A stretch of DNA of 64,000 bases, from the NCBI GenBank assembly GCA_001314865.1, contig LJZR01000019.1, positions 1-64,000 of the forward strand, in the 5' to 3' direction. A program made the position numbers and the translations under genes. Below, piece by piece: positions 1 to 64,000 of the stretch. This stretch comes from Phormidesmis priestleyi Ana. Lineage in GTDB: Bacteria; Cyanobacteriota; Cyanobacteriia; Phormidesmidales; Phormidesmidaceae. Position 1 is the stretch's first letter. The number at the start of each line of letters is the position of its first letter. Under the pieces are notes generated by a model, which was not told where the DNA came from, did no database searches, and saw only the letters and a program-made list of their open reading frames with translations.

Positions 1-300
1 AGATGGCATAACGCATGGTTAATAGTTGAAACCAAGAAAGCCCAACTTCTAGGATGCCTAACTTCACAGCCGGGACAACTTTGGTTGTGAAATGAGCGCA
101 TACGAAATTGTGGACGAGCCAGTAGACATCGAGCGTTCGTTGCAAGTCTTGCCGAGACTTCGCATAGGTTGTTGGTGTTACGTCGAAAAGCCGCATTGCG
201 CCGCCGCAGGGAAGCATTGAAAGCTTCTACAGGGTTAGCATGAATTTCTGAGTCGGCAACTGGATGCTGGGTCTCTGGGTGTTCACGCCGCTCGCTACCG
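1..300 (-). pseudogene. C-terminal remnant of an IS transposase, frameshifted
   Basis: Reading the minus strand from about position 297 down to the window edge gives a transposase C-terminal half. It contains IHANPVEAFNASLRRRN, then NTN, then TYAKSRQDLQRTLDVYW, HNFV and FTTKVVPAV. These resemble the tail of cyanobacterial IS1-like DDE transposases. The reading frame shifts by one base around 168-172, where an extra A in the minus strand splits NTN from TYAK, so the copy is dead. No N-terminal half is seen: beyond position 300 the sequence becomes the DUF2243 gene on the other strand. The fragment continues past the left edge. The family assignment is from memory of motifs and is moderately sure; the frameshift is seen directly. 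Confidence 0.7.
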
Positions 301-327
301 CTGATTGTAGCGGGCATTGTACTCGGC

Positions 328-741
328 TTGGGTCAGGCAGGCTTTTTCGATGGCATTGTGATTCATCAGCTTTTGCAGTGGCACCATATGTTTACCAGCA
401 TTGAGACCGATCAAACAGTAGTAGGGCTGGAATTAAACACGCTAGGCGATGGGCTATTTCATTTGTTGAACTATCTTTTAACCCTCATCGGAATCGGACT
501 CCTTTGGCGGGTAAACCTGCGTGAAAATGTCTCACACTCAACCTCTGTTTTTATCGGATCTCTACTGATGGGAGCAGGCCTATTCGATTTTTTTGAGGGG
601 CTGATCGATCATCAAGTTTTAGGCATTCACCATGTGAAACCAGGACCGAATGAGTTGGCTTGGGACATAGGCTTTTTGGCTTTAGGGCTAGGGCTTTTTG
701 TCGGCGGATGGATAGTTGTGCAGACCGACAAAGATCACTAG
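328..741 (+). CDS. DUF2243 membrane protein, 5' end truncated
   Basis: The protein carries the DUF2243 signature GFFDGIVIHQLLQWHHM near the start, a DxxFEG-like segment (LFDFFEGLIDHQ) in the second half, and about four hydrophobic helices. It is a small inner-membrane protein of unknown function. The open frame runs upstream to a stop at 241-243, and the homology appears to extend back to about position 295 (PLIVAGIVLGLG), but no ATG or GTG lies in that stretch. The only available start is TTG at 328, which would cut into the first helix. The 5' end abuts the transposase remnant, so the gene was probably truncated by the insertion or by a later deletion. It may still be translated from TTG or may be a pseudogene. 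Confidence 0.7.
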   Translation: MGQAGFFDGIVIHQLLQWHHMFTSIETDQTVVGLELNTLGDGLFHLLNYLLTLIGIGLLWRVNLRENVSHSTSVFIGSLLMGAGLFDFFEGLIDHQVLGIHHVKPGPNELAWDIGFLALGLGLFVGGWIVVQTDKDH

Positions 742-846
742 AAATACCGAGATCGCATGCCCATCCCTTGGGCTCACTAATGACAAAGATCCTCTACAGA
801 TCCTCCGAACACAGATCCTCGCCGCCCTCAAGCCCTTTTGCTTGCC

Positions 847-1764
847 ATGATTAACACCGCCGTTTCAGCCATTGACTATCGCGTGCAAGCAGACGCGCCT
901 GCCACCCAAGTTGCCATAAAATTTTGGGGCGTCCGAGGCAGTGTTCCAACCCCTACACCCGCCCACCAGCGCTATGGCGGTAACACCGTCTGCGTCGAAA
1001 TCTCGATGGGTGATCAGCACATCATTTGCGATGGCGGCACTGGCCTCATCAGTTTGGGCTATTTCCTCAGCCAAAAAGAAGCCACGACCCAAGCGCATAT
1101 GCTATTTACCCACAGTCAGTGGGATCGCATTCAGGGTTTTCCCTTCTTTCAGCCTGCCTTCAACCCCACTAACCGGTTCTCTATCTACGGTGGTGTCGCT
1201 CCCAATGGTGCATCTATTAAGCATTGCTTAACCGATCAAATGCTAAAGCCGCACTTCTCAATGCCATTGCAACATATGAGAGCCCACTTAGACTTTCATA
1301 CCGTAGGAGAGCAAGACCGCTTTTTAATTGGAGATGTCACCGTAGAAACGCTAAAAATCAACCCTTTTAGCGAAGCATTAGGCTATTGTCTCACCATGCA
1401 AGACTATAAGCTCGTATATGCCACTGATACTCCAACAAAATACGCGACTCCAGCGTTTTTAAACTTTGTTGATCAGGCAGATATTCTCATTTACGATGGC
1501 ACCTATGCCGACTTAGGCTACCTTAAAGATGGCGCTGCTAGCTCCTTACAGAATAATTTTTCTGCCGATACAGCCGATATCACCCGGATTGAGCCTTGGG
1601 AATTAGCGGTGCAAATTGCTCAGCAGGCACAGGTGAAAAAGCTCGTTCTACTTCACCATAGCCCCTTGCAAGATGACAGCACGCTCGATCAGCTGCAAAG
1701 TGAGTTGCAAGATCGCCTCCCTAGCGCTAGCATCGCCTACGAAGGCATGGAGATCACTTTATAG
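847..1764 (+). CDS. Metallo-beta-lactamase-fold protein with altered metal site
   Basis: About 305 residues. The N-terminus has FWGVRGSVPTP and YGGNT, typical of the MBL-fold phosphodiesterase-like group, followed by CDGGTGL. The metal-binding loop that normally reads HxHxDH is THSQWDR here (about residue 90): the first His and the Asp are kept, the second His is Gln and the third is Arg. A late Asp (IYDGTY) and His (LLHHSP) remain. The protein may bind one metal or none, so an enzymatic role is uncertain. ATG 847 is preferred to TTG 838. The stop sits in an imperfect 11-12 bp repeat (1755-1789). It is convergent with the hydrolase downstream. Confidence 0.8.
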   Translation: MINTAVSAIDYRVQADAPATQVAIKFWGVRGSVPTPTPAHQRYGGNTVCVEISMGDQHIICDGGTGLISLGYFLSQKEATTQAHMLFTHSQWDRIQGFPFFQPAFNPTNRFSIYGGVAPNGASIKHCLTDQMLKPHFSMPLQHMRAHLDFHTVGEQDRFLIGDVTVETLKINPFSEALGYCLTMQDYKLVYATDTPTKYATPAFLNFVDQADILIYDGTYADLGYLKDGAASSLQNNFSADTADITRIEPWELAVQIAQQAQVKKLVLLHHSPLQDDSTLDQLQSELQDRLPSASIAYEGMEITL

Positions 1765-1789
1765 AGCCTTTGTAGGGCACTTTATAGGG
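1755..1789. repeat. Imperfect 11-12 bp tandem repeat over a stop codon
   Basis: The unit CACTTTATAG(A/G)G occurs at 1755 and 1778, with a diverged copy between them. The TAG stop of the MBL-fold gene lies in the first copy. Confidence 0.55.
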
Positions 1790-1826
1790 CAGTCTCGGCG
1801 CCTGGCTCGTACTTTCTGATGAAAAA

Positions 1827-2792
1827 CTACACCAGAAAATTCACAATGTGATCGGCTGTTATTTTAGCCTGCTCTAAATGAGGCACATGGCCGCAGTTTT
1901 CAATCCAAACGAGTTTGCACTGCTCAATATCTCGCTCAAACCGAGCGGCATCCTTCGTGCCCAATATTTCATCTTGCCTGCCCCACAGCACTAGCGTGGG
2001 GACTTTCACCGCTGGCACTTTTCGCGCCAAAAAGTTGTAGCCACCGCTTTTGGTAAATGTAATCAGTGCCGCTTGCCACTTGGGTACTTTCAAGTGCAGC
2101 GACGCGCACAGTTCTGCATCAGGTGTCACAAACGCTTTGTCGTAATAGGCTTTTTCACTAATTTTTCGGCGTACGCTTGCATTTTGAAGAAAGTTAGTGG
2201 CCCACCTGTCGAGTGGTGGAAACATGACCTTACCAATCGCAGGCCCTGCCGCATATCCAACCGCATCTATTAGCACTAGCTGCTTCACCATCTCCGGATA
2301 GCTGGTGACGAAATCTATCGCCACTCCGCCACCCATAGAAGCGCCCACAAGAACGATAGGCTCACCGATCATTTGCTGGCAAAATGCATGTAAATGCTGC
2401 TTAATTGCTTCAGGATCGACTCGGCTGCCCACTGGCCGATTTGGCGATCCGAGGCCACTGCGATCGCTCAGCCCAAATCCTAGCAAATCTACTGCCCACA
2501 CCTGACATGGCGCGACAGGATGCGTGGTTAGCTGTGGCACTAATCGCCGAAACTCAAATAGCGAGCTGTCGAAACCGTGCAGCAACACCACGGGCGTCCC
2601 CTTACCCTCGCACACATAGCTAGTGACGACTGTGTCCGTTTCACCCGAGGCCAACGTTACCGACACTGAGGCCCATTGAATCTGCTGGGCGATCGCGACC
2701 GAGGTTTCTTCTGTTAGCCCCGCCGCCGCTTCAGGCAACGCCATATTCATCACATTGCCATTCATACCGCCGCCACTCACCGTATCTACCAT
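1827..2792 (-). CDS. Alpha/beta hydrolase
   Basis: A 321-residue alpha/beta hydrolase. It has the oxyanion-loop motif LLHGFDSS, the nucleophile elbow GASMGG, a late acid in WGRQDEI, and the catalytic His in GHVPHLE. A cap region lies between about residues 180 and 250. The substrate cannot be told from sequence; such cyanobacterial proteins act on esters or are uncharacterised. The first about 40 residues are not part of the fold, so translation could begin later. The ATG overlaps the 3' end of ictB by 7 bp, so the two are probably co-translated. It is the last gene of a minus-strand run that begins at gdhA. Confidence 0.85.
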   Translation of the reverse strand: MVDTVSGGGMNGNVMNMALPEAAAGLTEETSVAIAQQIQWASVSVTLASGETDTVVTSYVCEGKGTPVVLLHGFDSSLFEFRRLVPQLTTHPVAPCQVWAVDLLGFGLSDRSGLGSPNRPVGSRVDPEAIKQHLHAFCQQMIGEPIVLVGASMGGGVAIDFVTSYPEMVKQLVLIDAVGYAAGPAIGKVMFPPLDRWATNFLQNASVRRKISEKAYYDKAFVTPDAELCASLHLKVPKWQAALITFTKSGGYNFLARKVPAVKVPTLVLWGRQDEILGTKDAARFERDIEQCKLVWIENCGHVPHLEQAKITADHIVNFLV

Positions 2793-4324
2793 TCGTTCTT
2801 ATCCGGTGCCACAACCGTTGGATTGGTCATCTCTGTATGAGGGGTATGAGGGGTATGAGGGGTATGAGTGGTATCCGTCAGCGCAGCGTCCCGATACTTT
2901 TGTCTAGCATCCACATAAAAGCTCGCCACAATCGCCAACAGCATCCACCATAGCGTACTAATTTGCGGACGATACCACACGGTATCAAACGCGCCTTGCA
3001 GCAGCAGGCCAGCCGCCCCAGCGATCGCGCCAATTAGCCAATAGCCATCAGTCGCTAGCGTCTCTACCGCCGATGTTCTCAGTCGGCCCAGCTGCACCCA
3101 GCCCTGATGAAAGAAAATGACGATCATCCAGGCCAGCGACAGCACCGCCAAAATGCCCCCTTCTACTGCCGTCTCAAAATAAATCGAATAGGCACTAAGG
3201 GCCGTATAGCCCGGTCGTTGAAACAGCGGATAAATCGCGTTGAATGCCTCATTGCCTGGCCCAATCCCGGTAATGGGATAAGTGCGAATCATCCTGAACA
3301 CAGCCTCATACACGTTCAGTCGAAAATTGTTGCTGCTATCCCCGCGCAAATCCACAATACTCAACATTCGCTCCCGCACAGGTGGCACCAAAACCACCGC
3401 CGCCACCACGCCAACTGCCGACCCACCCAGTAGCAACGGCAGTGCCCACCGCTGCCAAAACTTAGGGAAACGGGGATTCCACCAAAATACCAGCAATACA
3501 ATCATCACAAAGGATGCAGCCAAAAAGCCCAGCCAGCCACCGCGACTTAACGTCAGGATTAGGCAGGCACTCGTTACCCCATAGGTCACCACAGCCAGCA
3601 GCTTCGGCAGCCACTTTGGCCATGCAAACGCGGCCATTGCGCTAAAGCTCATTGCCGGGAGTAAATAGCCCGCCAGCAAATTAGGATTATTCAAATAGCT
3701 GTATACCCGAGTTGCCCCCGCCATATTTGACTCAGGGTCTACCCAAGTTGCCAGCGCCTCTGCTCCAAAAAAATACTGCCGCAGCCCGTAAATAGAAACC
3801 ACTACCGCTGTCGTCAAGTACACCAAAATAAGTCCCGAGCGCAGCTCCTTAACCCGCAGCACCCGAGCCAACAGCATAAACAGCAAAATATTCAGCGTCA
3901 GCTTAATTAAGCCCATTAACGCCACCAGCTTCACCGGCGAAAACGCCGTCGCCACCAGCATCGCGCCCCAGTACAGCATCACCACAATATGCAGTGGCGT
4001 CAGCCAACCATAGGCGCGATCGCTCACCGTCAGCATCAGCCAAAAAGCCGCCGATACCACCAGCAAATAGCCAATCATCGCTGTCGAAGCGTAGGGCGCT
4101 AGGGCAAACATCGCCGCCACAAACACCCAGGCAATTCCATCGCCCCAAGCGAGCAGCCAGCTTCCTTGCCGCCAACTCCGCAGCGGCGACAGCAAGCGAT
4201 GCAGCACACTCACCTCCCGCCACTGATCAAAGGCAAAATTACTCAGCGTTATACGCTTCAAAGTCGCTTCAAACATACCAGCGCCCAGCTTAATAGACTC
4301 GCGTATCCTACCAAAAACCGCCAA
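2786..4324 (-). CDS. ictB: IctB family putative bicarbonate-related membrane protein
   Basis: A 512-residue polytopic membrane protein with about ten hydrophobic helices and an O-antigen-ligase-like (Wzy_C) core. Motifs match the cyanobacterial IctB family: ATWVDPESN, RVYSYLNNPNLLAGYL, LTLSRGGWLGF, DSSNNFR and GIGPGNEAFN. IctB was first described in inorganic carbon accumulation; its biochemical role is unsettled, and it is more a Wzy-like family member than a proven transporter. The C-terminal tail holds a TPH repeat encoded by a 9-bp tandem repeat, an unusual low-complexity end. It starts 30 bp after mqo and overlaps the hydrolase gene downstream by 7 bp. Confidence 0.88.
   Translation of the reverse strand: MAVFGRIRESIKLGAGMFEATLKRITLSNFAFDQWREVSVLHRLLSPLRSWRQGSWLLAWGDGIAWVFVAAMFALAPYASTAMIGYLLVVSAAFWLMLTVSDRAYGWLTPLHIVVMLYWGAMLVATAFSPVKLVALMGLIKLTLNILLFMLLARVLRVKELRSGLILVYLTTAVVVSIYGLRQYFFGAEALATWVDPESNMAGATRVYSYLNNPNLLAGYLLPAMSFSAMAAFAWPKWLPKLLAVVTYGVTSACLILTLSRGGWLGFLAASFVMIVLLVFWWNPRFPKFWQRWALPLLLGGSAVGVVAAVVLVPPVRERMLSIVDLRGDSSNNFRLNVYEAVFRMIRTYPITGIGPGNEAFNAIYPLFQRPGYTALSAYSIYFETAVEGGILAVLSLAWMIVIFFHQGWVQLGRLRTSAVETLATDGYWLIGAIAGAAGLLLQGAFDTVWYRPQISTLWWMLLAIVASFYVDARQKYRDAALTDTTHTPHTPHTPHTEMTNPTVVAPDKNEW
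2836..2871. repeat. 9-bp tandem repeat in the ictB tail
   Basis: Four copies of TATGAGGGG (the last with one change) encode a Thr-Pro-His repeat close to the IctB C-terminus. The period keeps the frame. Confidence 0.9.
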
Positions 4325-4354
4325 CCTTGAATTAAAAACTTCCGTTGCCCTTCG

Positions 4355-5785
4355 TCAGTGCTCCGCCGTTAAGTCTGCGACAAACCCTGCTTGGTCAAAC
4401 CAATAGTCTTTTCCGAGGAAGGTAATTAAGCGCCTCGTATCCTCTTCCGCTGTTTTTAAACAAGTCGAAGCCCCTGGCGAAGGCGTGATATTAAATAAAA
4501 TATTTTCACCCAAAATTTTTGCCTCCCCCATTTCTAACTTGCGCGATCGCAGGTTCACAATCTGCGGCCTAATGCCGCCATATCCCCTTGCAAACTTCAA
4601 ATCCTTAAACCTAATCGAAGGCACAATCTTTCGGACCTTGCGAATAAACAAAAACTTGCCCACCACCGGAAAGTCATAAATGAAATTCATAATCATGTAC
4701 CCCAAGATGGTCAGGTCGCTCAAGATCGCAAAAAAGCTCCTAAAGGCATCCCAACTCAGCCCTGCCGTCTTAAAGTATTCAAAAATCGTCCCATACTGGT
4801 GTCGCTCCAACATGGGCAGCACCTTGGCCGTGGGCCCAAACCGCGTTTGGCTCGCATCATGCACCTCCGGGTCACCATGAATCGCGGCAAACGGCAGTTT
4901 TTTCATTTGCACCATATATACCTTTCCCTTCAGCGAAGCGGGCGCAAAATAAAAACTCCCTGCCGCACTCAGCAGCGCATAGTCCTGCCCATAGCCCAGT
5001 GATTTGGCAAACAGTAAGCTATGGGCTCCACTCGTCACCGCGACGGCTTTTGCCTCAATGGTTTTACCATTCGCTGTAATCACATAGTGGTCATCCTTGG
5101 GTGCGATCGCACTTACCTTAGTGCCCATCATCAAGTCAATCACCTTCTCCGGATTTTGCCCCACCGACCGACTCACAAACGACTGCGACAGTCTTTGATA
5201 ATCAATCGCGTAGCCATCCGGCGTAGAAAGCGCTACCAGCTCATCCGCCTGAGTGCGCCCCTCTACGACATGGGGCTCAACCTCAGCAATCTCCTTTCTC
5301 TCAATCAGCTTCAAGTCAGGAAATAGATCTTTAAAAGTCTCATATCGTTCCCTCAAAAAATCCGCCTCTTCCTCGCCCACCGCCAGCACCATTTTGTGAT
5401 ACTTCGTATAGATCTCCTGATTAGGATCGTGCTTGAGCACATACTGCTTCACCATCGTCGCGGCCTCGTTGACCCGAGTCGCTTTCTCCAACGAATAGTT
5501 TGTTTCAATATCGCCAAAATGTAGCGTTTGGCTATTGCTAGAATATTTTGAGTTCACCAATGCCACCTCGGCATTCTTCTCAATCAGCGCAATTTTTCCA
5601 ACATTGGTATAGTTGCTCAAGCTATATAGCAGCGCAGTCCCACAGACCCCACCGCCAATAATTGCAACATCGTATATATCTTGTATATTCTTCGTTTCCA
5701 CCACAGCGATTTTCCGGTTCCACCAGCGTATAGACCCCTCACAGTATAGTTCCCTTCGCTGATTCCCTTTACTAATTCCCCTCAC
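4355..5785 (-). CDS. mqo: Malate:quinone oxidoreductase-like FAD enzyme
   Basis: The FAD-binding motif DVAIIGGGVCGTALLYSL is followed by IEKNAEVALVNSKYSSNSQTLH, HKMVLAVG, YAIDYQRL, a substrate-side RFGPTAKVLP and a C-terminal NITPSPGASTCL. This is the pattern of the Mqo family, which oxidises malate to oxaloacetate and passes electrons to membrane quinone. Length is normal for the family. The upstream start GTG 5785 adds about 28 basic residues not seen in relatives; GTG 5704 or 5701, just before ETKNIQDIYDV, is a better biological start. It lies 8 bp after the ABC ATPase gene (or about 90 bp with the later start) and 30 bp before ictB. Confidence 0.82.
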   Translation of the reverse strand: MRGISKGNQRRELYCEGSIRWWNRKIAVVETKNIQDIYDVAIIGGGVCGTALLYSLSNYTNVGKIALIEKNAEVALVNSKYSSNSQTLHFGDIETNYSLEKATRVNEAATMVKQYVLKHDPNQEIYTKYHKMVLAVGEEEADFLRERYETFKDLFPDLKLIERKEIAEVEPHVVEGRTQADELVALSTPDGYAIDYQRLSQSFVSRSVGQNPEKVIDLMMGTKVSAIAPKDDHYVITANGKTIEAKAVAVTSGAHSLLFAKSLGYGQDYALLSAAGSFYFAPASLKGKVYMVQMKKLPFAAIHGDPEVHDASQTRFGPTAKVLPMLERHQYGTIFEYFKTAGLSWDAFRSFFAILSDLTILGYMIMNFIYDFPVVGKFLFIRKVRKIVPSIRFKDLKFARGYGGIRPQIVNLRSRKLEMGEAKILGENILFNITPSPGASTCLKTAEEDTRRLITFLGKDYWFDQAGFVADLTAEH

Positions 5786-5793
5786 CCATTCCT

Positions 5794-7467
5794 TTAATGA
5801 CCAGCCATGCGTTGGCCAACGAGGTTGAGGTCAACATCGGCCATCTCACTTTCATATACAAACTTTCCTTCGCTCATCACCAGCAGGCGATCGCTCAATG
5901 CCAGCAGCTCATCTAAATCCTCGCTCACCAGCAGCACCGCCACCCCTCGATCGCGCGCCGCTGTAATGGCCCCACGGATAAAATCCACTGCCGAAAAATC
6001 TAGCCCAAAGCAAGGATTTGCGGCCATCAGTAGGCTTACCGTCTCCGCCGATAGCTCGCGCGAGAGTACCGTCCGCTGCACATTCCCACCCGACAAATGG
6101 CTAACCGGCGTCTCCACCGAAGGCGTCTTCACTGAAAAAGCCTGTACTAAACCCTGCGCCATTCTCTGCATCGCCTTTAGGTTCAACCACCAGCCACCCA
6201 ATGCCTGTGGCGAACGATCAAACGTCCGCAGGGCCATATTCTCCGCTACGCTCATATTGGGCATACAGGCATTTCGCAGCGGCTCTTCTGGCAGTGCATA
6301 CACCTGATGCCGAAACATTTGTTCGCGTGTCGCTGTGTACACTTCGTCATTCACCCTCACCTCACCTTTGAGGGGCTCTCGTTGCCCACATAGCACCTCC
6401 ATCAGCTCTCGCTGCCCATTTCCCGACACACCCGCAATTCCAACGATTTCTCCCGCATGTACTGTTAAATTTACGCCCCTTACCGCAAGCACGCCATTAT
6501 CGCCCTTAGCCTCAATCTGTTTGATTGCGAGAACAGGTTTTTTCAGGGTTAGTGGATGACCTGTTTGATCTATTGTCTTATCTGGATCTATTGTCTCAGT
6601 CAATTGATAATCCAATTGACTATCAGATCCAACAACCGACGGCTTAATCACTTCTCCCAACATAATGGCAGCCATCGCCTCTGCCGAAAGATCGCTCACC
6701 AAGCCGTTTCCAGCGAGCTGTCCCTTCCGCAGAATGGTGACTTCATCTGCAAACGCCTGCACCTCTCTAAACTTATGGGTAATCAACAAAATACTGAGAT
6801 TTCCCTTGACCACTTCTGATCGCAGCAGTCCTAATACCTCATCGGCCTCTACTGGCGTGAGTACAGAGGTCGGTTCATCAAGTATCAGTAGCTTGCTCTC
6901 TAGGTATAGCTGCTTGAGGATTTCGAGCTTTTGTTTTTGCCCCGCAGCCAGCTGTGAAACCGGCGCTTTTAGGCTGATTTTGAAGGGCGATCGCGCCATA
7001 AATTCTTCTAACGCCGCATACTCTTTTTTCCAGTTAATTACCTGCTGGTTCTCATAGCGAGACAGCACCAAATTTTCAGCCACCGTCATCGCGGGCACAC
7101 TGGTGAAATGCTGATAGACCATCCCTAGTCCGCAGCCATGGGCATCTTTAGGGCTCTCAATTTTTCGAGACTCGCCGTCAATCAGCACTGCTCCCGAGGT
7201 CGGCTGATAAAACCCCATGACACACTTAACCAGTGTGCTTTTACCCGCCCCATTTTCACCGAGCAGCGCATGTACTGTGCCTGGCTTCAGCGTTAGTGAC
7301 ACCTTATCTAGCGCCGTAAACGCCCCAAACCGCTTCGTCATCTCCACCATCTCTAGCTGTGGCGGTGCTTTGCTGGGTTCAGAGACTACGCCAGACGCAT
7401 CAGCAGCCATCTGATACGACGTACGAGGAGGTGCCGGATCTAAGGAGTTTTCTAACATACGGCTCAC
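5794..7467 (-). CDS. ABC transporter ATP-binding protein, two NBDs (RbsA/YufO type)
   Basis: A 557-residue protein with two nucleotide-binding domains. NBD1 (about 35-270) has Walker [10 protein letters not shown], the Q-loop YQHF, signature [11 protein letters not shown], Walker [10 protein letters not shown] and H-loop ITHK. NBD2 (about 310-555) has [17 protein letters not shown] and a non-catalytic Walker B ([12 protein letters not shown]), as is normal in this class. Relatives energise uptake of sugars or nucleosides with paired permeases and a BMP-type binding protein, none of which lies in this window. The start GTG 7467 overlaps the biuH stop (GTGA); ATG 7458 is the alternative. Its position between biuH and mqo suggests a nitrogenous substrate, but that is inference. 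Confidence 0.85.
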
Positions 7468-8144
7468 CCGATCGCCTCAATAAAATCCGCCGAGGTCGCC
7501 ACCGCACCAAATACGCCGCCTTGCATTTTAATCATCTTTAACGCCGCTAAATAGTTGCCGTAGTCAGTTGCGCCCGTACAGTCCGAGAGTACCAAACACT
7601 CATATCCCCGGTCGTTGGCCTCGCGCATTGTCGTATGCACACATACATCTGTTGTAATTCCAGTTAGCACAATATTTTGAATGCCACCTCGCCGCAGCAG
7701 CAGATCTAAATCTGTAGCAAAAAATGCACCTTTCCCTGGTTTATCAATCACCGCTTCGCCCGGTAGCGGTGCCAGCTCAGGAATAATCTCCCAGCCTGCT
7801 TCACCCCGCACCAATATTTTGCCGCATGGGCCAGGATCACCAATTCCTGCACCAATTTGCCGCGATCGCCACCGTTTATTCTCCGGCAAATCCGATAGGT
7901 CAGGTCGATGCCCTTCCCGCGTATGGATAATGCCATAGCCTTTCTCTCGCATCGCCTTTATCAGCCTTTGCAGCGGCTCAATTGGCGCTCGGGTCAGCGA
8001 TAGGTCATACCCCATTTTGTCTACATAGCCGCCCTCCCCGCAAAAGTCAGTTTGCATATCAATGACTATCAGCACCGTATTGTCGGGCCTAAGCTCACCG
8101 TTGTAGGGATAGGGATACGGATCGGCCTTTACATATTGTCCCAT
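7464..8144 (-). CDS. biuH: Biuret amidohydrolase (isochorismatase-like cysteine hydrolase)
   Basis: A 226-residue cysteine hydrolase closely resembling rhizobial biuret hydrolase along its whole length: [88 protein letters not shown] and GATDYGN. The catalytic triad is visible as Asp in VIDMQ, Lys in DKPGKG and Cys in TTDVCV. The enzyme converts biuret to allophanate and ammonia. Ureidoacrylate hydrolase (RutB) is a relative and the main alternative, but the N-terminal DPYPYPYNG block favours BiuH. The gene lies 119 bp after the formamidase gene and overlaps the ABC gene by 4 bp. Confidence 0.85.
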
Positions 8145-8263
8145 TGCTTCGCTTCTATTTTACTTTCACGCAATTTTACGTTCACACAATACTCGTTCTT
8201 AGTCTGATGCCTTTAGCCTGATGCTCCTAACCTGATGACAAGTTCGGAGCCACGAAAGTCAAC

Positions 8264-9340
8264 TCAGCAGGCAGCGCTGGCCTCAACACTTAAGGTTTCT
8301 TCTAAGGTCTCTTCTAAAGTCTCTTTATCGCTCTCTTCTCTAATTTCTTCTCCTACATAGGACCGCTGTGGCACCTCAAACCCGCAGGAAGTACCATCCG
8401 TATGCACGACATCATCTTCCCAGGGCAGTCGATAATTCTCCGCGACCAGATCTTTCATATAGGTATAGGGGCAATCCTGCGCGCCGCCCTTGACCGCCGT
8501 ATAGCCTCGATGCCCAAACTGATAAATATTATTCTCTACGCCCCAATACTGACGGGCCTCCCGTACCAAATCGGGCCGTACCTCCGCCGTAATAATCTCA
8601 TCCGGACGATGGCTGCCCAACACCAATGGCTCCCCATCAAAATTCATAATCATGCCCTCGCCCATGGAGTCAAACGTGCCGTCGCTGCCACACATGCAGA
8701 CCGAAGCCGTTACCATCAGGTTGCAAAAGGCGTTTGCCGCGTTCGTTATCCGCCAGCTGTTGCGAATCGGTGCAGTATAGCCTGCCGTCCGAATCATAAT
8801 TTCTGCGCCCTTGTAGGCACACTCTCTTGCCATTTCAGGAAACATCCCGTCGTGACAAATAATCAGCGCTAGTTTGCTTCCATTAGGCCCATCGCATACA
8901 GGAATTCCAATGTTTCCGGGTTCCCAAGGCTCTACCGGCACCCAGGGATGCAGCTTACGGTAGTACAGTTTTAGCGCTCCTGTATCATCAATAATCAAAC
9001 CGCTGTTGTAGGGGTTGCCATGGGGGTTGTATTCCATAATTGAAAAACAGCCCCAAATTTTATTCTCTATGCAGGCTGTGCGAAAGGCCGCGACTTCTGG
9101 CCCGTCTAGCCGACACATAATGGCTGGATTGGTATCCATTGATAGCCCATGCAGCGAATACTCAGGAAACACGACCAAGTCTATGGAAGGCATATTGCGT
9201 TTTGCCTTAGCAACCATGTCACACACTCGCTGGGTCTGCGCCGCGAGGTCATCTGGCGTTACCACATTGGGCAATTGCAGCTGCACCATACCCAGTACCA
9301 CACCGTTAGGTGTTTTGTTCAATCCACCGAGTCCGCTCAT
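8264..9340 (-). CDS. amiF: Formamidase
   Basis: A nitrilase-superfamily enzyme with the Glu-Lys-Cys triad in FPEYS, YYRKLHPW and ICHDGM. The remaining pattern fits formamidase (AmiF), which turns formamide into formate and ammonia: NPYNSGLII, WGVENNIYQFGHRGY, AVKGGAQD and LPWEDD. The start is set at ATG 9340 (MSGLGGLNKTPNG), where family proteins begin; an upstream in-frame ATG at 9442 adds 34 unrelated residues. The C-terminus has a family-atypical acidic tail with repeated ETLEETLEETL. It lies about 120 bp downstream of gdhA on the same strand, which suggests that the released ammonium is assimilated locally. Confidence 0.9.
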   Translation of the reverse strand: MSGLGGLNKTPNGVVLGMVQLQLPNVVTPDDLAAQTQRVCDMVAKAKRNMPSIDLVVFPEYSLHGLSMDTNPAIMCRLDGPEVAAFRTACIENKIWGCFSIMEYNPHGNPYNSGLIIDDTGALKLYYRKLHPWVPVEPWEPGNIGIPVCDGPNGSKLALIICHDGMFPEMARECAYKGAEIMIRTAGYTAPIRNSWRITNAANAFCNLMVTASVCMCGSDGTFDSMGEGMIMNFDGEPLVLGSHRPDEIITAEVRPDLVREARQYWGVENNIYQFGHRGYTAVKGGAQDCPYTYMKDLVAENYRLPWEDDVVHTDGTSCGFEVPQRSYVGEEIREESDKETLEETLEETLSVEASAAC

Positions 9341-9461
9341 GGCGATCGCTCCGTTAAAAACCCGACCCTGCAAACCTATCGCCTTCCGATCCTTCGTTTC
9401 TGTGACCGTTGTAGCAATTTTGCATGAACGCGAGCCAACCAACGGCTACTGCCGATGTCCA

Positions 9462-10742
9462 TTACTGAAGGTAATAATCACGAGTGCCTCGGTCGTTTAG
9501 CGCTTCGCCAATCCGGCTCAGGGCGTGAATGTAAGCCGCCGTTCTAAAGGAAACGGCTTTACTGTTGGCAATTTGCCAAATTACCGCCGCCTCTTGGGTG
9601 ATGCGCGATCGCAGCTCACTATCCACCTTTTCCAAAGTCCAGTACAGCCCACTGCGGTTTTGCACCCATTCAAAATGGCTCACCATCACCCCACCGGCAT
9701 TGACCAAAATATCGGGAAAAACAGAGACGCCCTTTTTATCCAAAATTTCATCTGCATCTGCCGTCACCGGCCCATTAGCGACCTCAAAAATGTACCTTGC
9801 CTGCACACTCGCCGCATTTTGAGCCGTAATCTGATTTTCCAGCGCCGCCGGAATTAAAATATCAACATCTAAAGCCAAAATATCCTCATTCGTCAGCGTA
9901 TCGTGGCTGGCCACATTGCACACTGTATCTTTGCAGTACACATCCTTCATTGCATGATGGGTCTGCTTAAACTGTTGAATATCTGGAATATGTAGCCCCC
10001 CAGCGTTATAAACGCCCCCCTTGGAATCACTCACCGCTACCACCTTGTAGCCCGCCTCAAACAGCTGCCTGGCCACCACGCTGCCCGCATTGCCAAACCC
10101 TTGCACGGCCACCGTCATCGCTTCGGGCGACTTGCCCAGCTGAGCCATCATCGCCTGTATCACAAAAAACGCCCCCCGCCCCGTCGCGGTATCGCGCCCC
10201 CGGCTACCGCCCATACTTACCGGCTTACCCGTAATCACCGCTGGCGATCGCCGACCATTAATAATGCTGTACTGATCCATCATCCAACCCATAATCATTG
10301 GATTGGTGTACATATCGGGCGCAGGCACGTCCAAATCGGGGCCAATAAAAGGTGCGATCGCATTAATATAACCTCGGCTTAGCCGCTCTAGCTCCAGCCG
10401 AGAAAGCGCCTTAGGGTTCAGCGTAATGCCCCCTTTTGCCCCGCCAAACGGCAAATTCACCGCCGCACACTTAAAGGTCATCCAAAAAGCCAGCGACTGT
10501 ACCTCATCGAGCGATACCCCAGGGTGAAAGCGAATGCCTCCCTTAGTGGGTCCTCGGGTATCGTCATAGCGCACCCGATACCCCTCAAACACCCGCAGCG
10601 AACCGTCATCCATCCGCACCGGAATCGCCACCTTTAGGCTCGCCTTGGGAAACTTCAGTCGCTCAGTCGCATCGTCTGAAATAGGTACATACTGAGCAGC
10701 CCTCTCCAAACGACGGCTCGCATCTGTAAGTAAAGTTGCCAT
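9462..10742 (-). CDS. gdhA: Glutamate dehydrogenase, NAD(P)-dependent
   Basis: A 426-residue Glu/Leu/Phe/Val dehydrogenase. The dimerisation/substrate domain has GYRVRYDDTRGPTKGGIR and the active-site Lys in NLPFGGAKGGI; PAPDMYTN carries the catalytic Asp. The Rossmann domain begins near VAVQGFGNAGSVVA and ends with EVANGPVTADAD and NAGGVMVSHFEW. It interconverts 2-oxoglutarate plus ammonium and glutamate. It is the first gene of the minus-strand run, so its upstream region (10743-10850) should hold the promoter. No clear NtcA box (GTA-N8-TAC) was found there by eye. Confidence 0.92.
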   Translation of the reverse strand: MATLLTDASRRLERAAQYVPISDDATERLKFPKASLKVAIPVRMDDGSLRVFEGYRVRYDDTRGPTKGGIRFHPGVSLDEVQSLAFWMTFKCAAVNLPFGGAKGGITLNPKALSRLELERLSRGYINAIAPFIGPDLDVPAPDMYTNPMIMGWMMDQYSIINGRRSPAVITGKPVSMGGSRGRDTATGRGAFFVIQAMMAQLGKSPEAMTVAVQGFGNAGSVVARQLFEAGYKVVAVSDSKGGVYNAGGLHIPDIQQFKQTHHAMKDVYCKDTVCNVASHDTLTNEDILALDVDILIPAALENQITAQNAASVQARYIFEVANGPVTADADEILDKKGVSVFPDILVNAGGVMVSHFEWVQNRSGLYWTLEKVDSELRSRITQEAAVIWQIANSKAVSFRTAAYIHALSRIGEALNDRGTRDYYLQ

Positions 10743-10822
10743 AATATGCGATCGCTCGTAACCTAAAGGACTCAGCGATTATGCTCTTTAGCGATGACAC
10801 CTCACACCCTGTCGCAAAGATT

Positions 10823-10866
10823 TTTATTGCACCGTAATTTATTGCACCGTATTTATTGCACCGTAA
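10823..10866. repeat. 14-15 bp x3 tandem duplication spanning a stop codon
   Basis: The unit TTTATTGCACCGTA(A) occurs at 10823, 10838 and 10852. The innermost copy encodes the last residues (ITVQ) and stop of the DUF4399 gene on the minus strand; the other two lie just past it, so the gene end has been copied twice downstream. Confidence 0.9.
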
Positions 10867-11326
10867 TGGAGATTTTCTCTGAGAGCACCGGCTTATCGTG
10901 CGGTACGTGGCTATAGTTGCCCAACAGCAGCTGCAATGTATGCTCACCTGGCGCTAACGCCAATGTCGTTTCAGTTTGCCCGCCACCAAAATGCCTGATT
11001 TTTTGCGTTGCTTGTAGCGGCTCTGTCATCACCGGCAGCTCATCAACATCAATCAGCAAGTGATGATGCCCCGTACCCTCCTTTGCGACACCCGCAGGCG
11101 CAATTCCCATACCCGACAGGCCAAATTTCACGGTAAATTCTTCAGGAACCGTTGCCCCATCAGCCGGTGAAATAATATAGACCCGAGCATTTTCAGAAGC
11201 GTGCGAAAGGTTGTCGCCCGCAAATGCAGAAGGTGTCGCCAGCAGTAAAACAAACGAAAAAATGGCAAAACCCCTCATAAAACAAGAGATAATGCGCTGA
11301 TAGCAAGTTGGCTTAGTAGCACTCAT
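10853..11326 (-). CDS. DUF4399 secreted protein
   Basis: A 157-residue protein with a signal peptide (hydrophobic FAIFSFVLLLATPSAFA, cleavage likely after AFA, about residue 36) and one DUF4399 domain: VYIISPADGATVPEEFTVKFGL, GHHHLLID, GEHTLQLLLG and HDKPVLSEKI. The conserved GHHH cluster could bind a metal, but no function is known to me. A later start at residue 18 (MRGFAIF) would give a more standard signal peptide. Its promoter region faces that of the SnoaL-like gene. The stop codon lies in the last copy of a 14-15 bp tandem repeat. Confidence 0.85.
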   Translation of the reverse strand: MSATKPTCYQRIISCFMRGFAIFSFVLLLATPSAFAGDNLSHASENARVYIISPADGATVPEEFTVKFGLSGMGIAPAGVAKEGTGHHHLLIDVDELPVMTEPLQATQKIRHFGGGQTETTLALAPGEHTLQLLLGNYSHVPHDKPVLSEKISITVQ

Positions 11327-11379
11327 AAAAAACCTTTTAAGTAAGCAAGACAGTACGTCAACTATTTTAGAGAACGATT

Positions 11380-11443
11380 GCCCGTTTATCAGGCCCGTTT
11401 ATTGGCCCGTTTATTGGCCCGTTTATTGGCCCGTTTATTGGCC
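11380..11443. repeat. 12-bp tandem repeat upstream of the SnoaL-like gene
   Basis: GGCCCGTTTATT is repeated four times in perfect register from 11392, with a diverged copy before it and a partial copy after. It lies in the 5' region of the gene at 11491. No open frame of significance uses it. Confidence 0.92.
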
Positions 11444-11490
11444 TCACCGCCGCCCAACTTCGCCACCGTCCTCGTTGCCTCAACCTGCCT

Positions 11491-12030
11491 ATGTTTCACG
11501 ATTTACTCGCCATTCAAAACCGCGCCCTCGTTCTGCAATTTTACAAATCATTCGATCAGCGCCGCTTAGCAGAAGGACTCTCTTTGCTATCTCCCCACTT
11601 AGTCGCGCATATGGCAGGCCACGATACACCGCTCAATCAATCCGAATTCGCCGCAGTCGGCACCGAAGTTTACAACGCGTTTCCCGACGGTCTGCACACC
11701 TTTACTCAGGTCATCGCCCATAGAGACACCGTCACCACCTGCGGTTTCTTTACGGGCACGCATCTCAATCCCTTTCAAAACTTACCGGCGACAGGCAAAA
11801 GCGTTCGTTTTGCCATCATGCATATCGACCGAATAGATCGCAGCAGAATTGTTGAACATTGGGGTATAGAGGATAGTTTATCGCTCGCGCAGCAGCTAGG
11901 AGTAAAGCTGGTTCCCGGCCCAAGCACATTGTTGAAACTAGGGCTAAAAGCTGGTCAAAAGCTAAGCGTCAGTACCTTTGAAAAAATGCGAGCGATCGCC
12001 CAACCGGATCACCCAGATCCTAATTGTTAA
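11491..12030 (+). CDS. SnoaL-like (ester cyclase) family protein
   Basis: A 179-residue protein with a SnoaL/NTF2-like fold: an N-terminal helix pair (ALVLQFYKSFDQRRLAEGL), LVAHMAGH, FPDGLHTF, GFFTGTH, PATGKSVRF and HIDRIDRSRIVEHWGIED. The His-Asp pairs typical of the polyketide-cyclase-like group are present, but members also include non-enzymatic proteins. The last about 45 residues form an extra helical tail. ATG 11491 is the first in-frame start after the tandem repeat region. It is convergent with the flavoprotein gene downstream, with no strong terminator between. Confidence 0.75.
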   Translation: MFHDLLAIQNRALVLQFYKSFDQRRLAEGLSLLSPHLVAHMAGHDTPLNQSEFAAVGTEVYNAFPDGLHTFTQVIAHRDTVTTCGFFTGTHLNPFQNLPATGKSVRFAIMHIDRIDRSRIVEHWGIEDSLSLAQQLGVKLVPGPSTLLKLGLKAGQKLSVSTFEKMRAIAQPDHPDPNC

Positions 12031-12096
12031 TATTCCAAAGAAAACAAAAGCTCAGCAGTGTCCAGTGCAATAACCAGGGCAACAAGCCTTATCTAT

Positions 12097-13476
12097 CTAC
12101 AGCGAAAAAAGCTCTTCTCCCGTAGAAGGATGAATGGGAATCATCGCGCTTAATTCATCTACCGTTAATCCCTTTTTTAGCGCAGGAACCAGCATCTGCA
12201 CCAAATCTGCTGCCCGAGGCGCAATCATATGCACCGCCAAAATCTCTCCCTTCTGGGGTCCCCTCTGGGGCCGTACCAACAGCTTAATCATTGCCTCTAA
12301 CGGTTCAGCCACAAGGGCCTCGCGCAAGGGTGTAAAAACATGGCTCACCACCTCAAAGCATTCACCCTGATCGGTGGCTTCTTGTTCCGTAGGCCCCACC
12401 GTTGCGATCTCTGGATGTAAAAACACCGCAGAGGGCACCCAGCGATAGTCTATCTCACCCGCTGTATCGTCAATCGCTAGATCGCTAAACATAGCGTCTA
12501 CAGCCGCTTTACCTTCAGCGATCGCAACTGGCGTTAGCATCATCGTATCAATGCAGTCTCCAATCGCGAACACATTCTCTTCTTGAGTTCGCTTGTGCTT
12601 ATCTACAACAATCTTACCGTTCTGGGTCGTTACACCCAGCGCATCTAAATTGAGTGTGTCAATATTTGCCGCCCGCCCCAACGCTATTATCACTTGATCA
12701 GCCCGCACGGCTTTGCCCGCCTGCAAAATCGCCGTTACACCGCGTTCACCCTTCTCAATTTTCTCTAACCGAGCGCCCCCAATGACGGTGATGCCATCAG
12801 CTTCTAGCACCTGCTTTGCTCGCCTTTGCAAATCTGTATCAAACCCGTCCAATATGCAAGGTTGAGAGTCTACTACGGTTACTTCGCAACCGTAGTAGCG
12901 CAGCACCTGAGCAAGCTCTACGCCAATGTAGCCGCCCCCAATAATCACTACAGACTCTGGCAGGGCAGCTAAATTCAACACATCGCGTGAATCTAGCGCA
13001 TGTTCTATGCCTTCAATATTACTGGGTCGCTGAGGCCGACTGCCCACCGCGACCAGCACAAACTCCGCTGTTATCTCACGGCCTTCTATCGCGATCGTAT
13101 GGGCATCTACAAAGCTTGCCTGCCCTCGCAAAAGGTCAATGCCTTCTAGGCTTTTTGCCTTTGCCTCTCTGAGCTGGGCAATATGGCTGTTCATCGACTG
13201 CTGAAATTGCGCCCAGTCAAAAGAGATCGATTCGTCTACTGACCAACCGTAGGCTTGTGCAACGCGGCGCTGCTGGGCAAACTCAGCAGCGTAAATCATG
13301 AGCTTAGTGGGAATGCAGCCTCGGTTTACACAGGTGCCACCCAAGTGATTTTTTTCGGCGATCGCAACCCGTTTGCCTAACTGAGCTGCTCGCTTAGCCG
13401 CCGAAAGCCCGCCCGAGCCGCCACCAATGATCACAAGTTCGTAATCATAATCTGATCGATTCGAGTCTGACGGCAT
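12097..13476 (-). CDS. Class I pyridine nucleotide-disulfide oxidoreductase, glutathione-reductase-like
   Basis: A 459-residue FAD enzyme. FAD motif IIGGGSGGLSAAKRA, redox-active disulfide GGTCVNRGCIPTKLM, NAD(P) motif VIIGGGYIGVELAQ, second FAD motif VFAIGDC, and the C-terminal His-Glu pair in HPSTGEELF. The layout fits glutathione reductase, mercuric reductase and dihydrolipoamide dehydrogenase. The HPSTGEE end and the adjacent MAPEG gene favour a glutathione role, while the disulfide loop differs slightly from characterised cyanobacterial Gor (VNRGCIPT instead of VIRGCVPK). No N-terminal mercury-binding domain is present. The substrate is therefore a best guess. Confidence 0.82.
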   Translation of the reverse strand: MPSDSNRSDYDYELVIIGGGSGGLSAAKRAAQLGKRVAIAEKNHLGGTCVNRGCIPTKLMIYAAEFAQQRRVAQAYGWSVDESISFDWAQFQQSMNSHIAQLREAKAKSLEGIDLLRGQASFVDAHTIAIEGREITAEFVLVAVGSRPQRPSNIEGIEHALDSRDVLNLAALPESVVIIGGGYIGVELAQVLRYYGCEVTVVDSQPCILDGFDTDLQRRAKQVLEADGITVIGGARLEKIEKGERGVTAILQAGKAVRADQVIIALGRAANIDTLNLDALGVTTQNGKIVVDKHKRTQEENVFAIGDCIDTMMLTPVAIAEGKAAVDAMFSDLAIDDTAGEIDYRWVPSAVFLHPEIATVGPTEQEATDQGECFEVVSHVFTPLREALVAEPLEAMIKLLVRPQRGPQKGEILAVHMIAPRAADLVQMLVPALKKGLTVDELSAMIPIHPSTGEELFSL

Positions 13477-13591
13477 ACGGTTTAATAATCTAAATTCATT
13501 TCAGTTTAGAAATTAAGGTACGTGAACCCGTCACCCCATAGCATCTATCTACAGAGGCAGCTTCTGCGGCCTCACTCGTGTCCTGATTGCC

Positions 13592-14011
13592 CTAGCTCAA
13601 AATGCGCCACACAATCACACCCAGGCCAATAATAGAACCGAAGTAAGCGAGCGATCGCACTATCCCAACTCCGGCATAATAAGCCACACCATGAGCAACC
13701 CGACAGGCCAAAATCGCAATCGACGCCTTTGCCGTAATTGCATCTGCCTGCTGAGTAAAATGGGCAATTAAAATAACCGTCGCAATCATCGCCAAATTGT
13801 CATGATGGTTTCGCTGAGCCCGATCAGCCCGACCGACCCAGGGCGCGCCTGCTACCGACTTCTCTCGATTGCCTGCCGCCCATTCAAGGCCCGCATCCGT
13901 TATCCGACCGAACGCCGGAATATGATTGAGCGGAATCGACCAAAGGGCCAGCAGCAGCAAACACAGTAAATCAGGAGTCAGTAAATTAGGAGCCAGTAAA
14001 TCGGGAGTCAT
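13592..14011 (-). CDS. MAPEG family membrane protein
   Basis: A 139-residue protein with four hydrophobic helices and the MAPEG marks GNREK, RAQRNHHDN and ACRVAHGVAYY. The family includes microsomal glutathione transferases; bacterial members are poorly defined. It sits about 115 bp upstream of the glutathione-reductase-like gene on the same strand, which suggests a shared glutathione-linked function. The N-terminus (TPDLLAPNLLTPDLL) comes from a 15-bp tandem repeat beginning at the start codon, so the native start may have been extended by duplication. Confidence 0.82.
   Translation of the reverse strand: MTPDLLAPNLLTPDLLCLLLLALWSIPLNHIPAFGRITDAGLEWAAGNREKSVAGAPWVGRADRAQRNHHDNLAMIATVILIAHFTQQADAITAKASIAILACRVAHGVAYYAGVGIVRSLAYFGSIIGLGVIVWRILS
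13964..14008. repeat. 15-bp x3 tandem repeat at the MAPEG start codon
   Basis: Three copies of CAGTAAATCAGGAGT with one or two changes each. On the minus strand they encode the first repeats of the MAPEG protein N-terminus. The period keeps the frame. Confidence 0.88.
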
Positions 14012-14123
14012 AAATCTTATCTCCGCCGAATCGCGTAGAGAAGGGAACGTTTCTTATAGAATCACACATAAGCCCTTTTGGGCGTCGTTTTCTTGACCGT
14101 CGTTTTCTTAACCTTGAGCTGCT

Positions 14124-16709
14124 ATGGATGCTAACGCGCGAACTCGCTGGCTACAAACCCACACCCGATTTCGCGACCTACCCCCCGATTTAACGCAGAC
14201 CCTTGCCGTACACCTCACCGAAGTGCCCTTCGCCCCCAATCGCCGCCTCATTTTAGAAGACACTCCGCCCGACGCACTCTACATTCTCCACAGCGGCCAG
14301 TTAGAGAGTTATCGCACTCGCCGCACCAGCGCCGCCAAAGTCACCATCCTCGACCCTGGCGAAATCATCCATTTGCCAGAACTCCTGATCGATACAGCTA
14401 CCACTCAAACCCTTGTATCACTCACAGAATGCACCCTCTGGAAGCTAGAAAAAGAAACCTTTCAACAGCTTAGCGAAACCATTCCAAACCTCAAACAACA
14501 ACTTGCCCAGCTGATTACCACTACGCTAGAAGACACCTCTGACCAACTGCTGTACGAACAAGAGCGACAGCAGGCCCTGCGTCCCCACCTAATTACTCGG
14601 GTTAAACGAGGCGTCGTCGGCAGTAGTCGCTACGCTATTCGCCTGCGTAAAGATATTCGTGACGCCACTCGCCAAGCCAGCCCAAAAAATCCAGAAAATC
14701 AAGAAAATCCAAAAAGCCGTAAGCCGCCTATTTTAATCTTTGGTGAACCCGGCCTGGGCAAAGACAATCTGGCCGCACTTATTCACTTTGGATCTCGCAA
14801 CAAGGCCCAGCCGATGATCCAGCTAAACTGCGAAAAGCTGCGAGCCCAAGATCTATTCGGCAAAGGAGAAAGCCAACCAGGGCTCTTAGAATGGCTCGCC
14901 GATGGCACGCTGTTATTAAACAACATTCAAGACCTAGACGAATCACTCAAAGCACCCGTAGCCCAGCTAATAAATACCGGTGTGTATCGACCGGTCACCC
15001 GCGAAGGCGAAGCACCGTTGCCTACCCGCCAATCTGCCGCCTGGATTTTGATGGTGTCTGAAAAAGTCATTCCTGAATTTACAAAATGCACCGTTCAACA
15101 AATTAAAGTGCCGCCCTTACGCATCCGCAAAGCCGACATTGAAGCCCAAGTGACCTACTTTGTTCAGCTCTCTTGTCGCAGTCGTGGCCTGGTCAAACGT
15201 CAGCTCACCCCCGAAGCCCTCCGCCGACTACAAAGCTACGACTTTCCGGGCAACCTCACCGAGCTAGAAAGCATGGTAGAGCGTGCCATTAGCCAGTCAG
15301 AGGGCAGCCCCGTCCTCACTGAAGAAGTCTTTTGGGCTGTAGAAAAACAGAACCGCCGGTTCCGCTTAAATTTGCTTCAGGGTTACCCGCAATTGCGCAA
15401 ATTTTTACTCAGTCCCTGGTGGCCCACTCGCATTAACTATGGCTTTACGCTGTGGTTTTACCCGATTGTGGTGGCCATTTTAATGTGGGGGCCGCAAACC
15501 CGTGAAAACAACTTTGCGCTTAACTTTTTTTGGGCCTGGTGGTGGCCGCTCATTCTCATTGGCTTTCCCTTTGTCGGTCGCCTGTGGTGCGCGGTTTGCC
15601 CATTTATGATCTACGGCGAAGTAGCCCAGTTTTTATCGCTTAAGCTATGGCCTCGAAAGCTGCAAGGCTGGCCCCGCCAGTGGGCTGAGCGCTGGGGAGG
15701 GTGGATTTTGTACGCTGGCTTTGCGCTGATTCTACTCTGGGAAGAGCTGTGGAATTTAGAAAACACCGCCTATCTCTCTGGCTGGCTGCTGCTGATTATC
15801 ACCGCTGGCGCAGTGGTGTGTTCTGTACTGTTCGAACGGCGGTTTTGGTGCCGCTATCTATGCCCTATTGGCGGGATGAATGGCCTTTTTGCCAAGCTTT
15901 CAATCATTGAACTGCGCGCGCAGCAAGGAATTTGCTCAGCAGCTTGCGACACTTACCACTGCTACAAAGGCGGCCCTGCTGAGGGCGAAGGCCAAGCGAC
16001 AGGCGGCTGCCCAGTATATTCTCATCCGGCCCAGCTCACCGATAATCGCGACTGTGTGCTGTGCATGACCTGTCTTAAAGCCTGTCCTCACAAGTCTGTT
16101 GAACTCAATCTACGACCGCCTGGGATAGAACTTTGGACGAGCCATCGCAGTACCGGCTATGAGGTGGCTTTGTTGTTGTTGCTGTTGGGCGCGGTGTTTT
16201 TGCATCGGTTGCCGCAGCTGACGACTTGGGTGTTGGGCGATGCTCAGCTGTTAGAGAATTTTGGGGGGCATGCGATCGCCGCCACCATTGCCCTGTTTTT
16301 ACCGGGTGCGATCGCTCTGCTCCTCGGCCAGCTTCGCAACCCCTTCCAAGGCACCGGATCTCGACGAAACCGTTTAGAACTCATCTATGGCTACCTGCCC
16401 CTAGTTCTATTTGCCAGCCTCGCCCATTACCTATTACTGGGTCTCTCAGAAGCAGGGCAAATCGTCCCTGTTTTTTGGGCCACTCTCGGCCTGCCTATTC
16501 ATGCAGCCAGTCCTGCTTGGCAAATTAGCCCTATCGTCATTGCTCATCCTGCCATCATTGCCTTTTTACAAGGCATCAGCCTAATTGCAGGCGCTCTGTT
16601 GAGCATTGTTTTAACCCAAAAAATTGGCCGTCAGTCTTGGCGCAAGCACATTCCCCAGCATAGTCTCACGATTGCCCTTACCGTATGTCTGTGGCAACTG
16701 ATTATTTAA
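14124..16709 (+). CDS. Fusion: cNMP-binding domain, degenerate NtrC-like AAA+ domain, membrane polyferredoxin
   Basis: An 861-residue protein in three parts. Residues 15-130 form a CRP-like cyclic-nucleotide fold (LYILHSGQLE, ILDPGEI). Residues 160-405 resemble the sigma-54 activator AAA+ core: Walker A GEPGLGKDN (about 207-215) is kept, but the GAFTGA loop is absent, the Walker B acidic pair is Asn-Asn (GTLLLNNI, about 261-268), and sensor II reads PGNLTELES where NVRELEN is usual. Residues 440-861 are membrane helices with NapH/NosR-like features: WCAVCP, WCRYLCPIGG, a Cys cluster near 604-629 and a 4Fe-4S motif CVLCMTCLKACP (644-654). It probably senses a ligand or redox state and tunes electron transfer; that is inference. 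Cyanobacteria lack sigma-54. Confidence 0.88.
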   Translation: MDANARTRWLQTHTRFRDLPPDLTQTLAVHLTEVPFAPNRRLILEDTPPDALYILHSGQLESYRTRRTSAAKVTILDPGEIIHLPELLIDTATTQTLVSLTECTLWKLEKETFQQLSETIPNLKQQLAQLITTTLEDTSDQLLYEQERQQALRPHLITRVKRGVVGSSRYAIRLRKDIRDATRQASPKNPENQENPKSRKPPILIFGEPGLGKDNLAALIHFGSRNKAQPMIQLNCEKLRAQDLFGKGESQPGLLEWLADGTLLLNNIQDLDESLKAPVAQLINTGVYRPVTREGEAPLPTRQSAAWILMVSEKVIPEFTKCTVQQIKVPPLRIRKADIEAQVTYFVQLSCRSRGLVKRQLTPEALRRLQSYDFPGNLTELESMVERAISQSEGSPVLTEEVFWAVEKQNRRFRLNLLQGYPQLRKFLLSPWWPTRINYGFTLWFYPIVVAILMWGPQTRENNFALNFFWAWWWPLILIGFPFVGRLWCAVCPFMIYGEVAQFLSLKLWPRKLQGWPRQWAERWGGWILYAGFALILLWEELWNLENTAYLSGWLLLIITAGAVVCSVLFERRFWCRYLCPIGGMNGLFAKLSIIELRAQQGICSAACDTYHCYKGGPAEGEGQATGGCPVYSHPAQLTDNRDCVLCMTCLKACPHKSVELNLRPPGIELWTSHRSTGYEVALLLLLLGAVFLHRLPQLTTWVLGDAQLLENFGGHAIAATIALFLPGAIALLLGQLRNPFQGTGSRRNRLELIYGYLPLVLFASLAHYLLLGLSEAGQIVPVFWATLGLPIHAASPAWQISPIVIAHPAIIAFLQGISLIAGALLSIVLTQKIGRQSWRKHIPQHSLTIALTVCLWQLII

Positions 16710-16771
16710 ATTTACCTCCGCCGTCATACTCTCCTCAAAAAAACAAAACATCCACAACAAATACAATCGCC

Positions 16772-17293
16772 ATGACACAACAAAACTTATCTACAAAAAA
16801 CTGGCCCCAAAAAGACTGGCCCCAAAAAGACTCATCTAAAAAAGCTCAGTACTGGGCTTTTTGCTGCGCCACTATTTTCCTCATTCCTGCGAGCCTCCTA
16901 CTCACAAGCTGCGCAGGCACACCCGACGAAGCCACCCCTGAGTCTGAGCTTTCCCCACCGACCCAAACCCCCGCAGCCCCACCCCCACTCCCCGAAGGCA
17001 TGTCACCTATTCCCGATACCGAACTTCCTGAAGCGGTCAAGGCCAGCGTCTTTCAAGACATTGCCACCAGCCAGAATATTCCGGTCGAATCACTCCAAGT
17101 CGTAGGGGCTCGAAGAGAATCTTGGCCTGATGGTTGCTTAGGTCTCGGTGGCCCAGATGAAATTTGCACCTTTGCTATTGTCGAAGGCTGGGAAGTTACC
17201 GTGAGTCGCGATAATGATATATGGGTATATCGCACCGACAGCGATGGAGTCAATATCCGATCGGTCGATGTCCCAGCAACAGAGTCTTTCTAA
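16772..17293 (+). CDS. Lipoprotein with proline-rich linker and C-terminal conserved domain
   Basis: The chosen ATG 16772 (MTQQNLSTKNW) lies within the longer frame that overlaps the fusion gene from 16685. A hydrophobic segment ends in the lipobox LLLTSC, so the protein is likely lipid-anchored. A Pro/Thr/Glu-rich linker (about 25 residues) follows, then a domain with AVKASVFQDIATSQ, VVGARRESWPDGCLGLGGPDEICT and EGWEVTVSRDNDIWVYRTD. I recall similar cyanobacterial secreted domains with the WPDGCLGL-type motif and two Cys, of unknown function. The short repeat NWPQKDWPQKD before the signal segment is encoded by a 15-bp duplication. It is probably co-transcribed with the fusion gene. Confidence 0.75.
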   Translation: MTQQNLSTKNWPQKDWPQKDSSKKAQYWAFCCATIFLIPASLLLTSCAGTPDEATPESELSPPTQTPAAPPPLPEGMSPIPDTELPEAVKASVFQDIATSQNIPVESLQVVGARRESWPDGCLGLGGPDEICTFAIVEGWEVTVSRDNDIWVYRTDSDGVNIRSVDVPATESF

Positions 17294-17353
17294 CCAAATG
17301 TCTAAAAAATGGATCTAAAAAATAGACATAGAAATAGACTTTGTTCAGACCAA

Positions 17354-18034
17354 TCAATGAGATTTTTGGGTGCCTAGTCCTTTTTTATTTAAGGCAAAAA
17401 TAGCGGCTTGAGTGCGATCGCGCACATCGAGCTTTTGTAAAATAGCATGGACATGCACCCGTACAGTGCCCGCTGTAATATGTAACTGAGCGGCAATTTC
17501 TTGATTGCTTTTTCCCATCGACAGCAGCGCCAAAATTTCTTCTTCTCGCTGGGTTAAGGGCGCGGCCTGACTAGTGGGCTCAGACGGTGAAAATGAACTC
17601 TCACCAAACGCCGAGCGAATTTCTTGAGTGCTACTCGCATCCCACCAAGACGCGCCAGCGACAATTGAGCGTAGGGCCAAAATTAGTGTTTCAGCTTCAA
17701 CACCCTTCAGGCAAAAACCATTGGCACCCGCTTTAATAATCTGCTCAATCAGCGGCTTTTGAGAATGTGAGGTCAGCACCAGCACCGGCAGGTCGGGATG
17801 CTGATGCTTGATTTGGCGGCAGGCTTCTATCCCCCCAATACCCGGCAACCCAATGTCTAAAAGCACAACGTCAAACGGTGATTGATTGATCAGCTCAATC
17901 GCGCTTTCGCCATCACCGGCCTCCGCTGCTAGCTCAAACATCGGCTCTCTTTGGATGCGAGTCGAGAGACCTAAGCGAAACAGTTCATCATCTTCAACCA
18001 GAATAACTTTGAGCGGTTGGGTGATATCCATCAT
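17354..18034 (-). CDS. NarL/LuxR-family response regulator
   Basis: A receiver domain (phosphoacceptor Asp in VVLLDIGLPG, acidic pair VEDDE, Lys in CLKGVE) followed by a LuxR-type HTH: LTQREEEILALLSMGKSNQEIA and TVRVHVHAILQKLDV. The ATG at 18034 overlaps the stop of the kinase gene upstream in the form ATGA, indicating translational coupling and a cognate pair. A longer frame start at 18061 is less likely. The target genes are unknown. Confidence 0.9.
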   Translation of the reverse strand: MMDITQPLKVILVEDDELFRLGLSTRIQREPMFELAAEAGDGESAIELINQSPFDVVLLDIGLPGIGGIEACRQIKHQHPDLPVLVLTSHSQKPLIEQIIKAGANGFCLKGVEAETLILALRSIVAGASWWDASSTQEIRSAFGESSFSPSEPTSQAAPLTQREEEILALLSMGKSNQEIAAQLHITAGTVRVHVHAILQKLDVRDRTQAAIFALNKKGLGTQKSH

Positions 18035-19125
18035 AAGGTCGCTAATAGAGCCGGTAAACAACAGGAGAAAATCGCGCCCTTAGAATGACCGGCTGATGAG
18101 CCTGAAAATGCACGATTCTCTGCCCAAATTTTACCGTTATGGGCCTCTACAATTTGCCGACTAAGGTAAAGCCCAAGCCCTGAACCCTGGGTCTGACGGT
18201 GACTATAGCCTTGATAAAACCGTTCAAATAGGTCAGTTATCTCGTCGGCATTAATGCCTGGGCCATAGTCACCAATTTGGAGCTGTTGTTGCGAACCGAC
18301 GGTGCTTAAAGCAACCTCTACTTGGGTATGCCGAGGCGCATGGTTAATCGCGTTGATCAGCAAATTTTCAAAAACGCGTCGTAGCTGCTTTTTATCAGCA
18401 TTTACCCAAAACGCTTTACCCTGAGCCGTTAGCTGAATGACAATTTGGCGCGTTTGAGCCAGAGAATTCAAGGTCGTGATGCTTTCAGTAATCAGCGGCA
18501 GTAAATTAACCGGCCTTGTTTTGAGCGCCAGGCCCTCGGCATCGTTGCGATACACATCTAGCATGGTTTCAACGAGCTGAAGCGTAGCTCGGTGCGATCG
18601 CAACATCATACCCAACACCTGATGCTGCTGTGAACTCACCGCGCCAAACTGCTCTGCGCGAAAAGCTTTAACCGTTTCCATCGCACCGAGCAGAGGCGTT
18701 TTGAGATCGTGGGTGAGGGTAGAAACAAAATCTTCGCGCAGGCTAGCAAGCTGTGCCTGCGCTTGAATATGGGCCTGCTGCCGGGTAATTTCGGCTTCGT
18801 ACACATGGCTGCGATCAATCAAATAGCCGGTCACCAACAGAGCCACAACCGCAATCATCCGATTTGCAACCGTCGAAGGCGTATTGACTTCATGATGGGG
18901 AAACACCAGATTAACCAAGGTCAATATTACCGCAGCGACCGTTACGGCCATCACCTGCTGGCGGCTGAGCTGGCGATGAGCTAGCACAATCGCCCCCATA
19001 TAAAGGTAGCTAAAAACTAAATCCGTAGAGGAAAAGTACTCCAGCAAAATAACAACAATAAAAACAGCCAGAATGAGACCATACAGCGGTTGTTGTCGTC
19101 GATTGGAAGGGGTAAGCGAGGCCAT
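18031..19125 (-). CDS. Membrane sensor histidine kinase
   Basis: Four N-terminal membrane helices (about residues 15-125) without an obvious periplasmic sensor domain, a short coiled segment rich in Gln/Ala, then a HisKA domain with phospho-acceptor HDLKTPLLGA and a HATPase domain: NLLINAINHA (N box), DYGPGI (G1), FERFYQG (F box) and GSGLGLYLSRQIVEAH (G2). ATG 19125 is preferred to TTG 19131. HisKA kinases usually pair with OmpR-type regulators; here the coupled regulator is NarL-type. The signal is unknown. Confidence 0.9.
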   Translation of the reverse strand: MASLTPSNRRQQPLYGLILAVFIVVILLEYFSSTDLVFSYLYMGAIVLAHRQLSRQQVMAVTVAAVILTLVNLVFPHHEVNTPSTVANRMIAVVALLVTGYLIDRSHVYEAEITRQQAHIQAQAQLASLREDFVSTLTHDLKTPLLGAMETVKAFRAEQFGAVSSQQHQVLGMMLRSHRATLQLVETMLDVYRNDAEGLALKTRPVNLLPLITESITTLNSLAQTRQIVIQLTAQGKAFWVNADKKQLRRVFENLLINAINHAPRHTQVEVALSTVGSQQQLQIGDYGPGINADEITDLFERFYQGYSHRQTQGSGLGLYLSRQIVEAHNGKIWAENRAFSGSSAGHSKGAIFSCCLPALLATL

Positions 19126-19437
19126 GGGCAACCAAAAAACGGTATCTATACCTTCTGTTATAAACCTGTTGAGCCCTTTATAGGTCTGTTTGGGAAGCAG
19201 TTTAGGTCCATTTTAGATCCGTTTTAGATCAATTATGCGGCTCAGTCTATATCTGGCAGTGTATGCGAGCTGAGAAAGTATCAATGCTCAAATATATTGC
19301 CTGATAGATTCTGAAGATGGCCATAGCTGTTCACAATAGAAAAGCCTCGAACAAGAAAGCATTGAAAAAGCCTTGAACAAGAGAAGCATTAATGTAGATG
19401 TGCATAATTAATTACCTAAACCCCGACGCCCCCCTAA

Positions 19438-19485
19438 CCCCCCAAACTTGGGGGGAACCGGACTCAGAGCCCCCAAATTTGGGGC
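19438..19485. repeat. Two adjacent palindromes of C and G runs
   Basis: CCCCCCAAACTTGGGGGG is followed about 13 bases later by GCCCCCAAATTTGGGGC. Such C-run/G-run palindromes are common between genes in cyanobacterial genomes and resemble degenerate mobile repeats. They may form hairpins or end transcripts. Confidence 0.7.
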
Positions 19486-19593
19486 TGGGGGCATTACGAG
19501 TGAGTTAAACCGTCTGTTAGTGTTTTGTAATTTATTTTGCTTGGCTACTTAAACACTAGAGAAGTCTTGAACAGTCAACTAGCTGTTAGACAA

Positions 19594-19649
19594 TGCTTTT
19601 TTAATAGTGCTTTTTTAATAGTGCCTTTTCAATAGTGCCTTTTCAATTT
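19594..19649. repeat. 14-bp x4 tandem repeat upstream of the P-type ATPase
   Basis: Two copies of TGCTTTTTTAATAG then two of TGCCTTTTCAATAG (last one changed at the end), ending about 35 bp before the ATPase start. Confidence 0.9.
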
Positions 19650-19685
19650 CAACCCTACTAAACACTGGCTTGGTCAAAAGAATCG

Positions 19686-22514
19686 ATGGTAGAACCCTCA
19701 CAGCTGCAAACAGCCACACCGATGACAACAGTACCTGCTTTTTATACGTTGCCAAGTGAACAGGTCTTACAGCAGCTACAAACAACTGAAAAGCTTGGAC
19801 TCACCGATCAGCAAGTAGCTGCTCAGACACAGCGCTACGGTTTAAACGAACTGCAAGAGAAGGCTGGACGCAGTCGTTGGGTTATTTTTCGCGATCAGTT
19901 CACCAATATCATGCTGCTGATGTTAATGGCTGTAGCCATTGTCTCGGCAGTGTTAGATTTTCAAACTCAACAGTTTCCTAAAGATGCGATCGCCATTTTT
20001 GCCATTGTTCTTCTAAACGGCATTCTGGGCTATGCACAAGAGAGCCAGGCAGAGCAGGCATTAACAGCCCTCAAAAAGCTGGCTTCTCCAAAAGTAAGAG
20101 TGCTGCGCGACGGAAAAGTCCTTGAAATTGACGCCAAAAGGCTGGTTCCTGGTGACATTATGTATCTCGAAGCTGGGGTGCAGGTAGCCGCTGATGGCCG
20201 ACTGATAGAAGCCGTTAACCTACAGGTGCAAGAAGCCGCGCTAACGGGCGAGGCCACCGCTGCCAACAAGCGAGCGAACGTACTGTTGCCAGTGAATGCA
20301 CCACTGGGCGATCGCGCCAATATGGTCTTTCAAGGCACTGAAGTCATTCAAGGCCGAGGCTTAGTGGCCGTAACTGCCACTGGCATGCAAACCGAACTAG
20401 GCAACATTGCCGCCCTCCTGCAAGGCGTAGAAACTGAGCCTACACCGCTACAGGCGCGAATGACCCAGCTTGGCAATGTCCTCGTCAGCTTGGCGTTAGC
20501 ACTGGTAGCTCTGGTGGTTGTCGGGGGCGGTTTGGTGCTGGGCTGGGAGCAATCTGCCGACTTATTAGAAGCCTCTTTGAGCATGGCCGTAGCCGTCGTA
20601 CCCGAGAGCTTACCCGCGGTCATCACCGTGACGCTAGCCTTAGGAATGCAGCGCATGGTTCGCCGTCAGGCACTGATTCGCAAGCTTCCAGCCGTGGAAA
20701 CACTCGGGTCTGTGACCGTTATTTGCTCAGATAAAACCGGTACGCTCACCCAAAATAAAATGGTCGTTCAGGTTGTTTCTACCAGCGATCAAGACTTTCA
20801 GGTAACCGGCGATGGCTATGGGCCTGAAGGCAAGTTGGAGCTGTTGGATAAAACCGGCAACTGGCCACAAGTCATTGATCCAAAGGCACTACCCGCCGGA
20901 CTGAATGCGCTATTAATGGGCAGCGTTGTTTGTAATGATGCAGTGCTGCAAACCGAACAGGGAAAATGGACGGTTTTGGGCGACCCAACTGAAGGGGCGC
21001 TGCTTTCTTTAGCGAGCAAAGTCAACTATCTACAACATGCGTGGGCTGAATGGCTGCCTCGGGTAGGCGAAGTGCCCTTTTCTTCTGAACGCAAGCGCAT
21101 GAGCGTTATTTGCGAAAACCGAATGCCTGAAAACGGGCCTTTGCTGCACCCAAAAGCGCCGTACTACATTTTCATGAAAGGGTCGCCTGAGGGCGTTCTA
21201 GAGCGCTGTACACATCATCAAGAAAGAACAGCCACCAGTCAGCTGACAGACAAACTGCGAGCAGACATTATTGATCGCAATGAGCAGCTTGCCAGTAATG
21301 GGCTTAGAGTGCTAGCGCTGGCCTATAAGCCGTCGCAGGCAGGCGGCCAAACTCCCCAGTCGGAGGTGGAACAAGATCTCATTTGGCTAGGGTTAGTCGG
21401 CATGATGGACCCGCCGCGATTAGAGGTTAAAGACGCCGTAGCCCGCTGCCAAACGGCAGGGATTCGGACGGTGATGATTACCGGCGACCATCAGCTAACG
21501 GCTCAGGCGATCGCCCTTCAGCTAGGCATACTGCAAACAGATGATCGCGTCGTGACCGGGCAAGATATTGATCAAATGAGCCATGAGCAGCTGATGAATC
21601 AGGTTCAAGAGATTGGCGTGTATGCTCGCGTCGCACCTGAGCACAAGCTAAGGATTGTTCAAGCTTGGCAAAAGCAGGGCGAAATCGTCGCGATGACAGG
21701 CGATGGAGTTAACGATGCGCCTGCCCTAAAGCAGGCTGACATTGGCATTGCAATGGGCATTACAGGCACCGATGTCAGCAAAGAAGCCGCAGATATGGTG
21801 CTGCTAGACGACAACTTTACCTCTATTGTGGCCGCCACTGAAGAGGGTCGCATTGTGTACGACAACATTCGCCGGTTTATTAAATATGTGCTGGGCAGCA
21901 ATATTGGCGAGGTAATTGTCATTGCTGCTACGCCACTGTTGGGATTAGCGGGCAGCCCACTCTCGCCGCTGCAAATTTTATGGATGAACTTTGTCACAGA
22001 CGGGCTACCGGCCTTGGCGCTGGCGATGGAGAAGGGAGAGCCTAATGTCATGCAGCGATCGCCCTACCTGCCCAGAGAAAGTATCTTTGCGAGAGGATTA
22101 GGGGCATACATGTTACGAGTGGGCCTAGTACTTGCTATTATTACCATCGTACTCATGTTATGGGGCTATCAATACACCCATCAGCCCGACTATCCTCGTG
22201 ACCCCAACACTTGGAAAACAATGGTATTTACAACCCTATGCTTGGCTCAGATGGGCCATGCTTGGGCCGTGCGATCGCAAACGCAGCTCACCCTTGAGCT
22301 TAATGCTTTTTCTAATCCATTTTTACTCTGGGCCGTTTCTCTCACCACCCTATTACAGCTACTGCTGATATATGTCCCGAGCTTTAGAAGCTTCTTTAAC
22401 ACCTACTGGCTCAGCCCAACAGAGCTTTGGATTTGCATCGGGTTTAGCGCTTTAGTATTTGTCTGGTTAGAAGCCGAGAAACTACTGCTGCGCGTAGCCA
22501 TGAAAAGAAAATAG
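19686..22514 (+). CDS. P2-type cation-transporting ATPase, PacL/Ca2+-ATPase-like
   Basis: A 942-residue P-type ATPase. It has a cation-ATPase N-domain ([19 protein letters not shown]), actuator motif EAALTGEA, the M4 motif [10 protein letters not shown], phosphorylation site [13 protein letters not shown] (about residue 350), nucleotide site MKGSPEGVL, hinge [21 protein letters not shown], and M6 motif [16 protein letters not shown]. The M6 Asn and Asp fit the Ca2+-ATPase group; M4 has PESLP where many Ca2+ pumps have PEGLP, so selectivity is not certain. It probably exports Ca2+ from the cytoplasm or into an internal compartment. The stop lies in an imperfect 11-bp repeat. Confidence 0.88.
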
Positions 22515-22572
22515 CCCAGCCAGCAACCAAAAAATAGCCAAGAAATAGCCAAGAAAAAGCCAAGAAAATGAC
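22506..22572. repeat. Imperfect 11-bp tandem repeat at the ATPase stop codon
   Basis: Units of the type AAGAAAATAGCC recur about five times from the last codons of the P-type ATPase gene into the 3' region. The first copy contains the TAG stop. Confidence 0.65.
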
Positions 22573-22738
22573 CAATAGCGATAGCGAAAAATTCGCATTG
22601 GATATACCTGTTGACTAGTTCTAAAACTCCAAAACTCTAAACCTAGTGAGTCCTGAGATACCCGAGTCGTCTTTTGTGATCAATATTGTCTGTCTCAAAA
22701 ACCCCTTAACAACGCTGTTATAGCGTCAGGCTCCGCTA

Positions 22739-24073
22739 ATGATAGAAACCTGGCAAGCCTTGCTAGCCTCAATCACATTTGTCGTCGTGATTTTGGCTAT
22801 TATGACCGAGCGCATACACCTAACAGTTGCAGCCCTTTTAGGCTCGCTGGTGCTAGTCTTTGCCCATGTCATGTCCCTAACCGACGCCATGGGCTATATC
22901 GGGAACAGCTACGCTACCCTAGCGCTCTTTTTTGGCGTAATGGTTCTAGTGCGAGCCTTTGAGCCGACTAAAATCTTTGACTACTTGGCCACTCAAATGG
23001 TAGTCATGGCAAAAGGGGAGGGTAAACGTCTCCTTTTAGGCATCGTGGCAGTTACAACGCCCATTTGTGCCGTTCTCCCCAATGCGACGACGGTAATGTT
23101 GTTAGCCCCCCTAATTCCACCTATCGCCTCAGAAATTGGAGTCGATTTTGTACCGTTGTTAATTTTGTTGGTATTTGTTGCTAACAGTGCTGGGCTGCTC
23201 ACGTTAGTCGGTGACCCGGCCACCTTTATTGTTGGCGATGCTATCAATATCAGCTTTATAGACTACCTGTCTCAGCTGAGTTTAGGGGGAGTGCTAGCGA
23301 TCGCCGCTATCTTGATATCACTTCCTATTTTATTCCGTGATATTTGGCGTTGGCGAATCACCGACCTCACACAGCTCCCCCATCCTAAAATCCATCGGCC
23401 TGTCATTTTGGGCTTAGGCGGCGCGGTAATTGTGCTCATGCTCACCTTTTTTGTAGTGGGTGAACTGTTGCCCGTACCGGTCACGCCCGCTGCTGCTGCC
23501 TTAATGGGCGCTGCACTCGCTTTACTCATTGCCCATCAAAGCAAGCTCGACACCGTTAACAACATTCTCAAAGATGTCGATTGGAGCACCCTCATCTTTT
23601 TTATGTGTACCTTTGTGCTCATTGGTGGATTAGAGAGAACGGGCGTCATTGCTCAGCTTTCTCAACTTTTAGCTGTTGCAATCGGCGAGAACATTCTGCT
23701 CGGCGCGATTGTGATGGTTTTTATCATTGGCTTGCTGTCTAGCCTGGTGCCCAACATTCCGTTGGTGGTAGCGATGGTGCCGCTGCTCAAGCAGTATTTA
23801 GTCAGCACCGGATTGATTGAACCGGCGTTTTTAGATCCAGCCTTTGCCGGAGAATTTCCGATAGAGGTATTACCGCTCTTTTATGCCATGATGTTTGGCG
23901 CGACCTTGGGCGGCAATGGTACGCTAGTGGGCGCTTCTTCTAACATTGTTGCAGCCGGTATTTCCGAGCAGCACGGTCAGCGCATTTCATTTCAAAAATT
24001 CTTGCAATACAGCATTCCCCTCACCCTTTTGCAATTGGTAGTAGTCGCTATTTACGTCTCAGTAAAATTTTAG
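22739..24073 (+). CDS. ArsB/NhaD-superfamily anion or ion transporter
   Basis: A 444-residue membrane protein with about eleven to twelve helices in two halves. Motifs LPNATTVMLLAPL and SAGLLTLVGDPATFIVGDA in the first half, and SLVPNIPLVVAMVPLL and GATLGGNGTLVGASSNIVAAG in the second, mark the ion-transporter (ArsB/NhaD/P-protein) superfamily with its paired re-entrant loops. Substrates in the family range from arsenite and Na+/H+ to dicarboxylates and cannot be assigned here; no arsenic genes are nearby. ATG 22739 begins directly before the first helix. It lies about 220 bp after the Ca2+-ATPase on the same strand. Confidence 0.85.
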   Translation: MIETWQALLASITFVVVILAIMTERIHLTVAALLGSLVLVFAHVMSLTDAMGYIGNSYATLALFFGVMVLVRAFEPTKIFDYLATQMVVMAKGEGKRLLLGIVAVTTPICAVLPNATTVMLLAPLIPPIASEIGVDFVPLLILLVFVANSAGLLTLVGDPATFIVGDAINISFIDYLSQLSLGGVLAIAAILISLPILFRDIWRWRITDLTQLPHPKIHRPVILGLGGAVIVLMLTFFVVGELLPVPVTPAAAALMGAALALLIAHQSKLDTVNNILKDVDWSTLIFFMCTFVLIGGLERTGVIAQLSQLLAVAIGENILLGAIVMVFIIGLLSSLVPNIPLVVAMVPLLKQYLVSTGLIEPAFLDPAFAGEFPIEVLPLFYAMMFGATLGGNGTLVGASSNIVAAGISEQHGQRISFQKFLQYSIPLTLLQLVVVAIYVSVKF

Positions 24074-24120
24074 GAGAAGATTTTAAGTCATACTGTCTGC
24101 CCAAAGCTACAGGTATGTTT

Positions 24121-24156
24121 TAAAGGAGGTCTTAAAGGTAGGTTTTAAGAAGTTTT
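24121..24156. repeat. Imperfect 12-bp repeat at the M42-like peptidase stop
   Basis: Units TAAAGGAGGTCT and TAAAGGTAGGTT and a third diverged copy cover the TAA stop (24132-24134) of the minus-strand peptidase gene. Confidence 0.5.
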
Positions 24157-25331
24157 AGGACACCTGCGATCGCAGACAAAGCAGCCGTCTCACCAGCCGT
24201 ATGATACTCCGTAGTCGGCAGTTGTAAGGTTGTTCCATTAATCTTTCCTTCTGTTGCCGTCACAATCCGACCTAACTCAGTCCGTCCTAGCGGAAAGCGT
24301 TTGCCAAGAGCTGCGTTTTGGGCCAAAATATACTCATCTTTGAAGCCATAGGTAAGCCCTAGCGCTTCACACCGATCCACCAACTCTTGCGTCATCTCTT
24401 TTGAAAAAGGGCCGTTTGCATCTTTGTGACGCAGCGTAATTTGCTGAGCATTGGCGTCTTTGCGACTAGCATAGGGGCTAGTGTCAAGCACGACCAGTCG
24501 CTGAGTCGTCAGTCGTTCTCGCTGAAACCACGACAGGGCATAACGCCAGCTTCGGCCCGACTCTTCTTGCGCCGTAAACAACGCCGTCCCTTGAAAGCCC
24601 AGCCGAAAAAGGTAAATAATCATCGCCGCGCTAACCACATTATCTAGCTGCGCAGAGATTAAGCCATCAACAATCTGCAAACGATCCAAAAATGAAACAG
24701 GCGTGCCCGGTTGCAAAAAATCTAGGCCGTTGACTTCAAAAATGAGGTTTCTGCGCTCTGGACAAATATAGGATCGGGAAATTTCTCCCTGACCCAAATA
24801 GGTGCCTACGTAGGGCAAATGCGCCTGTACCCGTTGCCCCTGAAAACGATCTTCAATCGTGTGCAGCATATGCTCTGATGCCGAATCGCCCATATTTTCG
24901 CCCTGATTACCGGCGATAAAAGCGGCATACTGAAACTCATTCGGGCCTGTGCAAAGCAGCCCATGGCGATCAATATGCGCCGACAGATAAAGCGATTCAG
25001 GCTGATTCCCCTGAGCCACCAAAACACCATGATACCGCTGGCAGCTAATCCCAAATTCTGCTAACTCTCGCTCTAGCACTCGGAAAAAGGAATCTTCAGT
25101 ACCGACGACAGAGGGCTGGCGTATAAGCGGTCTTAAAATATCTAAAAATGGCTTAATTTCAGGATGAAGCTCATTGTAGACAGGGTTTGCGATCGCCCCA
25201 GAACTCAAACCAGAACTCAAACCAGAATTCAAGCCCGACTCCCACTCAGAACTCCCACCAAAACTAAAATCTTGCGGCTCGGCTGATGACCCGGATACGA
25301 CCGCTAACCGACTAGTAAGTGTCTTTGCCAT
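24132..25331 (-). CDS. M42/M20-like metallopeptidase family protein
   Basis: A 399-residue protein with the metal-ligand pattern of the M20/M28/M42 clan: SAHIDRHG (His and bridging Asp), QLDNVVSA (Asp), TAQEESG (Glu-Glu, catalytic base), VLDTSPYA (Asp) and EYHTAGE (His). All five ligand positions are kept, so a di-zinc aminopeptidase-like enzyme is likely; its substrate is unknown. Residues 30-45 are a low-complexity SGL/SSG stretch from a 12-bp tandem repeat, and the catalytic domain begins near residue 55. The stop is covered by an imperfect repeat. It is convergent with the ArsB/NhaD gene, about 60 bp away. Confidence 0.8.
   Translation of the reverse strand: MAKTLTSRLAVVSGSSAEPQDFSFGGSSEWESGLNSGLSSGLSSGAIANPVYNELHPEIKPFLDILRPLIRQPSVVGTEDSFFRVLERELAEFGISCQRYHGVLVAQGNQPESLYLSAHIDRHGLLCTGPNEFQYAAFIAGNQGENMGDSASEHMLHTIEDRFQGQRVQAHLPYVGTYLGQGEISRSYICPERRNLIFEVNGLDFLQPGTPVSFLDRLQIVDGLISAQLDNVVSAAMIIYLFRLGFQGTALFTAQEESGRSWRYALSWFQRERLTTQRLVVLDTSPYASRKDANAQQITLRHKDANGPFSKEMTQELVDRCEALGLTYGFKDEYILAQNAALGKRFPLGRTELGRIVTATEGKINGTTLQLPTTEYHTAGETAALSAIAGVLKLLKTYL
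25200..25235. repeat. 12-bp x3 tandem repeat in the peptidase N-terminus
   Basis: AGAACTCAAACC twice and one changed copy, encoding the SGL-type repeat on the minus strand. Confidence 0.85.
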
Positions 25332-25769
25332 ACATGCGCCTCTTTATTGAATGTCTCTTTAGAGATAGTGTCTTCTTAGAGATAGTGTCTTCTAAAATCG
25401 CGGGCTGCTGCTTTCAAGCCCCGCTAGGCCAAACTTGCCCTGCTAGGTCAAACTTGCCAGTCAGGTGCCAGTCAGGAATCAATTAGTAAGAAATACTACC
25501 CCTGATTAAACTGCTAAAGTGTAATCAATAGTACATTTTCACCCACCAATCGCCAGTTATCAAACAAATGGTTAGCTGATACAAACAATCACCTTAGGGA
25601 CAAGCCAACAAATAAAGTACCGATTTTCCCCTCACCCTAAATCCCTTTCCCTGAGAGAGAGGAACTTTAAATCTGGCTTCCTTCTCCCTCAGAGAAAACG
25701 CATTCACGCATCGGCATCGAAACAAGTCTCGGTTAGCCCGCTAATCTACGATCTATCTCTTAGGAGTCG
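25332..25769. other. Intergenic region with short direct repeats
   Basis: About 440 bp between two minus-strand genes. It holds duplicated 18-bp-scale units around 25350-25395 (AGAGATAGTGTCTTCT twice), a GCTAGG(C/T)CAAACTTGCC duplication near 25424-25457, and a C/T-rich stretch with a GAGAGAGAGG motif near 25630-25690. No gene or RNA was recognised. It should contain the peptidase promoter. Confidence 0.5.
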
Positions 25770-26750
25770 CTAAGAAGGTGAAATAGCAGAGGACGAAATA
25801 GAAATTACATTTTTGCCTACCGTATGCTCTGCCTCCGCATAAGCATGAGCCTCAGCTATCTGTTCAAGTGAGTAGGTTCGATCAATGACAGAACAAACCT
25901 TGCCCGCTTCAATTTGCTCTGTAAGGTATTCCAAATCTGCTGCCTTAGATTTGAGCAGAATAACTTTATACTTTTGACCAGGCCACAAAAGAGAGAGAAT
26001 ACTTTTGAGATAGTTGCCAGGATAGGGCTGCGTTGTCACATAGATGCCCTTTGGCTTTAAAATCGGCTGACACTCAGACAGCGAGCGATTGCCAACTACA
26101 TCAAAAACAATATCGTACTTATCTTTTAATTGAGTAACCTCCTGCTGAGTATAGTCAATCACAGCATCAGCGCCCAAACGCTTGACCAACGCCATATTTT
26201 TACCACTACACACGCCTGTCACAACAGAAGCCCCTAGCACCTTTGCAATTTGCACCGCATACGTGCCAACGCCCCCAGAAGCACCATTGATCAGTACGCT
26301 TTGCCCAGGCTTAAACGCACCCTCATCTCTGATTGCTTGCAGCGCCGTCATACCCGCCAGTGGAACCGCTGCGGCCTCCTCGTGAGTCATATTTCGAGGC
26401 TTTAGCGCTGCCACTTTTTCAGAGACGGCAGCATATTCCGCATAGGCCCCACCCATCAGCTGATCCATTCGGGCATAAATTAAATCGCCCGGCTTGAACC
26501 GAGTGACCTGGGAACCGATTTCAACCACCTCGCCAGATACATCAAATCCTAATGTAATGGGGAAACTGTTTCCCGTCAGCAGCTTAAGCATTCCTTTTCG
26601 CATTTTCCACTCAATTGGGTTAATGCTACTAGCCAACACTTTTACCAACAGCTGATCCGGCTTGATCTCAGGACGATCAATATCTGCAATTTGAAAAACA
26701 TCAGGTGGGCCGTAGCGGGAGATAACAGCAGCTTTCATCGTGGGTTTCAT
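25770..26750 (-). CDS. NAD(P)-dependent alcohol dehydrogenase / quinone oxidoreductase (MDR family)
   Basis: A zinc-free medium-chain reductase: N-terminal KAAVISRYGPPDVFQIADI, SSINPIEWKMRKG, GFDVSGEVVEIG, then the nucleotide-binding segment VLINGASGGVGTYAVQIAK and CSGKNMALVKRLGADAVIDY. The lack of the structural and catalytic Cys ligands fits the zeta-crystallin-like quinone reductase group, which reduces quinones or enones with NADPH. ATG 26750 (MKPTMKAAV) is chosen over an upstream frame start at 26813; ATG 26738 is also possible. The flanking gene is a ThiO-like oxidase with a 138-bp gap. Confidence 0.85.
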   Translation of the reverse strand: MKPTMKAAVISRYGPPDVFQIADIDRPEIKPDQLLVKVLASSINPIEWKMRKGMLKLLTGNSFPITLGFDVSGEVVEIGSQVTRFKPGDLIYARMDQLMGGAYAEYAAVSEKVAALKPRNMTHEEAAAVPLAGMTALQAIRDEGAFKPGQSVLINGASGGVGTYAVQIAKVLGASVVTGVCSGKNMALVKRLGADAVIDYTQQEVTQLKDKYDIVFDVVGNRSLSECQPILKPKGIYVTTQPYPGNYLKSILSLLWPGQKYKVILLKSKAADLEYLTEQIEAGKVCSVIDRTYSLEQIAEAHAYAEAEHTVGKNVISISSSAISPS

Positions 26751-26888
26751 CGCTTTTTGTCGCTTATTTTTATGATTTAATATTAGAGGCCCCGCTGTTA
26801 AAAAATCTCTCACTAACGGGATAATTCAGGCCTTAGCAAAGGCTATTCGAGATTTTGAGCCCAAGACCTTTAGCTAAAGCCGCCGAAC

Positions 26889-28091
26889 CTAAAATTTCTC
26901 CTTTAAAATCTCGCATATCTGCTGCGCCGTCGCTGGCGCTAGCAACACGCCATTGCGATAATGTCCCGTTGCTAATGTCACATTTTCCAATTCTCCCAGG
27001 GGTTGAATGACGGGTGCAGGCTGTCCTACGGGCCGAGGCCGTAACCCCCGCCAAGTCTCTAAAACCTTTGCGTGCGTGACCTCTCCTACAAACCGTTCGA
27101 GCCCTTGCCGCAAAGCCGCCAATTCCGTCTTCCCTCCTTTCCACTCTCTTAGCCAACTTTCTTGATCTAAGGTATCCAAGGACTGGCCAGCGGCGAGGGC
27201 TGGAAACTCTACCGTTGCGCCTACCCAGTATTGCCCGCCGCCTAGCGGCACGAACTGAATGTCGTCACCGTTAATCACCGGCTGAAAATCCTGGTGGCCT
27301 AGCCCTGTCGGCAGCTGTATTTTCATCGCCTGTCCCAGGACTGGTATGAGTTCTAAATCGCCGACCCTGCCTGCCAATTTACTCAGTGACCCAGACCCTA
27401 ACCCGGCTGATAGCACAACCCAGTCGGCGGCTAAGTCTGTTTGGTTTATTTTCACAGCCGTACAGCGCTGCCTGGATATCTTGAGCCCCGTTACCTCAGT
27501 ATTGTTGTAAAAGGTAACGCCTCGGCTTTCTGCCGCTGCAATTAAAGCGTGAGTAAGGGCGACTGGATGCACTTGAGCGTCGGCAGGTGAGTAGATGGCC
27601 GCTTGTACTTTACGGACTGTTCCTGCTGTCTCATCAGTGCGTTCATTCGGATATTTATTCAGGTATGCATCAGAGCATAAATTTACTTGCGGGCAGCGTA
27701 ACTGGAGTTCTTCAGGTGACCAAATTTCTAAAGGCCATCCCTGATCAAGCCTTTTCATTTGCAGCGCCTCCCAACGAGGCAGCTTGCTGTGATCAAAGCA
27801 CAGGCTAACAATACCCTGCGAGTTAAATGGCACATTGTGACCTTGGGCTGAGAGCTCTGCTATTAATGCCTTATAGCGACGCAGGCTAGACTCTCTGAGC
27901 CGCCAACTGCGACCCTTGACCTTTCCACTAATCACCGCCATCAGCACGCCCAAAGCCGCCCCTGTCGAGCCGTTGGCAGGGGTTTGACGATCTAAAACAA
28001 CGATATCTGCCGAGAACTGGCGGCTCATTTCATAGGCGAGCATGGCACCGATAATGCCACAACCAACAATCACGATTTTGGGCTTGTTCAC
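26889..28091 (-). CDS. FAD-dependent oxidoreductase, glycine/D-amino-acid oxidase (DAO) family
   Basis: A 400-residue flavoprotein with the FAD motif IVIVGCGIIGAMLAYEM, the acidic end of the second strand (VVLDRQ), TGAALGVLMAV, HPVALTHALIAAAE, VVLSAGLGS, and the C-terminal ETWRGLRPRP...ATGHYRNGVLLAPATA pattern. The last is typical of glycine oxidase ThiO and related DAO enzymes. It may supply iminoglycine for thiamine synthesis, but no other thi gene is close, so no gene symbol is given. Confidence 0.82.
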   Translation of the reverse strand: MNKPKIVIVGCGIIGAMLAYEMSRQFSADIVVLDRQTPANGSTGAALGVLMAVISGKVKGRSWRLRESSLRRYKALIAELSAQGHNVPFNSQGIVSLCFDHSKLPRWEALQMKRLDQGWPLEIWSPEELQLRCPQVNLCSDAYLNKYPNERTDETAGTVRKVQAAIYSPADAQVHPVALTHALIAAAESRGVTFYNNTEVTGLKISRQRCTAVKINQTDLAADWVVLSAGLGSGSLSKLAGRVGDLELIPVLGQAMKIQLPTGLGHQDFQPVINGDDIQFVPLGGGQYWVGATVEFPALAAGQSLDTLDQESWLREWKGGKTELAALRQGLERFVGEVTHAKVLETWRGLRPRPVGQPAPVIQPLGELENVTLATGHYRNGVLLAPATAQQICEILKEKF

Positions 28092-28142
28092 TATCGAAAA
28101 GAGCTGAGAAAAGAACTGGAAAAAGAACTGGGAAAAGATGCT

Positions 28143-28179
28143 AAAAAAAGAACAGAGAGCGGGTTACTACTCTCTGTTC
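28143..28179 (-). terminator. Rho-independent terminator for psbQ
   Basis: On the minus strand, arms GAACAGAGAG and CTCTCTGTTC (28150-28159 and 28170-28179) form a perfect 10-bp stem with a 10-base loop, followed by seven T at 28149-28143. It sits about 85 bp after the psbQ stop. Confidence 0.85.
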
Positions 28180-28244
28180 GTGTCATCGGTACTCGCAATT
28201 AAGGGAAGCTAGGGGAATCCGAGAACCATTGGGATGATTGACCT

Positions 28245-28272
28245 AGCGGCTTAGTCCAAGCGGCTTAGTCCA
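28245..28272. repeat. Perfect 14-bp duplication spanning the psbQ stop
   Basis: AGCGGCTTAGTCCA occurs twice in direct contact (28245-28258 and 28259-28272). The TAA stop of psbQ is the TTA at 28265-28267, in the copy nearer the gene. Confidence 0.95.
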
Positions 28273-28855
28273 AATCGCCTTGTGGGCCATCATCTAGCAG
28301 CACTGGTGTACGCACCATATCTTCTTGTTCAGCGCGAATCACATCAGGATCAGGAATGGTGGTCGTCATGTCATAAACGCTGGGCTCCTTAAATCCTTCT
28401 GCTTTTTTACGGGCATCTTCAGGCACTATGCTCAGCAAGGCCTCAACATCATCCGAAAACTCGCGATACTGCGCGATCGCATCAGTATAACTCCGTCGCT
28501 GTGAGGCTTCGTCAATCTTTTCCAAATGGCCCAAAATGTCCTCAGAGAGCATCTTTGCCTTAGACTGATCGGCAGGCAGCAGCTGATTAGAAAGCCGCAC
28601 TAATTCTGATCGCAGCTGACCCAAAGGCCCATGAGTGAAGCTGTTTACATTGATCCAGTTGTCTTTTTCAATGTAGTTTTCTAGCTCAGGTAACCGCTCT
28701 CGAACCATTTCAATGCGGTTTACATAGTTTTGCAGCTGAGAAATTTTTTCGGGCGTGTAGGTAGGGGCTACAGCAGCTGGGCCACTGCTACAGCTCACCA
28801 AAAAGGTGGCTACAACTGCTAGCAAAACCCCAACCACTGCTCGGTATCGTCTCAT
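28265..28855 (-). CDS. psbQ: Photosystem II extrinsic lipoprotein PsbQ (CyanoQ)
   Basis: A 196-residue protein with an N-terminal signal segment and lipobox FLVSC (Cys about residue 22), then a four-helix region: ISQLQNYVNRIEMVRERLPELENYIEKDNW, GPLGQLRSELVRLSNQLLP and REFSDDVEALLSIVP in order. This is the cyanobacterial PsbQ pattern. The protein is lipid-anchored on the lumenal side of thylakoids and stabilises the oxygen-evolving side of photosystem II. The acidic tail of about 40 residues (EEP-type, ending in DGPQGDLD) is longer than I recall for typical family members. A strong terminator follows. The stop codon lies within a 14-bp duplication. Confidence 0.9.
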   Translation of the reverse strand: MRRYRAVVGVLLAVVATFLVSCSSGPAAVAPTYTPEKISQLQNYVNRIEMVRERLPELENYIEKDNWINVNSFTHGPLGQLRSELVRLSNQLLPADQSKAKMLSEDILGHLEKIDEASQRRSYTDAIAQYREFSDDVEALLSIVPEDARKKAEGFKEPSVYDMTTTIPDPDVIRAEQEDMVRTPVLLDDGPQGDLD

Positions 28856-28991
28856 GGAGAAACCTCGTTTAAATATCCAGATTGCATCTTTTAGTGTAGG
28901 TCACCGTGTCTTCTGCGCCAAAGCAAGCGCACTACCTCTAATGATAGATTTAGGGCCAAAGTCAGACTTTTGTTAGCGCCTGTTAGCGTCT

Positions 28992-30119
28992 TTAGCGCCA
29001 GAGTGCGTCTGCCATACGGCAAACATCGCGCATCTGCGGCCCGTCATGGACTCGGACGATATCGGCACCATGGGCGATCGCACAGTCTACCGTCGCCGCT
29101 GTTCCCCACACTCGCTTCTGTGCCTCTGGCTGATTCAGCAGCTTACCAATAAAGCTTTTGCGCGAAGTACCCACCAAAATTGGACAACGCAACGCTTTAA
29201 GATCTTCTAGCTCACGCAAAATCGTAATGTTTTGCGCTGCCGTTTTCGCAAACCCAATCCCAGGATCTACTGCAATTTTCTGAGGATCGACCCCGGCAGC
29301 AACCGCCCGATCTGCCTGCTGTGCTAAAAAGCGAACAATCTCACCCATCAAGTCGTCATAGTCCGTCATTTGCTGCATTGTTTCTGGCGTTCCGCGCAAA
29401 TGCATCAGCATCAGCGGCGCATTGTGCTCAGCCACCACTTTAAAAATTTCAGGTTCGTACAGGCCGCCCGAAATATCATTGATAATGTCAGCACCCGCTT
29501 CTAGCGCAGCGCGCGCGACTTCTGATCGAGTCGTATCTACTGAAATCGGAATGTTGCTGAGCCAATCGTGAGGAGCGCAGCGAATAGATTGGATAATAGG
29601 AATGACGCGATCGCACTCTTCTTCTAACGAAGTCGGCATTGATCCAGGCCGCGTAGATTGCCCGCCGATATCCAAAATATCCATCCCCGCTTCTACTAGC
29701 GCCTTCGCCTGCGCTAGCGCCGTTTCAACCGTATTGAACTGGCCACCATCGCTAAAGCTATCGGGCGTCACATTAAGCACACCCATCATATAGGTGCGGC
29801 GACCCCACTCAAAGCGATAGTCTCTAATTTGCCACGGCTGTAGCTGCGAGCCAATGGCCTCCTGTTGCGCCTCAGCAATAAACAACCGAGCCAAACGGTC
29901 ATAAGTACCAGGGCCTAAATATTCAGGATGCGATCGCCCCCGGCCAAACGTCCACACCGTTTGCCAGCTAGCAGCTTTCTCCCCAGCTCCATTTTCTAGA
30001 ATACGAATATCCTTAAACCAACTTTTAAGCGACGACTTCATCGAATTCGCTTTTGCTAGCGCATCTGTCCACCGCTCAAATGTCTGCTCAAATCCAGGCG
30101 TTACTACCTTAAAAGTCAT
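28992..30119 (-). CDS. folP: Dihydropteroate synthase with N-terminal extra domain
   Basis: Residues from about 95 onward are a complete dihydropteroate synthase: MMGVLNVTPDSFSDGG, DIGGQSTRPGS, PISVDTTRSEVARAAL, INDISGG, MLMHLRG, VDPGIGFAKT, LVGTSRKSFIG and VRVHDG. It joins hydroxymethyl-pterin diphosphate and p-aminobenzoate in folate synthesis. The first about 90 residues (TFKVVTPGFEQTFERW, SSLKSWFKDIRI, YLGPGTYDRLARLFIAEA) resemble a small stand-alone cyanobacterial protein that I recall from other genomes, so this looks like a fusion. ATG 30119 is preferred to GTG 30125. Its start overlaps the end of the HEPN gene upstream by 11 bp. Confidence 0.88.
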   Translation of the reverse strand: MTFKVVTPGFEQTFERWTDALAKANSMKSSLKSWFKDIRILENGAGEKAASWQTVWTFGRGRSHPEYLGPGTYDRLARLFIAEAQQEAIGSQLQPWQIRDYRFEWGRRTYMMGVLNVTPDSFSDGGQFNTVETALAQAKALVEAGMDILDIGGQSTRPGSMPTSLEEECDRVIPIIQSIRCAPHDWLSNIPISVDTTRSEVARAALEAGADIINDISGGLYEPEIFKVVAEHNAPLMLMHLRGTPETMQQMTDYDDLMGEIVRFLAQQADRAVAAGVDPQKIAVDPGIGFAKTAAQNITILRELEDLKALRCPILVGTSRKSFIGKLLNQPEAQKRVWGTAATVDCAIAHGADIVRVHDGPQMRDVCRMADALWR

Positions 30120-30534
30120 TATCACCTTTGTAAATTCGCGCTTCTACAAGCGTAAGAATCTCTTGCGACAGAGAAATAGCTGCTTCCGCTTCTTTTTGTG
30201 TGAAGGCTTCAGTAGGAATTAGTTCAGCCAATGCATCTGGATAACGAGTGGGAATGTATAGCTTATCAAGCGATAGTGCTGCCTCTATGGCTTCATCGAA
30301 CCGATTACGCTCTACCTCAGGTAGATTTTGGATAAGTTTGGTACAAGAATGACCCCAAGGATCAGTGTCTAGCAAATAGCAGACTGCTTTTAGCCCTTTC
30401 TCAGCTGCTTGCTGTGCATTGAAGCAAGACTGAGCATATTTTCTTGAGTTAAGTAAAACAGCCGCAACGTCTAAATCATCGACAGCTTGCCGATACCATC
30501 GGTCAGCTTCCTGCCAAAGTTTTTTCCCGCTCAT
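30109..30534 (-). CDS. HEPN-domain protein of an MNT/HEPN toxin-antitoxin pair
   Basis: A 141-residue all-helical protein: WYRQAVDDLDVAAVLLNSRKYAQSCFNAQQAAEKGLKAVCYL, PWGHSCTKLI and a C-terminal LDKLYIPTRYPD. This fits HEPN toxins paired with MNT nucleotidyltransferases. The RNase motif R-x4-6-H is not clearly present, as in several members of the KNTase-C-like branch, where activity is debated. It overlaps the MNT gene by 32 bp at its 5' end and the folP start by 11 bp at its 3' end, so folP is translated from the same message. Confidence 0.85.
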   Translation of the reverse strand: MSGKKLWQEADRWYRQAVDDLDVAAVLLNSRKYAQSCFNAQQAAEKGLKAVCYLLDTDPWGHSCTKLIQNLPEVERNRFDEAIEAALSLDKLYIPTRYPDALAELIPTEAFTQKEAEAAISLSQEILTLVEARIYKGDNDF

Positions 30535-30847
30535 AAAGTACCTTGCCCTCCCTTAAAAGTTGAGCAATAAAAGGTCTATGTTTGCACCTTTCAAGTTCCT
30601 CAGGCGTATATACAATAGCATCTACCGCACGCGGAGAATCTGCTAGTAGCTTTAAGACTTTCCCAATCCGATCTAGCGGTGTAAAGTCGCACTGACACAC
30701 CATAAATAAATCTATGTCCGACCGTTTCGTCGCGTCCCCATAAGCCCAAGAACCAAACAAAATTATTTTTTCAGGGTTGAACTCAATTTGCAGACGTTTT
30801 GTTGCCTGATTCAACCAAGGCTGAATACTTCTAATGTCTTGTGCCAT
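30503..30847 (-). CDS. MNT-family minimal nucleotidyltransferase, antitoxin
   Basis: A roughly 114-residue minimal nucleotidyltransferase with GSWAYGDATKRSDIDLFM (the GS-x10-DxD motif) and a third acidic site in VDAIVYTPEE. MNT partners neutralise HEPN toxins, in studied cases by adding AMP residues to them. ATG 30847 (MAQDIRSIQP) is preferred over an upstream start at 30880. The following HEPN gene begins inside its last 32 bp. Confidence 0.88.
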   Translation of the reverse strand: MAQDIRSIQPWLNQATKRLQIEFNPEKIILFGSWAYGDATKRSDIDLFMVCQCDFTPLDRIGKVLKLLADSPRAVDAIVYTPEELERCKHRPFIAQLLREGKVLYEREKTLAGS

Positions 30848-31157
30848 AAGATGTCGCCAGATATTACTAGAGTGTCGCACTCAGCTGTGACTACTTTGCT
30901 AATTCTAATAAATCTGAGAAAAATACAAACAGGCGTATGACGGCTTGACCTTAGGAATGATGCAATAAGTTGTTGCAAAGTATAGCTTAATAGGCAGCAA
31001 AATTAGATACTCTTTCGCTAAACCTTTCGCTAAATAAGGTAGCTCTAGCTCAGATGCCTAAGTAAACAAGATCAGAATAGACATTGATTTTCTGGTCGAT
31101 CCAAAGCATCCTCTATGTACACTGTTGAAATATTCAATGTTCTTTGGGTGAAGCCTC

Positions 31158-31988
31158 ATGCTAGAACTCCATAGCCATACAACCTGCTCAGATGGTAGCC
31201 TCACCCCAACTGAACTCGTAAAGTTCGCCCATCAACAAGGCGTCAGAGCACTGGCCATTACAGACCATGACACCATAGCGGGTTGGGATGAAGCGATCGC
31301 AGCCGCCCTGCCGCTCGGCCTTGAAATTGTTCCGGCTTTGGAGTTAAGCACCGTCTATAACGGGCGCTCTATGCATATTTTGGGATTTTATCCCGATGCC
31401 GACACATTGCGATCGCCCCTGCAAGCCAGAGTCGAAGGGCGCAAACGCCGTGCTCGCACTATGGCCGCCAAGCTCGCAAACTTAGGCTATCCCATTGATC
31501 TACCCGAGTTTCCAGGATCGATGGCTCCCGGCAGACCTCATATCGCCAGCGCCCTAAAATCCGCCGGTCATGTTAAATCCTGCAACGAAGCGTTTGACCG
31601 CTTTTTAAAAGACGACGGCCCCGCCTACGTCCCCTACGAAAAATTCACCGCAGAGCAAGGCATTGAGCTACTTTTACAATGTGGCGCAGTGCCAGTATGG
31701 GCACATCCCTACATTTTTCGCGGTGGCACCGTTGAGACCATTCTGCCAGGACTCGTACAGGCAGGGCTTATGGGCTTAGAAGTGTACCATCCGACCCATA
31801 GCCCCAGCCAAATCCGCAAGCTAGAAGAATACTGCCACACCTACGGCCTAGTAATGACCGGCGGCAGCGACTATCACGGCCCCAAAAAAGAGAAAAATCC
31901 TGACTTTTGCGATCTCAACAACCTTGAGCTTTCTTTGAATTTACTTCCACCGCTGAAAGCTGCCGCAAAAAAGCTTAAACCATCCTAA
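31158..31988 (+). CDS. PHP-domain phosphoesterase (RNase AM / nucleoside bisphosphate phosphatase type)
   Basis: A 276-residue PHP protein. Metal ligands appear in order: ELHSHTTCSDG (HxH and Asp), ITDHDT, PALELS (Glu), MHILGFY, VWAHPY and GGSDYHG. This order is typical of the TrpH/YciV group, which removes 5' nucleotides or 3'-phosphates from small nucleic acid substrates. Between the halves lies the insert RKRRARTMAAKLANLGYPID, also family-like. ATG 31158 is preceded by AGCC rather than a strong ribosome site. It stands alone, with about 300 bp on both sides. Confidence 0.85.
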   Translation: MLELHSHTTCSDGSLTPTELVKFAHQQGVRALAITDHDTIAGWDEAIAAALPLGLEIVPALELSTVYNGRSMHILGFYPDADTLRSPLQARVEGRKRRARTMAAKLANLGYPIDLPEFPGSMAPGRPHIASALKSAGHVKSCNEAFDRFLKDDGPAYVPYEKFTAEQGIELLLQCGAVPVWAHPYIFRGGTVETILPGLVQAGLMGLEVYHPTHSPSQIRKLEEYCHTYGLVMTGGSDYHGPKKEKNPDFCDLNNLELSLNLLPPLKAAAKKLKPS

Positions 31989-32292
31989 AGTGCGTCCGTA
32001 TGTCACCCTATACCGAACAACATAGATCACAGCGCTTCACGGATGTGGTCAACTCAAAAATATTGTTGAATAAAGGGTATATTTTGGCCGGTCAGACATC
32101 GTTCGTTTGACGGAAACCCAGTCAGTTTTAGTCAACTTTGTCGCGGCATGCCTATGTAGCGACACTTAGGCTGAGGCCACACCCTCTGGGAATGTTAAGA
32201 ATATTCCATATATTTTCAATCCAACCGGAAGCATTTCAAAGCAGCCCTTAGCGACTTTAGAACCGCCACGGTCAGGGATCTTTTTTTAATCT
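31989..32292. other. Intergenic region before the DUF4347 gene
   Basis: About 300 bp with no gene recognised. A T-run (32280-32287) lies directly upstream of the GTG start at 32293. Confidence 0.4.
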
Positions 32293-32925
32293 GTGACTAC
32301 TTTTTCTCCTGTTTTTGCACCTACCCGACTCATTTCTAAAAAGTTCTTTTCGGGCTCATTTGCCAAGTCTCAACCAGGGCAAGGCATGTTGGTCGCGATT
32401 GACGCCAGCGTTGACCACCGCGACGCGCTAGCCGCCGGTGCGCTCAATGGCGCTAAGCTGTTAATGCTTGATCCTCACCAAGATGCCATTCGGCAAGTGA
32501 CTCAGGCCGTTCATCGCTTTGCTCATAAGCTACAGAGCTTGCATATTGTTACCCATGGCTCTTCTGGCAGCCTCCACTTCAGCAGCGGTGACCTCAATCT
32601 GCATAACCTACCTACCTACGCCGCTGAAATTGAGTCGTGGTTTCGCTATCGCCCGCTCTATCCAGACTCAGCCGTCAGGGTTCAGTCATCTACTGAAAGC
32701 TTTCTTTCTTTATATGCCTGTAGCCTCGCCAGTGGCGAGGCGGGAGAAGCCTTTTTAAAAAAGCTGCAATTCTTAGTAGGCGTCAGCGTTCATGCCTCTA
32801 AAGGCAAAGTTGGGAGCACGGTACTCAACGGCAGTTGGCAGCTAGAAATCGCCTACCCTTTTGAGCACCGAGCCCGGTTTCCCTTTACCGACGACCTACT
32901 CGAAACTTACGAAGCCGTTTTGTAG
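32293..32925 (+). CDS. Stand-alone DUF4347-domain protein
   Basis: A 210-residue protein that is almost entirely one DUF4347 domain: LVAIDASVDHRDALAAGA, MLDPHQDAIRQVT, LHIVTHGSSGSLHF, LSLYACSLASGEAGEAFL and a final GSTVLNGSWQLE. The His in THGSSG and Cys in LYACSLA are spaced like a caspase-type dyad. DUF4347 usually forms the N-terminal module of very large calcium-binding adhesins in cyanobacteria and proteobacteria. Here it is alone and has no signal peptide. GTG 32293 is the only upstream start in frame. Its stop is in an 11-bp repeat (32914-32956). Confidence 0.8.
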   Translation: MTTFSPVFAPTRLISKKFFSGSFAKSQPGQGMLVAIDASVDHRDALAAGALNGAKLLMLDPHQDAIRQVTQAVHRFAHKLQSLHIVTHGSSGSLHFSSGDLNLHNLPTYAAEIESWFRYRPLYPDSAVRVQSSTESFLSLYACSLASGEAGEAFLKKLQFLVGVSVHASKGKVGSTVLNGSWQLEIAYPFEHRARFPFTDDLLETYEAVL

Positions 32926-32956
32926 CCGCCTTGCAGCCGTCTTGTAGCCGTCGTCT
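32914..32956. repeat. 11-bp tandem repeat spanning the DUF4347 stop
   Basis: GCCGTTTTGTA, GCCGCCTTGCA, GCCGTCTTGTA and a partial fourth copy. The TAG stop at 32923-32925 spans the first junction. Confidence 0.85.
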
Positions 32957-32989
32957 GAAAAAATAGGACCAAAAGCGCAGCGCCTAAAA

Positions 32990-34240
32990 CTAGCTGGCGG
33001 CTTCCAAATAACCGTTCACAGACGACTTGCGACGACGCAGATGCTTTAGGGCCTGCTGCTCTAGCTGACGAACGCGCTCACGGCTAATTCCCATACGCTG
33101 CCCAACCTTAGCTAACGATAGCGGTGTGCCATCGTCTAAACCAAAGCGTAAGTTCACCACTTCCTGCTGCTGAGGGGTTAGCTCTGAGAGCATTCTAAAA
33201 ATATCCTGACGCAGTGACTGCTGCACGGTGTAGTCTTCAGGAGATGCGCCTTCGTCCTCTAGCAGGTCTCGCAGCTCAGTATCCTGATTTTCTCCAATCC
33301 GCACATCCAAAGAGATAGGCTGACGCGCAATGGAGAGATACTCCCGTACCTGCTTGGGCTCTAGCTCCAGCTCCATACCGATTTCAGCAGCATTAGGGCT
33401 CCGGCCTAACGCCTGTGATAGCTCGCGCTGTACGCGCTTGATTTTATTAAGCTTTTCAGTGATGTGAATAGGCAAGCGAATAGTACGCGCCTGTTGTGCG
33501 ATCGCCCGCGTAATTGCCTGCCGAATCCACCAGTAGGCATAAGTAGAAAACTTGTAGCCCTTCATCGGGTCAAACTTTTCTACGCCGCGCTCTAGCCCCA
33601 GCGTCCCTTCTTGAATGAGGTCTAAAAACTCCAAATTCCGCTTCTGATACTTTTTGGCAACCGCAACCACCAGGCGCAAATTAGCCTCAATCATCTTTCG
33701 CTTAGCCCGTTGGCCCCGGCGCAAGGCCTTGTTCAGCTCGGCCTCCGTCATACCAGCAGCCTCTGCCCAATCCTTGTCAGAAACTTCTACAACCGCTGTA
33801 GAATCAGCAGCCGTCTCTTTAGCAATCTCTTCGGTGGTCTCTTCAGCAACCGGAATCTGGGCTTCTAAAGACGTTTTGATTTCAAGCAACGCCATCAGTT
33901 TTTGCACCTGCTTGCCCAGCACAATTTCGTCCTCATGAGTGAGCAGCGGTACTCGGCCAATTTCATGCAGGTAAGCCCTCACAGCATCCGTCGTGTAAAG
34001 AGGCTTGGCCTTGCGCTTAGAGGTTTTTTTGGTTGCTGCTTTGGTCTCTGTTTTTGTAGTCGCTGTTTTTATAGTTTCTTTATTTTCTACCATCTTTTCT
34101 TCTACAGACACGTCCTTTGCACTGGCAGCTTTACTTCCAGTGGCGCTTGTTTTCAAGTTCGATTTCGGCTGAAACATTTCAAAACCCTGCCCTTTGTCAG
34201 CGCCCTGATTATCTATACGAGCTTTAGATGTACTAACCAT
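32990..34240 (-). CDS. RpoD-type sigma-70 factor (group 1 or 2)
   Basis: A 416-residue sigma-70 factor: region 1.2 (AVRAYLHEIGRVPLLTHEDEI), region 2 (NLRLVVAVAKKYQKRN, DLIQEGTLGLERGVEKFDP, YKFSTYAYWWIRQAITRAI), region 3 (RTIRLPIHITEKLNKIK) and region 4.2 (LAKVGQRMGISRERVRQLEQQALKHLRRRKSS). The first 80 residues are a Lys/Thr/Ala-rich stretch, and about 45 residues are inserted after region 1.2. Both are more like group 2 factors (SigB/C/D/E) than the principal SigA, but I cannot assign which; SigC-like is a guess. A 1.17-kb region without genes lies upstream, so regulation by several promoters is possible. Confidence 0.88.
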   Translation of the reverse strand: MVSTSKARIDNQGADKGQGFEMFQPKSNLKTSATGSKAASAKDVSVEEKMVENKETIKTATTKTETKAATKKTSKRKAKPLYTTDAVRAYLHEIGRVPLLTHEDEIVLGKQVQKLMALLEIKTSLEAQIPVAEETTEEIAKETAADSTAVVEVSDKDWAEAAGMTEAELNKALRRGQRAKRKMIEANLRLVVAVAKKYQKRNLEFLDLIQEGTLGLERGVEKFDPMKGYKFSTYAYWWIRQAITRAIAQQARTIRLPIHITEKLNKIKRVQRELSQALGRSPNAAEIGMELELEPKQVREYLSIARQPISLDVRIGENQDTELRDLLEDEGASPEDYTVQQSLRQDIFRMLSELTPQQQEVVNLRFGLDDGTPLSLAKVGQRMGISRERVRQLEQQALKHLRRRKSSVNGYLEAAS

Positions 34241-35412
34241 TTGATTGGAGGGCCTCCGCCGAAAAAGTCTGTGCTGAGCCAGTTAAACTGACTAGGTGCC
34301 CGAAGGCTAATTACTGTTGAGAAAATGAGCAAAAAGCTATTGTGCGAATGAGCGAAAGATGAGCCAAAGGTGTTGTGGGGTAAAAGGCTGCGAAAAATGC
34401 AGTAGAGAGTCGTTAACCAGGTCAGCCAATTTGCTTCAGCCACTTCCTTAAACGGAATCGTTATGAGTTTATATTACCATGCATTGAGAATTGCCAGCGG
34501 TGGCTTTTCACCTAGCAGAAATCTTCTCTATTTTCCCTTAGATTCCTCAACTAGCGTTTTCTTAACAGCATTTTCTTAACAGCTACCTCAAGAAAAGCCC
34601 TGGTAAGTTTTGTAGAACTCTGCTGAACCGTTAGTTAAAGTTTGCTGAGAAACACCTTTCAAATCCTTTTGAAATAAATCACAAAAAGTGTTTGCAATGA
34701 CTTCATCTATTGTGCCAAGCGGGCGTTACTACTGAAGTAGGGCTAGCCCACCGTAATGACCGAACCGCCGTGACTGCGCTAAGAATATGACGCTAAGCAC
34801 GTCGCATTAAGGAAAAGTATCAAGGGAAAAATTTGAAGTTATCAATATTGCCATCTTCAGTTTAAATGGGTTTTTCCGACAACACATCTATCGTCAGACT
34901 TAGTCTCATGGGGCTAGCCTCGTTTTTTTAGCTCGTTTTTTTCCAAATTGGTTTTAGGTTGATTTAGATGCTGAAATCCTGATTGTTCTCACGCAGCTTT
35001 CTTAGTCAAATTCATTATTTCCTAAGCGTCTGTAAGATTAGCCACAATACTCTGACTGGTCAGTAAATGCTAAGGCCGATAGGCCAATCTACAAAGGGTC
35101 ACACTTCTAAAATTTTTGATAAGTAAGTAGAGTTTTTGTTTTATAAACAACAGACTAAATCTGTATAAGTACGGGAGGAGCAATAAAAACGATAACTTTA
35201 TAATACATGCGCCGATTTACCTGGCTTTGGACCTATTGTTTGTGACCTATTGCTTTTGTCTTAGCTGAGCCACTTGGGGGCTGAGTCACTTGGGGCTGAG
35301 TCATTTGGCTGAGTCACACACCTTTGCCAAGCCGTTAGGATAATTCAAGCAATCAGGATGATTTACAGATGATTTACAGATGATTTGCAGATGACCTATG
35401 CTTACGCTTAAC
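34241..35412. other. 1.17-kb region without a recognisable gene
   Basis: The region upstream of the sigma-factor gene lacks any protein frame with recognisable content on either strand. It contains several short direct repeats: GCGTTTTCTTAACA-like near 34553-34582, GCTCGTTTTTTT-like near 34917-34941, CTGAGTCACTTGGGG-like near 35263-35316 and GATGATTTACA-like near 35358-35397. TATAAT is present at 35199-35204. It may hold the sigma promoter(s), an untranslated leader or an unannotated small RNA; none was identified. Confidence 0.5.
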
Positions 35413-36162
35413 CTAGCTTGGGCCTGAGCCGCTAATCGCCCAAGCAACGGCTGCTCGCGCATGAATGGCAGTCGTGTCAAATAAAGGCACTGGGCTGTCT
35501 TCTGGTTTTATCAGCAGGCCAATTTCAGTACAGCCTAAAATAACGGCCTCTGCGCCTGCATCTGCCAACTGTTGAATGATTTGCCGAAAGCGATCGCGCG
35601 ATGCCAACCGAATCTGTCCGAGGCAAAGCTCGTCATAAATCACATCATGCACCCAGTTACGCGCTTCACTGTTAGGCACCTGAACAGCCAGCCCATGCTG
35701 ATGAATCAGTCTGTCTTTATAAAAACTTTCTTCCATCGTAAAGCGAGTGCCTAGTAGCCCTACGCGCTTCACGCCCTGCCGCTTAATTTCTTCTGCAGTG
35801 GCATCTGCAATATGAATCAACGGAATGTTAATAGAAAGCGCAATCACATCTGCGACCTTATGCATCGTATTGGTCGCTATTAGCAGGCAATCTGCCCCAC
35901 CCTTCTCCAAATTCAGCGAAACCTCTGCTAGCAAGCGGCCTATCTGAGCCCAGTCGCCTTTATGCTTAAGCGCAACCAGCTCTTCAAAATCAACTGAATA
36001 CATCAAAACTTTAGCCGAATGCAGCCCACCCAACTCGGCTCTGACCGTTTCGTTCAGCAGCCTATAGTACTCAACTGTAGACTCCCAACTCATCCCGCCC
36101 AGCAGTCCGATAGTTCTCATTGGGGTATTTAGGTTGGGTTTTGTGGGGAGATGTTGTGTCAT
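35413..36162 (-). CDS. Aspartate/glutamate racemase family protein
   Basis: A 249-residue racemase: RTIGLLGGMSWESTVEYY, LLIATNTMH, and LGCTEIGLLI near residue 205. In this family two facing acid/base residues act, often two Cys; here the first position is Thr (NTMH) and the second Cys (GCTE), as in the YgeA group, which has broad amino acid specificity. The start at 36162 overlaps the stop of the preceding small membrane protein gene (ATGA), so it is favoured over the internal ATG at 36120 (MRTIGLLGG), although the first 14 residues are not family-like. Confidence 0.85.
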   Translation of the reverse strand: MTQHLPTKPNLNTPMRTIGLLGGMSWESTVEYYRLLNETVRAELGGLHSAKVLMYSVDFEELVALKHKGDWAQIGRLLAEVSLNLEKGGADCLLIATNTMHKVADVIALSINIPLIHIADATAEEIKRQGVKRVGLLGTRFTMEESFYKDRLIHQHGLAVQVPNSEARNWVHDVIYDELCLGQIRLASRDRFRQIIQQLADAGAEAVILGCTEIGLLIKPEDSPVPLFDTTAIHARAAVAWAISGSGPS

Positions 36163-36431
36163 GCTTTCCCTTCAAATTTTTTATACCAGATGGCATTGCC
36201 AATAACGGTCAGCACAAGGGCCGCACCACCGCCATTCACAGCGAGCATCGGATTGTAGCCGCCACGGGTAAGGGTCGTCATCCAGGTTTCGGTCAGCGCC
36301 GAAGGGCGCAGCATATTAGCTGCAAATGGCGTGATGTAAATCAGCGATGCGCCGACGATTAGCCAGCCCACCATAGACGCTAAGAGAAAAATAGTTTTGG
36401 CGGTAGACTGACTTTTAGAAGGGGTAAACAT
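36159..36431 (-). CDS. Small membrane protein of unknown function
   Basis: About 90 residues with two hydrophobic helices (TIFLLASMVGWLIVGASLIYITPFA and NGGGAALVLTVIGNAIWY regions). ATG 36431 is chosen; a longer frame beginning at 36578 runs through the DOMON-like gene and is not plausible. It starts 16 bp after the DOMON-like gene and overlaps the racemase by 4 bp, so it belongs to a five-gene minus-strand run. No family recognised. Confidence 0.65.
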   Translation of the reverse strand: MFTPSKSQSTAKTIFLLASMVGWLIVGASLIYITPFAANMLRPSALTETWMTTLTRGGYNPMLAVNGGGAALVLTVIGNAIWYKKFEGKA

Positions 36432-36447
36432 AAGTCGTTTAAGGGTG

Positions 36448-37059
36448 TTAAGAGGTTGAGGGTGTAATCTCTGCCAACGTGATAACAAAGCTATCCGGGT
36501 GGTGGAAGTCGGCTTGGGCGGCAGGATGTGCGATCGCCCAAAAGCTCTCCTGATGCGGCAATAATAGAATAACAGCACTCACTCCCATATGCAGCGGCTG
36601 CCCACGCCCAACCAATGCCTGCTGGCGCAGCACACCAATATCTACCGATATCTCTAAACGCAGTGTCTCCGGTGAAACCTGCGTCGAAAACGGCAGCTGT
36701 AAAAAAGCCCGCTCTTCTTTGAGTTTTTGCCGGTAGCCCGGTAGCGAAAACACGTTCCATCCACCATTTGGCGACAGATTAAACTCCCAGTAGGCAGCGC
36801 TGCGACCCGTACCCATTTTGATAAAAAACTCAAAACAGGTTTTTTCCCAAAGCCGATCCTCTCTTTGAGCCGCCTCGCCAATCTTCGGAATGACAACTTT
36901 GCTCAAGTCCCCTGTTAAAAGGTAAGAAAGAGACAGAATATTATTATCTTGAACGACAGTAGCAGTCAGGGCCAAGTCTGTTGTTTCGGACGTTGCTTCA
37001 AAGGGCTTTAATGCAAAAGTAGCTGCCGAAGCAAGAGAAGTCAAAGCAAAAGGAATCAT
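36448..37059 (-). CDS. DOMON-like domain protein
   Basis: A 203-residue protein with the DOMON-like pattern: LWEKTCFEFFIK, AYWEFNLSPNGGWNVF, and a C-terminal FWAIAHPAAQADFHHPDSF. DOMON-like domains are beta-sandwiches that bind heme or sugar in related families; ligand and role of this cyanobacterial type are unknown. It overlaps the kinase-like gene upstream by 4 bp (ATGA). Confidence 0.75.
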   Translation of the reverse strand: MIPFALTSLASAATFALKPFEATSETTDLALTATVVQDNNILSLSYLLTGDLSKVVIPKIGEAAQREDRLWEKTCFEFFIKMGTGRSAAYWEFNLSPNGGWNVFSLPGYRQKLKEERAFLQLPFSTQVSPETLRLEISVDIGVLRQQALVGRGQPLHMGVSAVILLLPHQESFWAIAHPAAQADFHHPDSFVITLAEITPSTS

Positions 37060-38204
37060 CTTAGCGCCTGAATGATGTGCCGCAGCTTGCCTTCTTGAGC
37101 CTCAATGCTTTCAGTGAGCTTAAACTGTACCAAAGCTCGCATTAAATTATGCGTCGGGTGCCTTACCTTAAAATACAGGTTGCCCGCCAAATAATCGGTA
37201 AAGAATCTCAGCCCCAGCTCAAAGGCAATCAGCCGGATACCATCGTACAGATACTCGTAGTCTGCATCGGTTAAAAACGCCTTGGCAATAGGCAAATACC
37301 CCCGCAACATCGCCTGGGCTAGCTCAGCGTCAAACACCACATGCTGCCAGTCTTCAGTCTCTTCGCCTAAGGCGTTGCAGCTTGAGCGAAGGCAGTCGCC
37401 AATGTCGTAATGTATCAGCCCCGGCTTTAGTGTATCCAAATCAATCAGGCTCACCGCCGCCCCGTTATCCCCCATCATCATATTGTTGACCTTGGGATCA
37501 CCGTGAATGGGCCTCAGCTGCAAATGTTCAGCGGCCTTGGCTTTCTCTAGCACATGCGCCCAGCTTTTTCGCGCTTTAATAAACTCCAGGCAATAGTGAG
37601 TTTGGTCGGCTTGAGGGGGGGAGTCCTGATTGAGCTGAGTGAGCTGACTGAGCACCTGCTCGTACTGAGCCAAATAGGTCGGCGTAATATGAAACCCTGG
37701 CAGCGTATCTGCTAGCTTATGCACAGGCATTTGGCTAATCAACCGATGAAACATCGCCAACCCAGCGCCCACTGCTTCCGCTTGGGCTACATTTTCCACG
37801 GTTTCGCATACATGAGCATCTTCAATAAAGCTAATCGCCCGCCAGTATTCGCCGTTTTCATCGAGCCAAAAGTGTTTGCCCTGCTGCGTAGGTAACACTT
37901 GAGGCGTATCCCAACGGCAACCCAGCTCAGCGGCCTGTGTGCTCAAATGCTCGCTGAGCAGCACCATATTTTGAATCACCTGCTCAGGCTGGTGAAATAC
38001 CTGCTGATTGATCCGCTGAAGAACAAATCGCGCCGCTGCCGACTTTTCTACAGGCGACACCGTTACTAAAAAAGTGCTGTTAATATTACCGTTGCCCAAA
38101 GGCGATACTGACTTTACCTCAGCTGTTGAGCTAAACTGGCCAGCAATTTTCATCAGCTGCTCTACCTGAGGAAATGCCGTCGGAGGCACCATTGAAGACG
38201 TCAT
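37056..38204 (-). CDS. Aminoglycoside-phosphotransferase-fold kinase, NahK-like
   Basis: A 382-residue kinase with an APH/choline-kinase fold: PLGNGNINSTFLV (nucleotide loop), FVLQRINQQVF with the ATP-binding Lys position replaced by its surroundings, catalytic loop HGDPKVNNMMM and metal-binding LIDLDTLKPGLIHYDIGD. The pattern resembles N-acetylhexosamine 1-kinase (NahK). A small-molecule sugar kinase is the best guess; substrate is not shown by sequence. It is coupled by overlap to the DOMON-like gene. Confidence 0.8.
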   Translation of the reverse strand: MTSSMVPPTAFPQVEQLMKIAGQFSSTAEVKSVSPLGNGNINSTFLVTVSPVEKSAAARFVLQRINQQVFHQPEQVIQNMVLLSEHLSTQAAELGCRWDTPQVLPTQQGKHFWLDENGEYWRAISFIEDAHVCETVENVAQAEAVGAGLAMFHRLISQMPVHKLADTLPGFHITPTYLAQYEQVLSQLTQLNQDSPPQADQTHYCLEFIKARKSWAHVLEKAKAAEHLQLRPIHGDPKVNNMMMGDNGAAVSLIDLDTLKPGLIHYDIGDCLRSSCNALGEETEDWQHVVFDAELAQAMLRGYLPIAKAFLTDADYEYLYDGIRLIAFELGLRFFTDYLAGNLYFKVRHPTHNLMRALVQFKLTESIEAQEGKLRHIIQALR

Positions 38205-38244
38205 CGGATCAACTCCCTATGCTTTTAGCTTTTACGATACGCCG

Positions 38245-38730
38245 TTAAAAGACCCAGGCATCTAACGAGTAAGCCCCTGGCCCAAACACCATAATTAAAA
38301 CCAGCATTAGGCTAAAAATAAGCGCTTTTTCCATACTAGGCGGCTCCCCTTTGCGACCATCAGGCCCTTCATAGTACTCTCCTAACTCATATGGATCGGG
38401 CGCAATCAGCGGGTCTCCGTTCACCAGTTCCAAAAACAACGCATACAGCATGGATACTAAAATAGAAGCACTTGCAAACGGCGTCAGCAGACCTAGCATG
38501 AGGCCAAGCCCCCCAACTTCCATAAACCCGGCAGATAAAAAACAGAGTGGTAGAGGCGCACCGAGCGCTTCTGACCAGGTTTTCAGATTTTTGAGCTTTG
38601 GTAGTCCGTGCAAAATGAATAAAAAACCTACGACCGCTCGAAAAACTAGCAGCATGTAGCCTTGTGGTCCTTCTACAAAGCTGGGATACAGCGCCGATAT
38701 TGCAGACCATAAAATTCTTACCGTTTCCAA
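38245..38730 (-). CDS. DoxX family membrane protein
   Basis: A 161-residue protein with four helices and the DoxX marks LLVFRAVVGFLFILHGLPKL, AGFMEVGGLGLMLGLLTPFAS and a C-terminal hydrophobic helix. A polar insert (PYELGEYYEGPDGRKGEPPS) lies before the last helix. DoxX proteins are linked to quinone-related or oxidative-stress functions in various bacteria; the role here is unknown. It lies 40 bp upstream of the NahK-like gene on the same strand. Confidence 0.8.
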   Translation of the reverse strand: METVRILWSAISALYPSFVEGPQGYMLLVFRAVVGFLFILHGLPKLKNLKTWSEALGAPLPLCFLSAGFMEVGGLGLMLGLLTPFASASILVSMLYALFLELVNGDPLIAPDPYELGEYYEGPDGRKGEPPSMEKALIFSLMLVLIMVFGPGAYSLDAWVF

Positions 38731-38799
38731 AAAAAATCACTCCTAAGATTGTTGTTTATTTAAACTTCAGTTTAATTTCAGTCATTCGTTTTTTATCTG

Positions 38800-39738
38800 T
38801 CAATTTTGAACGAGCAAAATATTGTGTCCGTCGGGATCACGCCATAGCGCCCCCCTTTTAAAGGGCATCACGTTAGGCAAATCGATCACCTTAGGTGAAA
38901 CAAACTGTACCTGGTTAGATTCTTCGAGCACTTCGATAGCGGCGTCAATATCTTCTACCGCTAGCTCAAAGTGCATATGTACTAAATCACTGGTCTTTTG
39001 GTCGATAGGGAAGGGTCTAGCACCGGGTGGCGTCAGATAGTCTAAAAACTCTACGCCGAGTCGTCCTGTGGCTGGCGTTAGCGAGGTGACGATCACCTTT
39101 GCGCTAAACAGATTATCCATGGTCTCTTGCTTAATGCCGATATTGGTAAAGCTACCCTGATGCGTCAATCCGAGGGCATCTCTATATAAGGCTAGGCTAC
39201 GCTCGGTGCTAGAGATTGCGATCGCAGAATGGTCGATCCCTAAAAACAGCGTTTCCTGAGACTGCCAGTAATCTGGCCCTAATCCAGAAGGAAACTTGAG
39301 GAGTTCTAACGCATGGCCGTCGGTATCTCTGAACTTAAAAGCTTCAATATTGTTGGGCAGCGTTTGCGGTTCAGGCGAAATAGGGCTAAAAGAGAATCTT
39401 TTTAGCTGCGCATAGGCAGCGTTCATGTCACTGACAATAATGGCAAAATGCTGAAACCACAGGTCATTGCTTTTGCTATCAGCCGGTACGGGCCTAGCGT
39501 CAGCGCCCAAAAACTGCATCAGACGAACCGTTTCTTGACCTAGCTTCAGCGATACAATTCTGACTTGGGCATCGGGCACACCATATAAGTAGCTCGCTTC
39601 GTCGCCGCTGAGCACAGTATCAGACTCAACGGTAAAGTTAAAAGCACCCGTAAAAAAGTCGGTTGCCTGGCTAGCATCAGAGACGGTTAGGCCGATTGCT
39701 TGGACGGCTTGAATGCTTATACCGGCGGAAGACACCAT
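38800..39738 (-). CDS. VOC family protein with two glyoxalase-like domains
   Basis: A 312-residue protein with two vicinal-oxygen-chelate domains (about 10-145 and 170-310). The first shows VQAIGLTVSDASQATDFFTGAF and ends in FRDTDGHALELLKFP; the second shows GIDHSAIAISSTERSLALYRDALGL and ends in WRDPDGHNILLV. Candidate metal ligands (His/Glu) are present in both. Relatives include glyoxalases and ring-cleaving dioxygenases. The reaction is unknown. Confidence 0.82.
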   Translation of the reverse strand: MVSSAGISIQAVQAIGLTVSDASQATDFFTGAFNFTVESDTVLSGDEASYLYGVPDAQVRIVSLKLGQETVRLMQFLGADARPVPADSKSNDLWFQHFAIIVSDMNAAYAQLKRFSFSPISPEPQTLPNNIEAFKFRDTDGHALELLKFPSGLGPDYWQSQETLFLGIDHSAIAISSTERSLALYRDALGLTHQGSFTNIGIKQETMDNLFSAKVIVTSLTPATGRLGVEFLDYLTPPGARPFPIDQKTSDLVHMHFELAVEDIDAAIEVLEESNQVQFVSPKVIDLPNVMPFKRGALWRDPDGHNILLVQN

Positions 39739-39810
39739 AGATACCTGCTCCTACTGTGTGATTTTTACCCCCCATATTGTTGCATACTGTCGCTTTGAAT
39801 CAGGGTTAAG

Positions 39811-39873
39811 CAAAATTGACCGCAAAATTGACCGCAAAATTAACCGCAAATTTAACCGCGAAATTGACCGCGA
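39811..39873. repeat. 12-bp x5 tandem repeat upstream of the deacetylase
   Basis: Units of the type AAAATTGACCGC repeat with one or two changes (TTAACC variants) just before the deacetylase start. Confidence 0.88.
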
Positions 39874-39899
39874 AGTGTTTTATCCAAAGGGCCTAAAAG

Positions 39900-40748
39900 A
39901 TGGCATTTATGACGGCATTTATAAGGGCATTTAGGCAAACTACGAAGCGATCGCGCTACGGCTTGGCCGCAGGGCTGGGTCTGTTCATAGGATTGCTAAT
40001 AGTGAGCGGCGTAGCTGTGCTCACTCAGCCACGCTGGTTGTTTTCTGTAGCAACGCGCATTATGCCAGGTGCCCTCTATTCGGTGACACTGCCAGAGGAT
40101 GCGCCGCCCACCATTGCACTCACGATCGACGATGGCCCAAGTTCAGCGACAGCAGATATTTTGGCTGTGCTGGCTCGATACGATGCTAAAGCGACTTTTT
40201 TTAATATCAGCGATCGCTTACCAGGCCATGAAGAAACCATTATCCAATCGCTGGCCGCTGGTCATGAACTGGGCAACCATCTCACCGCAGACGAGCCCAG
40301 CATCCGCCTAAGCCCAGTAGATTTTGAGCGCAGCTTACTCACTGCTCAGGCCGTTTGGACACCTTACTTGCACCAGACCGCCCCTAAGCACCCGTCACAA
40401 CCAGCAACGCTTCGCTGGCTCCGTCCCGGCATGGGATTTTACAACTCAGCCATGGTCAACACAGCGAAGCGTCACGGCTATCAACTCGTGCTAGGCTCTG
40501 TCTTTCCTTACGACACGCATGTGCCTTCTGTTCAATTTGCCAATGCTTTTATCCTACGCAACGTCAACCCAGGAGACATCATTGTGCTACATGATGGAGA
40601 GGCCCTAGATCCTCCTCAGCAGATCAGCCGAGGGCAGCGCACCGTCATCACCTTAGAAAAAATACTGCCAGTGCTAAAAGCCCGAGGGTATAAAATTACA
40701 ACCGTTAGCGAACTTCTCTCGGCAGCTGAGGCATCACTAAGTTTCTAA
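39900..40748 (+). CDS. Polysaccharide deacetylase (NodB homology) family protein
   Basis: A 282-residue protein with an N-terminal membrane anchor (about 22-45) and a NodB domain: LTIDDGPSS, ATFFNISDRLPGHEE, GHELGNHLT (the HxxxH-type metal motif in this variant), LRPGMGFYN and IIVLHDGEA. It would act outside the cytoplasmic membrane, removing acetyl groups from an N-acetylated glycan. The start region ATGGCATTT recurs three times with a 12-bp period (39900-39935), so ATG 39909 is also possible. Its last 12 bp overlap the 3' end of the convergent kinase gene. Confidence 0.85.
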   Translation: MAFMTAFIRAFRQTTKRSRYGLAAGLGLFIGLLIVSGVAVLTQPRWLFSVATRIMPGALYSVTLPEDAPPTIALTIDDGPSSATADILAVLARYDAKATFFNISDRLPGHEETIIQSLAAGHELGNHLTADEPSIRLSPVDFERSLLTAQAVWTPYLHQTAPKHPSQPATLRWLRPGMGFYNSAMVNTAKRHGYQLVLGSVFPYDTHVPSVQFANAFILRNVNPGDIIVLHDGEALDPPQQISRGQRTVITLEKILPVLKARGYKITTVSELLSAAEASLSF

Positions 40749-42350
40749 ATCCACAGTTTTCAAATCCACAGTTTTCAAATCCACAGTTTTCAAATCCACA
40801 GTTTTAGAATCCACGGTTTTCAAATCCACGGTTTTCAAATCCACGGTTTTAGAATCCACGGTTTTAGAATCCACAGTTTTCAAATCCACAGCTTCCAGCG
40901 GTAGGAAAATGGTAAAAGTCGAGCCCTGGCCGACAGCGCTAGTAACCCTTACCTCACCCCGATGCGCTTGGACAATCTGCTGCATAATCGCCAGCCCCAA
41001 CCCTAATCCTCCAGTTGCCTTAGTTCGTTTGGCATCAACCCGATAAAACCGCTCAAAAATCAAAGACAACGATTCTTTCGGAATACCAATGCCACTATCC
41101 TGCACCTCCAGAACGGCCTGATCCTTGCATGAGTATAGATGCAAGTGAATATGTCCTCCAGCAGGCGTATAGCGCCAGGCATTAGTAAAGAGATTAGTGA
41201 CGGCCTGATGCAGTAGGTGGGGGTTAGCGTTTACGGTGAGAGGAACAGTGGGTAAGTCGGCAGATAGGGTCAGTTGATGTGCCGCCACCTCAGTTTGCCA
41301 ATCAACTACCCATTGGGACACCAACTTCGTAAGATCCACCCTTTGCACATCTTGCGCCGCTAAGAGGCTTTCATGGCGAGCCAAAAAGAGCAACGCCTTG
41401 ACCAGGGTACTCATTCGTTTGGTTAGGCTCACAATGTTTTCCAGGCGGGAGCGAATATCGCTAGAATAATCAGCAGGTTCAAGAAAATCTGCCTCCGAGT
41501 CGTCTAGGGCCATGAGTCCGACTTGGGCATTGCTGAGCACAGCGGCCAGCGGCGCCCGAAGTTCGTGGGAGGCGTCGGCGGTAAACCGCTGTAGTTGGTT
41601 ACAGGCATTTTCTAGGCGATGGTTCGCGGTTTTGAGATGGGCTTCGCGATCGGCCAATTCTCGCTCTAGCTGGTGGAACAAACGGACGGCAAAAAGAGCT
41701 GCCAATAGGCTGATGATGGCTAGCAAACACAGAGCCAACCAGGCTGTTTGCTGATAGCGATCGCGGTGTTGAATACGCTGAGCCAGCAACGCTTCTTCGA
41801 CCTCTGTAAAACGGTCAATCGCAGCGCGGGCCATATCCATTGTTTCTTTGCCCTCTTCCAACCAATCGTAGAGGTCGGCAGCAGGCACCTTGGTATCGGG
41901 TTCTCCTGAAATCTGTTGTAGGCTTCGTTTCAGAGAGAGCTTTTGTTGAAAAATGGTTAGGTTGTCGTCTGTCAGGCGACGAATTTCTTGGATCTGTTGT
42001 ACCTGGGGTGGGTTGTCACCAACCAGCGATTCAAGGCGGTCAAGAGAACCCGGAATTTCTACCTGAGCCGACTGGTAAGGTTCCAAAAACTCTTCCCGTT
42101 GGGTCAGGCCGTAGCCGCGCACACCCGTTTCGGCATCAACCAGAGCATTCGCTAACTGCTTGGTTTCTAGCCGCACCATTTGCGTATGTTGAATCCAGGT
42201 TTCATCTTCTGCCAGGCTGGCTTTGAGCCAGGCAAAGGCTGACAAAGTAGTCAGCAAACAGGTCACAGGGATGGCAATAATGATGGCTCCCCGCACTCGA
42301 ATAGGTAAAGGTTGCCATAAGTGAGAAAGCCGTCGAGCCAAGCCTGCCAT
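40737..42350 (-). CDS. CHASE3 sensor histidine kinase with a pentapeptide-repeat tail
   Basis: A 537-residue kinase. A first membrane helix (about 20-40), CHASE3 sensor (ALVDAETGVRGYGLTQREEFLEPY), second helix (about 205-225), then HisKA with phospho-acceptor ASHELRAPLAAVLSNAQ and HATPase with NLFTNAWRYT, DSGIGIPKE, FERFYRVD and GLGLGLAIMQQIV. The catalytic domain ends near EAVDL. About ten copies of the pentapeptide TVD(L/S)K follow, encoded by a 15-bp tandem repeat and ending with the stop. The coupled regulator lies 3 bp upstream. Similar pairs include the RppA/RppB type. Confidence 0.9.
   Translation of the reverse strand: MAGLARRLSHLWQPLPIRVRGAIIIAIPVTCLLTTLSAFAWLKASLAEDETWIQHTQMVRLETKQLANALVDAETGVRGYGLTQREEFLEPYQSAQVEIPGSLDRLESLVGDNPPQVQQIQEIRRLTDDNLTIFQQKLSLKRSLQQISGEPDTKVPAADLYDWLEEGKETMDMARAAIDRFTEVEEALLAQRIQHRDRYQQTAWLALCLLAIISLLAALFAVRLFHQLERELADREAHLKTANHRLENACNQLQRFTADASHELRAPLAAVLSNAQVGLMALDDSEADFLEPADYSSDIRSRLENIVSLTKRMSTLVKALLFLARHESLLAAQDVQRVDLTKLVSQWVVDWQTEVAAHQLTLSADLPTVPLTVNANPHLLHQAVTNLFTNAWRYTPAGGHIHLHLYSCKDQAVLEVQDSGIGIPKESLSLIFERFYRVDAKRTKATGGLGLGLAIMQQIVQAHRGEVRVTSAVGQGSTFTIFLPLEAVDLKTVDSKTVDSKTVDLKTVDLKTVDSKTVDLKTVDLKTVDLKTVDLET
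40748..40897. repeat. 15-bp x10 tandem repeat encoding the kinase tail
   Basis: Ten units of AATCCAC(A/G)GTTTT(C/A)(A/G) with few changes run from the CHASE3-kinase stop region into its coding sequence. Two base changes define three sub-blocks (ACAG, ACGG, ACAG), suggesting stepwise expansion. Confidence 0.95.
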
Positions 42351-42353
42351 AGG

Positions 42354-43031
42354 TTAAGACGCAGGGGGTTGAAAACAGTAACCGGCTCCATAGACGGTTT
42401 CAATCCAGGTATGGGCGTCCAACACTCGGAGTCGCTGTCGTAACCGCTTAATTCGGGCTGTTACGGCATTACTTTCAGGTTCTGATCCCCATTCCCAGAG
42501 GCTCTGTTCAATTTGGTCATGGGTGAGTACCTGCCGGGGATGGCGCAGCATGTACTCCAGCAGTTGAAAGTCACGGCTGGAAAGTTTCAGGCTATGGTCG
42601 CCCCGTTCAACTCGCATGTTGTCGAGATGTAGCACCAGGTCTGCCACCTGTAGCTGGTCACCGCACCAAAGCGGAGAACGGCGGCGCAAGGCTCGGACTC
42701 TAGCCAATAATTCGGCTACATCCACGGGTTTCACTAAGTAGTCATCAGCCCCGGCATCTAGGCCCTTCACTTTATCGGCGATGGTATCTTTAGCCGTCAG
42801 CATCAAAATGGGAGCCGCCTTACCCACCTGGCGATAGTACTGGCAGAGGGAAATACCATCCTCCCCCGGCAGCATCCAGTCGAAAATCAACAGGTCGTAT
42901 TCCTTTTCGTCCATCAACCAGCGGGCGGTGGTGCCATCTTCTACCCCATCCACCACATGCCCCGTATGAGTCAGGGCAGCTTGCAAGGGTTCGAGTTGGT
43001 CAGAGTCGTCTTCGACAAGCAAAATACGCAT
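42354..43031 (-). CDS. OmpR/PhoB-family response regulator
   Basis: A receiver domain (MRILLVEDDSDQ, phosphoacceptor Asp in LLIFDWMLPGEDG, MLTAKD, VKPVDVAELLARV) followed by a winged-helix output domain (LSSRDFQLLEYMLRHPRQVLTHDQI, NAVTARIKRLRQRL, VYGAGYCF). ATG 43031 is preferred to TTG 43040. It is followed by the CHASE3 kinase gene 3 bp later and preceded by a small periplasmic protein gene, so all three probably form one operon. Closest in memory to RppA-type regulators. Confidence 0.9.
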   Translation of the reverse strand: MRILLVEDDSDQLEPLQAALTHTGHVVDGVEDGTTARWLMDEKEYDLLIFDWMLPGEDGISLCQYYRQVGKAAPILMLTAKDTIADKVKGLDAGADDYLVKPVDVAELLARVRALRRRSPLWCGDQLQVADLVLHLDNMRVERGDHSLKLSSRDFQLLEYMLRHPRQVLTHDQIEQSLWEWGSEPESNAVTARIKRLRQRLRVLDAHTWIETVYGAGYCFQPPAS

Positions 43032-43049
43032 GGGGAACAAAGGGGATGG

Positions 43050-43331
43050 TTATGGCGTGACATGAACCGTAAAGGCATCGAATTCGCTACCTTCAAATTC
43101 GCCTGTGATAGTAGCGCGATCGCCTACCGCCACATAGCTGACGGTATTGTCGCCGTAGATATCCCAGGTATCAACTCGAAAAGCGCGATCGCCCGTGTTA
43201 AACCGAAACCCATCTTCCCAAACCTTCTCTACAGTACCCGTTTGGGTAGTTTGAGCATGACCTACATGTGGTAGTGCTGCCGCTACACCGATGCCGCCAG
43301 CAATTAAGCCAAACACGATAAGACGATTCAT
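43050..43331 (-). CDS. Small periplasmic OB-fold-like protein
   Basis: About 93 residues from ATG 43331: a signal peptide (LIVFGLIAGGIGVAAALPHVGHA) and a compact beta domain with GTVEKVWEDGFRFNTGDRAFRVDTWD, YVAVGDRATITGEFEG and FTVHVTP. The strand pattern fits a periplasmic OB fold. It lies 18 bp before the OmpR-type regulator gene, so it may be an accessory sensor or a regulated product of this two-component system. ATG 43379 is a less likely start. Confidence 0.75.
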   Translation of the reverse strand: MNRLIVFGLIAGGIGVAAALPHVGHAQTTQTGTVEKVWEDGFRFNTGDRAFRVDTWDIYGDNTVSYVAVGDRATITGEFEGSEFDAFTVHVTP

Positions 43332-44302
43332 TACAATACTCCGTGAAGTAAACGAAACAAGCTCAATGGAATAATCCAAGTGAATGAAACAACCCTATCA
43401 AAGGAGTATGACCCAAATATGACAGTAAGTTTTTTATCTGCGTGTGCCAGCGAAAATTGCTGGTTTTACAGTTGTTTTTATAATATTGCTTTTCACAATT
43501 TCCACAACATTGGTCTTCTATGCCAACGCCCCGTTTGGAAAGTGTCCTAAGAAGGGAGTGATGAAACATAAAAAGTGATTTGGAACTTCTGTGGCCTCTA
43601 CGCTTTTTGGGTGGGCTGAATATAGCTATTTGCCTTTACGATGGCTGGTCTGTGGGACAGCAGATGCGATTGCCTGTCTGCCATCTCCTCGTTTTTACAC
43701 CTCAGTCATCGCAGGCTTTAAAGTAACTCTTCTGATTCTCTTAACTTGAGCGTACCGCACTCAGAGGTATCAACCAAATCGAAAACTCGAAACAGCAACC
43801 CCCCCAAACAATGTATTGTAGTGACCCCCAAAATGAGGACAGCCCTGAGAGAGAGTGATCTGTAGTCCATAAGGGGGCAGAGATCAGGGCAAATAATCCA
43901 GGAAATTACGGTAGCGAATTTAAGGTTAAAGTTGTATTGGAGAGGATTGGTGGTAAACGCAGTGTCAGCAAAGCGAGCCGCGCTCATAAGGTTGCAGCCA
44001 TTGCCTAAGACCTTAAATGGCTTCTATGGGGTTTTTACGGAAACAGATATCAAATTTGGTTGCTTTCAACTTAGGAATGGGAACAATTATCTACGTGTAG
44101 TGCGAAAGTGGTGCGAAAGTAGTGCGAAAGAGTAAGTGTAGTGTGAAAGAGAAAGTCGCTTTAAAGGCTTTTCCTTTTGTTCGTTTAGACTTTTGCAAAG
44201 CCGTTGTGTTTCAGCTTTTGAGACATCTCTATTGCTCGTTTTCGGTACTAATGCCTCGCAGGTTCACTTCTCCCATATCCATTACTTTGCATTTGTATAA
44301 AT
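43332..44302. other. Region of about 970 bp with an IS3 relic and promoters
   Basis: The interval between the OB-fold gene and the outer-membrane-type gene contains an IS3-family relic (43817-43996), GTGCGAAAG-type short repeats near 44098-44160 and little else. A 53-codon frame (43591-43749) has hydrophobic content but no support. Confidence 0.5.
43817..43996 (+). pseudogene. IS3-family remnant: inverted-repeat end plus OrfA N-terminal piece
   Basis: TGTAGTGACCCCCAAAA at 43817 resembles the left terminal repeat of IS3-family elements. In the frame after it, residues NYGSEFKVKVVLERIGGKR and SVSKASRAHKV match the start of OrfA (the HTH part of IS3 transposases), and then a stop ends the frame at 43994-43996. 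The expected ATG appears to have become AGG (near 43886). No OrfB sequence was found downstream, so the element is a decayed fragment. Confidence 0.55.
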
Positions 44303-45361
44303 ATGAAAAATAACATGTACAGAAAAGCTGTTGCTGGCATGGGGTTAGCAGTTCCACTATTGCTCACAGGCGCAGTTTCTAAGTCCGTAGCTAACCCCAT
44401 AAGCTTGATGGAGAGTCAACTGTTAGCGTCTCAGCCCATCGGCGATACTTTTCAGGGTGAACCAACGATTTCAGAGCGTGCAATTGCCGATGTGGTCACT
44501 CGTTCACTCACCGATGTACCTGATCCTGTCCAAGGGTTTTCCCCCCGCCGCGCCAACATGGCTCCCGTTACAACTGCGCAGCAAACTTTACCTAGCGTTG
44601 CTCAAGGTCCCTCCGAGGATACATTTTCTCCCCCTACAAATGAAGATATTCGGCAGCAACTGCTGATTGATCCTGATACTAATTTCTCTCGCCCCTTGCC
44701 GATTCCCTCTTCTACCTTTCTTACGCCCTCTGCCTATGGTGCAGACTGGGGTGATGCCTTTGTGGGTGTCTCAGGCGCGACGGGGGGGAATGTTCGCAGT
44801 ACTTTAGATGGTTCTGCTGTGGTGGGTGTAGGCCTCGGCGATGCCGTCGAAAATGTGGGTATTGAGCTGACGACCGCCATTATCAGCTTAGATGGCTTTG
44901 CAGAAGACGGTACGGTTGGCTTTAAGCTGCACAAGATTTTTCCTCAGGCCAATCACTTGGGGGTGGCCGTTGGCTGGTCTAATCCTATTAAGTGGGGGGC
45001 TGCCGAGACTGAACCTGATACATTCTATGGCGTGGTTACTCAGCGGTTCGACTTGCGCAGTGGCCAATCCAACCCCCTGCCATTAACTACCTCTCTTGGT
45101 GTAGGCACCGGCGAGTTTCGCTCTACGGGTGCTATCAGCGCAGATAATAATGCGCTGAATGTTTTTGGCAGCGTGGGCCTACGTGTTGTCCCCGATGTCT
45201 CTATTATTTCCAACTGGACCGGCAGTGGTCTCGGCTTAGGGATCTCGGCAACGCCTTTAGACACGCCTTTGGTGGTGACGGCAGGTGTTTCGGATATTAC
45301 TGATAATACTGCCGATGGTACTCGCTTTATTGGTTCTTTGGGCTACAGCTTCAGCTTCTAA
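44303..45361 (+). CDS. Secreted, probable outer-membrane beta-barrel protein of unknown function
   Basis: A 352-residue protein with a signal peptide (AVAGMGLAVPLLLTGAVSKSVA). A disordered region of about 110 residues follows, holding two DTF-x-PT motifs (GDTFQGEPT, EDTFSPPT). From about residue 145 the sequence is Gly-rich with alternating strands (FVGVSGATGGNVRSTLDG, GVGLGDAVENVGIELTTAI and others), ending in the aromatic GYSFSF. The final Phe and strand pattern fit an outer-membrane beta-barrel. No named family recognised. The following gene shares the DTF-x-PT motif. It is preceded by a promoter-sized space after the IS relic. Confidence 0.7.
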   Translation: MKNNMYRKAVAGMGLAVPLLLTGAVSKSVANPISLMESQLLASQPIGDTFQGEPTISERAIADVVTRSLTDVPDPVQGFSPRRANMAPVTTAQQTLPSVAQGPSEDTFSPPTNEDIRQQLLIDPDTNFSRPLPIPSSTFLTPSAYGADWGDAFVGVSGATGGNVRSTLDGSAVVGVGLGDAVENVGIELTTAIISLDGFAEDGTVGFKLHKIFPQANHLGVAVGWSNPIKWGAAETEPDTFYGVVTQRFDLRSGQSNPLPLTTSLGVGTGEFRSTGAISADNNALNVFGSVGLRVVPDVSIISNWTGSGLGLGISATPLDTPLVVTAGVSDITDNTADGTRFIGSLGYSFSF

Positions 45362-45483
45362 CAACAGCTTTTAAAGTGATATTAAAGCGTCCTTTTCTGG
45401 CAACTTTCATTTGTAATTTTACAGCCACAGTGCTTGACAAGCCTAACGTGGTTAGTCATCCATTCCTACGAGATTTTTAACCC

Positions 45484-46356
45484 ATGCGAACATTGATAAA
45501 AATTCCCTTACTTTCGCTGTTCTGTCTGTTGGCGATTGAAATGGTTTCTCCCACGTTGTCTTTTGCCGGTAGCCGAGGGACTATTCCCCCCGATTCGGGT
45601 GCTGGTGGCGTGAGCGATACCTTTTCACAGCCTACTTCTGTGGTCAATGAGATCAATCGTGAGTTCTATGATCTGCTTCAAGAAATTCGTACTCAGCAGT
45701 CTGTGTCTATAGTAAACGGACGAAATCTTCCCGTCTCAGCCACTGTTTTTGAGACATTAGTAAGAGCGCTTACTTTGGGTAGCGGTAGCTCACGACTGGG
45801 CGTTGATCCTATGCCTTCGGGTGGTAGTTTTACCGAGGGCAATGTGGGTTTACCCGGTGGTAGTGCAGGTCAGAACGGCGGCAATACGGGGGCTGGTGTG
45901 GTGGCTGGTCGTAACAAGCCCGGTGGTAATGTATTTACCTTGCGATCGCCTCGTCAGGGTAGTCAGGGTAGTCAGGCTACTCAGGCTACTCGCCGCAATG
46001 CTCACAGTCGTGCGACTCCCCAGCCTGGCCTGAGCGATCAAGCGCTAGCGGCTGTGAGTGCTTTGGAGCAACAAATCCTAGCAGAAACAGGGTTAATGAT
46101 TGATATCGACATTTTGAGTATTTCTGAGCGAAACTACAAAACGGCTGTTGAGGCGTCCAATCGTATCGTGCGTCAGCTCAATAGTGAACAGCTCGCGGCG
46201 GTTTTTGAGTCTCCCACGTTCATTGCCCTACTGAAGTTGTTGGGCAATGTTGACTTTGATGATCGCAATGAAGAGGCTCTTCTCTTAAGCATAGAAGGGA
46301 GCGGCTTGGGTTTGCCGTGGATGAGTTTACGCGATGTGGCAAGCGGTGCTCAGTAA
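45484..46356 (+). CDS. Secreted protein of unknown function
   Basis: A 290-residue protein with a signal peptide (IPLLSLFCLLAIEMVSPTLSFA, cleavage likely after SFA). A DTFSQPT motif lies near residue 45, then a helical segment (NEINREFYDLLQEIRTQQ), a Gly/Ser/Asn-rich linker (about 110-175) with a QGSQ/SQAT repeat, and a helical C-terminal domain (SALEQQILAETGLMIDIDILSIS, RIVRQLNSEQLAAVFE). It follows the barrel-like protein by 120 bp on the same strand, so the two may act together at the cell surface. No family recognised. Confidence 0.65.
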   Translation: MRTLIKIPLLSLFCLLAIEMVSPTLSFAGSRGTIPPDSGAGGVSDTFSQPTSVVNEINREFYDLLQEIRTQQSVSIVNGRNLPVSATVFETLVRALTLGSGSSRLGVDPMPSGGSFTEGNVGLPGGSAGQNGGNTGAGVVAGRNKPGGNVFTLRSPRQGSQGSQATQATRRNAHSRATPQPGLSDQALAAVSALEQQILAETGLMIDIDILSISERNYKTAVEASNRIVRQLNSEQLAAVFESPTFIALLKLLGNVDFDDRNEEALLLSIEGSGLGLPWMSLRDVASGAQ

Positions 46357-46382
46357 TTCAGCTGCTGGCTGAATGTGCCAAA

Positions 46383-46478
46383 GTGCATAGCTAAGTGCAT
46401 AGCTAAGTGCATAGCTAAGTGCATAGCTAAGTGCATAGCTAAGTGCATAGCTAAGTGCATAGCTAAGTGCATAGCTAA
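46383..46478. repeat. 12-bp x8 perfect tandem repeat
   Basis: GTGCATAGCTAA is repeated eight times without interruption (last copy ends in G), starting about 27 bp after the stop of the preceding secreted-protein gene. It has no open frame of note: each unit contains TAG and TAA. Confidence 0.97.
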
Positions 46479-46492
46479 GAGGCAGCAATCGG

Positions 46493-46528
46493 AAAGGACA
46501 TTATCCCTGATAGTGTCCTTTTCTTATT
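46493..46528 (+). terminator. Rho-independent terminator
   Basis: AAAGGACATTATC and GATAGTGTCCTTT form a 13-bp stem (one T-G pair) around a CCT loop, followed by TCTTATT. It ends the transcript of the secreted-protein gene after the repeat array. Confidence 0.8.
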
Positions 46529-46761
46529 GCGCAACAGTGAAATAGGCAGGGTAATATCGCTTACCCATACCTGCTGCTCTTGCCAAAAACCAGAGGGCTT
46601 GTTGGAGGAATTCGTTACGCACTTTCAGCCCTGCGCGATCGCTTTGCTTCCTGCTTAATCTCTCAGAAGGCGGATGAAGATACCCCGCCGCTGCGAAATC
46701 ATTAGAGGGTAATAAGGCGTTGCCCCAAACGACTCGCCGCGCTAATTTGGAGATATAAAAC

Positions 46762-47316
46762 ATGTCTGACACGACAACAATTGCGACTAAACTTGCTGAT
46801 CTAAAGCTGTTTCAAAGCACGCTGATTGAAATTGGTCCAAAGCTGATGAGCGAAACCAATGATCCCAAGATTCGCGAACGGCTAGAGAAAATAGTCAGCC
46901 AAGATAGAGAAAATATTGGTGATATTGAAGAGGCGATCGCGAAGTTTGACAACCGTGCCGAGCCTCGGGATATCACTCAAAAGCATGTTGAAAAAGTAAA
47001 AGAGATGATGAACGGCTCTGAGCTGACTACATATGACAAATTCTTTCAGTACGAGCTGCTCAAGCATCAGCAAACAATGACCGGATTAGTGATACACAAG
47101 GCTGCACAGTCCCTAAGTGACGACCTCCAAGACGCCATGGAGCCCCTCAACGGCGTGAACTTTGAAAACCGCGCTCATCAGGAAGTGCTCAAAGGCGTTC
47201 TGTACTTTGTGGGTACCCGCGAAATGACAGGCCAAGAACCCGATATGGGACTTTGGGCCAGTGTTGAGCAAGGTATTGCCGCGCTCAAAGGGGCCGTTGG
47301 CAGCGCTGTTGGCTAA
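46762..47316 (+). CDS. Helical hemerythrin/HHE-like cyanobacterial protein
   Basis: A 184-residue helical protein: TKLADLKLFQSTLIEIG, NIGDIEEAIAKFDN, FFQYELLKHQQTMTGLVIHKAAQSLSDDL, and a final NFENRAHQEVLKGVLYFVGTREMTGQEPD. I recall this as a common cyanobacterial family often described as HHE/hemerythrin-like. His and Glu residues that could bind metal are present (LLKHQQ, VIHKAA, AHQEV), but metal binding is not established. It has its own transcription unit with a terminator hairpin after it. Confidence 0.65.
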   Translation: MSDTTTIATKLADLKLFQSTLIEIGPKLMSETNDPKIRERLEKIVSQDRENIGDIEEAIAKFDNRAEPRDITQKHVEKVKEMMNGSELTTYDKFFQYELLKHQQTMTGLVIHKAAQSLSDDLQDAMEPLNGVNFENRAHQEVLKGVLYFVGTREMTGQEPDMGLWASVEQGIAALKGAVGSAVG

Positions 47317-47369
47317 GGAATAGCTCTCAATAAAGGTTCAATAAGAACTTAAGAAAGGCTCAAGAAAGG

Positions 47370-47397
47370 CCCCTACAAGACCAAAATCTTGTAGGGG
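47370..47397. terminator. Bidirectional terminator between convergent genes
   Basis: CCCCTACAAGA and TCTTGTAGGGG form a perfect 11-bp stem with loop CCAAAA, placed between the HHE-like gene (plus) and leuA (minus). T-tracts are weak, so the symmetrical hairpin may act mainly by its stem. Confidence 0.75.
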
Positions 47398-47419
47398 TCT
47401 AACGCTTTATGCACTCTGA

Positions 47420-47453
47420 GAATCTGTGCCTACACGGAATCTGTGCCTACACG
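47420..47453. repeat. Perfect 17-bp duplication spanning the leuA stop
   Basis: GAATCTGTGCCTACACG occurs twice in direct contact (47420-47436 and 47437-47453). The leuA TAG stop (47447-47449) is in the copy nearer the gene. Confidence 0.95.
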
Positions 47454-49060
47454 CCTGTTCCTACGGGCACATTGGCATGCTGAGGATGAATCGCTACGCC
47501 TGCCTGCATCGCTGCATATAGCCGGTTCAAAGCATTGATATAGGCATAGGCCGACGCTACAACAATATCGGTGTTAGCCGCATGCCCCGAATAAATTCGA
47601 TCTCCATTGCGCACGCGAATGGTCACTTCACCCATTGCATCAATGCCTGCTGTTACCGACTGCACCGAATATTCAATGAGGTCATTTTCGATATCAACAA
47701 TCCGATTTATCGCTCGATAAATCGCATCTACAGGGCCTGTTCCTACCGAAGCATCTGTTAGATCGCGACCATCAGGCATCCGCACAGTAATGGTCGCGGT
47801 CGGCTGCGCATTGCTACCGCAAGAAACCTGAATCAAATCGAGCTTGAAGTGCTCAGCGACTTGCAAAATCTCGTTGTTGACAATGGCCTCTAAATCTCTG
47901 TCGCTAATTTCTTTCTTTTTGTCAGCAACATCTTTAAAGCGTAAAAAGGCCTTATTTAAGTCTTGATCGCTCAGCTCAAAACCCAGTTCGCTGAGTCTGG
48001 TTCGAAACGCATTACGCCCAGAGTGCTTGCCCAGCACAATTAAGTTGTTGTTGAGCCCAATGGATTGCGCATCCATAATCTCGTAAGTCAGGCGGTTTTT
48101 TAGCACCCCGTCTTGATGAATGCCCGACTCATGCGCAAACGCATTGGCACCCACAATTGCCTTGTTAGGCTGTACTAGCATCCCCGTCATGTTAGAAACC
48201 AACCGCGAGGCTTTATAGATTTCTTGGGTGTTGATATTGGTTAGCGGTGCTTCTGATTCTACCGGCAAACCAAAGAACGGATTGTAGTACTGACGGCGTA
48301 CATGCAGCGCCATTACCAACTCTTCTAAAGCGGCATTGCCTGCGCGCTCACCAATGCCATTAATGGTGCATTCTAGCTGTCGCGCCCCTGCTTTAACGGC
48401 TTCTAAAAAGTTTGCCACTGCTAGGCCCAAGTCATTGTGACCATGTACCGAAATCACAGCTTTTTGAATGCTGGGCACGTTGGCCTTAATGCCCCGAATT
48501 AAATCACCAAACTCGCCCGGCGTTAAATAACCGACCGTATCAGGAATGTTCAAAGTCGTTGCGCCTGACTGAATGGCACGCTCTAACACCTGATACAAAA
48601 ATTCAGGCTCGCTACGACCCGCATCTTCTGGAGAAAACTCAATATCGTCTGTAAAGCTTTTTGCATAAGACACCATCTCTTCAGTGATAGAGAGCACCTC
48701 GGCGCGCGACTTTTTGAGCTTGTACTTCATGTGAATGTCTGAAGTTGCCAAAAAGGTGTGAATGCGTCCTTTGGCCGCAGGCGCGATCGCCTTGGCTGCT
48801 GCTTCAATATCGCCTTTGGTAGCCCTAGCAAGCCCACAAATGACCGGCCCATCTGGTAGGCCCACTTCGCCTGCAATTGTCTGTACCGCTTCAAAGTCTC
48901 CAGGACTCGCAAATGGGAAACCCGCCTCAATAATATCTACCTTCAGTCGCGCCAGCTGCTTGGCCACTGCCAGCTTTTCAGCCACATTCATGGTGGCTCC
49001 GGGTGACTGTTCACCGTCACGTAGCGTCGTATCAAAGATCAGTACTCTTGGCTGGGTCAT
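47447..49060 (-). CDS. leuA: 2-isopropylmalate synthase
   Basis: A 537-residue enzyme: [14 protein letters not shown] (metal-binding Asp and catalytic Arg), [49 protein letters not shown] (metal His pair), and [12 protein letters not shown]. The C-terminal regulatory domain (about 390-520) for leucine feedback is present. It condenses acetyl-CoA with 2-oxoisovalerate in the first step of leucine synthesis. ATG 49060 is preferred to GTG 49063. The stop lies in a 17-bp duplication. Other leu genes are not in the window. Confidence 0.95.
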
Positions 49061-49159
49061 CACAAAAAAGTCCGGTTGAGGAGTATAAAGCCCACTTCAA
49101 AATATCTATTGTAAGGGTGAGTGCTTCAATCGGGAGCCCTAAAATACTGATTTCTTAGC

Positions 49160-49250
49160 TATTTTTGCGCTCAACTAGCTATTGCTCAACTAGCCATTGC
49201 TTAACTAGCTATCACTTGGCTAGCTATTATTTGGCTAGCTATCGCTCAAC
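49160..49250. repeat. 15-bp tandem repeat, about six units, upstream of leuA
   Basis: On the minus strand, units such as GCGATAGCTAGCCAA recur with changes about every 15 bp. The unit furthest right touches the stop of the short frame at 49235. Confidence 0.8.
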
Positions 49251-49420
49251 ATTAACAAAATTGGAACAAAATCGAGCTTATTGAGTTCACCCGCTGGGTC
49301 TAGAACGTTACCGCCCTCTACTAGCTGCGCTTGGCCCTTACGATTCCCATTAGAAAAAATCAGCGGCACATTAGCGGCTCCCCTAACCGGAATGAATTGA
49401 ATCTTAGACGGTATCGGGCA
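49235..49420 (-). pseudogene. Possible short or relic coding region with no clear start
   Basis: A minus-strand frame of about 60 codons reads coherently: IQFIPVRGAANVPLIFSNG then NRKGQAQLVEGGNVLDPAGE and a hydrophobic end, stopping with TAG at 49235-49237. It has no ATG or convincing ribosome site; its 5' end runs into the cupin-like gene in another frame. The stop lies at the edge of the 15-bp repeat, as seen at real gene ends in this window, which is the main reason to record it. Family unknown. Confidence 0.3.
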
Positions 49421-49422
49421 AA

Positions 49423-49911
49423 CTAAGCAGCCCGCAAATACTCGACCTCAAAACCGTGATACATCGGTTGCACGCCTGAAGAGAGGAGTGCCTTTAGCTT
49501 GGGAATGACGCCACTGTTGTAAACGCGAAACTCATTGGTGAGTTTGGCATGCTTGGTTCTGACCGCTTGGTTAATGACCATCGACCCCTTGGGATCTGAT
49601 TCTGAGCGATGAAAGGTGCCTGGGGGAATGCGTAGAATATGACGATTGGCATCTAAACGTACGACATGATACGGGCAGTCCCATTCAAAATTGATGAGGT
49701 GAAACGTACGGCCGCCCGAAAGTGCTAGCAAATTATCTTCCTGTCGAGGATGAAGATAAAACTGCCAACTGCTATCCTCGGCATTATTTGGGCTAATGGC
49801 TGGCCCAGTGTGGCAAACTAAATCCCGCGCATTAGAAGAAGGTACTGTAATGTCAAAAAACTGAACGCTAGGGGTATCCCTAAACTTTTGAAACTGAACT
49901 AGCTCGAACAT
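49423..49911 (-). CDS. Cupin-like protein of unknown function
   Basis: A 162-residue protein of mostly beta strands: VQFFDITVPSSNARDLVCHTG, SWQFYLHPRQEDNLLALSGGRTFHLI, VRLDANRHILRIPPGTFHRSESDPKGSM. The His/Glu pattern (YLHPRQEDN, PGTFHRSE) resembles RmlC-like cupins. No metal site can be asserted and the substrate is unknown. ATG 49911 is the only good start. It is divergent from the LysR gene with about 130 bp between, so the two may share control, as LysR regulators often govern divergent neighbours. Confidence 0.65.
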   Translation of the reverse strand: MFELVQFQKFRDTPSVQFFDITVPSSNARDLVCHTGPAISPNNAEDSSWQFYLHPRQEDNLLALSGGRTFHLINFEWDCPYHVVRLDANRHILRIPPGTFHRSESDPKGSMVINQAVRTKHAKLTNEFRVYNSGVIPKLKALLSSGVQPMYHGFEVEYLRAA

Positions 49912-50039
49912 GATTAGGAACCCCGTGAAAGACTAATACAAAAGGAATCGCGAATTGTTGTTACCTTAGCCTTGGCCCTACTAGAGGATCAAACCGCCTG
50001 CTGAGGGATATCTATGCGGAAAGCGAATAGAAGTTGGCT

Positions 50040-50927
50040 ATGAACATTTTTCAGCTTGAGGTGCTCTCTACCGTTGTAGAGAGAGGGACATTTTCAGATG
50101 CAGCTTTAGACCTGGAAGTTTCACAGTCGGCAGTGAGCCGGGCGATCGCTGCTTTAGAAGCTGAGCTGGGCGTTCCTTTGCTGTCTCGGGGACGCTTTGG
50201 CGCTAAGCTCACACCCGTGGGTGAGCGTGTACTCAATCATGCCCATAAAATGCTGGATCTCAAAGAGCACATAGACTACGAAGTGAATTTAGAAAAAGGG
50301 CTCTATCACAGTCGCCTACGCATCTCTTCTTTTCGCAGTGCAGCGACGCATTTACTGCCCGCGAGTATCGCCCGCTTTCGGCAGCAGTTTCCTTCAGTTG
50401 AGGTGACCCTCTCTGAACTTGATCCGGCAGGGGTAGAACAATCCTTAAGAGAAGGTCAGACAGATATTGGCTTGATCCCGCTCCCTCGGTCGGAGGAATT
50501 TAACACGATTGAAATCGCTCGCGATGAGTACGTCGTTTTGCTCCCAAAGACAGACTCACCGCCACCCAAAAATCTGACCTGGGAGGATCTTTCTCCACTG
50601 TCGTTTATTTTGTTTAACTACGCGGAATGTACGAGTGCGGTAAAAGGCCATTGGGCACAGTGTGGCCAGTCGTTTGAAGTGGGCTATGTGATTAAAGAAG
50701 ACTCGACTATTGTCAGCATGGTGGCGCAGGGGTTGGGCGCGGCAGTGCTGCCTAGACTCGCCGCGCTACCGATTCCAGACGGGGTGTATGTGCGATCGCT
50801 ACCTACCCGTCTCAGTCGAATTATTGGCGCAGCGACGCTGGCAACTACCCCTCACGCGCCCGCCGTTAAAATGTTTTTAGATGTGTTGAGTCAAAAAGGA
50901 ATGTTTGCTCACCAGACGCAAGCGTGA
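50040..50927 (+). CDS. LysR-family transcriptional regulator
   Basis: A 295-residue LysR regulator: N-terminal winged helix (FQLEVLSTVVERGTFSDAA, VSQSAVSRAIAALEAELGVPLLSRGR) and a C-terminal periplasmic-binding-like effector domain (RLRISSFRSAATHLLP, LREGQTDIGLIPLPRSEEF, VSMVAQGLGAAVLPR). ATG 50040 is preferred to TTG 50034. The divergent cupin-like gene is a likely target by position. Effector unknown. Confidence 0.9.
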   Translation: MNIFQLEVLSTVVERGTFSDAALDLEVSQSAVSRAIAALEAELGVPLLSRGRFGAKLTPVGERVLNHAHKMLDLKEHIDYEVNLEKGLYHSRLRISSFRSAATHLLPASIARFRQQFPSVEVTLSELDPAGVEQSLREGQTDIGLIPLPRSEEFNTIEIARDEYVVLLPKTDSPPPKNLTWEDLSPLSFILFNYAECTSAVKGHWAQCGQSFEVGYVIKEDSTIVSMVAQGLGAAVLPRLAALPIPDGVYVRSLPTRLSRIIGAATLATTPHAPAVKMFLDVLSQKGMFAHQTQA

Positions 50928-50975
50928 GATAAACCCAAGCGCCTACAAGTTACTGAGAATTTGCCCAAATAGCCC

Positions 50976-51018
50976 ATGGAAAAAGCCACCAAAAATTTAT
51001 TTTGGTGGCTTTTTCCAT
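50976..51018. terminator. Strong bidirectional terminator
   Basis: ATGGAAAAAGCCACCAAAA (50976-50994) pairs fully with TTTTGGTGGCTTTTTCCAT (51000-51018) around a 5-base loop. It lies between the LysR gene (plus) and moaD (minus), both ending nearby. Confidence 0.9.
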
Positions 51019-51050
51019 TGATAAATGGCGTTAACTGAATCAAGCAATCA

Positions 51051-51326
51051 TCAGCCGCCCGCAACTGCTGGCACGATGCTGACTTCATCACCATCATTAA
51101 GCGCCGTCTCTTTATTGTCTAAAAAGCGAATGTCTTCACTGTTCACATAAAAGTTCACGAAGCGCCGGAGTTCACCCGTATCGTCACAAAGACGTTTTTT
51201 GATGCCTGGAAACTTATCCTCTAGCGTGTTCATCAGTTCAATGATGTTGCCGCCCTCGCATTCTACGGTGGCTTCGTCATTGGTGAATTTTTGCAGAGGC
51301 GTTGGAATTAAAACCTTAACAGCCAT
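51051..51326 (-). CDS. MoaD/ThiS-family sulfur-carrier protein
   Basis: A 91-residue ubiquitin-like protein: [13 protein letters not shown] at the start, [28 protein letters not shown] in the middle, and the C-terminal VPAVAGG, whose Gly-Gly end is where sulfur would be loaded by an adenylating enzyme. It lies 146 bp downstream of thrC on the same strand. I recall thrC-moaD neighbours in cyanobacteria, and in mycobacteria a similar carrier (CysO) serves cysteine synthesis, but a role here is inference. Confidence 0.88.
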
Positions 51327-51394
51327 GTTTTTACGATGGAATTAACTAAACGATTATTGAGAAGGATGAATGAAAACTGATCAGATGTAAATGT

Positions 51395-51455
51395 CTGCAC
51401 ATTAATGTCTGCACGTTAATGTCTGATCAGCAGTGTCTGATCAGCAATGTCTATA
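51395..51455. repeat. Short direct repeats between moaD and thrC
   Basis: AATGTCTGCACATT, AATGTCTGCACGTT and AATGTCTGATCAGC-like units recur with a 14-18 bp spacing. Confidence 0.75.
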
Positions 51456-51472
51456 GATTGGCTAGCAATCGG

Positions 51473-52804
51473 CTATACCTGGGTTTGCTGCCACTCTAGG
51501 CGGTTGAGTGTATTGGCTCGCTCCCATGCCCGCTCAAAGCTGTCTAGCTTTGGCTCAATGGTGAGCGGCTCACCAATATAGCCCTGCACAGATTCTGTAG
51601 TCTTTAGACCGTTTCCGGTGATAAAGGCAACTGTGGTTTCTTCAGGGTCAATCTTACCGGCTTCTACCAGCTTTTTAAGCACGGCAATGGTGGTTCCGCC
51701 TGCCGTTTCCGTGAATATGCCTTCGGTCTCAGCCAATAGCTTCATACCGTCAATAATTTCAGCATCTGTGACATCTTCAATGTTGCCATTGGTTTTACGC
51801 GCGACTTCTAAGGCGTACATGCCGTCTGCCGGATTGCCAATTGCAATAGACTTAGCAATTGTGTTGGGCTTCACTGGCGTAATAAAGTCGCGGCCTTCTT
51901 TGAAAGCCTGCGAAATTGGTGAGCAGCCTTCTGCCTGCGCACCGCTAAAGCGAACGGCTTTGTCGGCGACGAGTCCTGTTTTTACAAACTCGTTAAAGCC
52001 CTTGTAGATTTTGGTGAATAAGGAGCCAGACGCACAGGGCGCAACAACATGGTCAGGTAGCTGCCAACCCAGCTGTTCGGCAACTTCAAATCCAAGTGTT
52101 TTAGAACCTTCGGAGTAGTAAGGACGCAGGTTGATGTTTACAAAGCCCCAGCCGTGAGTGTTTGCAACTTCAGAGCACAGGCGGTTAACCTGGTCGTAGT
52201 TGCCTTTGACGGCCATGAGGGTGGGGTTATAAATGAGAGTGCCAAGAATTTTACCGGCTTCTAGGTCAGCGGGAATAAACACGCAGCATTCTAGACCTGC
52301 ATGGGCTGCGATCGCGGCGGTAGAGTTGGCTAAGTTACCTGTACTGGCGCAAGAAACAGTAGAAAAGCCAAGCTCTTTAGCGCGGGTAAGTGCGACCGAA
52401 ACCACTCTGTCTTTAAAGCTGAGTGTCGGCATATTGACTGCGTCGTTCTTAATGTAGAGATTTTTAAGACCGAGCTGTCGGGCCAATCGATTTGCTTTCA
52501 CTAGCGGCGTCATGCCAGTGCCCACATCAATGGGTGTATCGGTTTCAACGGGCAAAAAAGCCTTGTAGCGCCAGATAGAGTGAGGGCCTGCCTCGATTGT
52601 TTCGCGTGAGACTTGGTTTTTGATAGCCTCGTAGTCGTAAGCAACTTCTAAGGGGCCAAAGCACACATCTTCACAGACATGCTTGGCGCCTAGTCCATAT
52701 TGCTCGCCGCATTCCTTACACTGAAGCGCTGTAAATGTCTTTTGTAAGGCGGCTTTCCCCAGGCTGTTAGGGGAGGCAACGAGTCTATCAATAGCTTGAG
52801 TCAT
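51473..52804 (-). CDS. thrC: Threonine synthase
   Basis: A 443-residue PLP enzyme: an N-terminal Cys-rich stretch (LQCKECGEQYGLGAKHVCEDV), the PLP-lysine motif TLSFKDRVVS, the phosphate loop ASTGNLANSTAAIAAHAG, NINLRPYYSEGSKTLGFEVAEQLG and the C-terminal FITGNGLKTT. It converts O-phosphohomoserine to threonine. ATG 52804 is followed by MTQAIDRL. No other thr genes are in the window. Confidence 0.93.
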   Translation of the reverse strand: MTQAIDRLVASPNSLGKAALQKTFTALQCKECGEQYGLGAKHVCEDVCFGPLEVAYDYEAIKNQVSRETIEAGPHSIWRYKAFLPVETDTPIDVGTGMTPLVKANRLARQLGLKNLYIKNDAVNMPTLSFKDRVVSVALTRAKELGFSTVSCASTGNLANSTAAIAAHAGLECCVFIPADLEAGKILGTLIYNPTLMAVKGNYDQVNRLCSEVANTHGWGFVNINLRPYYSEGSKTLGFEVAEQLGWQLPDHVVAPCASGSLFTKIYKGFNEFVKTGLVADKAVRFSGAQAEGCSPISQAFKEGRDFITPVKPNTIAKSIAIGNPADGMYALEVARKTNGNIEDVTDAEIIDGMKLLAETEGIFTETAGGTTIAVLKKLVEAGKIDPEETTVAFITGNGLKTTESVQGYIGEPLTIEPKLDSFERAWERANTLNRLEWQQTQV

Positions 52805-53133
52805 TCAATTAGCCCTCTTAAAACTAGTGTGAGAAGCTGCCTAGCCATGGAACGAAGCTGGGCGAGTCAACGGGTGGATAAAACAGATGTAATTTTTATG
52901 AAGTGAAACGATAGTAGCATGGCAAATAATACACAGCAAACATACCCGACAAAAAGAGTCGGGATTAAAAAATAAAAAGTAAGAGTGTCCTCTATTGCTC
53001 TGCGAAGAGTGTCCTCTATCTATTGCTCTGCATTTATCTATTGCTCTGCATTGACAGCTTTATTGATGACTTTGGCGTTATGACTTTGGCGTTATGACTT
53101 TGGCGTTATGACTTTGGCGTTATGACTTTGGCG
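52805..53133. other. Intergenic region with repeats at both sides
   Basis: About 330 bp upstream of thrC. It holds GAGTGTCCTCTAT and CTATTGCTCTGC duplications at about 52983-53055 and the 14-bp repeat that ends at 53137. No gene recognised. Confidence 0.5.
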
Positions 53134-53137
53134 TTAC
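53068..53137. repeat. 14-bp x5 tandem repeat starting at a stop codon
   Basis: GACTTTGGCGTTAT is repeated five times. The last copy (53124-53137) contains the TTA that is the TAA stop of the minus-strand gene at 53134-53562; the other four lie past that stop. Confidence 0.97.
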
Positions 53138-53562
53138 TGAGCTGAAAGCGGCTGGGTGGACAGTGTCTGTAGCCTTTTCCAATCGGCAGAGTGCATCATC
53201 CAGCGGCTGAGGTTTACCTTTTCTTGCTCTATATATAAGGTGGTGCTGTTTTTGATTTGAAACTGGCTAAAGGAGGTGAAGGGGTATCGTTTTACTGGGC
53301 TCCCCAGGAGGTTGTAAATGGTGAGGCGGTTAGGCGCGATCGCAAAATAGGGCCGAGTTAAATACAAAAAGCCCACGATGATCAAAAGCACGCCCAGCAC
53401 AGCAGCCCCAATCAAACCACCTTCTAAGAGCATGACTTTTAGGCTCAGGCTAGCGACCCCTATACCCAAAATTAAGAGAACACTGCCTAGCGATCGCCGA
53501 TAACGACCCTTAAAGGGCGCATCTTCTGACGGGAGTTGAGCTGTAAAAGAAGAACTTGCCAT
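53134..53562 (-). CDS. Membrane protein of unknown function
   Basis: A 142-residue protein with two hydrophobic helices (about 27-65: SVLLILGIGVASLSLKVMLL, GAAVLGVLLIIVGFLYL) and a C-terminal beta-rich part (YFAIAPNRLTIYNLLGSPV, YIEQEKVNLSRWMMH), like a bacterial PH-type domain that faces the cytoplasm. It lies 20 bp after the kinase-like gene on the same strand. No named family recognised. Confidence 0.65.
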   Translation of the reverse strand: MASSSFTAQLPSEDAPFKGRYRRSLGSVLLILGIGVASLSLKVMLLEGGLIGAAVLGVLLIIVGFLYLTRPYFAIAPNRLTIYNLLGSPVKRYPFTSFSQFQIKNSTTLYIEQEKVNLSRWMMHSADWKRLQTLSTQPLSAQ

Positions 53563-53583
53563 TTAATTATGCTCGGAGATGAC

Positions 53584-54488
53584 TCAAGGATTCGGCACAA
53601 GACTTGGAAAAACGAATTTTAAGCAGGTGCGCTCAGCTACATCGGGATTTGGCTCAATGACAAATTCGCCTTTAATCAGCGGCAGCGCTATTTCAGCCGT
53701 CGTTAAAATGAGCCCAGTTGAGAGCTGAATGTTCTCAATGAATTGAGAGGCAGCGAGTTTGGGGCTAATTCCTTTGTCTTGTGTTGAATCTGCATCTGAA
53801 TCTGAAACACGAGCCGCTAAGCCTTCAGCAGCATTCGTATCCGCAGCATTCGTATCCGCAGCATTCGTATCCGCAGCATTAGCTACGTTCTCCAGCTCTG
53901 CTCGAAGCGCAGCAGCAGAGCGATCTTTCCCTGAGGCCGCATGACTATCACTCTCAATCGTAATTACAACAGATTGTTCTTTTGTTTGCGCGGTTAGTTT
54001 CAGCGTTTTGGTATGTGGAATAGCATCTTGTATTAGGCTGATCAAAATGTTCTGTAGCCACTTTGCATCGGTGTAAATTTCCAGTTCGTCTGAAGGGGAG
54101 TCTACAGTGAGACGTACGTTTTGATTGGCGGCCTGTAGCGATATGTTCATTTCTACTTCAGGCAGTAAAAAGCTCAAGTCTACCGGTTCTAGCTGAGGCG
54201 ACTCGCGACCCACATCTAGCTTAGAAACTGCTGCAATCCGATCAAAAAGCGCCAGCATTTTTAGTGCTGCCATTTTCGACTGCTGGATAAACTCTCTTTG
54301 TTCTTCAGGGCTTTCACACAAGTCTTCTAAAATTAGCTGATGCAGGCTAACAATTGTGTTGACAGGCGATCGCATCTCATGAGATGTGCGCGCCAAAAAC
54401 CACTCTTAAACCGTTCGAGCGCCAGCAGTCGATGATAGGCTAGCGGCCAATTTTGATCGTCATCTGTGCTGGAAATATCTGAGGTCAT
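53584..54488 (-). pseudogene. Histidine-kinase-like gene with a one-base frameshift
   Basis: Reading from ATG 54488 the protein starts MTSDISSTDDDQNWPLAYHR and LLALERFKSG, then leaves frame in a run of five A (54395-54399). One extra base there joins it to LARTSHEMRSPVNTIVSLHQLILEDL in the next frame, giving a natural sequence of about 300 residues. The downstream frame alone could start at TTG 54396. The H-box is intact, but the ATPase part is poor: no DxGxG or GxGLG motif is visible, and Asn-box residues are weak (LISLIQDAIPHT). A 15-bp repeat encodes NAADT three times. It could be a pseudogene, a slippage-read gene or a sequencing error. Confidence 0.72.
53830..53874. repeat. 15-bp x3 tandem repeat inside the kinase-like gene
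   Basis: AGCATTCGTATCCGC occurs three times and encodes the NAADT repeat on the minus strand. Confidence 0.93.
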
Positions 54489-54548
54489 TGTTTTTAATAT
54501 TTGAAGTCAATATTTGAAGTCATAAAATTAACGATAAAGTCTTATTTG

Positions 54549-54578
54549 AAAGCGTCACTTCTTAAAGCGTCACTTCGC
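54549..54578. repeat. 15-bp duplication spanning the Sua5-gene stop
   Basis: AAAGCGTCACTTCTT and AAAGCGTCACTTCGC lie in contact (54549-54563 and 54564-54578). The stop TAA (54562-54564) straddles their junction. Confidence 0.92.
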
Positions 54579-55155
54579 CTTGGCGTAAAACTTGCCACCC
54601 TTGGCCAGTCCATTTAACCACGGTAGAAGGCTTTCCGCTGCTAACGGCAGGATGATCAGAGGCTGCTACAGATAAAATTAGGGCATCGGGGAACGTTTGT
54701 GAAATATCTACGGGTGAAATCAGCGGGGGTTGCCCCGAAAGGTTGGCGCTCGTTGTGGCTAGAGGGCCAGTTTGAGAAAGTAGCTCAATTGCCAGCGGAT
54801 GATTCGGCACTCGAATGCCTAACGTTCCCGTATTTTCAGGATTCATCATTTTGGGTGCTTTGTCGCTAGCGGGTAAAACCAATGTCAGCTGTCCGGGCCA
54901 GTGCCGAGCTGTGATGGCTTGCCAGGTTGCGATCGCCTCAGCATTGCCGACTACATAGGGCAACAAATCGGCCAAAGAGGCTCCCATCAAAATTAGCGGC
55001 TTTTCAGGCGGACGGCGCTTAGCCCGATAAATTAGCTCCGCGTGAGATGGGCGGGTTGCGATCGCCGGCACCGTATCGGTTGGAAAGCTAACCAAAACAG
55101 GACGCTCAGCCAGAGATGCAACCATCTTTTCCAATGAAACTTCTACCATGTTCAT
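54562..55155 (-). CDS. Sua5/YciO/YrdC family threonylcarbamoyl-AMP synthase
   Basis: A 197-residue protein with the family features SFPTDTVPAIATRPS, IYRAKRRPPEKPLILM (Lys/Arg-rich nucleotide site), HWPGQLTLVLPAS, LGIRVPNHP and ATTSANLSGQPP. The protein makes the activated threonylcarbamoyl group for t6A tRNA modification from threonine, bicarbonate and ATP. It is a single-domain form without the Sua5 C-terminal domain. ATG 55155 or 55149 could be the start. The stop is in a 15-bp duplication. Confidence 0.88.
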   Translation of the reverse strand: MNMVEVSLEKMVASLAERPVLVSFPTDTVPAIATRPSHAELIYRAKRRPPEKPLILMGASLADLLPYVVGNAEAIATWQAITARHWPGQLTLVLPASDKAPKMMNPENTGTLGIRVPNHPLAIELLSQTGPLATTSANLSGQPPLISPVDISQTFPDALILSVAASDHPAVSSGKPSTVVKWTGQGWQVLRQGEVTL

Positions 55156-55251
55156 ACCCTTTAATCAGCCCCTTTAACGAGCGTAATCATTGTAAGCGTT
55201 GCAGGGCTTCTTTCCAAGGGATGGAGGGCATCCTGATAACAATAACAATTT

Positions 55252-57345
55252 GTGGATGACTTGTTCCTTATGTCTAAGTATCTAGACTCTGATCAATCCT
55301 TTAATGGACTTCAGCAAGCGGCATACCAGCTCTCTTCTTGTACCGATCAGATTTTCCTGCAAATCAAGCAACAACAGACCTTGAGTCAAATAATTGATTG
55401 CATTCGGTCATCGCAGGATCTAGACACACTTTTCAAAACGACAGCGACGGAAGTTCGAGAGTTGCTGAATGCAGATCGGGTGGGCGTATTTCGATTTATG
55501 CCAGGGAGCAGCTGGGATGAAGGTGAATTTGTCTCAGAAGATGTGAACATCAACTTTGCTTCGGCGATGGCCGAAAAAGTACATGACCACTGCTTTGGGT
55601 CACAGTTTGCGGCTTACTACACCGAAGGCCGAGTTCAGGCTGTGACCGATATTCACAATGCGGGGCTCAGCGATTGCCATATTCGGGTGCTATCCCAATT
55701 TCAAATTCGAGCGAATTTGATTGTGCCTGTACTAAAGGGTAAGGAACTATGGGGATTATTCTGTATTCATCAGTGTGCGCATCCTCGCCGCTGGGAACTA
55801 GGAGAAATAGAGTTTGCAAAAAAAATAGCCGGACATTTTGCGATCGCGCTCCAGCAAGCCGAATATATAGAGCAACTACAAGATAAAGTGACCCGGTTAG
55901 ATCAAGCCAAAGCCCATGAAACAGCGATTTTCAATATTACGAACCGAATCCGTCGCTCCTTGGGCTTAGAAACGATTTGCGAAACTGCGACTGAAGAAGT
56001 TCGTCAGTTACTCGCCGTAGATCGTGTGGCGATTTATCGCTTTAATCCAGACTGGAGCGGGGACTTTCGATTTGAGTCAGTGGCCGAAGGTTGGAATTCC
56101 TTAGCCGGTGTGACTGCCACAATTGCGGATACGCACCTAATGGAAACCCAGGGAGGCCGTTACGCCAACAATGAAACCTTTGCCGTTGCGGATATTTACA
56201 AAGCAGGACATGCCGAATGCCACGTGGCATTGCTGGAAAGATTTCAGGCGAAAGCTTATGCAATCACCCCGATTTTTCAAGGCGAGCGTCTCTGGGGTTT
56301 GTTAGCTGCTTTTCAAAACGATGCCCCTCGGCAGTGGGCGAAAGAGGAGATCGATCTGCTCGCGCAGATTTGTGAACAGCTAGGAATTGCGATTCAACAA
56401 GCGGAATCTGTTTGTAAAATACAAGCGCAGTCGAGAGAACTCAAGCAAACCCTAGAAGATTTGCAGCAGTCGCAAATGCAGCAAATTCAAAATGAGAAAA
56501 TGGCGAGCTTAGGTCAGCTGGTTGCAGGGGTCGCCCATGAAATCAACAACCCCATCAACTATATCCACGGCAATATTAAGCATATCGGTCAATACGTGGA
56601 GGCGCTTCTGCCCCTCGTTGCCTTCTATCAGCAGCAGGGTTCTAACTCGGCGACAGACATCAAAACAAAAGAGATAGCAGAGGATATTGACTTCGATTTT
56701 ATTCTCGAAGATTTACCCAAACTGTTAGCTTCAATGAGAATGGGAACCGAACGTATCCGTAGCATTGTTCTATCGCTTCGAAATTTCTCTCGCTTAGACG
56801 AAACTGGCTGTAAAGCGGTCGATATTCATGAAGGGCTTGAGAGCACTTTACTAATTCTCGGCAACCGAATCAAAGATTGTAACAACCCGAAAGGGATAGA
56901 AATCATTAAAAACTATCAGCAGATTCCTTTAATAGACTGCTACCCAGCCCAACTCAATCAGGTGTTTATGAACCTTTTGGCCAATGCGCTTGATGCTATT
57001 GAAGAAGCCATTAAAGCGAAATCACTAAATGACGAAAGCCCTGATAGTCGGCCAACGTATAAGATTTGGATCAGTACACAGTTAAACGAACAGGAGCAAG
57101 TGGAACTCCGGATTCGAGATAACGGTATTGGATTAAAAGAGGCAATCGTCCATAAAGTTTTCGATCACTTCTTCACCACTAAGCCCGTCGGCAAGGGCAC
57201 TGGTTTGGGCTTAGCGATTTCCAGAAAAATCATTATGGAAAAGCATTTTGGCACACTCAGTTTAAACGCCATGCCTGGCCAAGGTGCAGAGTTTATAGTG
57301 TGTTTACCTACTAAGCTGAAAAGCGATCTTACGCCAAAGCGTTGA
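55252..57345 (+). CDS. Histidine kinase with two phytochrome/CBCR-like GAF domains
   Basis: A 697-residue kinase: GAF1 (about 50-205), GAF2 (about 225-385), a coiled coil, then HisKA with VAGVAHEINNPINYIHGN (His about 429) and HATPase with NQVFMNLLANALDAI, DNGIGLKE and GKGTGLGLAISRKII. Both GAFs have Cys-His where bilin-binding GAFs attach the chromophore: DCHIRVLSQF (Cys142) and ECHVALLERF (Cys323). GAF2 further matches cyanobacteriochromes in GGRYANNETFAVADIYKAGH and LWGLLAAFQNDAPRQW. It may be a light or redox sensor without a PHY domain. GTG 55252 or ATG 55270 starts it. Cytoplasmic. Confidence 0.85.
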   Translation: MDDLFLMSKYLDSDQSFNGLQQAAYQLSSCTDQIFLQIKQQQTLSQIIDCIRSSQDLDTLFKTTATEVRELLNADRVGVFRFMPGSSWDEGEFVSEDVNINFASAMAEKVHDHCFGSQFAAYYTEGRVQAVTDIHNAGLSDCHIRVLSQFQIRANLIVPVLKGKELWGLFCIHQCAHPRRWELGEIEFAKKIAGHFAIALQQAEYIEQLQDKVTRLDQAKAHETAIFNITNRIRRSLGLETICETATEEVRQLLAVDRVAIYRFNPDWSGDFRFESVAEGWNSLAGVTATIADTHLMETQGGRYANNETFAVADIYKAGHAECHVALLERFQAKAYAITPIFQGERLWGLLAAFQNDAPRQWAKEEIDLLAQICEQLGIAIQQAESVCKIQAQSRELKQTLEDLQQSQMQQIQNEKMASLGQLVAGVAHEINNPINYIHGNIKHIGQYVEALLPLVAFYQQQGSNSATDIKTKEIAEDIDFDFILEDLPKLLASMRMGTERIRSIVLSLRNFSRLDETGCKAVDIHEGLESTLLILGNRIKDCNNPKGIEIIKNYQQIPLIDCYPAQLNQVFMNLLANALDAIEEAIKAKSLNDESPDSRPTYKIWISTQLNEQEQVELRIRDNGIGLKEAIVHKVFDHFFTTKPVGKGTGLGLAISRKIIMEKHFGTLSLNAMPGQGAEFIVCLPTKLKSDLTPKR

Positions 57346-57784
57346 GTTCGGCTCTCAGCGTTGAAATGATTTTCGCCATGAATAACCCATCAAGCGATGT
57401 CAAAAGTTAGTCTGTTTGTTGACAACTCCAACAAACCTCAATGATTAGGGATTCGACAAGCGCGATCTCCTCACAGCCCTTTTCACCAAATACTATAGCC
57501 TCACTTCGCCAGCCTCACTTCGCCAGCCTCACTTCGCCAGCCTCACTTCGCCAGCCCCACTTCGCCCGATGTTTCTCCACGGCCTCAAAAATCTGTAAAG
57601 ATTGCGCAAAAATAACTTGAACTATTATGATTGTTTCATCGGCAATATTTGATAATTTCATTCTCCATGAAAAGTGTTCGGTTTTATCCTAAGGGCTATC
57701 CTAAGGGCTTGAGTGAGTTCCGCACTACTTTTGTTTGTCCAACGTAAAGGCCACAGATTTAGATTATAATACTCTTATCCTGAT
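57346..57784. other. Intergenic region with a 14-bp repeat array
   Basis: About 440 bp between convergent genes. Apart from the repeat at 57499-57568 and a duplicated CCTAAGGGCT (about 57690-57710) nothing was recognised. Confidence 0.5.
57499..57568. repeat. 14-bp x5 tandem repeat
   Basis: CCTCACTTCGCCAG four times and a fifth copy with two changes, about 150 bp after the GAF-kinase stop. Confidence 0.95.
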
Positions 57785-58852
57785 TCAAAGAGATAGGCGA
57801 TCGCATCCCTTCTTCGACAAAAGTGTCTTTGCTCGTTTGGCACTCCCTGAAAAGGAACTCCGAATCAAATTAGACACTTTTGCGAATGGATTAGCCAGGA
57901 GATTTGTTTTTTTAAGTCGTTTGGGCTTTTGCTCTGGCTGCTTCAAAAAGCGATAGCTCAAAAAAGTATTTTGATAGCGAATCTTCATGTCCTCACCTTG
58001 GCACAGATGCTGAAAAGCAGCAGCAGAATATCCCATATAGTGAATTCGATTAATGGGCTTTAAGCCCTCGTAGTTATAAAGCACTTCTACAGCTACAAAC
58101 GGATCGGCATTAGCACAGTTGCCGGTTCTTTCTTTACTGTTGGGGCTTTTGGTAAAGTTAAATAGGGGGCGATCGCAGCCCAGCGTCATATAGTTAAACA
58201 AAAATGCATCGTCCCACCAGCCGTTGCTATTAATCCAATTAATCTCTCCCTTTTCAATCAAACGGGTCTTTAAGGCTTGCAGCTGATCGCGACCAAAAAT
58301 GCCTCGCTTCGATCCAAAAAAGCTAGAGCAATGCAGCCGAGCCCGAATATCAGCTTCTGTAAAGAGGCCCGACTGTTTAACCAGTGGAATATTCAGAGCC
58401 GCAGTTGCCTCTGGCTTAGCATGTTCCCAGTCGTCAAAAACAAAATCGTATCTGTCTAATTTTCCAAAGATATTGTCTATTGGTCTCATCGCCAAGCTAT
58501 CGCCATCAAAAAACACAAACTTGTCAAAAACACCATCAAAAGCTGCAAACTTACGATGCAAACGACCTTTACACCAGCGAGGATGAGAAAAATTAGTAGC
58601 CTTGGCGCGAGGATGCGCCGCAACCACTTCTTGGGCAAAGGTTTCCCATCGCTCAATGGCCTCTCTATTACAAAATAAAGTAACATTGGGCCGCGAGTCT
58701 ATTTCTTCTTTAACCCGATCTAACTGATCATCAAAAGGAATGACACAAACAGGAATATCCAGACCAATATTAACTTCAATACTATTGAGAAGCGCCACTA
58801 ACTGATCATAAACATAATCATTAGCTAGTGTGTAGATACCGCATGAGTTCAT
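57785..58852 (-). CDS. Glycosyltransferase-like protein of the Npun_R2821/R2822 type
   Basis: A 355-residue protein with the start CGIYTLANDYVYDQLVALLNSIE, a nucleotide-sugar type motif FVFFDGDSLAMRP, CSSFFGSKRGIFGRDQL, NGWWDDAFLFNYMTLG and GYSAAAFQHLCQGED. I recall this as a cyanobacterial family named Npun_R2821/Npun_R2822 with a GT-A-like fold. The DGD could bind a divalent metal and nucleotide sugar. The basic C-terminal tail may touch membrane. It lies next to the sulfotransferase and GT2 genes, so a role in cell-surface glycan is likely. Confidence 0.72.
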   Translation of the reverse strand: MNSCGIYTLANDYVYDQLVALLNSIEVNIGLDIPVCVIPFDDQLDRVKEEIDSRPNVTLFCNREAIERWETFAQEVVAAHPRAKATNFSHPRWCKGRLHRKFAAFDGVFDKFVFFDGDSLAMRPIDNIFGKLDRYDFVFDDWEHAKPEATAALNIPLVKQSGLFTEADIRARLHCSSFFGSKRGIFGRDQLQALKTRLIEKGEINWINSNGWWDDAFLFNYMTLGCDRPLFNFTKSPNSKERTGNCANADPFVAVEVLYNYEGLKPINRIHYMGYSAAAFQHLCQGEDMKIRYQNTFLSYRFLKQPEQKPKRLKKTNLLANPFAKVSNLIRSSFSGSAKRAKTLLSKKGCDRLSL

Positions 58853-59281
58853 TTTAAAGATACCTCAAAAAACAACGATCAGATGAACAGTTGAAATACA
58901 GGTAAAACACACACCTAATATATTAATTTGCTAATTTATTTATAATACTTACAATACTAGTATATTTAAGTATAAGTGGTGTCATAGTTAGTATTAAATT
59001 GCCCGCATCTTTTCGTAGATAAGAAAACAGTTAGAGAGCCGCAATACATCATTTGTCAACACAGGGGCTCAGTGAGGCGGTGGTTAATGAAACAAGCGTT
59101 ACTATTAAGCCTTAGCGCAAAGGTATTTTCATTAACTGCACATTCCTCAAGCGAGATCCTGTCAGGTATCATTTTTTACATCCCTTCTTCTCTTTCCTTC
59201 TGACATCTTTAAAACAAACACCTTTAAAACAAACATTAATTGGTAATCATTGTTACATTCTCTCTAGCAGGCATCACCACT
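58853..59281. other. AT-rich divergent promoter region of the glycan block
   Basis: About 430 bp between the glycosyltransferase-like gene (minus) and the sulfotransferase gene (plus). The stretch 58900-58990 is strongly AT-rich with TATAATAC and ATATTTAAG-like motifs. No gene recognised. Confidence 0.5.
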
Positions 59282-60118
59282 ATGAGTTTTTATCCTAAAA
59301 CCTTGCAAACAAGCGTTCAGAATTCAAAGAGAAAAGCTCGCAAGCTCTCTAAAAAATTAGGCTTAGGTGTCACTCATCGGGCCCCTTACGATAATGTATT
59401 TCACTGCTGCGTGCAAAAAACGGCTAGCCAGTGGTTTAAGGCCATCTTTAGTGATGACATTTTTTATCAAAATACCGGACTGCCTGCTCAGACATACAGC
59501 AAGGTGGGCCTACGTCAGGACAGGTACGGCGCAGTGCCGCTCAAAAGGGTCGCAACGCCGCTTTATATCAATCATGCCAACTATTTGGCAATTCCTAAGC
59601 CCAAGCACTACAGAACTTTTTTTGTAACCCGCGATCCGCGAGATATTATAGTCTCTTTTTATTTTTCGACCCGGTACTCTCATCCTTTAATGGCCTACAT
59701 CCCGAGGATGAGAAAAGAACTAGAAACCCTAACTCACTCAAACGGCCTCAAGTATGTTACCGATCAGCTCAATGAAATGGGCGTGTTTGAGGCTCAAAAC
59801 TCTTGGGCCAATGTAAACGATGCACAGCATAAAGTTTTTCGATACGAAGATCTCGCTAGCGATAATCGCGCTTTTTTAAAGAATTTGCTGGACTATCTAG
59901 AGATTGATCTATCGCCTAATAAGTTTGATATTTTATATGATGAACATGCCTTTGAAAATCTTTCAAAAGGGCGAGGGCAGGGAGAAGAAGACATTAATTC
60001 GCACTACCGCAAAGGCAAGGCTGGCGATTGGAAAGAATATTTTGACGATGCGGTTATGGCTCATTTCGCAAGGGTAACCGGTAACCTATTGAATGTTTTA
60101 GAGTATACAACGGAATGA
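59282..60118 (+). CDS. Sulfotransferase-domain protein
   Basis: About 278 residues from ATG 59282 (MSFYPKTLQ). The PAPS-binding motif is VFHCCVQKTASQWFKAIF (5'-phosphosulfate loop) and the 3'-phosphate region FFVTRDPRDIIVSFYFSTR; the conserved C-terminal loop is HYRKGKAGDWKEYFDD. This is a cytoplasmic sulfotransferase fold that moves sulfate from PAPS to a sugar or other hydroxyl. An upstream frame start at 59240 is less likely. The stop overlaps the start of the next gene by 4 bp (ATGA). Confidence 0.85.
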   Translation: MSFYPKTLQTSVQNSKRKARKLSKKLGLGVTHRAPYDNVFHCCVQKTASQWFKAIFSDDIFYQNTGLPAQTYSKVGLRQDRYGAVPLKRVATPLYINHANYLAIPKPKHYRTFFVTRDPRDIIVSFYFSTRYSHPLMAYIPRMRKELETLTHSNGLKYVTDQLNEMGVFEAQNSWANVNDAQHKVFRYEDLASDNRAFLKNLLDYLEIDLSPNKFDILYDEHAFENLSKGRGQGEEDINSHYRKGKAGDWKEYFDDAVMAHFARVTGNLLNVLEYTTE

Positions 60119-61248
60119 TTCGGCTTACTTACGGGGACCAGCAACAGTTTCGCTTTCGACATAGCGATATCAATATTTTGGGAGCAGTAGACCCTGTAAA
60201 CAATGTCGAGCTTATTAAGCGCTCAGAATATTGCCTTAATGGCAGTGAGCCCGTCCATTTTTATATTGAGCCCAAGGTTGAAAAAAAAGGCCCTGGCAAA
60301 TATCCCTATGGCTGTTATACGCCCGCTTGTCATCGGCTAAGAGATCGACCCGGTCACTTTAATCTTGAAATTTCGGTTAATCATCCTAAACTCATGAAAG
60401 GATGGAACACTGTTAGCATAGAAGTTGAATATGGCGACCAAGCGCTTGAGCACAAAAGTGTTGAGTTTCATTGGAACCCTCATCCCATTCCTCTGCCCTT
60501 GTCGCTCACCGATTTGAGCACAGAGTCCTCTATTCAAGCAATAGGCCAAGCCATTAATGGTGCTTTTGAGATTGACGCTGAGCGCAATGTGATTCGTTCG
60601 CGATCGCCCGTTGGCTCCGATGTGCTTTTTTTAATCGGATCTCCTCACCAAAGCCAGGAAGCAACCTACGATGTGAGGTTCACTGGCAGAAAAGTCTTTA
60701 TGGGCGTTAGTGACTTTTTTACAGCGCATGTAGAACAATCTCCAGACTTGGGAATTAAGCCGGGTTATTGTACCTCAGGGCTAGCTACCATCAACGCTCA
60801 GGGCAATGCCCAGGTGTGGATCGCCTGGGGCGACAATTTAATCGATAACGAGCAAGAATGGGTCGTAAAAACAGCAGAAAATACAGCGTGGATCGATATT
60901 GAACTGCATCGGCTCTATAGTGTGAGACACCAAACGATTATTGGCAACGGCATTAACGGCAGTCGGTTTAAAATTTGGCCTAAAGACAAACCCGAACCTA
61001 AGGCGTGGCTATGCGAAGAGCACAATAAAGGGCTAGATCCAAAATTCCCCCGCAATCAGCAAGCCTCTTTTGGTTTGTTTCAGTATTTTGGCTCGCCCAC
61101 AGAGTGGTCTAACATTGTTGTTAAAGCCTTAGAGATTGACCCAAGGTCTATCAAGCTCAGGCGAACCAAAAAGAACTACGCTAAACGCCTTCTGACAAAG
61201 CTGGCAGCCTACCGAAAGCAATATCTGAAACTATTGAAAAACTATTGA
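60115..61248 (+). CDS. Unknown protein translationally coupled to the sulfotransferase
   Basis: A 377-residue protein without signal peptide or membrane helix. It reads as beta-rich: IRLTYGDQQQFRFRHSDINILG, EPVHFYIEPKVEKKG, GHFNLEISVNHPKLMKGWNTVSIEVEYG and, from about residue 145, a second half with NVIRSRSPVGSDVLFLIG, TYDVRFTGRKVFMGVSDFFTAHV and WIDIELHRLYSVRH, resembling a lectin/concanavalin-like sandwich. A basic C-terminal tail (TKKNYAKRLLTKLAAYRKQYLK) ends it. It overlaps the sulfotransferase stop by 4 bp. I recognise no family. An 11-bp repeat contains its stop. Confidence 0.7.
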   Translation: MIRLTYGDQQQFRFRHSDINILGAVDPVNNVELIKRSEYCLNGSEPVHFYIEPKVEKKGPGKYPYGCYTPACHRLRDRPGHFNLEISVNHPKLMKGWNTVSIEVEYGDQALEHKSVEFHWNPHPIPLPLSLTDLSTESSIQAIGQAINGAFEIDAERNVIRSRSPVGSDVLFLIGSPHQSQEATYDVRFTGRKVFMGVSDFFTAHVEQSPDLGIKPGYCTSGLATINAQGNAQVWIAWGDNLIDNEQEWVVKTAENTAWIDIELHRLYSVRHQTIIGNGINGSRFKIWPKDKPEPKAWLCEEHNKGLDPKFPRNQQASFGLFQYFGSPTEWSNIVVKALEIDPRSIKLRRTKKNYAKRLLTKLAAYRKQYLKLLKNY

Positions 61249-61257
61249 AAAACTAGC
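61231..61257. repeat. 11-bp tandem duplication spanning a stop codon
   Basis: CTATTGAAAAA twice and a partial third. The TGA stop of the gene at 60115 is at 61246-61248 in the second copy. Confidence 0.88.
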
Positions 61258-61297
61258 AAAAGTAAGTGAACTCTCAAATTATTTGAGTCCATGCCCA

Positions 61298-62221
61298 TCA
61301 GGTAAATCGACGTGCCAACACCAGTTTAGTCGCGATTTTGAGATCTTCTCTGAGTCGATAGCGCTTCTTCCTGAGCCAGTTGAGCAGATGAAAACAACAA
61401 ACTCCACGCTCTGAAAAGCTAATCGGGGCTCTCCAAGTGGCTTTGAAGTATTCAAAGAATATTTTCCACCGAGGAAAGGTGATTTTGCCAGTTTTAGTAG
61501 GGTCAAACCAGGCAGTGTAAAGATGGTAGCGCGATCGCGCAATTTCAGTAGACTGCTTTTCGTGGTATCTAGGAAAAAAGAGATATTCGGGAATTTGGTG
61601 AAAACGACCCAAAAAAGAAAGCTGTACTAGCAGCACGCCATCTGCATGAGCATAATATCCAATCAAATCGGTTTGCTTTAAAACATCCGCCCGGATTACC
61701 CCATACACCTGATAGCATCGATGGTCTCCAAACTTGCGATCGCCAAATAAAAGCCCGTAAAACCGCTCGCTAGGCTTTTCGGAGTCAGTATTTAACTGAA
61801 TGTCGTACTTACCTCGGGCCTTGCAGTTGGGTTCAGCAATGACATGGGCCATCGCATGACACAGCACCACAGAATCGTCGTTATCTAGGATTTCAACAGA
61901 CTTTTCAACCAGTTCTGGTGCTAACAAATCGTCGTAGGCTGCCCACCTAAAGTATTCACCCCGTGACAGCTCAAACACATAGTTATGATTCCAGGCAGGA
62001 CCCCGATTTTCTTCGTTGCGATAGTAACGAACCCGAGCGTCTTTTGCAGCATAGGCACGACAAATTTCCTCGGTATTGTCCGTAGAAGCATTGTCGGCAA
62101 TAATGAGCTCAAAATCTTGAAAGGTTTGAGCTAGGATAGCCTCTAGAGTTTCTGAGAGATATTTCTCTCCGTTGTAGACGGGTAAACCAATACTTACCCG
62201 AGGCTGAGTGCATGAAGGCAT
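61298..62221 (-). CDS. Family 2 glycosyltransferase
   Basis: A 307-residue GT2 enzyme: VSIGLPVYNGEKYLSETLEAILAQTFQDFELIIADNASTDNTEEI, then the DxD-type metal site WAAYDDLLAPELVE, and GYYAHADGVLLVQLSFLG in the acceptor region. It likely adds a sugar to a surface polysaccharide or lipid carrier. It is convergent with the gene of unknown function and lies in the same glycan block. No membrane helix. Confidence 0.9.
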   Translation of the reverse strand: MPSCTQPRVSIGLPVYNGEKYLSETLEAILAQTFQDFELIIADNASTDNTEEICRAYAAKDARVRYYRNEENRGPAWNHNYVFELSRGEYFRWAAYDDLLAPELVEKSVEILDNDDSVVLCHAMAHVIAEPNCKARGKYDIQLNTDSEKPSERFYGLLFGDRKFGDHRCYQVYGVIRADVLKQTDLIGYYAHADGVLLVQLSFLGRFHQIPEYLFFPRYHEKQSTEIARSRYHLYTAWFDPTKTGKITFPRWKIFFEYFKATWRAPISFSERGVCCFHLLNWLRKKRYRLREDLKIATKLVLARRFT

Positions 62222-62587
62222 AAGGATTACTCAACTATAGCCATCGTACGATGGCCTTAATTTTTCTTAGCTTATTTATTGACTTATTTGTTGACTTATT
62301 TTCTGGGCTCGCTTTCTTGAGTTAGATGCTCCCTAAAGTCGCGCAGCACAAATGATTCACAGAGGCCGTTTAACACCTGATATGATTTCTAACATGGTTT
62401 ATTGATTTGAATTTATTGCTCACGCTCTCTTCATATTTTTTCTGAGTAATCAAGTTAAATATTTATATTCCAAAGAAGAATATATGAGTTTATTTCTCTG
62501 TAACAAAGTATGCTGCCGAGGCCACTTTGGGGAGCGTCTCGACAGCATAAAATGAAGTTATTAGTTAAAAGTAATCTAAGTTTTTAG
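62222..62587. other. Intergenic region with a hairpin and short repeats
   Basis: About 365 bp between two minus-strand genes. It contains TTGACTTATTT-type duplications near 62268-62302 and a hairpin at 62509-62549. No gene recognised. Confidence 0.45.
62509..62549 (-). terminator. Possible terminator hairpin after the HEAT-repeat gene
   Basis: TATGCTGCCGAG and CTCGACAGCATA (62509-62520 and 62538-62549) form a 12-bp stem with one wobble pair. On the minus strand it comes about 40 bp after the HEAT-gene stop and is followed by CTTTGTTA, a weak T-tract. Confidence 0.55.
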
Positions 62588-63574
62588 TTAAAATAGGCCA
62601 GTGATGAACCCAATCGCAGTGGGCAGTAGCCGCTTACGAGTTTCTCTGGCAATAATTCCAAGCACCGCCGATGGACGATTGTCGCTTCTAACAACCATTA
62701 AGGCCTCTTGTGCAATCTGCCGCGTTCTAGAATCTTGATTGTTGACCAAATCATGTAGAAGCGGAATAGCCGGGAGTGCCTGTTCACCGAGTTGTGCGAG
62801 GGCAGAAATGGCTAGTTCGCGAACTTTATCACTGCCGTTATCACTCATGTTGCCACTGTGCTCAGAAGCAGCTGCCGCAATGAGGGTTGGCAAAATCAAA
62901 TCGCGATCGCCTGTCAAAGTCCATAGCGCATCTGCTGCATATAGCTGAGTTAAAATATTCTCACTGCTTAGCGCTGCTGTAAGCGCCGGTACCGAACGCG
63001 CCTGCACGCTAAACGCTGCCCCAATCCCCGCTAGGTTTGTTTTTGTCGGCTCCACAAAAGCAACAGATTCTAAACCAACACTTTCTAGCCCAGCCAGTGC
63101 AGAAGCACCGGGCCTTTTTACGATAGGGCGCTGTTCTACTGAAGTTTGTTCTACTAGAATTTGTTCTACTGGAATTTGTTCTACTAGAACTTGCTCTCTA
63201 ACAATGCTGCCGCTAGTCGATAGGTTAGAAATTAGCGACTCGGAAAGATCAGAAGAATGAGAAGGATCAGAAAGTGATGCAGGTGCGATCGCCTCTAGCG
63301 CCATACCATCTGCCTGCAAAGCTACCATTAGCTCTAACATGGCCTCATCATGCTCTTTTATTGAAGCTTCAGCCACTGACTCAGCAGCAACGGGCTCAGC
63401 AGCAACGGGCTCAGCTGGATAAGTCAAAACCGCTTCAGTCACCAATGGATCTTCAACTCGGCTCTGACTCTCCTGTGCGAAAGTAGGCATTGCCGTCAAA
63501 CTCAAAGGCAACGATACAGAAACAGCAAAAGCAGTGCGCCAAAAGTTCCTTTGAAAGTTGCTTTGAGTGAACAT
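62588..63574 (-). CDS. Secreted HEAT-repeat protein
   Basis: About 328 residues from ATG 63574 (MFTQSNFQRNFW): a signal peptide (TAFAVSVSLPLSLTAMPTFA), a long low-complexity region with PVAAE repeats and (P/L/S)VEQ repeats (about 50-150), and a C-terminal HEAT-like helical domain: ALSSENILTQLYAADALWTL, VRELAISALAQLGEQALPAIPLL, DSRTRQIAQEALMVV. A final hydrophobic GFITGLF ends it. HEAT domains bind proteins; with a signal peptide this one would work in the periplasm or lumen. An upstream in-frame start at 63613 is less likely. Function unknown. Confidence 0.72.
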   Translation of the reverse strand: MFTQSNFQRNFWRTAFAVSVSLPLSLTAMPTFAQESQSRVEDPLVTEAVLTYPAEPVAAEPVAAESVAEASIKEHDEAMLELMVALQADGMALEAIAPASLSDPSHSSDLSESLISNLSTSGSIVREQVLVEQIPVEQILVEQTSVEQRPIVKRPGASALAGLESVGLESVAFVEPTKTNLAGIGAAFSVQARSVPALTAALSSENILTQLYAADALWTLTGDRDLILPTLIAAAASEHSGNMSDNGSDKVRELAISALAQLGEQALPAIPLLHDLVNNQDSRTRQIAQEALMVVRSDNRPSAVLGIIARETRKRLLPTAIGFITGLF

Positions 63575-63670
63575 TATAAAATCCAGGAGTATTTTGAAGA
63601 TTGTTATCTTCAAAAGATACTCAAAGGGTTAAAGCAACTTGGGCTGCGGCAGACCAGTTTATTATTTGAC

Positions 63671-63758
63671 TGTTCGTGTTTTGATCGTTCGTGTTTTGAT
63701 CGTTCGTGTTTTGACCGTTCGTGTTTTGACCGTTCGTGTTTTGACCGTTCGTGATTAA
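63671..63758. repeat. 15-bp x6 tandem repeat upstream of the HEAT-repeat gene
   Basis: GTTCGTGTTTTGA(T/C)C recurs every 15 bp five times plus a partial sixth copy. It lies between the HEAT-repeat gene and the partial Hpt gene, at the 5' side of the first. Confidence 0.95.
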
Positions 63759-63808
63759 ACTGTTGGTAATTAGACTGAGCCTTGCTCTACAGGTAAACCA
63801 TCACCTAT

Positions 63809-64000
63809 CTACATCTCCACACGATCTTTTAGATAGTCTTGAATTCGATTGGAGTGGGTGCGAATTTGCTCAAGCAGGTTTTGTGCTTCGGAGAGCTTGC
63901 CGCTACGGGCGAGTTGCTCTAGCTGACCGGCGGCTGAGGCCAAGGCGCTGGCCCCTACATTGGCGCTAGCCCCCCTCAAGGAGTGGGCAATTTCTTCGAC
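63809..64000 (-). CDS. Hpt-domain protein, C-terminal end (partial)
   Basis: Reading the minus strand from the window edge gives 63 residues ending at TAG 63809-63811: VEEIAHSLRGASANVGASAL, ASAAGQLEQLARSGKL, then a helix and YLKDRVEM. AHSLRGASANVGA is the phospho-accepting His motif of an Hpt domain, as found at the C-terminus of hybrid histidine kinases or CheA-like proteins. The rest lies beyond the right edge. Confidence 0.85.
   Translation of the reverse strand, partial: VEEIAHSLRGASANVGASALASAAGQLEQLARSGKLSEAQNLLEQIRTHSNRIQDYLKDRVEM

Follow-up and report, generated by a model that had tools for sequence, protein, structure and literature searches.

Gene architecture and domain content

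The window analysed here, 64,000 nucleotides of contig LJZR01000019.1 of the cyanobacterium Phormidesmis priestleyi Ana, carries a single unbroken open reading frame at positions 14,124 to 16,709 of the forward strand, which starts with ATG and encodes a protein of 861 amino acids. From the letters alone, a preliminary description had recognised a cyclic-nucleotide (cNMP) domain, an NtrC-like AAA+ domain and a membrane polyferredoxin in one chain, and the domain searches bear this out. Among the 12 Pfam matches to the protein up to an E value of 1, cNMP_binding (residues 34-118), Sigma54_activat (198-299), AAA_lid_14 (333-406) and Fer4_5 lie above the curated cut-offs. The features are as follows, with counts that refer to the alignment of 77 family members described below.

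14124..16709, forward strand: full gene, 861 amino acids and stop codon, which encodes CRP-type, NtrC-type AAA+ and NapH-class membrane portions (open reading frame, domain matches, own-genome match)
14223..14477, forward strand: CRP/cNMP-binding-type domain, residues 34-118, without the phosphate-binding arginine (PF00027; SthK alignment, family check)
14715..15341, forward strand: NtrC-type AAA+ core and lid, residues 198-406 (Pfam PF00158 and PF25601; model compared with the NtrC1 AAA+ domain 3m0e)
14742..14765, forward strand: Walker A, GEPGLGKD, residues 207-214 (Lys213 in 77/77)
14904..14924, forward strand: degenerate Walker B, GTLLLNN, residues 261-267 (catalytic Glu missing in 77/77)
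15252..15266, forward strand: sensor II region, NLTEL, residues 377-381 (Arg position varies across the family)
15396..16706, forward strand: membrane module, residues 425-861, with nine long helices in the prediction (structure models; loop-charge count)
15588..15602, forward strand: CxxCP motif (WCAVCP), residues 489-493 (both Cys and Pro in 77/77)
15849..15866, forward strand: CxxxCP motif (WCRYLCP), residues 576-581 (both Cys and Pro in 77/77)
15933..16088, forward strand: presumed two-cluster Fe-S region, residues 604-655 (eight Cys in 77/77)
16155..16706, forward strand: C-terminal membrane helices beyond the NapH-like part, residues 678-861 (family alignment; a Deinococcus relative aligns too)

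The predicted structure has a mean pLDDT of 85.8 and a pTM of 0.60. Given this pTM, and a low model confidence at the Fe-S stretch (residues 600-645), the arrangement of the domains is left open by the model.

Distribution and evolution of the family

Of 386 genomes of the cyanobacterial phylum, 104 match the protein at E values up to 1e-40, a few of them partially. The best match has an E value below 1e-230 (at least 53% identity), the range of the group to which the window gene belongs (group A), in 76 of these 104 genomes including that of P. priestleyi itself, a figure that counts by match score and not by tree assignment. A genome scan with six short peptide patterns, which detects close relatives only, found 69 loci, all of them in cyanobacterial records. 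Among 72,556 plasmid records searched in all six frames, 1925 had some match; many of the listed matches concern nothing but the AAA+ part, and just two records, both cyanobacterial, span 80% or more of the protein. As far as these searches reach, therefore, the three-part fusion looks cyanobacterial. No account of such a fusion was found in the open PMC literature, as judged by titles and the beginnings of abstracts.

The membrane module is found without the head in Deinococcus ficus and in haloarchaea, as stand-alone proteins annotated '4Fe-4S binding protein'. These are 452 amino acids long each, have no AAA+ or CRP-type head, and align over the whole membrane module including the C-terminal helices (31% identity for Deinococcus, 27% for Natrinema); the Natrinema protein lacks several Fe-S cysteines. 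The Deinococcus gene and one that encodes a His-rich protein overlap, and a DUF305 gene lies nearby.

Within cyanobacteria the family falls into three groups. The window gene belongs to group A and a paralogue in the same genome, on contig C119, belongs to group B (41% identity), while group C comes from small genomes, one of them Cyanobium. Quick trees were built for each half, with 36 of the 77 rows for the membrane half and 34 for the AAA+ half, and long-branch attraction is possible in them. In both trees groups B and C are strongly separated; group A forms one side of a branch in each, with weak support (60 and 21). One locus, L123, was labelled C by sampling and groups with B in both trees, so that group C comprises 10 rows by tree and 11 by label; in the neighbourhood counts it is treated as B. 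The pattern fits a single fusion followed by divergence, although it is not proof of one.

The 77-row alignment contains 55 of the 69 scan loci (38 from group A, 17 from B or C) and 22 further rows: the window protein, its paralogue L002, 18 loci of a further search, and two plasmid loci. The 14 truncated or broken loci were left out (L006, L024, L033, L035, L043, L045-L049, L067, L068, L071 and L072). Selection was estimated from 24 pairs of relatives other than the window gene, with dS below 1.2 and from few lineages. Here dN/dS ranges from 0.004 to 0.078 in the membrane/Fe-S part and from 0.049 to 0.224 in the AAA+ part. For the CRP-type part, which could be compared in 19 of the 24 pairs, it ranges from 0.040 to 0.397, the maximum coming from a pair with a mere remnant of the domain. 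Judged by these ratios, the strongest constraint falls on the Fe-S/membrane half. A chance or mis-called reading frame was considered and rejected, given the matches in 104/386 genomes and the purifying selection on the relatives; the unit is conserved and under selection, and the observation is real.

A catalytically altered AAA+ head

None of the 77 aligned members lacks the AAA+ part, which, as far as its sequence tells, is altered yet maintained rather than decaying. Its model resembles the AAA+ domain of NtrC1 (3m0e), with a TM-score of 0.82 by target length. Walker A is present, as had been described, and its P-loop Lys213 is retained in 77/77 members. The described replacement of the Walker B acidic pair by NN is likewise seen in the protein, and the catalytic glutamate is missing throughout the family (0/77). 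The Walker B aspartate is found in 0/39 members of group A, 16/27 of group B and 9/11 rows labelled C. Since this aspartate too is lost in group A, nucleotide binding by the group-A AAA+ domain is putative.

The sensor II arginine had also been reported lost. This stands for the protein itself, which has a threonine at that position (NLTEL), but not as a family trait, because the arginine is retained in 14/39 members of group A, 2/27 of B and 9/11 of C. The GAFTGA loop, the other loss that had been noticed, is absent from every member (0/77), and the spacing from LFG to GTL, where it would sit, is just 9-16 residues. No homologue with an intact Walker B and GAFTGA thus came to light among the 77. 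The segment expected to hold the arginine finger, from the sensor-I-like position to P331, spans 16-20 residues.

A role as a sigma-54 activator was rejected on two grounds. Firstly, GAFTGA is absent from the family. Secondly, the DNA-binding family of sigma-54 (PF04552) gave no match in the P. priestleyi genome (98.83% complete), in a search whose control was found in 4/14 genomes. This result agrees with the survey in PMC3162934, which reports that sigma-54 and its activators are absent from all 29 cyanobacteria then sequenced. Compared with sigma-54 activators (bEBPs), the protein has the NtrC-type AAA+ fold and the Walker A lysine in common, but is without the Walker B Asp-Glu pair, GAFTGA, a C-terminal helix-turn-helix (HTH) domain and a sigma-54 in its genome. 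That it carries no DNA-binding domain is confirmed: none of the 12 Pfam matches is to an HTH family, and the linker between the lid and the first membrane helix, 26-27 residues long across the family, contains no HTH. A DNA-binding regulator acting by itself is thereby rejected, and no DNA-binding transcription role was found in the open literature, as judged by titles and the beginnings of abstracts.

By sequence, the nearest protein of solved structure is VpsR from Vibrio cholerae. Its Walker B (GTLLLND) is nearly the same as that of the window protein (GTLLLNN); NtrC1 has GTLFLDE. VpsR, TyrR, DhaR and the NtrC of R. capsulatus also have an NtrC-type AAA+ domain without GAFTGA, and are described as DNA-binding regulators (PMC3162934, PMC10274813). 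Unlike them, the P. priestleyi protein has no HTH and possesses a membrane Fe-S half. The precedents for nucleotide use among such proteins differ. According to PMC10274813, R. capsulatus NtrC depends on the binding of ATP and not on its hydrolysis, VpsR works without ATP, and for Caulobacter NtrC, which also lacks GAFTGA, the residues of Walker A and of Walker B are both required.

The CRP-type domain

The match to PF00027 scores 52.8 bits against a cut-off of 27.5, and the domain aligns with those of SthK and protein kinase A. In cNMP domains, an arginine within the motif R-[ST]-A holds the cyclic phosphate. This arginine is missing in the window protein, and only 2/60 members, both from group B, have an arginine followed by Ser, Thr or Ala in that stretch. 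With the phosphate-binding residue gone, cAMP sensing is unlikely, and the domain may bind another ligand. It is present in 33/39 members of group A, 27/27 of B and 0/11 rows labelled C, and is therefore dispensable. The cNMP domain of the preliminary description does not, then, appear to be a cAMP or cGMP sensor. Synechocystis slr0593 is, we assume, a member of the same family. It is named 'cAMP binding membrane protein' in one table row of PMC3516471, a role that is not supported for the window protein; a paper on LexA makes no mention of slr0593.

The membrane and Fe-S module

Twelve cysteines are invariant in 77/77 members. Four belong to the cysteine-proline motifs (489 and 492; 576 and 580). 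The other eight form the presumed two-cluster region: C604, C608, C613 and C629 in an unusual first motif, C-x3-C-x4-C-x15-C, followed by C644, C647, C650 and C654 in a canonical CxxCxxCxxxCP at residues 644-655. In the C-terminal helices E680, Y755, P759, E776 and Q816 are invariant as well (77/77).

Fer4_5 (PF12801) scores 33.6 bits against a cut-off of 22, in two stretches of which the best is 553-592. The NCBIfam model napH_ (TIGR02163) aligns at residues 483-661 with 57.7 bits, far below its family cut-off of 213.05. NapH, NosR and RdhC have in common a membrane module that bears cysteine-proline motifs, the role proposed for NapH is the oxidation of quinol, and the NapH/NosR class is defined by two CX3CP motifs (PMC5928378). 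The Fer4_5 stretches and the cysteine-proline motifs at membrane helices liken the protein to NapH, NosR and RdhC (PceC); like NapH and NosR it has two Fe-S cysteine motifs, one canonical and one unusual. It differs from these proteins in its one CxxCP and one CxxxCP, in the spacing of the first cluster motif, in the extra C-terminal helices, and in the AAA+ and CRP-type head. The NapH/NosR-like character and the 4Fe-4S motif noted at first sight therefore hold, but not the plural WCxxxCP motifs, as one of the two is CxxCP.

The FMN-binding domain of NosR and RdhC is absent among the 12 Pfam matches up to an E value of 1. In flavinylation gene clusters, NapH-like proteins are described as modular, with several partners, most of which have an FMN domain, and flavinylation is reported as underrepresented in cyanobacteria (PMC8238504). 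The class of membrane module is known; what is new is a NapH-class polyferredoxin that carries a new regulatory head.

For topology, Lys and Arg were counted in loops delimited by hand on the model, with the last loop extended to 830-842; the family means are at least 2.6 in the presumed cytosolic loops and at most 1.2 in the outer ones. This places the Fe-S region on the same, presumably cytosolic, side as the AAA+ head. A fold search with the membrane half returned 135 PDB matches, none with an E value below 0.001, and a profile search for solved relatives returned five short ferredoxin-motif matches only (best E 0.16). A quinone site cannot be mapped, because no solved structure resembles the module beyond such short matches.

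CcoG/FixG proteins are of a similar Fe-S membrane type. The protein could thus be an assembly or metal-handling factor of their class, with the degenerate AAA+ domain as a scaffold only. The neighbours of the headless Deinococcus gene, the overlapping His-rich-protein gene and DUF305, would suit such a role, but the conservation of the P-loop exceeds what a pure scaffold would need, and this possibility is considered highly improbable. Cytochrome bd is encoded near 5/25 group-B loci.

Gene neighbourhoods

Sixteen marker proteins were sought within 8 kb of the gene, and loci with less than 6 kb of flank were left out (6/48 in group A, 5/30 in B, 0/10 in C). At least one sulfide/low-oxygen marker was found at 23/25 group-B loci, 0/42 group-A loci and 2/10 group-C loci; 16/25 group-B loci have three or more, and 2/25 have none. 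The contrast between A and B is partly built in, since the markers were drawn from group-B neighbourhoods; a fairer figure is 9/11 for the group-B loci not used in choosing them, although the PsbA marker alone was derived from one of those 11 loci, L075.

As identified by profile matches and record annotations, the neighbours in group B comprise cysteine synthase (17/25), two types of rhodanese (9/25 and 6/25), metallo-beta-lactamase-fold proteins that are glyoxalase II or persulfide-dioxygenase-like (8/25), ArsR-type regulators (7/25), SQR-like proteins below the NCBIfam cut-off (6/25 and 1/25), an extra Rieske protein, D1 and the TauE exporter (5/25 each, as for cytochrome bd), HemN (4/25) and heme oxygenase (3/25). 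Where a cysteine synthase gene was found, it overlaps the group-B gene or lies less than 400 bp downstream on the same strand at 17/19 loci; this covers only loci with the gene found, out of 30 in the group, several of which have little downstream sequence. At the remaining two the distance is 534 bp, downstream, and roughly 10 kb. On the paralogue's contig in P. priestleyi, a cysteine-synthase-type gene follows at 19 bp, and two rhodaneses, a PetC-type Rieske protein and DUF302 are also encoded. One type of SQR had 0 matches in this genome, in a search that had no positive control. Two group-B copies lie on plasmids, one typed as conjugative and the other as non-mobilizable. Group B is thus part of sulfide/low-oxygen gene islands, operon-like with cysteine synthase. 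Cyanobacterial sqr genes have been described near arsR-like and special psbA genes (PMC5061849); the main text of that paper has no occurrence of 'cysteine synthase', '4Fe-4S' or 'cyclic nucleotide'.

The arrangement downstream invites another reading, in which the group-B proteins, and perhaps the whole family, are reductases whose product, sulfide, feeds the neighbouring cysteine synthase; persulfide or some other sulfur compound would receive the electrons by way of the Fe-S clusters and the cysteines of the CxxCP and CxxxCP motifs. The rhodanese, SQR-like and metallo-beta-lactamase-fold genes would agree with it as well. However, the same core is kept in group A, where sulfur markers occur at 0/42 loci, and no sulfur-reductase domain is among the 12 Pfam matches. 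Quinol is, moreover, a weak donor for many reductions of sulfur compounds. Such a function is regarded as quite improbable.

The link to sulfide and low-oxygen genes, which is new, belongs to the paralogue, whereas the window gene is without conserved neighbours. No neighbour of group A is common to its lineages, and only small, lineage-limited neighbour sets exist. A search for a conserved motif in 64 upstream regions of group A yielded none: NtcA motifs occur 5 times (shuffled mean 3.5), strict NtcA motifs once (0.6) and Fur-like motifs 10 times (11.6); HLR1, CRP, FNR and LexA motifs gave 0. With neither markers nor common neighbours to draw on, the role of group A rests on homology.

These neighbourhoods also bear on the possibility of a membrane redox sensor, in which the Fe-S module would read the redox state of quinone or sulfide and the AAA+/CRP head, having no DNA binding of its own, would relay it to RNA polymerase or a transcription-factor partner. 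The head descends from transcription regulators, bEBPs without GAFTGA are reported still to control sigma-70 promoters (PMC10274813, PMC3162934), and the ArsR-type regulators of group B lie close by. Yet the protein has no HTH and no recognised output domain, group A lacks a common target neighbour, and constraint is strongest on the Fe-S/membrane half rather than on the head. On balance, a sensor of this kind is possible but rather doubtful.

Proposed function

The reading preferred here is a quinone-linked Fe-S membrane protein whose head may bind nucleotide without hydrolysing it, which builds on the precedents of NapH, NosR and RdhC and of the GAFTGA-less activators. It is put forward tentatively, with somewhat more doubt than trust in its full form. 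The protein would be an integral-membrane electron-transfer protein that belongs to the NapH/NosR class, presumably contains two [4Fe-4S] clusters and exchanges electrons with the quinone pool. Its cytosolic head, derived from the AAA+ domain of sigma-54 activators, would bind nucleotide with no hydrolysis, and the CRP-type domain that often precedes it would no longer read cAMP. The nucleotide in the P-loop, and with it the energy charge, may determine which conformation or oligomeric state the head adopts; lying on the Fe-S side of the membrane, the head could thereby tune electron transfer. Group B would serve as a component of sulfide/low-oxygen islands, and group A would be the widespread version without a fixed gene partner.

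This explanation is favoured because all 12 cysteines are invariant, dN/dS is low, and the P-loop lysine is kept in every member while the Walker B glutamate is kept in none; the predicted AAA+ fold, the placement of AAA+ and Fe-S parts on the same side, and the gene context of group B point the same way. It is weakened by the precedents of VpsR, which needs no ATP, and of Caulobacter NtrC with its two required Walker motifs, by the lack of markers and neighbours in group A, by the missing FMN domain, by the two markerless group-B loci, and by the SQR type unmatched in the P. priestleyi genome in the search without a control. The initial suggestion that a nucleotide-sensing module gates electron flow is a plausible hypothesis, and the homologues do not contradict it.

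It is tempting to extend this to a redox valve in the photosynthetic membrane that is gated by nucleotide. An AAA+ ring incapable of hydrolysis would sense ATP/ADP and switch electron exchange between plastoquinone and putative cytosolic carriers on or off through the two Fe-S clusters; the duplicate, also carried on plasmids, would rewire the flow when sulfide or anoxia favours alternative D1, Rieske and oxidase subunits. In this complete form the idea is unlikely.

Implications

In many cyanobacteria a presumed membrane electron-transfer protein is capped on the cytosolic side by a gene-activator ATPase that has been disabled. The protein offers a testable connection between energy state and electron flow, one that has apparently gone unstudied. 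Should the preferred explanation be right, database names such as 'cAMP binding' and 'nitrogen assimilation regulatory protein' would be misleading and could be corrected, and the sulfide/anoxygenic islands would gain an operon-linked member that has apparently not been studied. A membrane redox protein would have gained a control element by conversion of a transcription-activator ATPase, and the energy charge would have a direct route by which to act on the quinone pool in cyanobacteria.

Gene neighbourhoods of the family

The family gene of the window is followed by an open reading frame that overlaps its end by 25 bases and has no match in Pfam or NCBIfam searches:

14124-16709 (+), family gene, 861 aa
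16685-17293, downstream open reading frame, with a lipoprotein-like LTSCAG stretch recognised by eye

The genome of Phormidesmis priestleyi Ana also has a paralogue from group B, the set linked to sulfide and low-oxygen genes. It lies on another contig (C119, locus L132) within a one-strand cluster:

291-8390, group-B paralogue with a cysteine-synthase-type gene, a methyltransferase, two rhodaneses, an inward-rectifier-type K+ channel, a PetC-type Rieske protein and DUF302

The low-oxygen link may be common to group C too in some lineages, since at one locus (L117) a HemN-like gene is immediately upstream of the group-C family gene, and ArsR- and PsbA-like genes are close by.

Stand-alone relatives and apparently broken copies

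Some relatives consist of the membrane module without the AAA+ or CRP-type parts. On plasmid pDFI1 of Deinococcus ficus (L073, 7042-9323), such a module overlaps the gene upstream of it, which encodes a His-rich protein that lacks any match in Pfam or NCBIfam; the two are possibly a metal-linked redox pair. The haloarchaeal relative in Natrinema (L076, 5761-7119) keeps the membrane motifs and is missing several Fe-S cysteines, a sequence pattern that looks as if one cluster had been lost.

Family-gene copies at four loci (L035, L045, L048 and L049) read as fragments, and another, on contig C175 of genome G116, has a single in-frame stop. These could be pseudogenes or assembly errors.

Plasmid-borne copies

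Group-B genes are also carried by Aulosira laxa plasmid2 (L074) and Pseudanabaena galeata pPg_03 (L075). Their public names, 'nitrogen assimilation regulatory protein' and 'cyclic nucleotide-binding domain-containing protein', conceal the Fe-S membrane half of the protein. On these plasmids they are accompanied by D1 (psbA) and Rieske genes, and plasmid typing identified one of the pair as conjugative and the other as non-mobilizable. Plasmid-borne group-B genes are a possible route for the transfer of sulfide tolerance among cyanobacteria.
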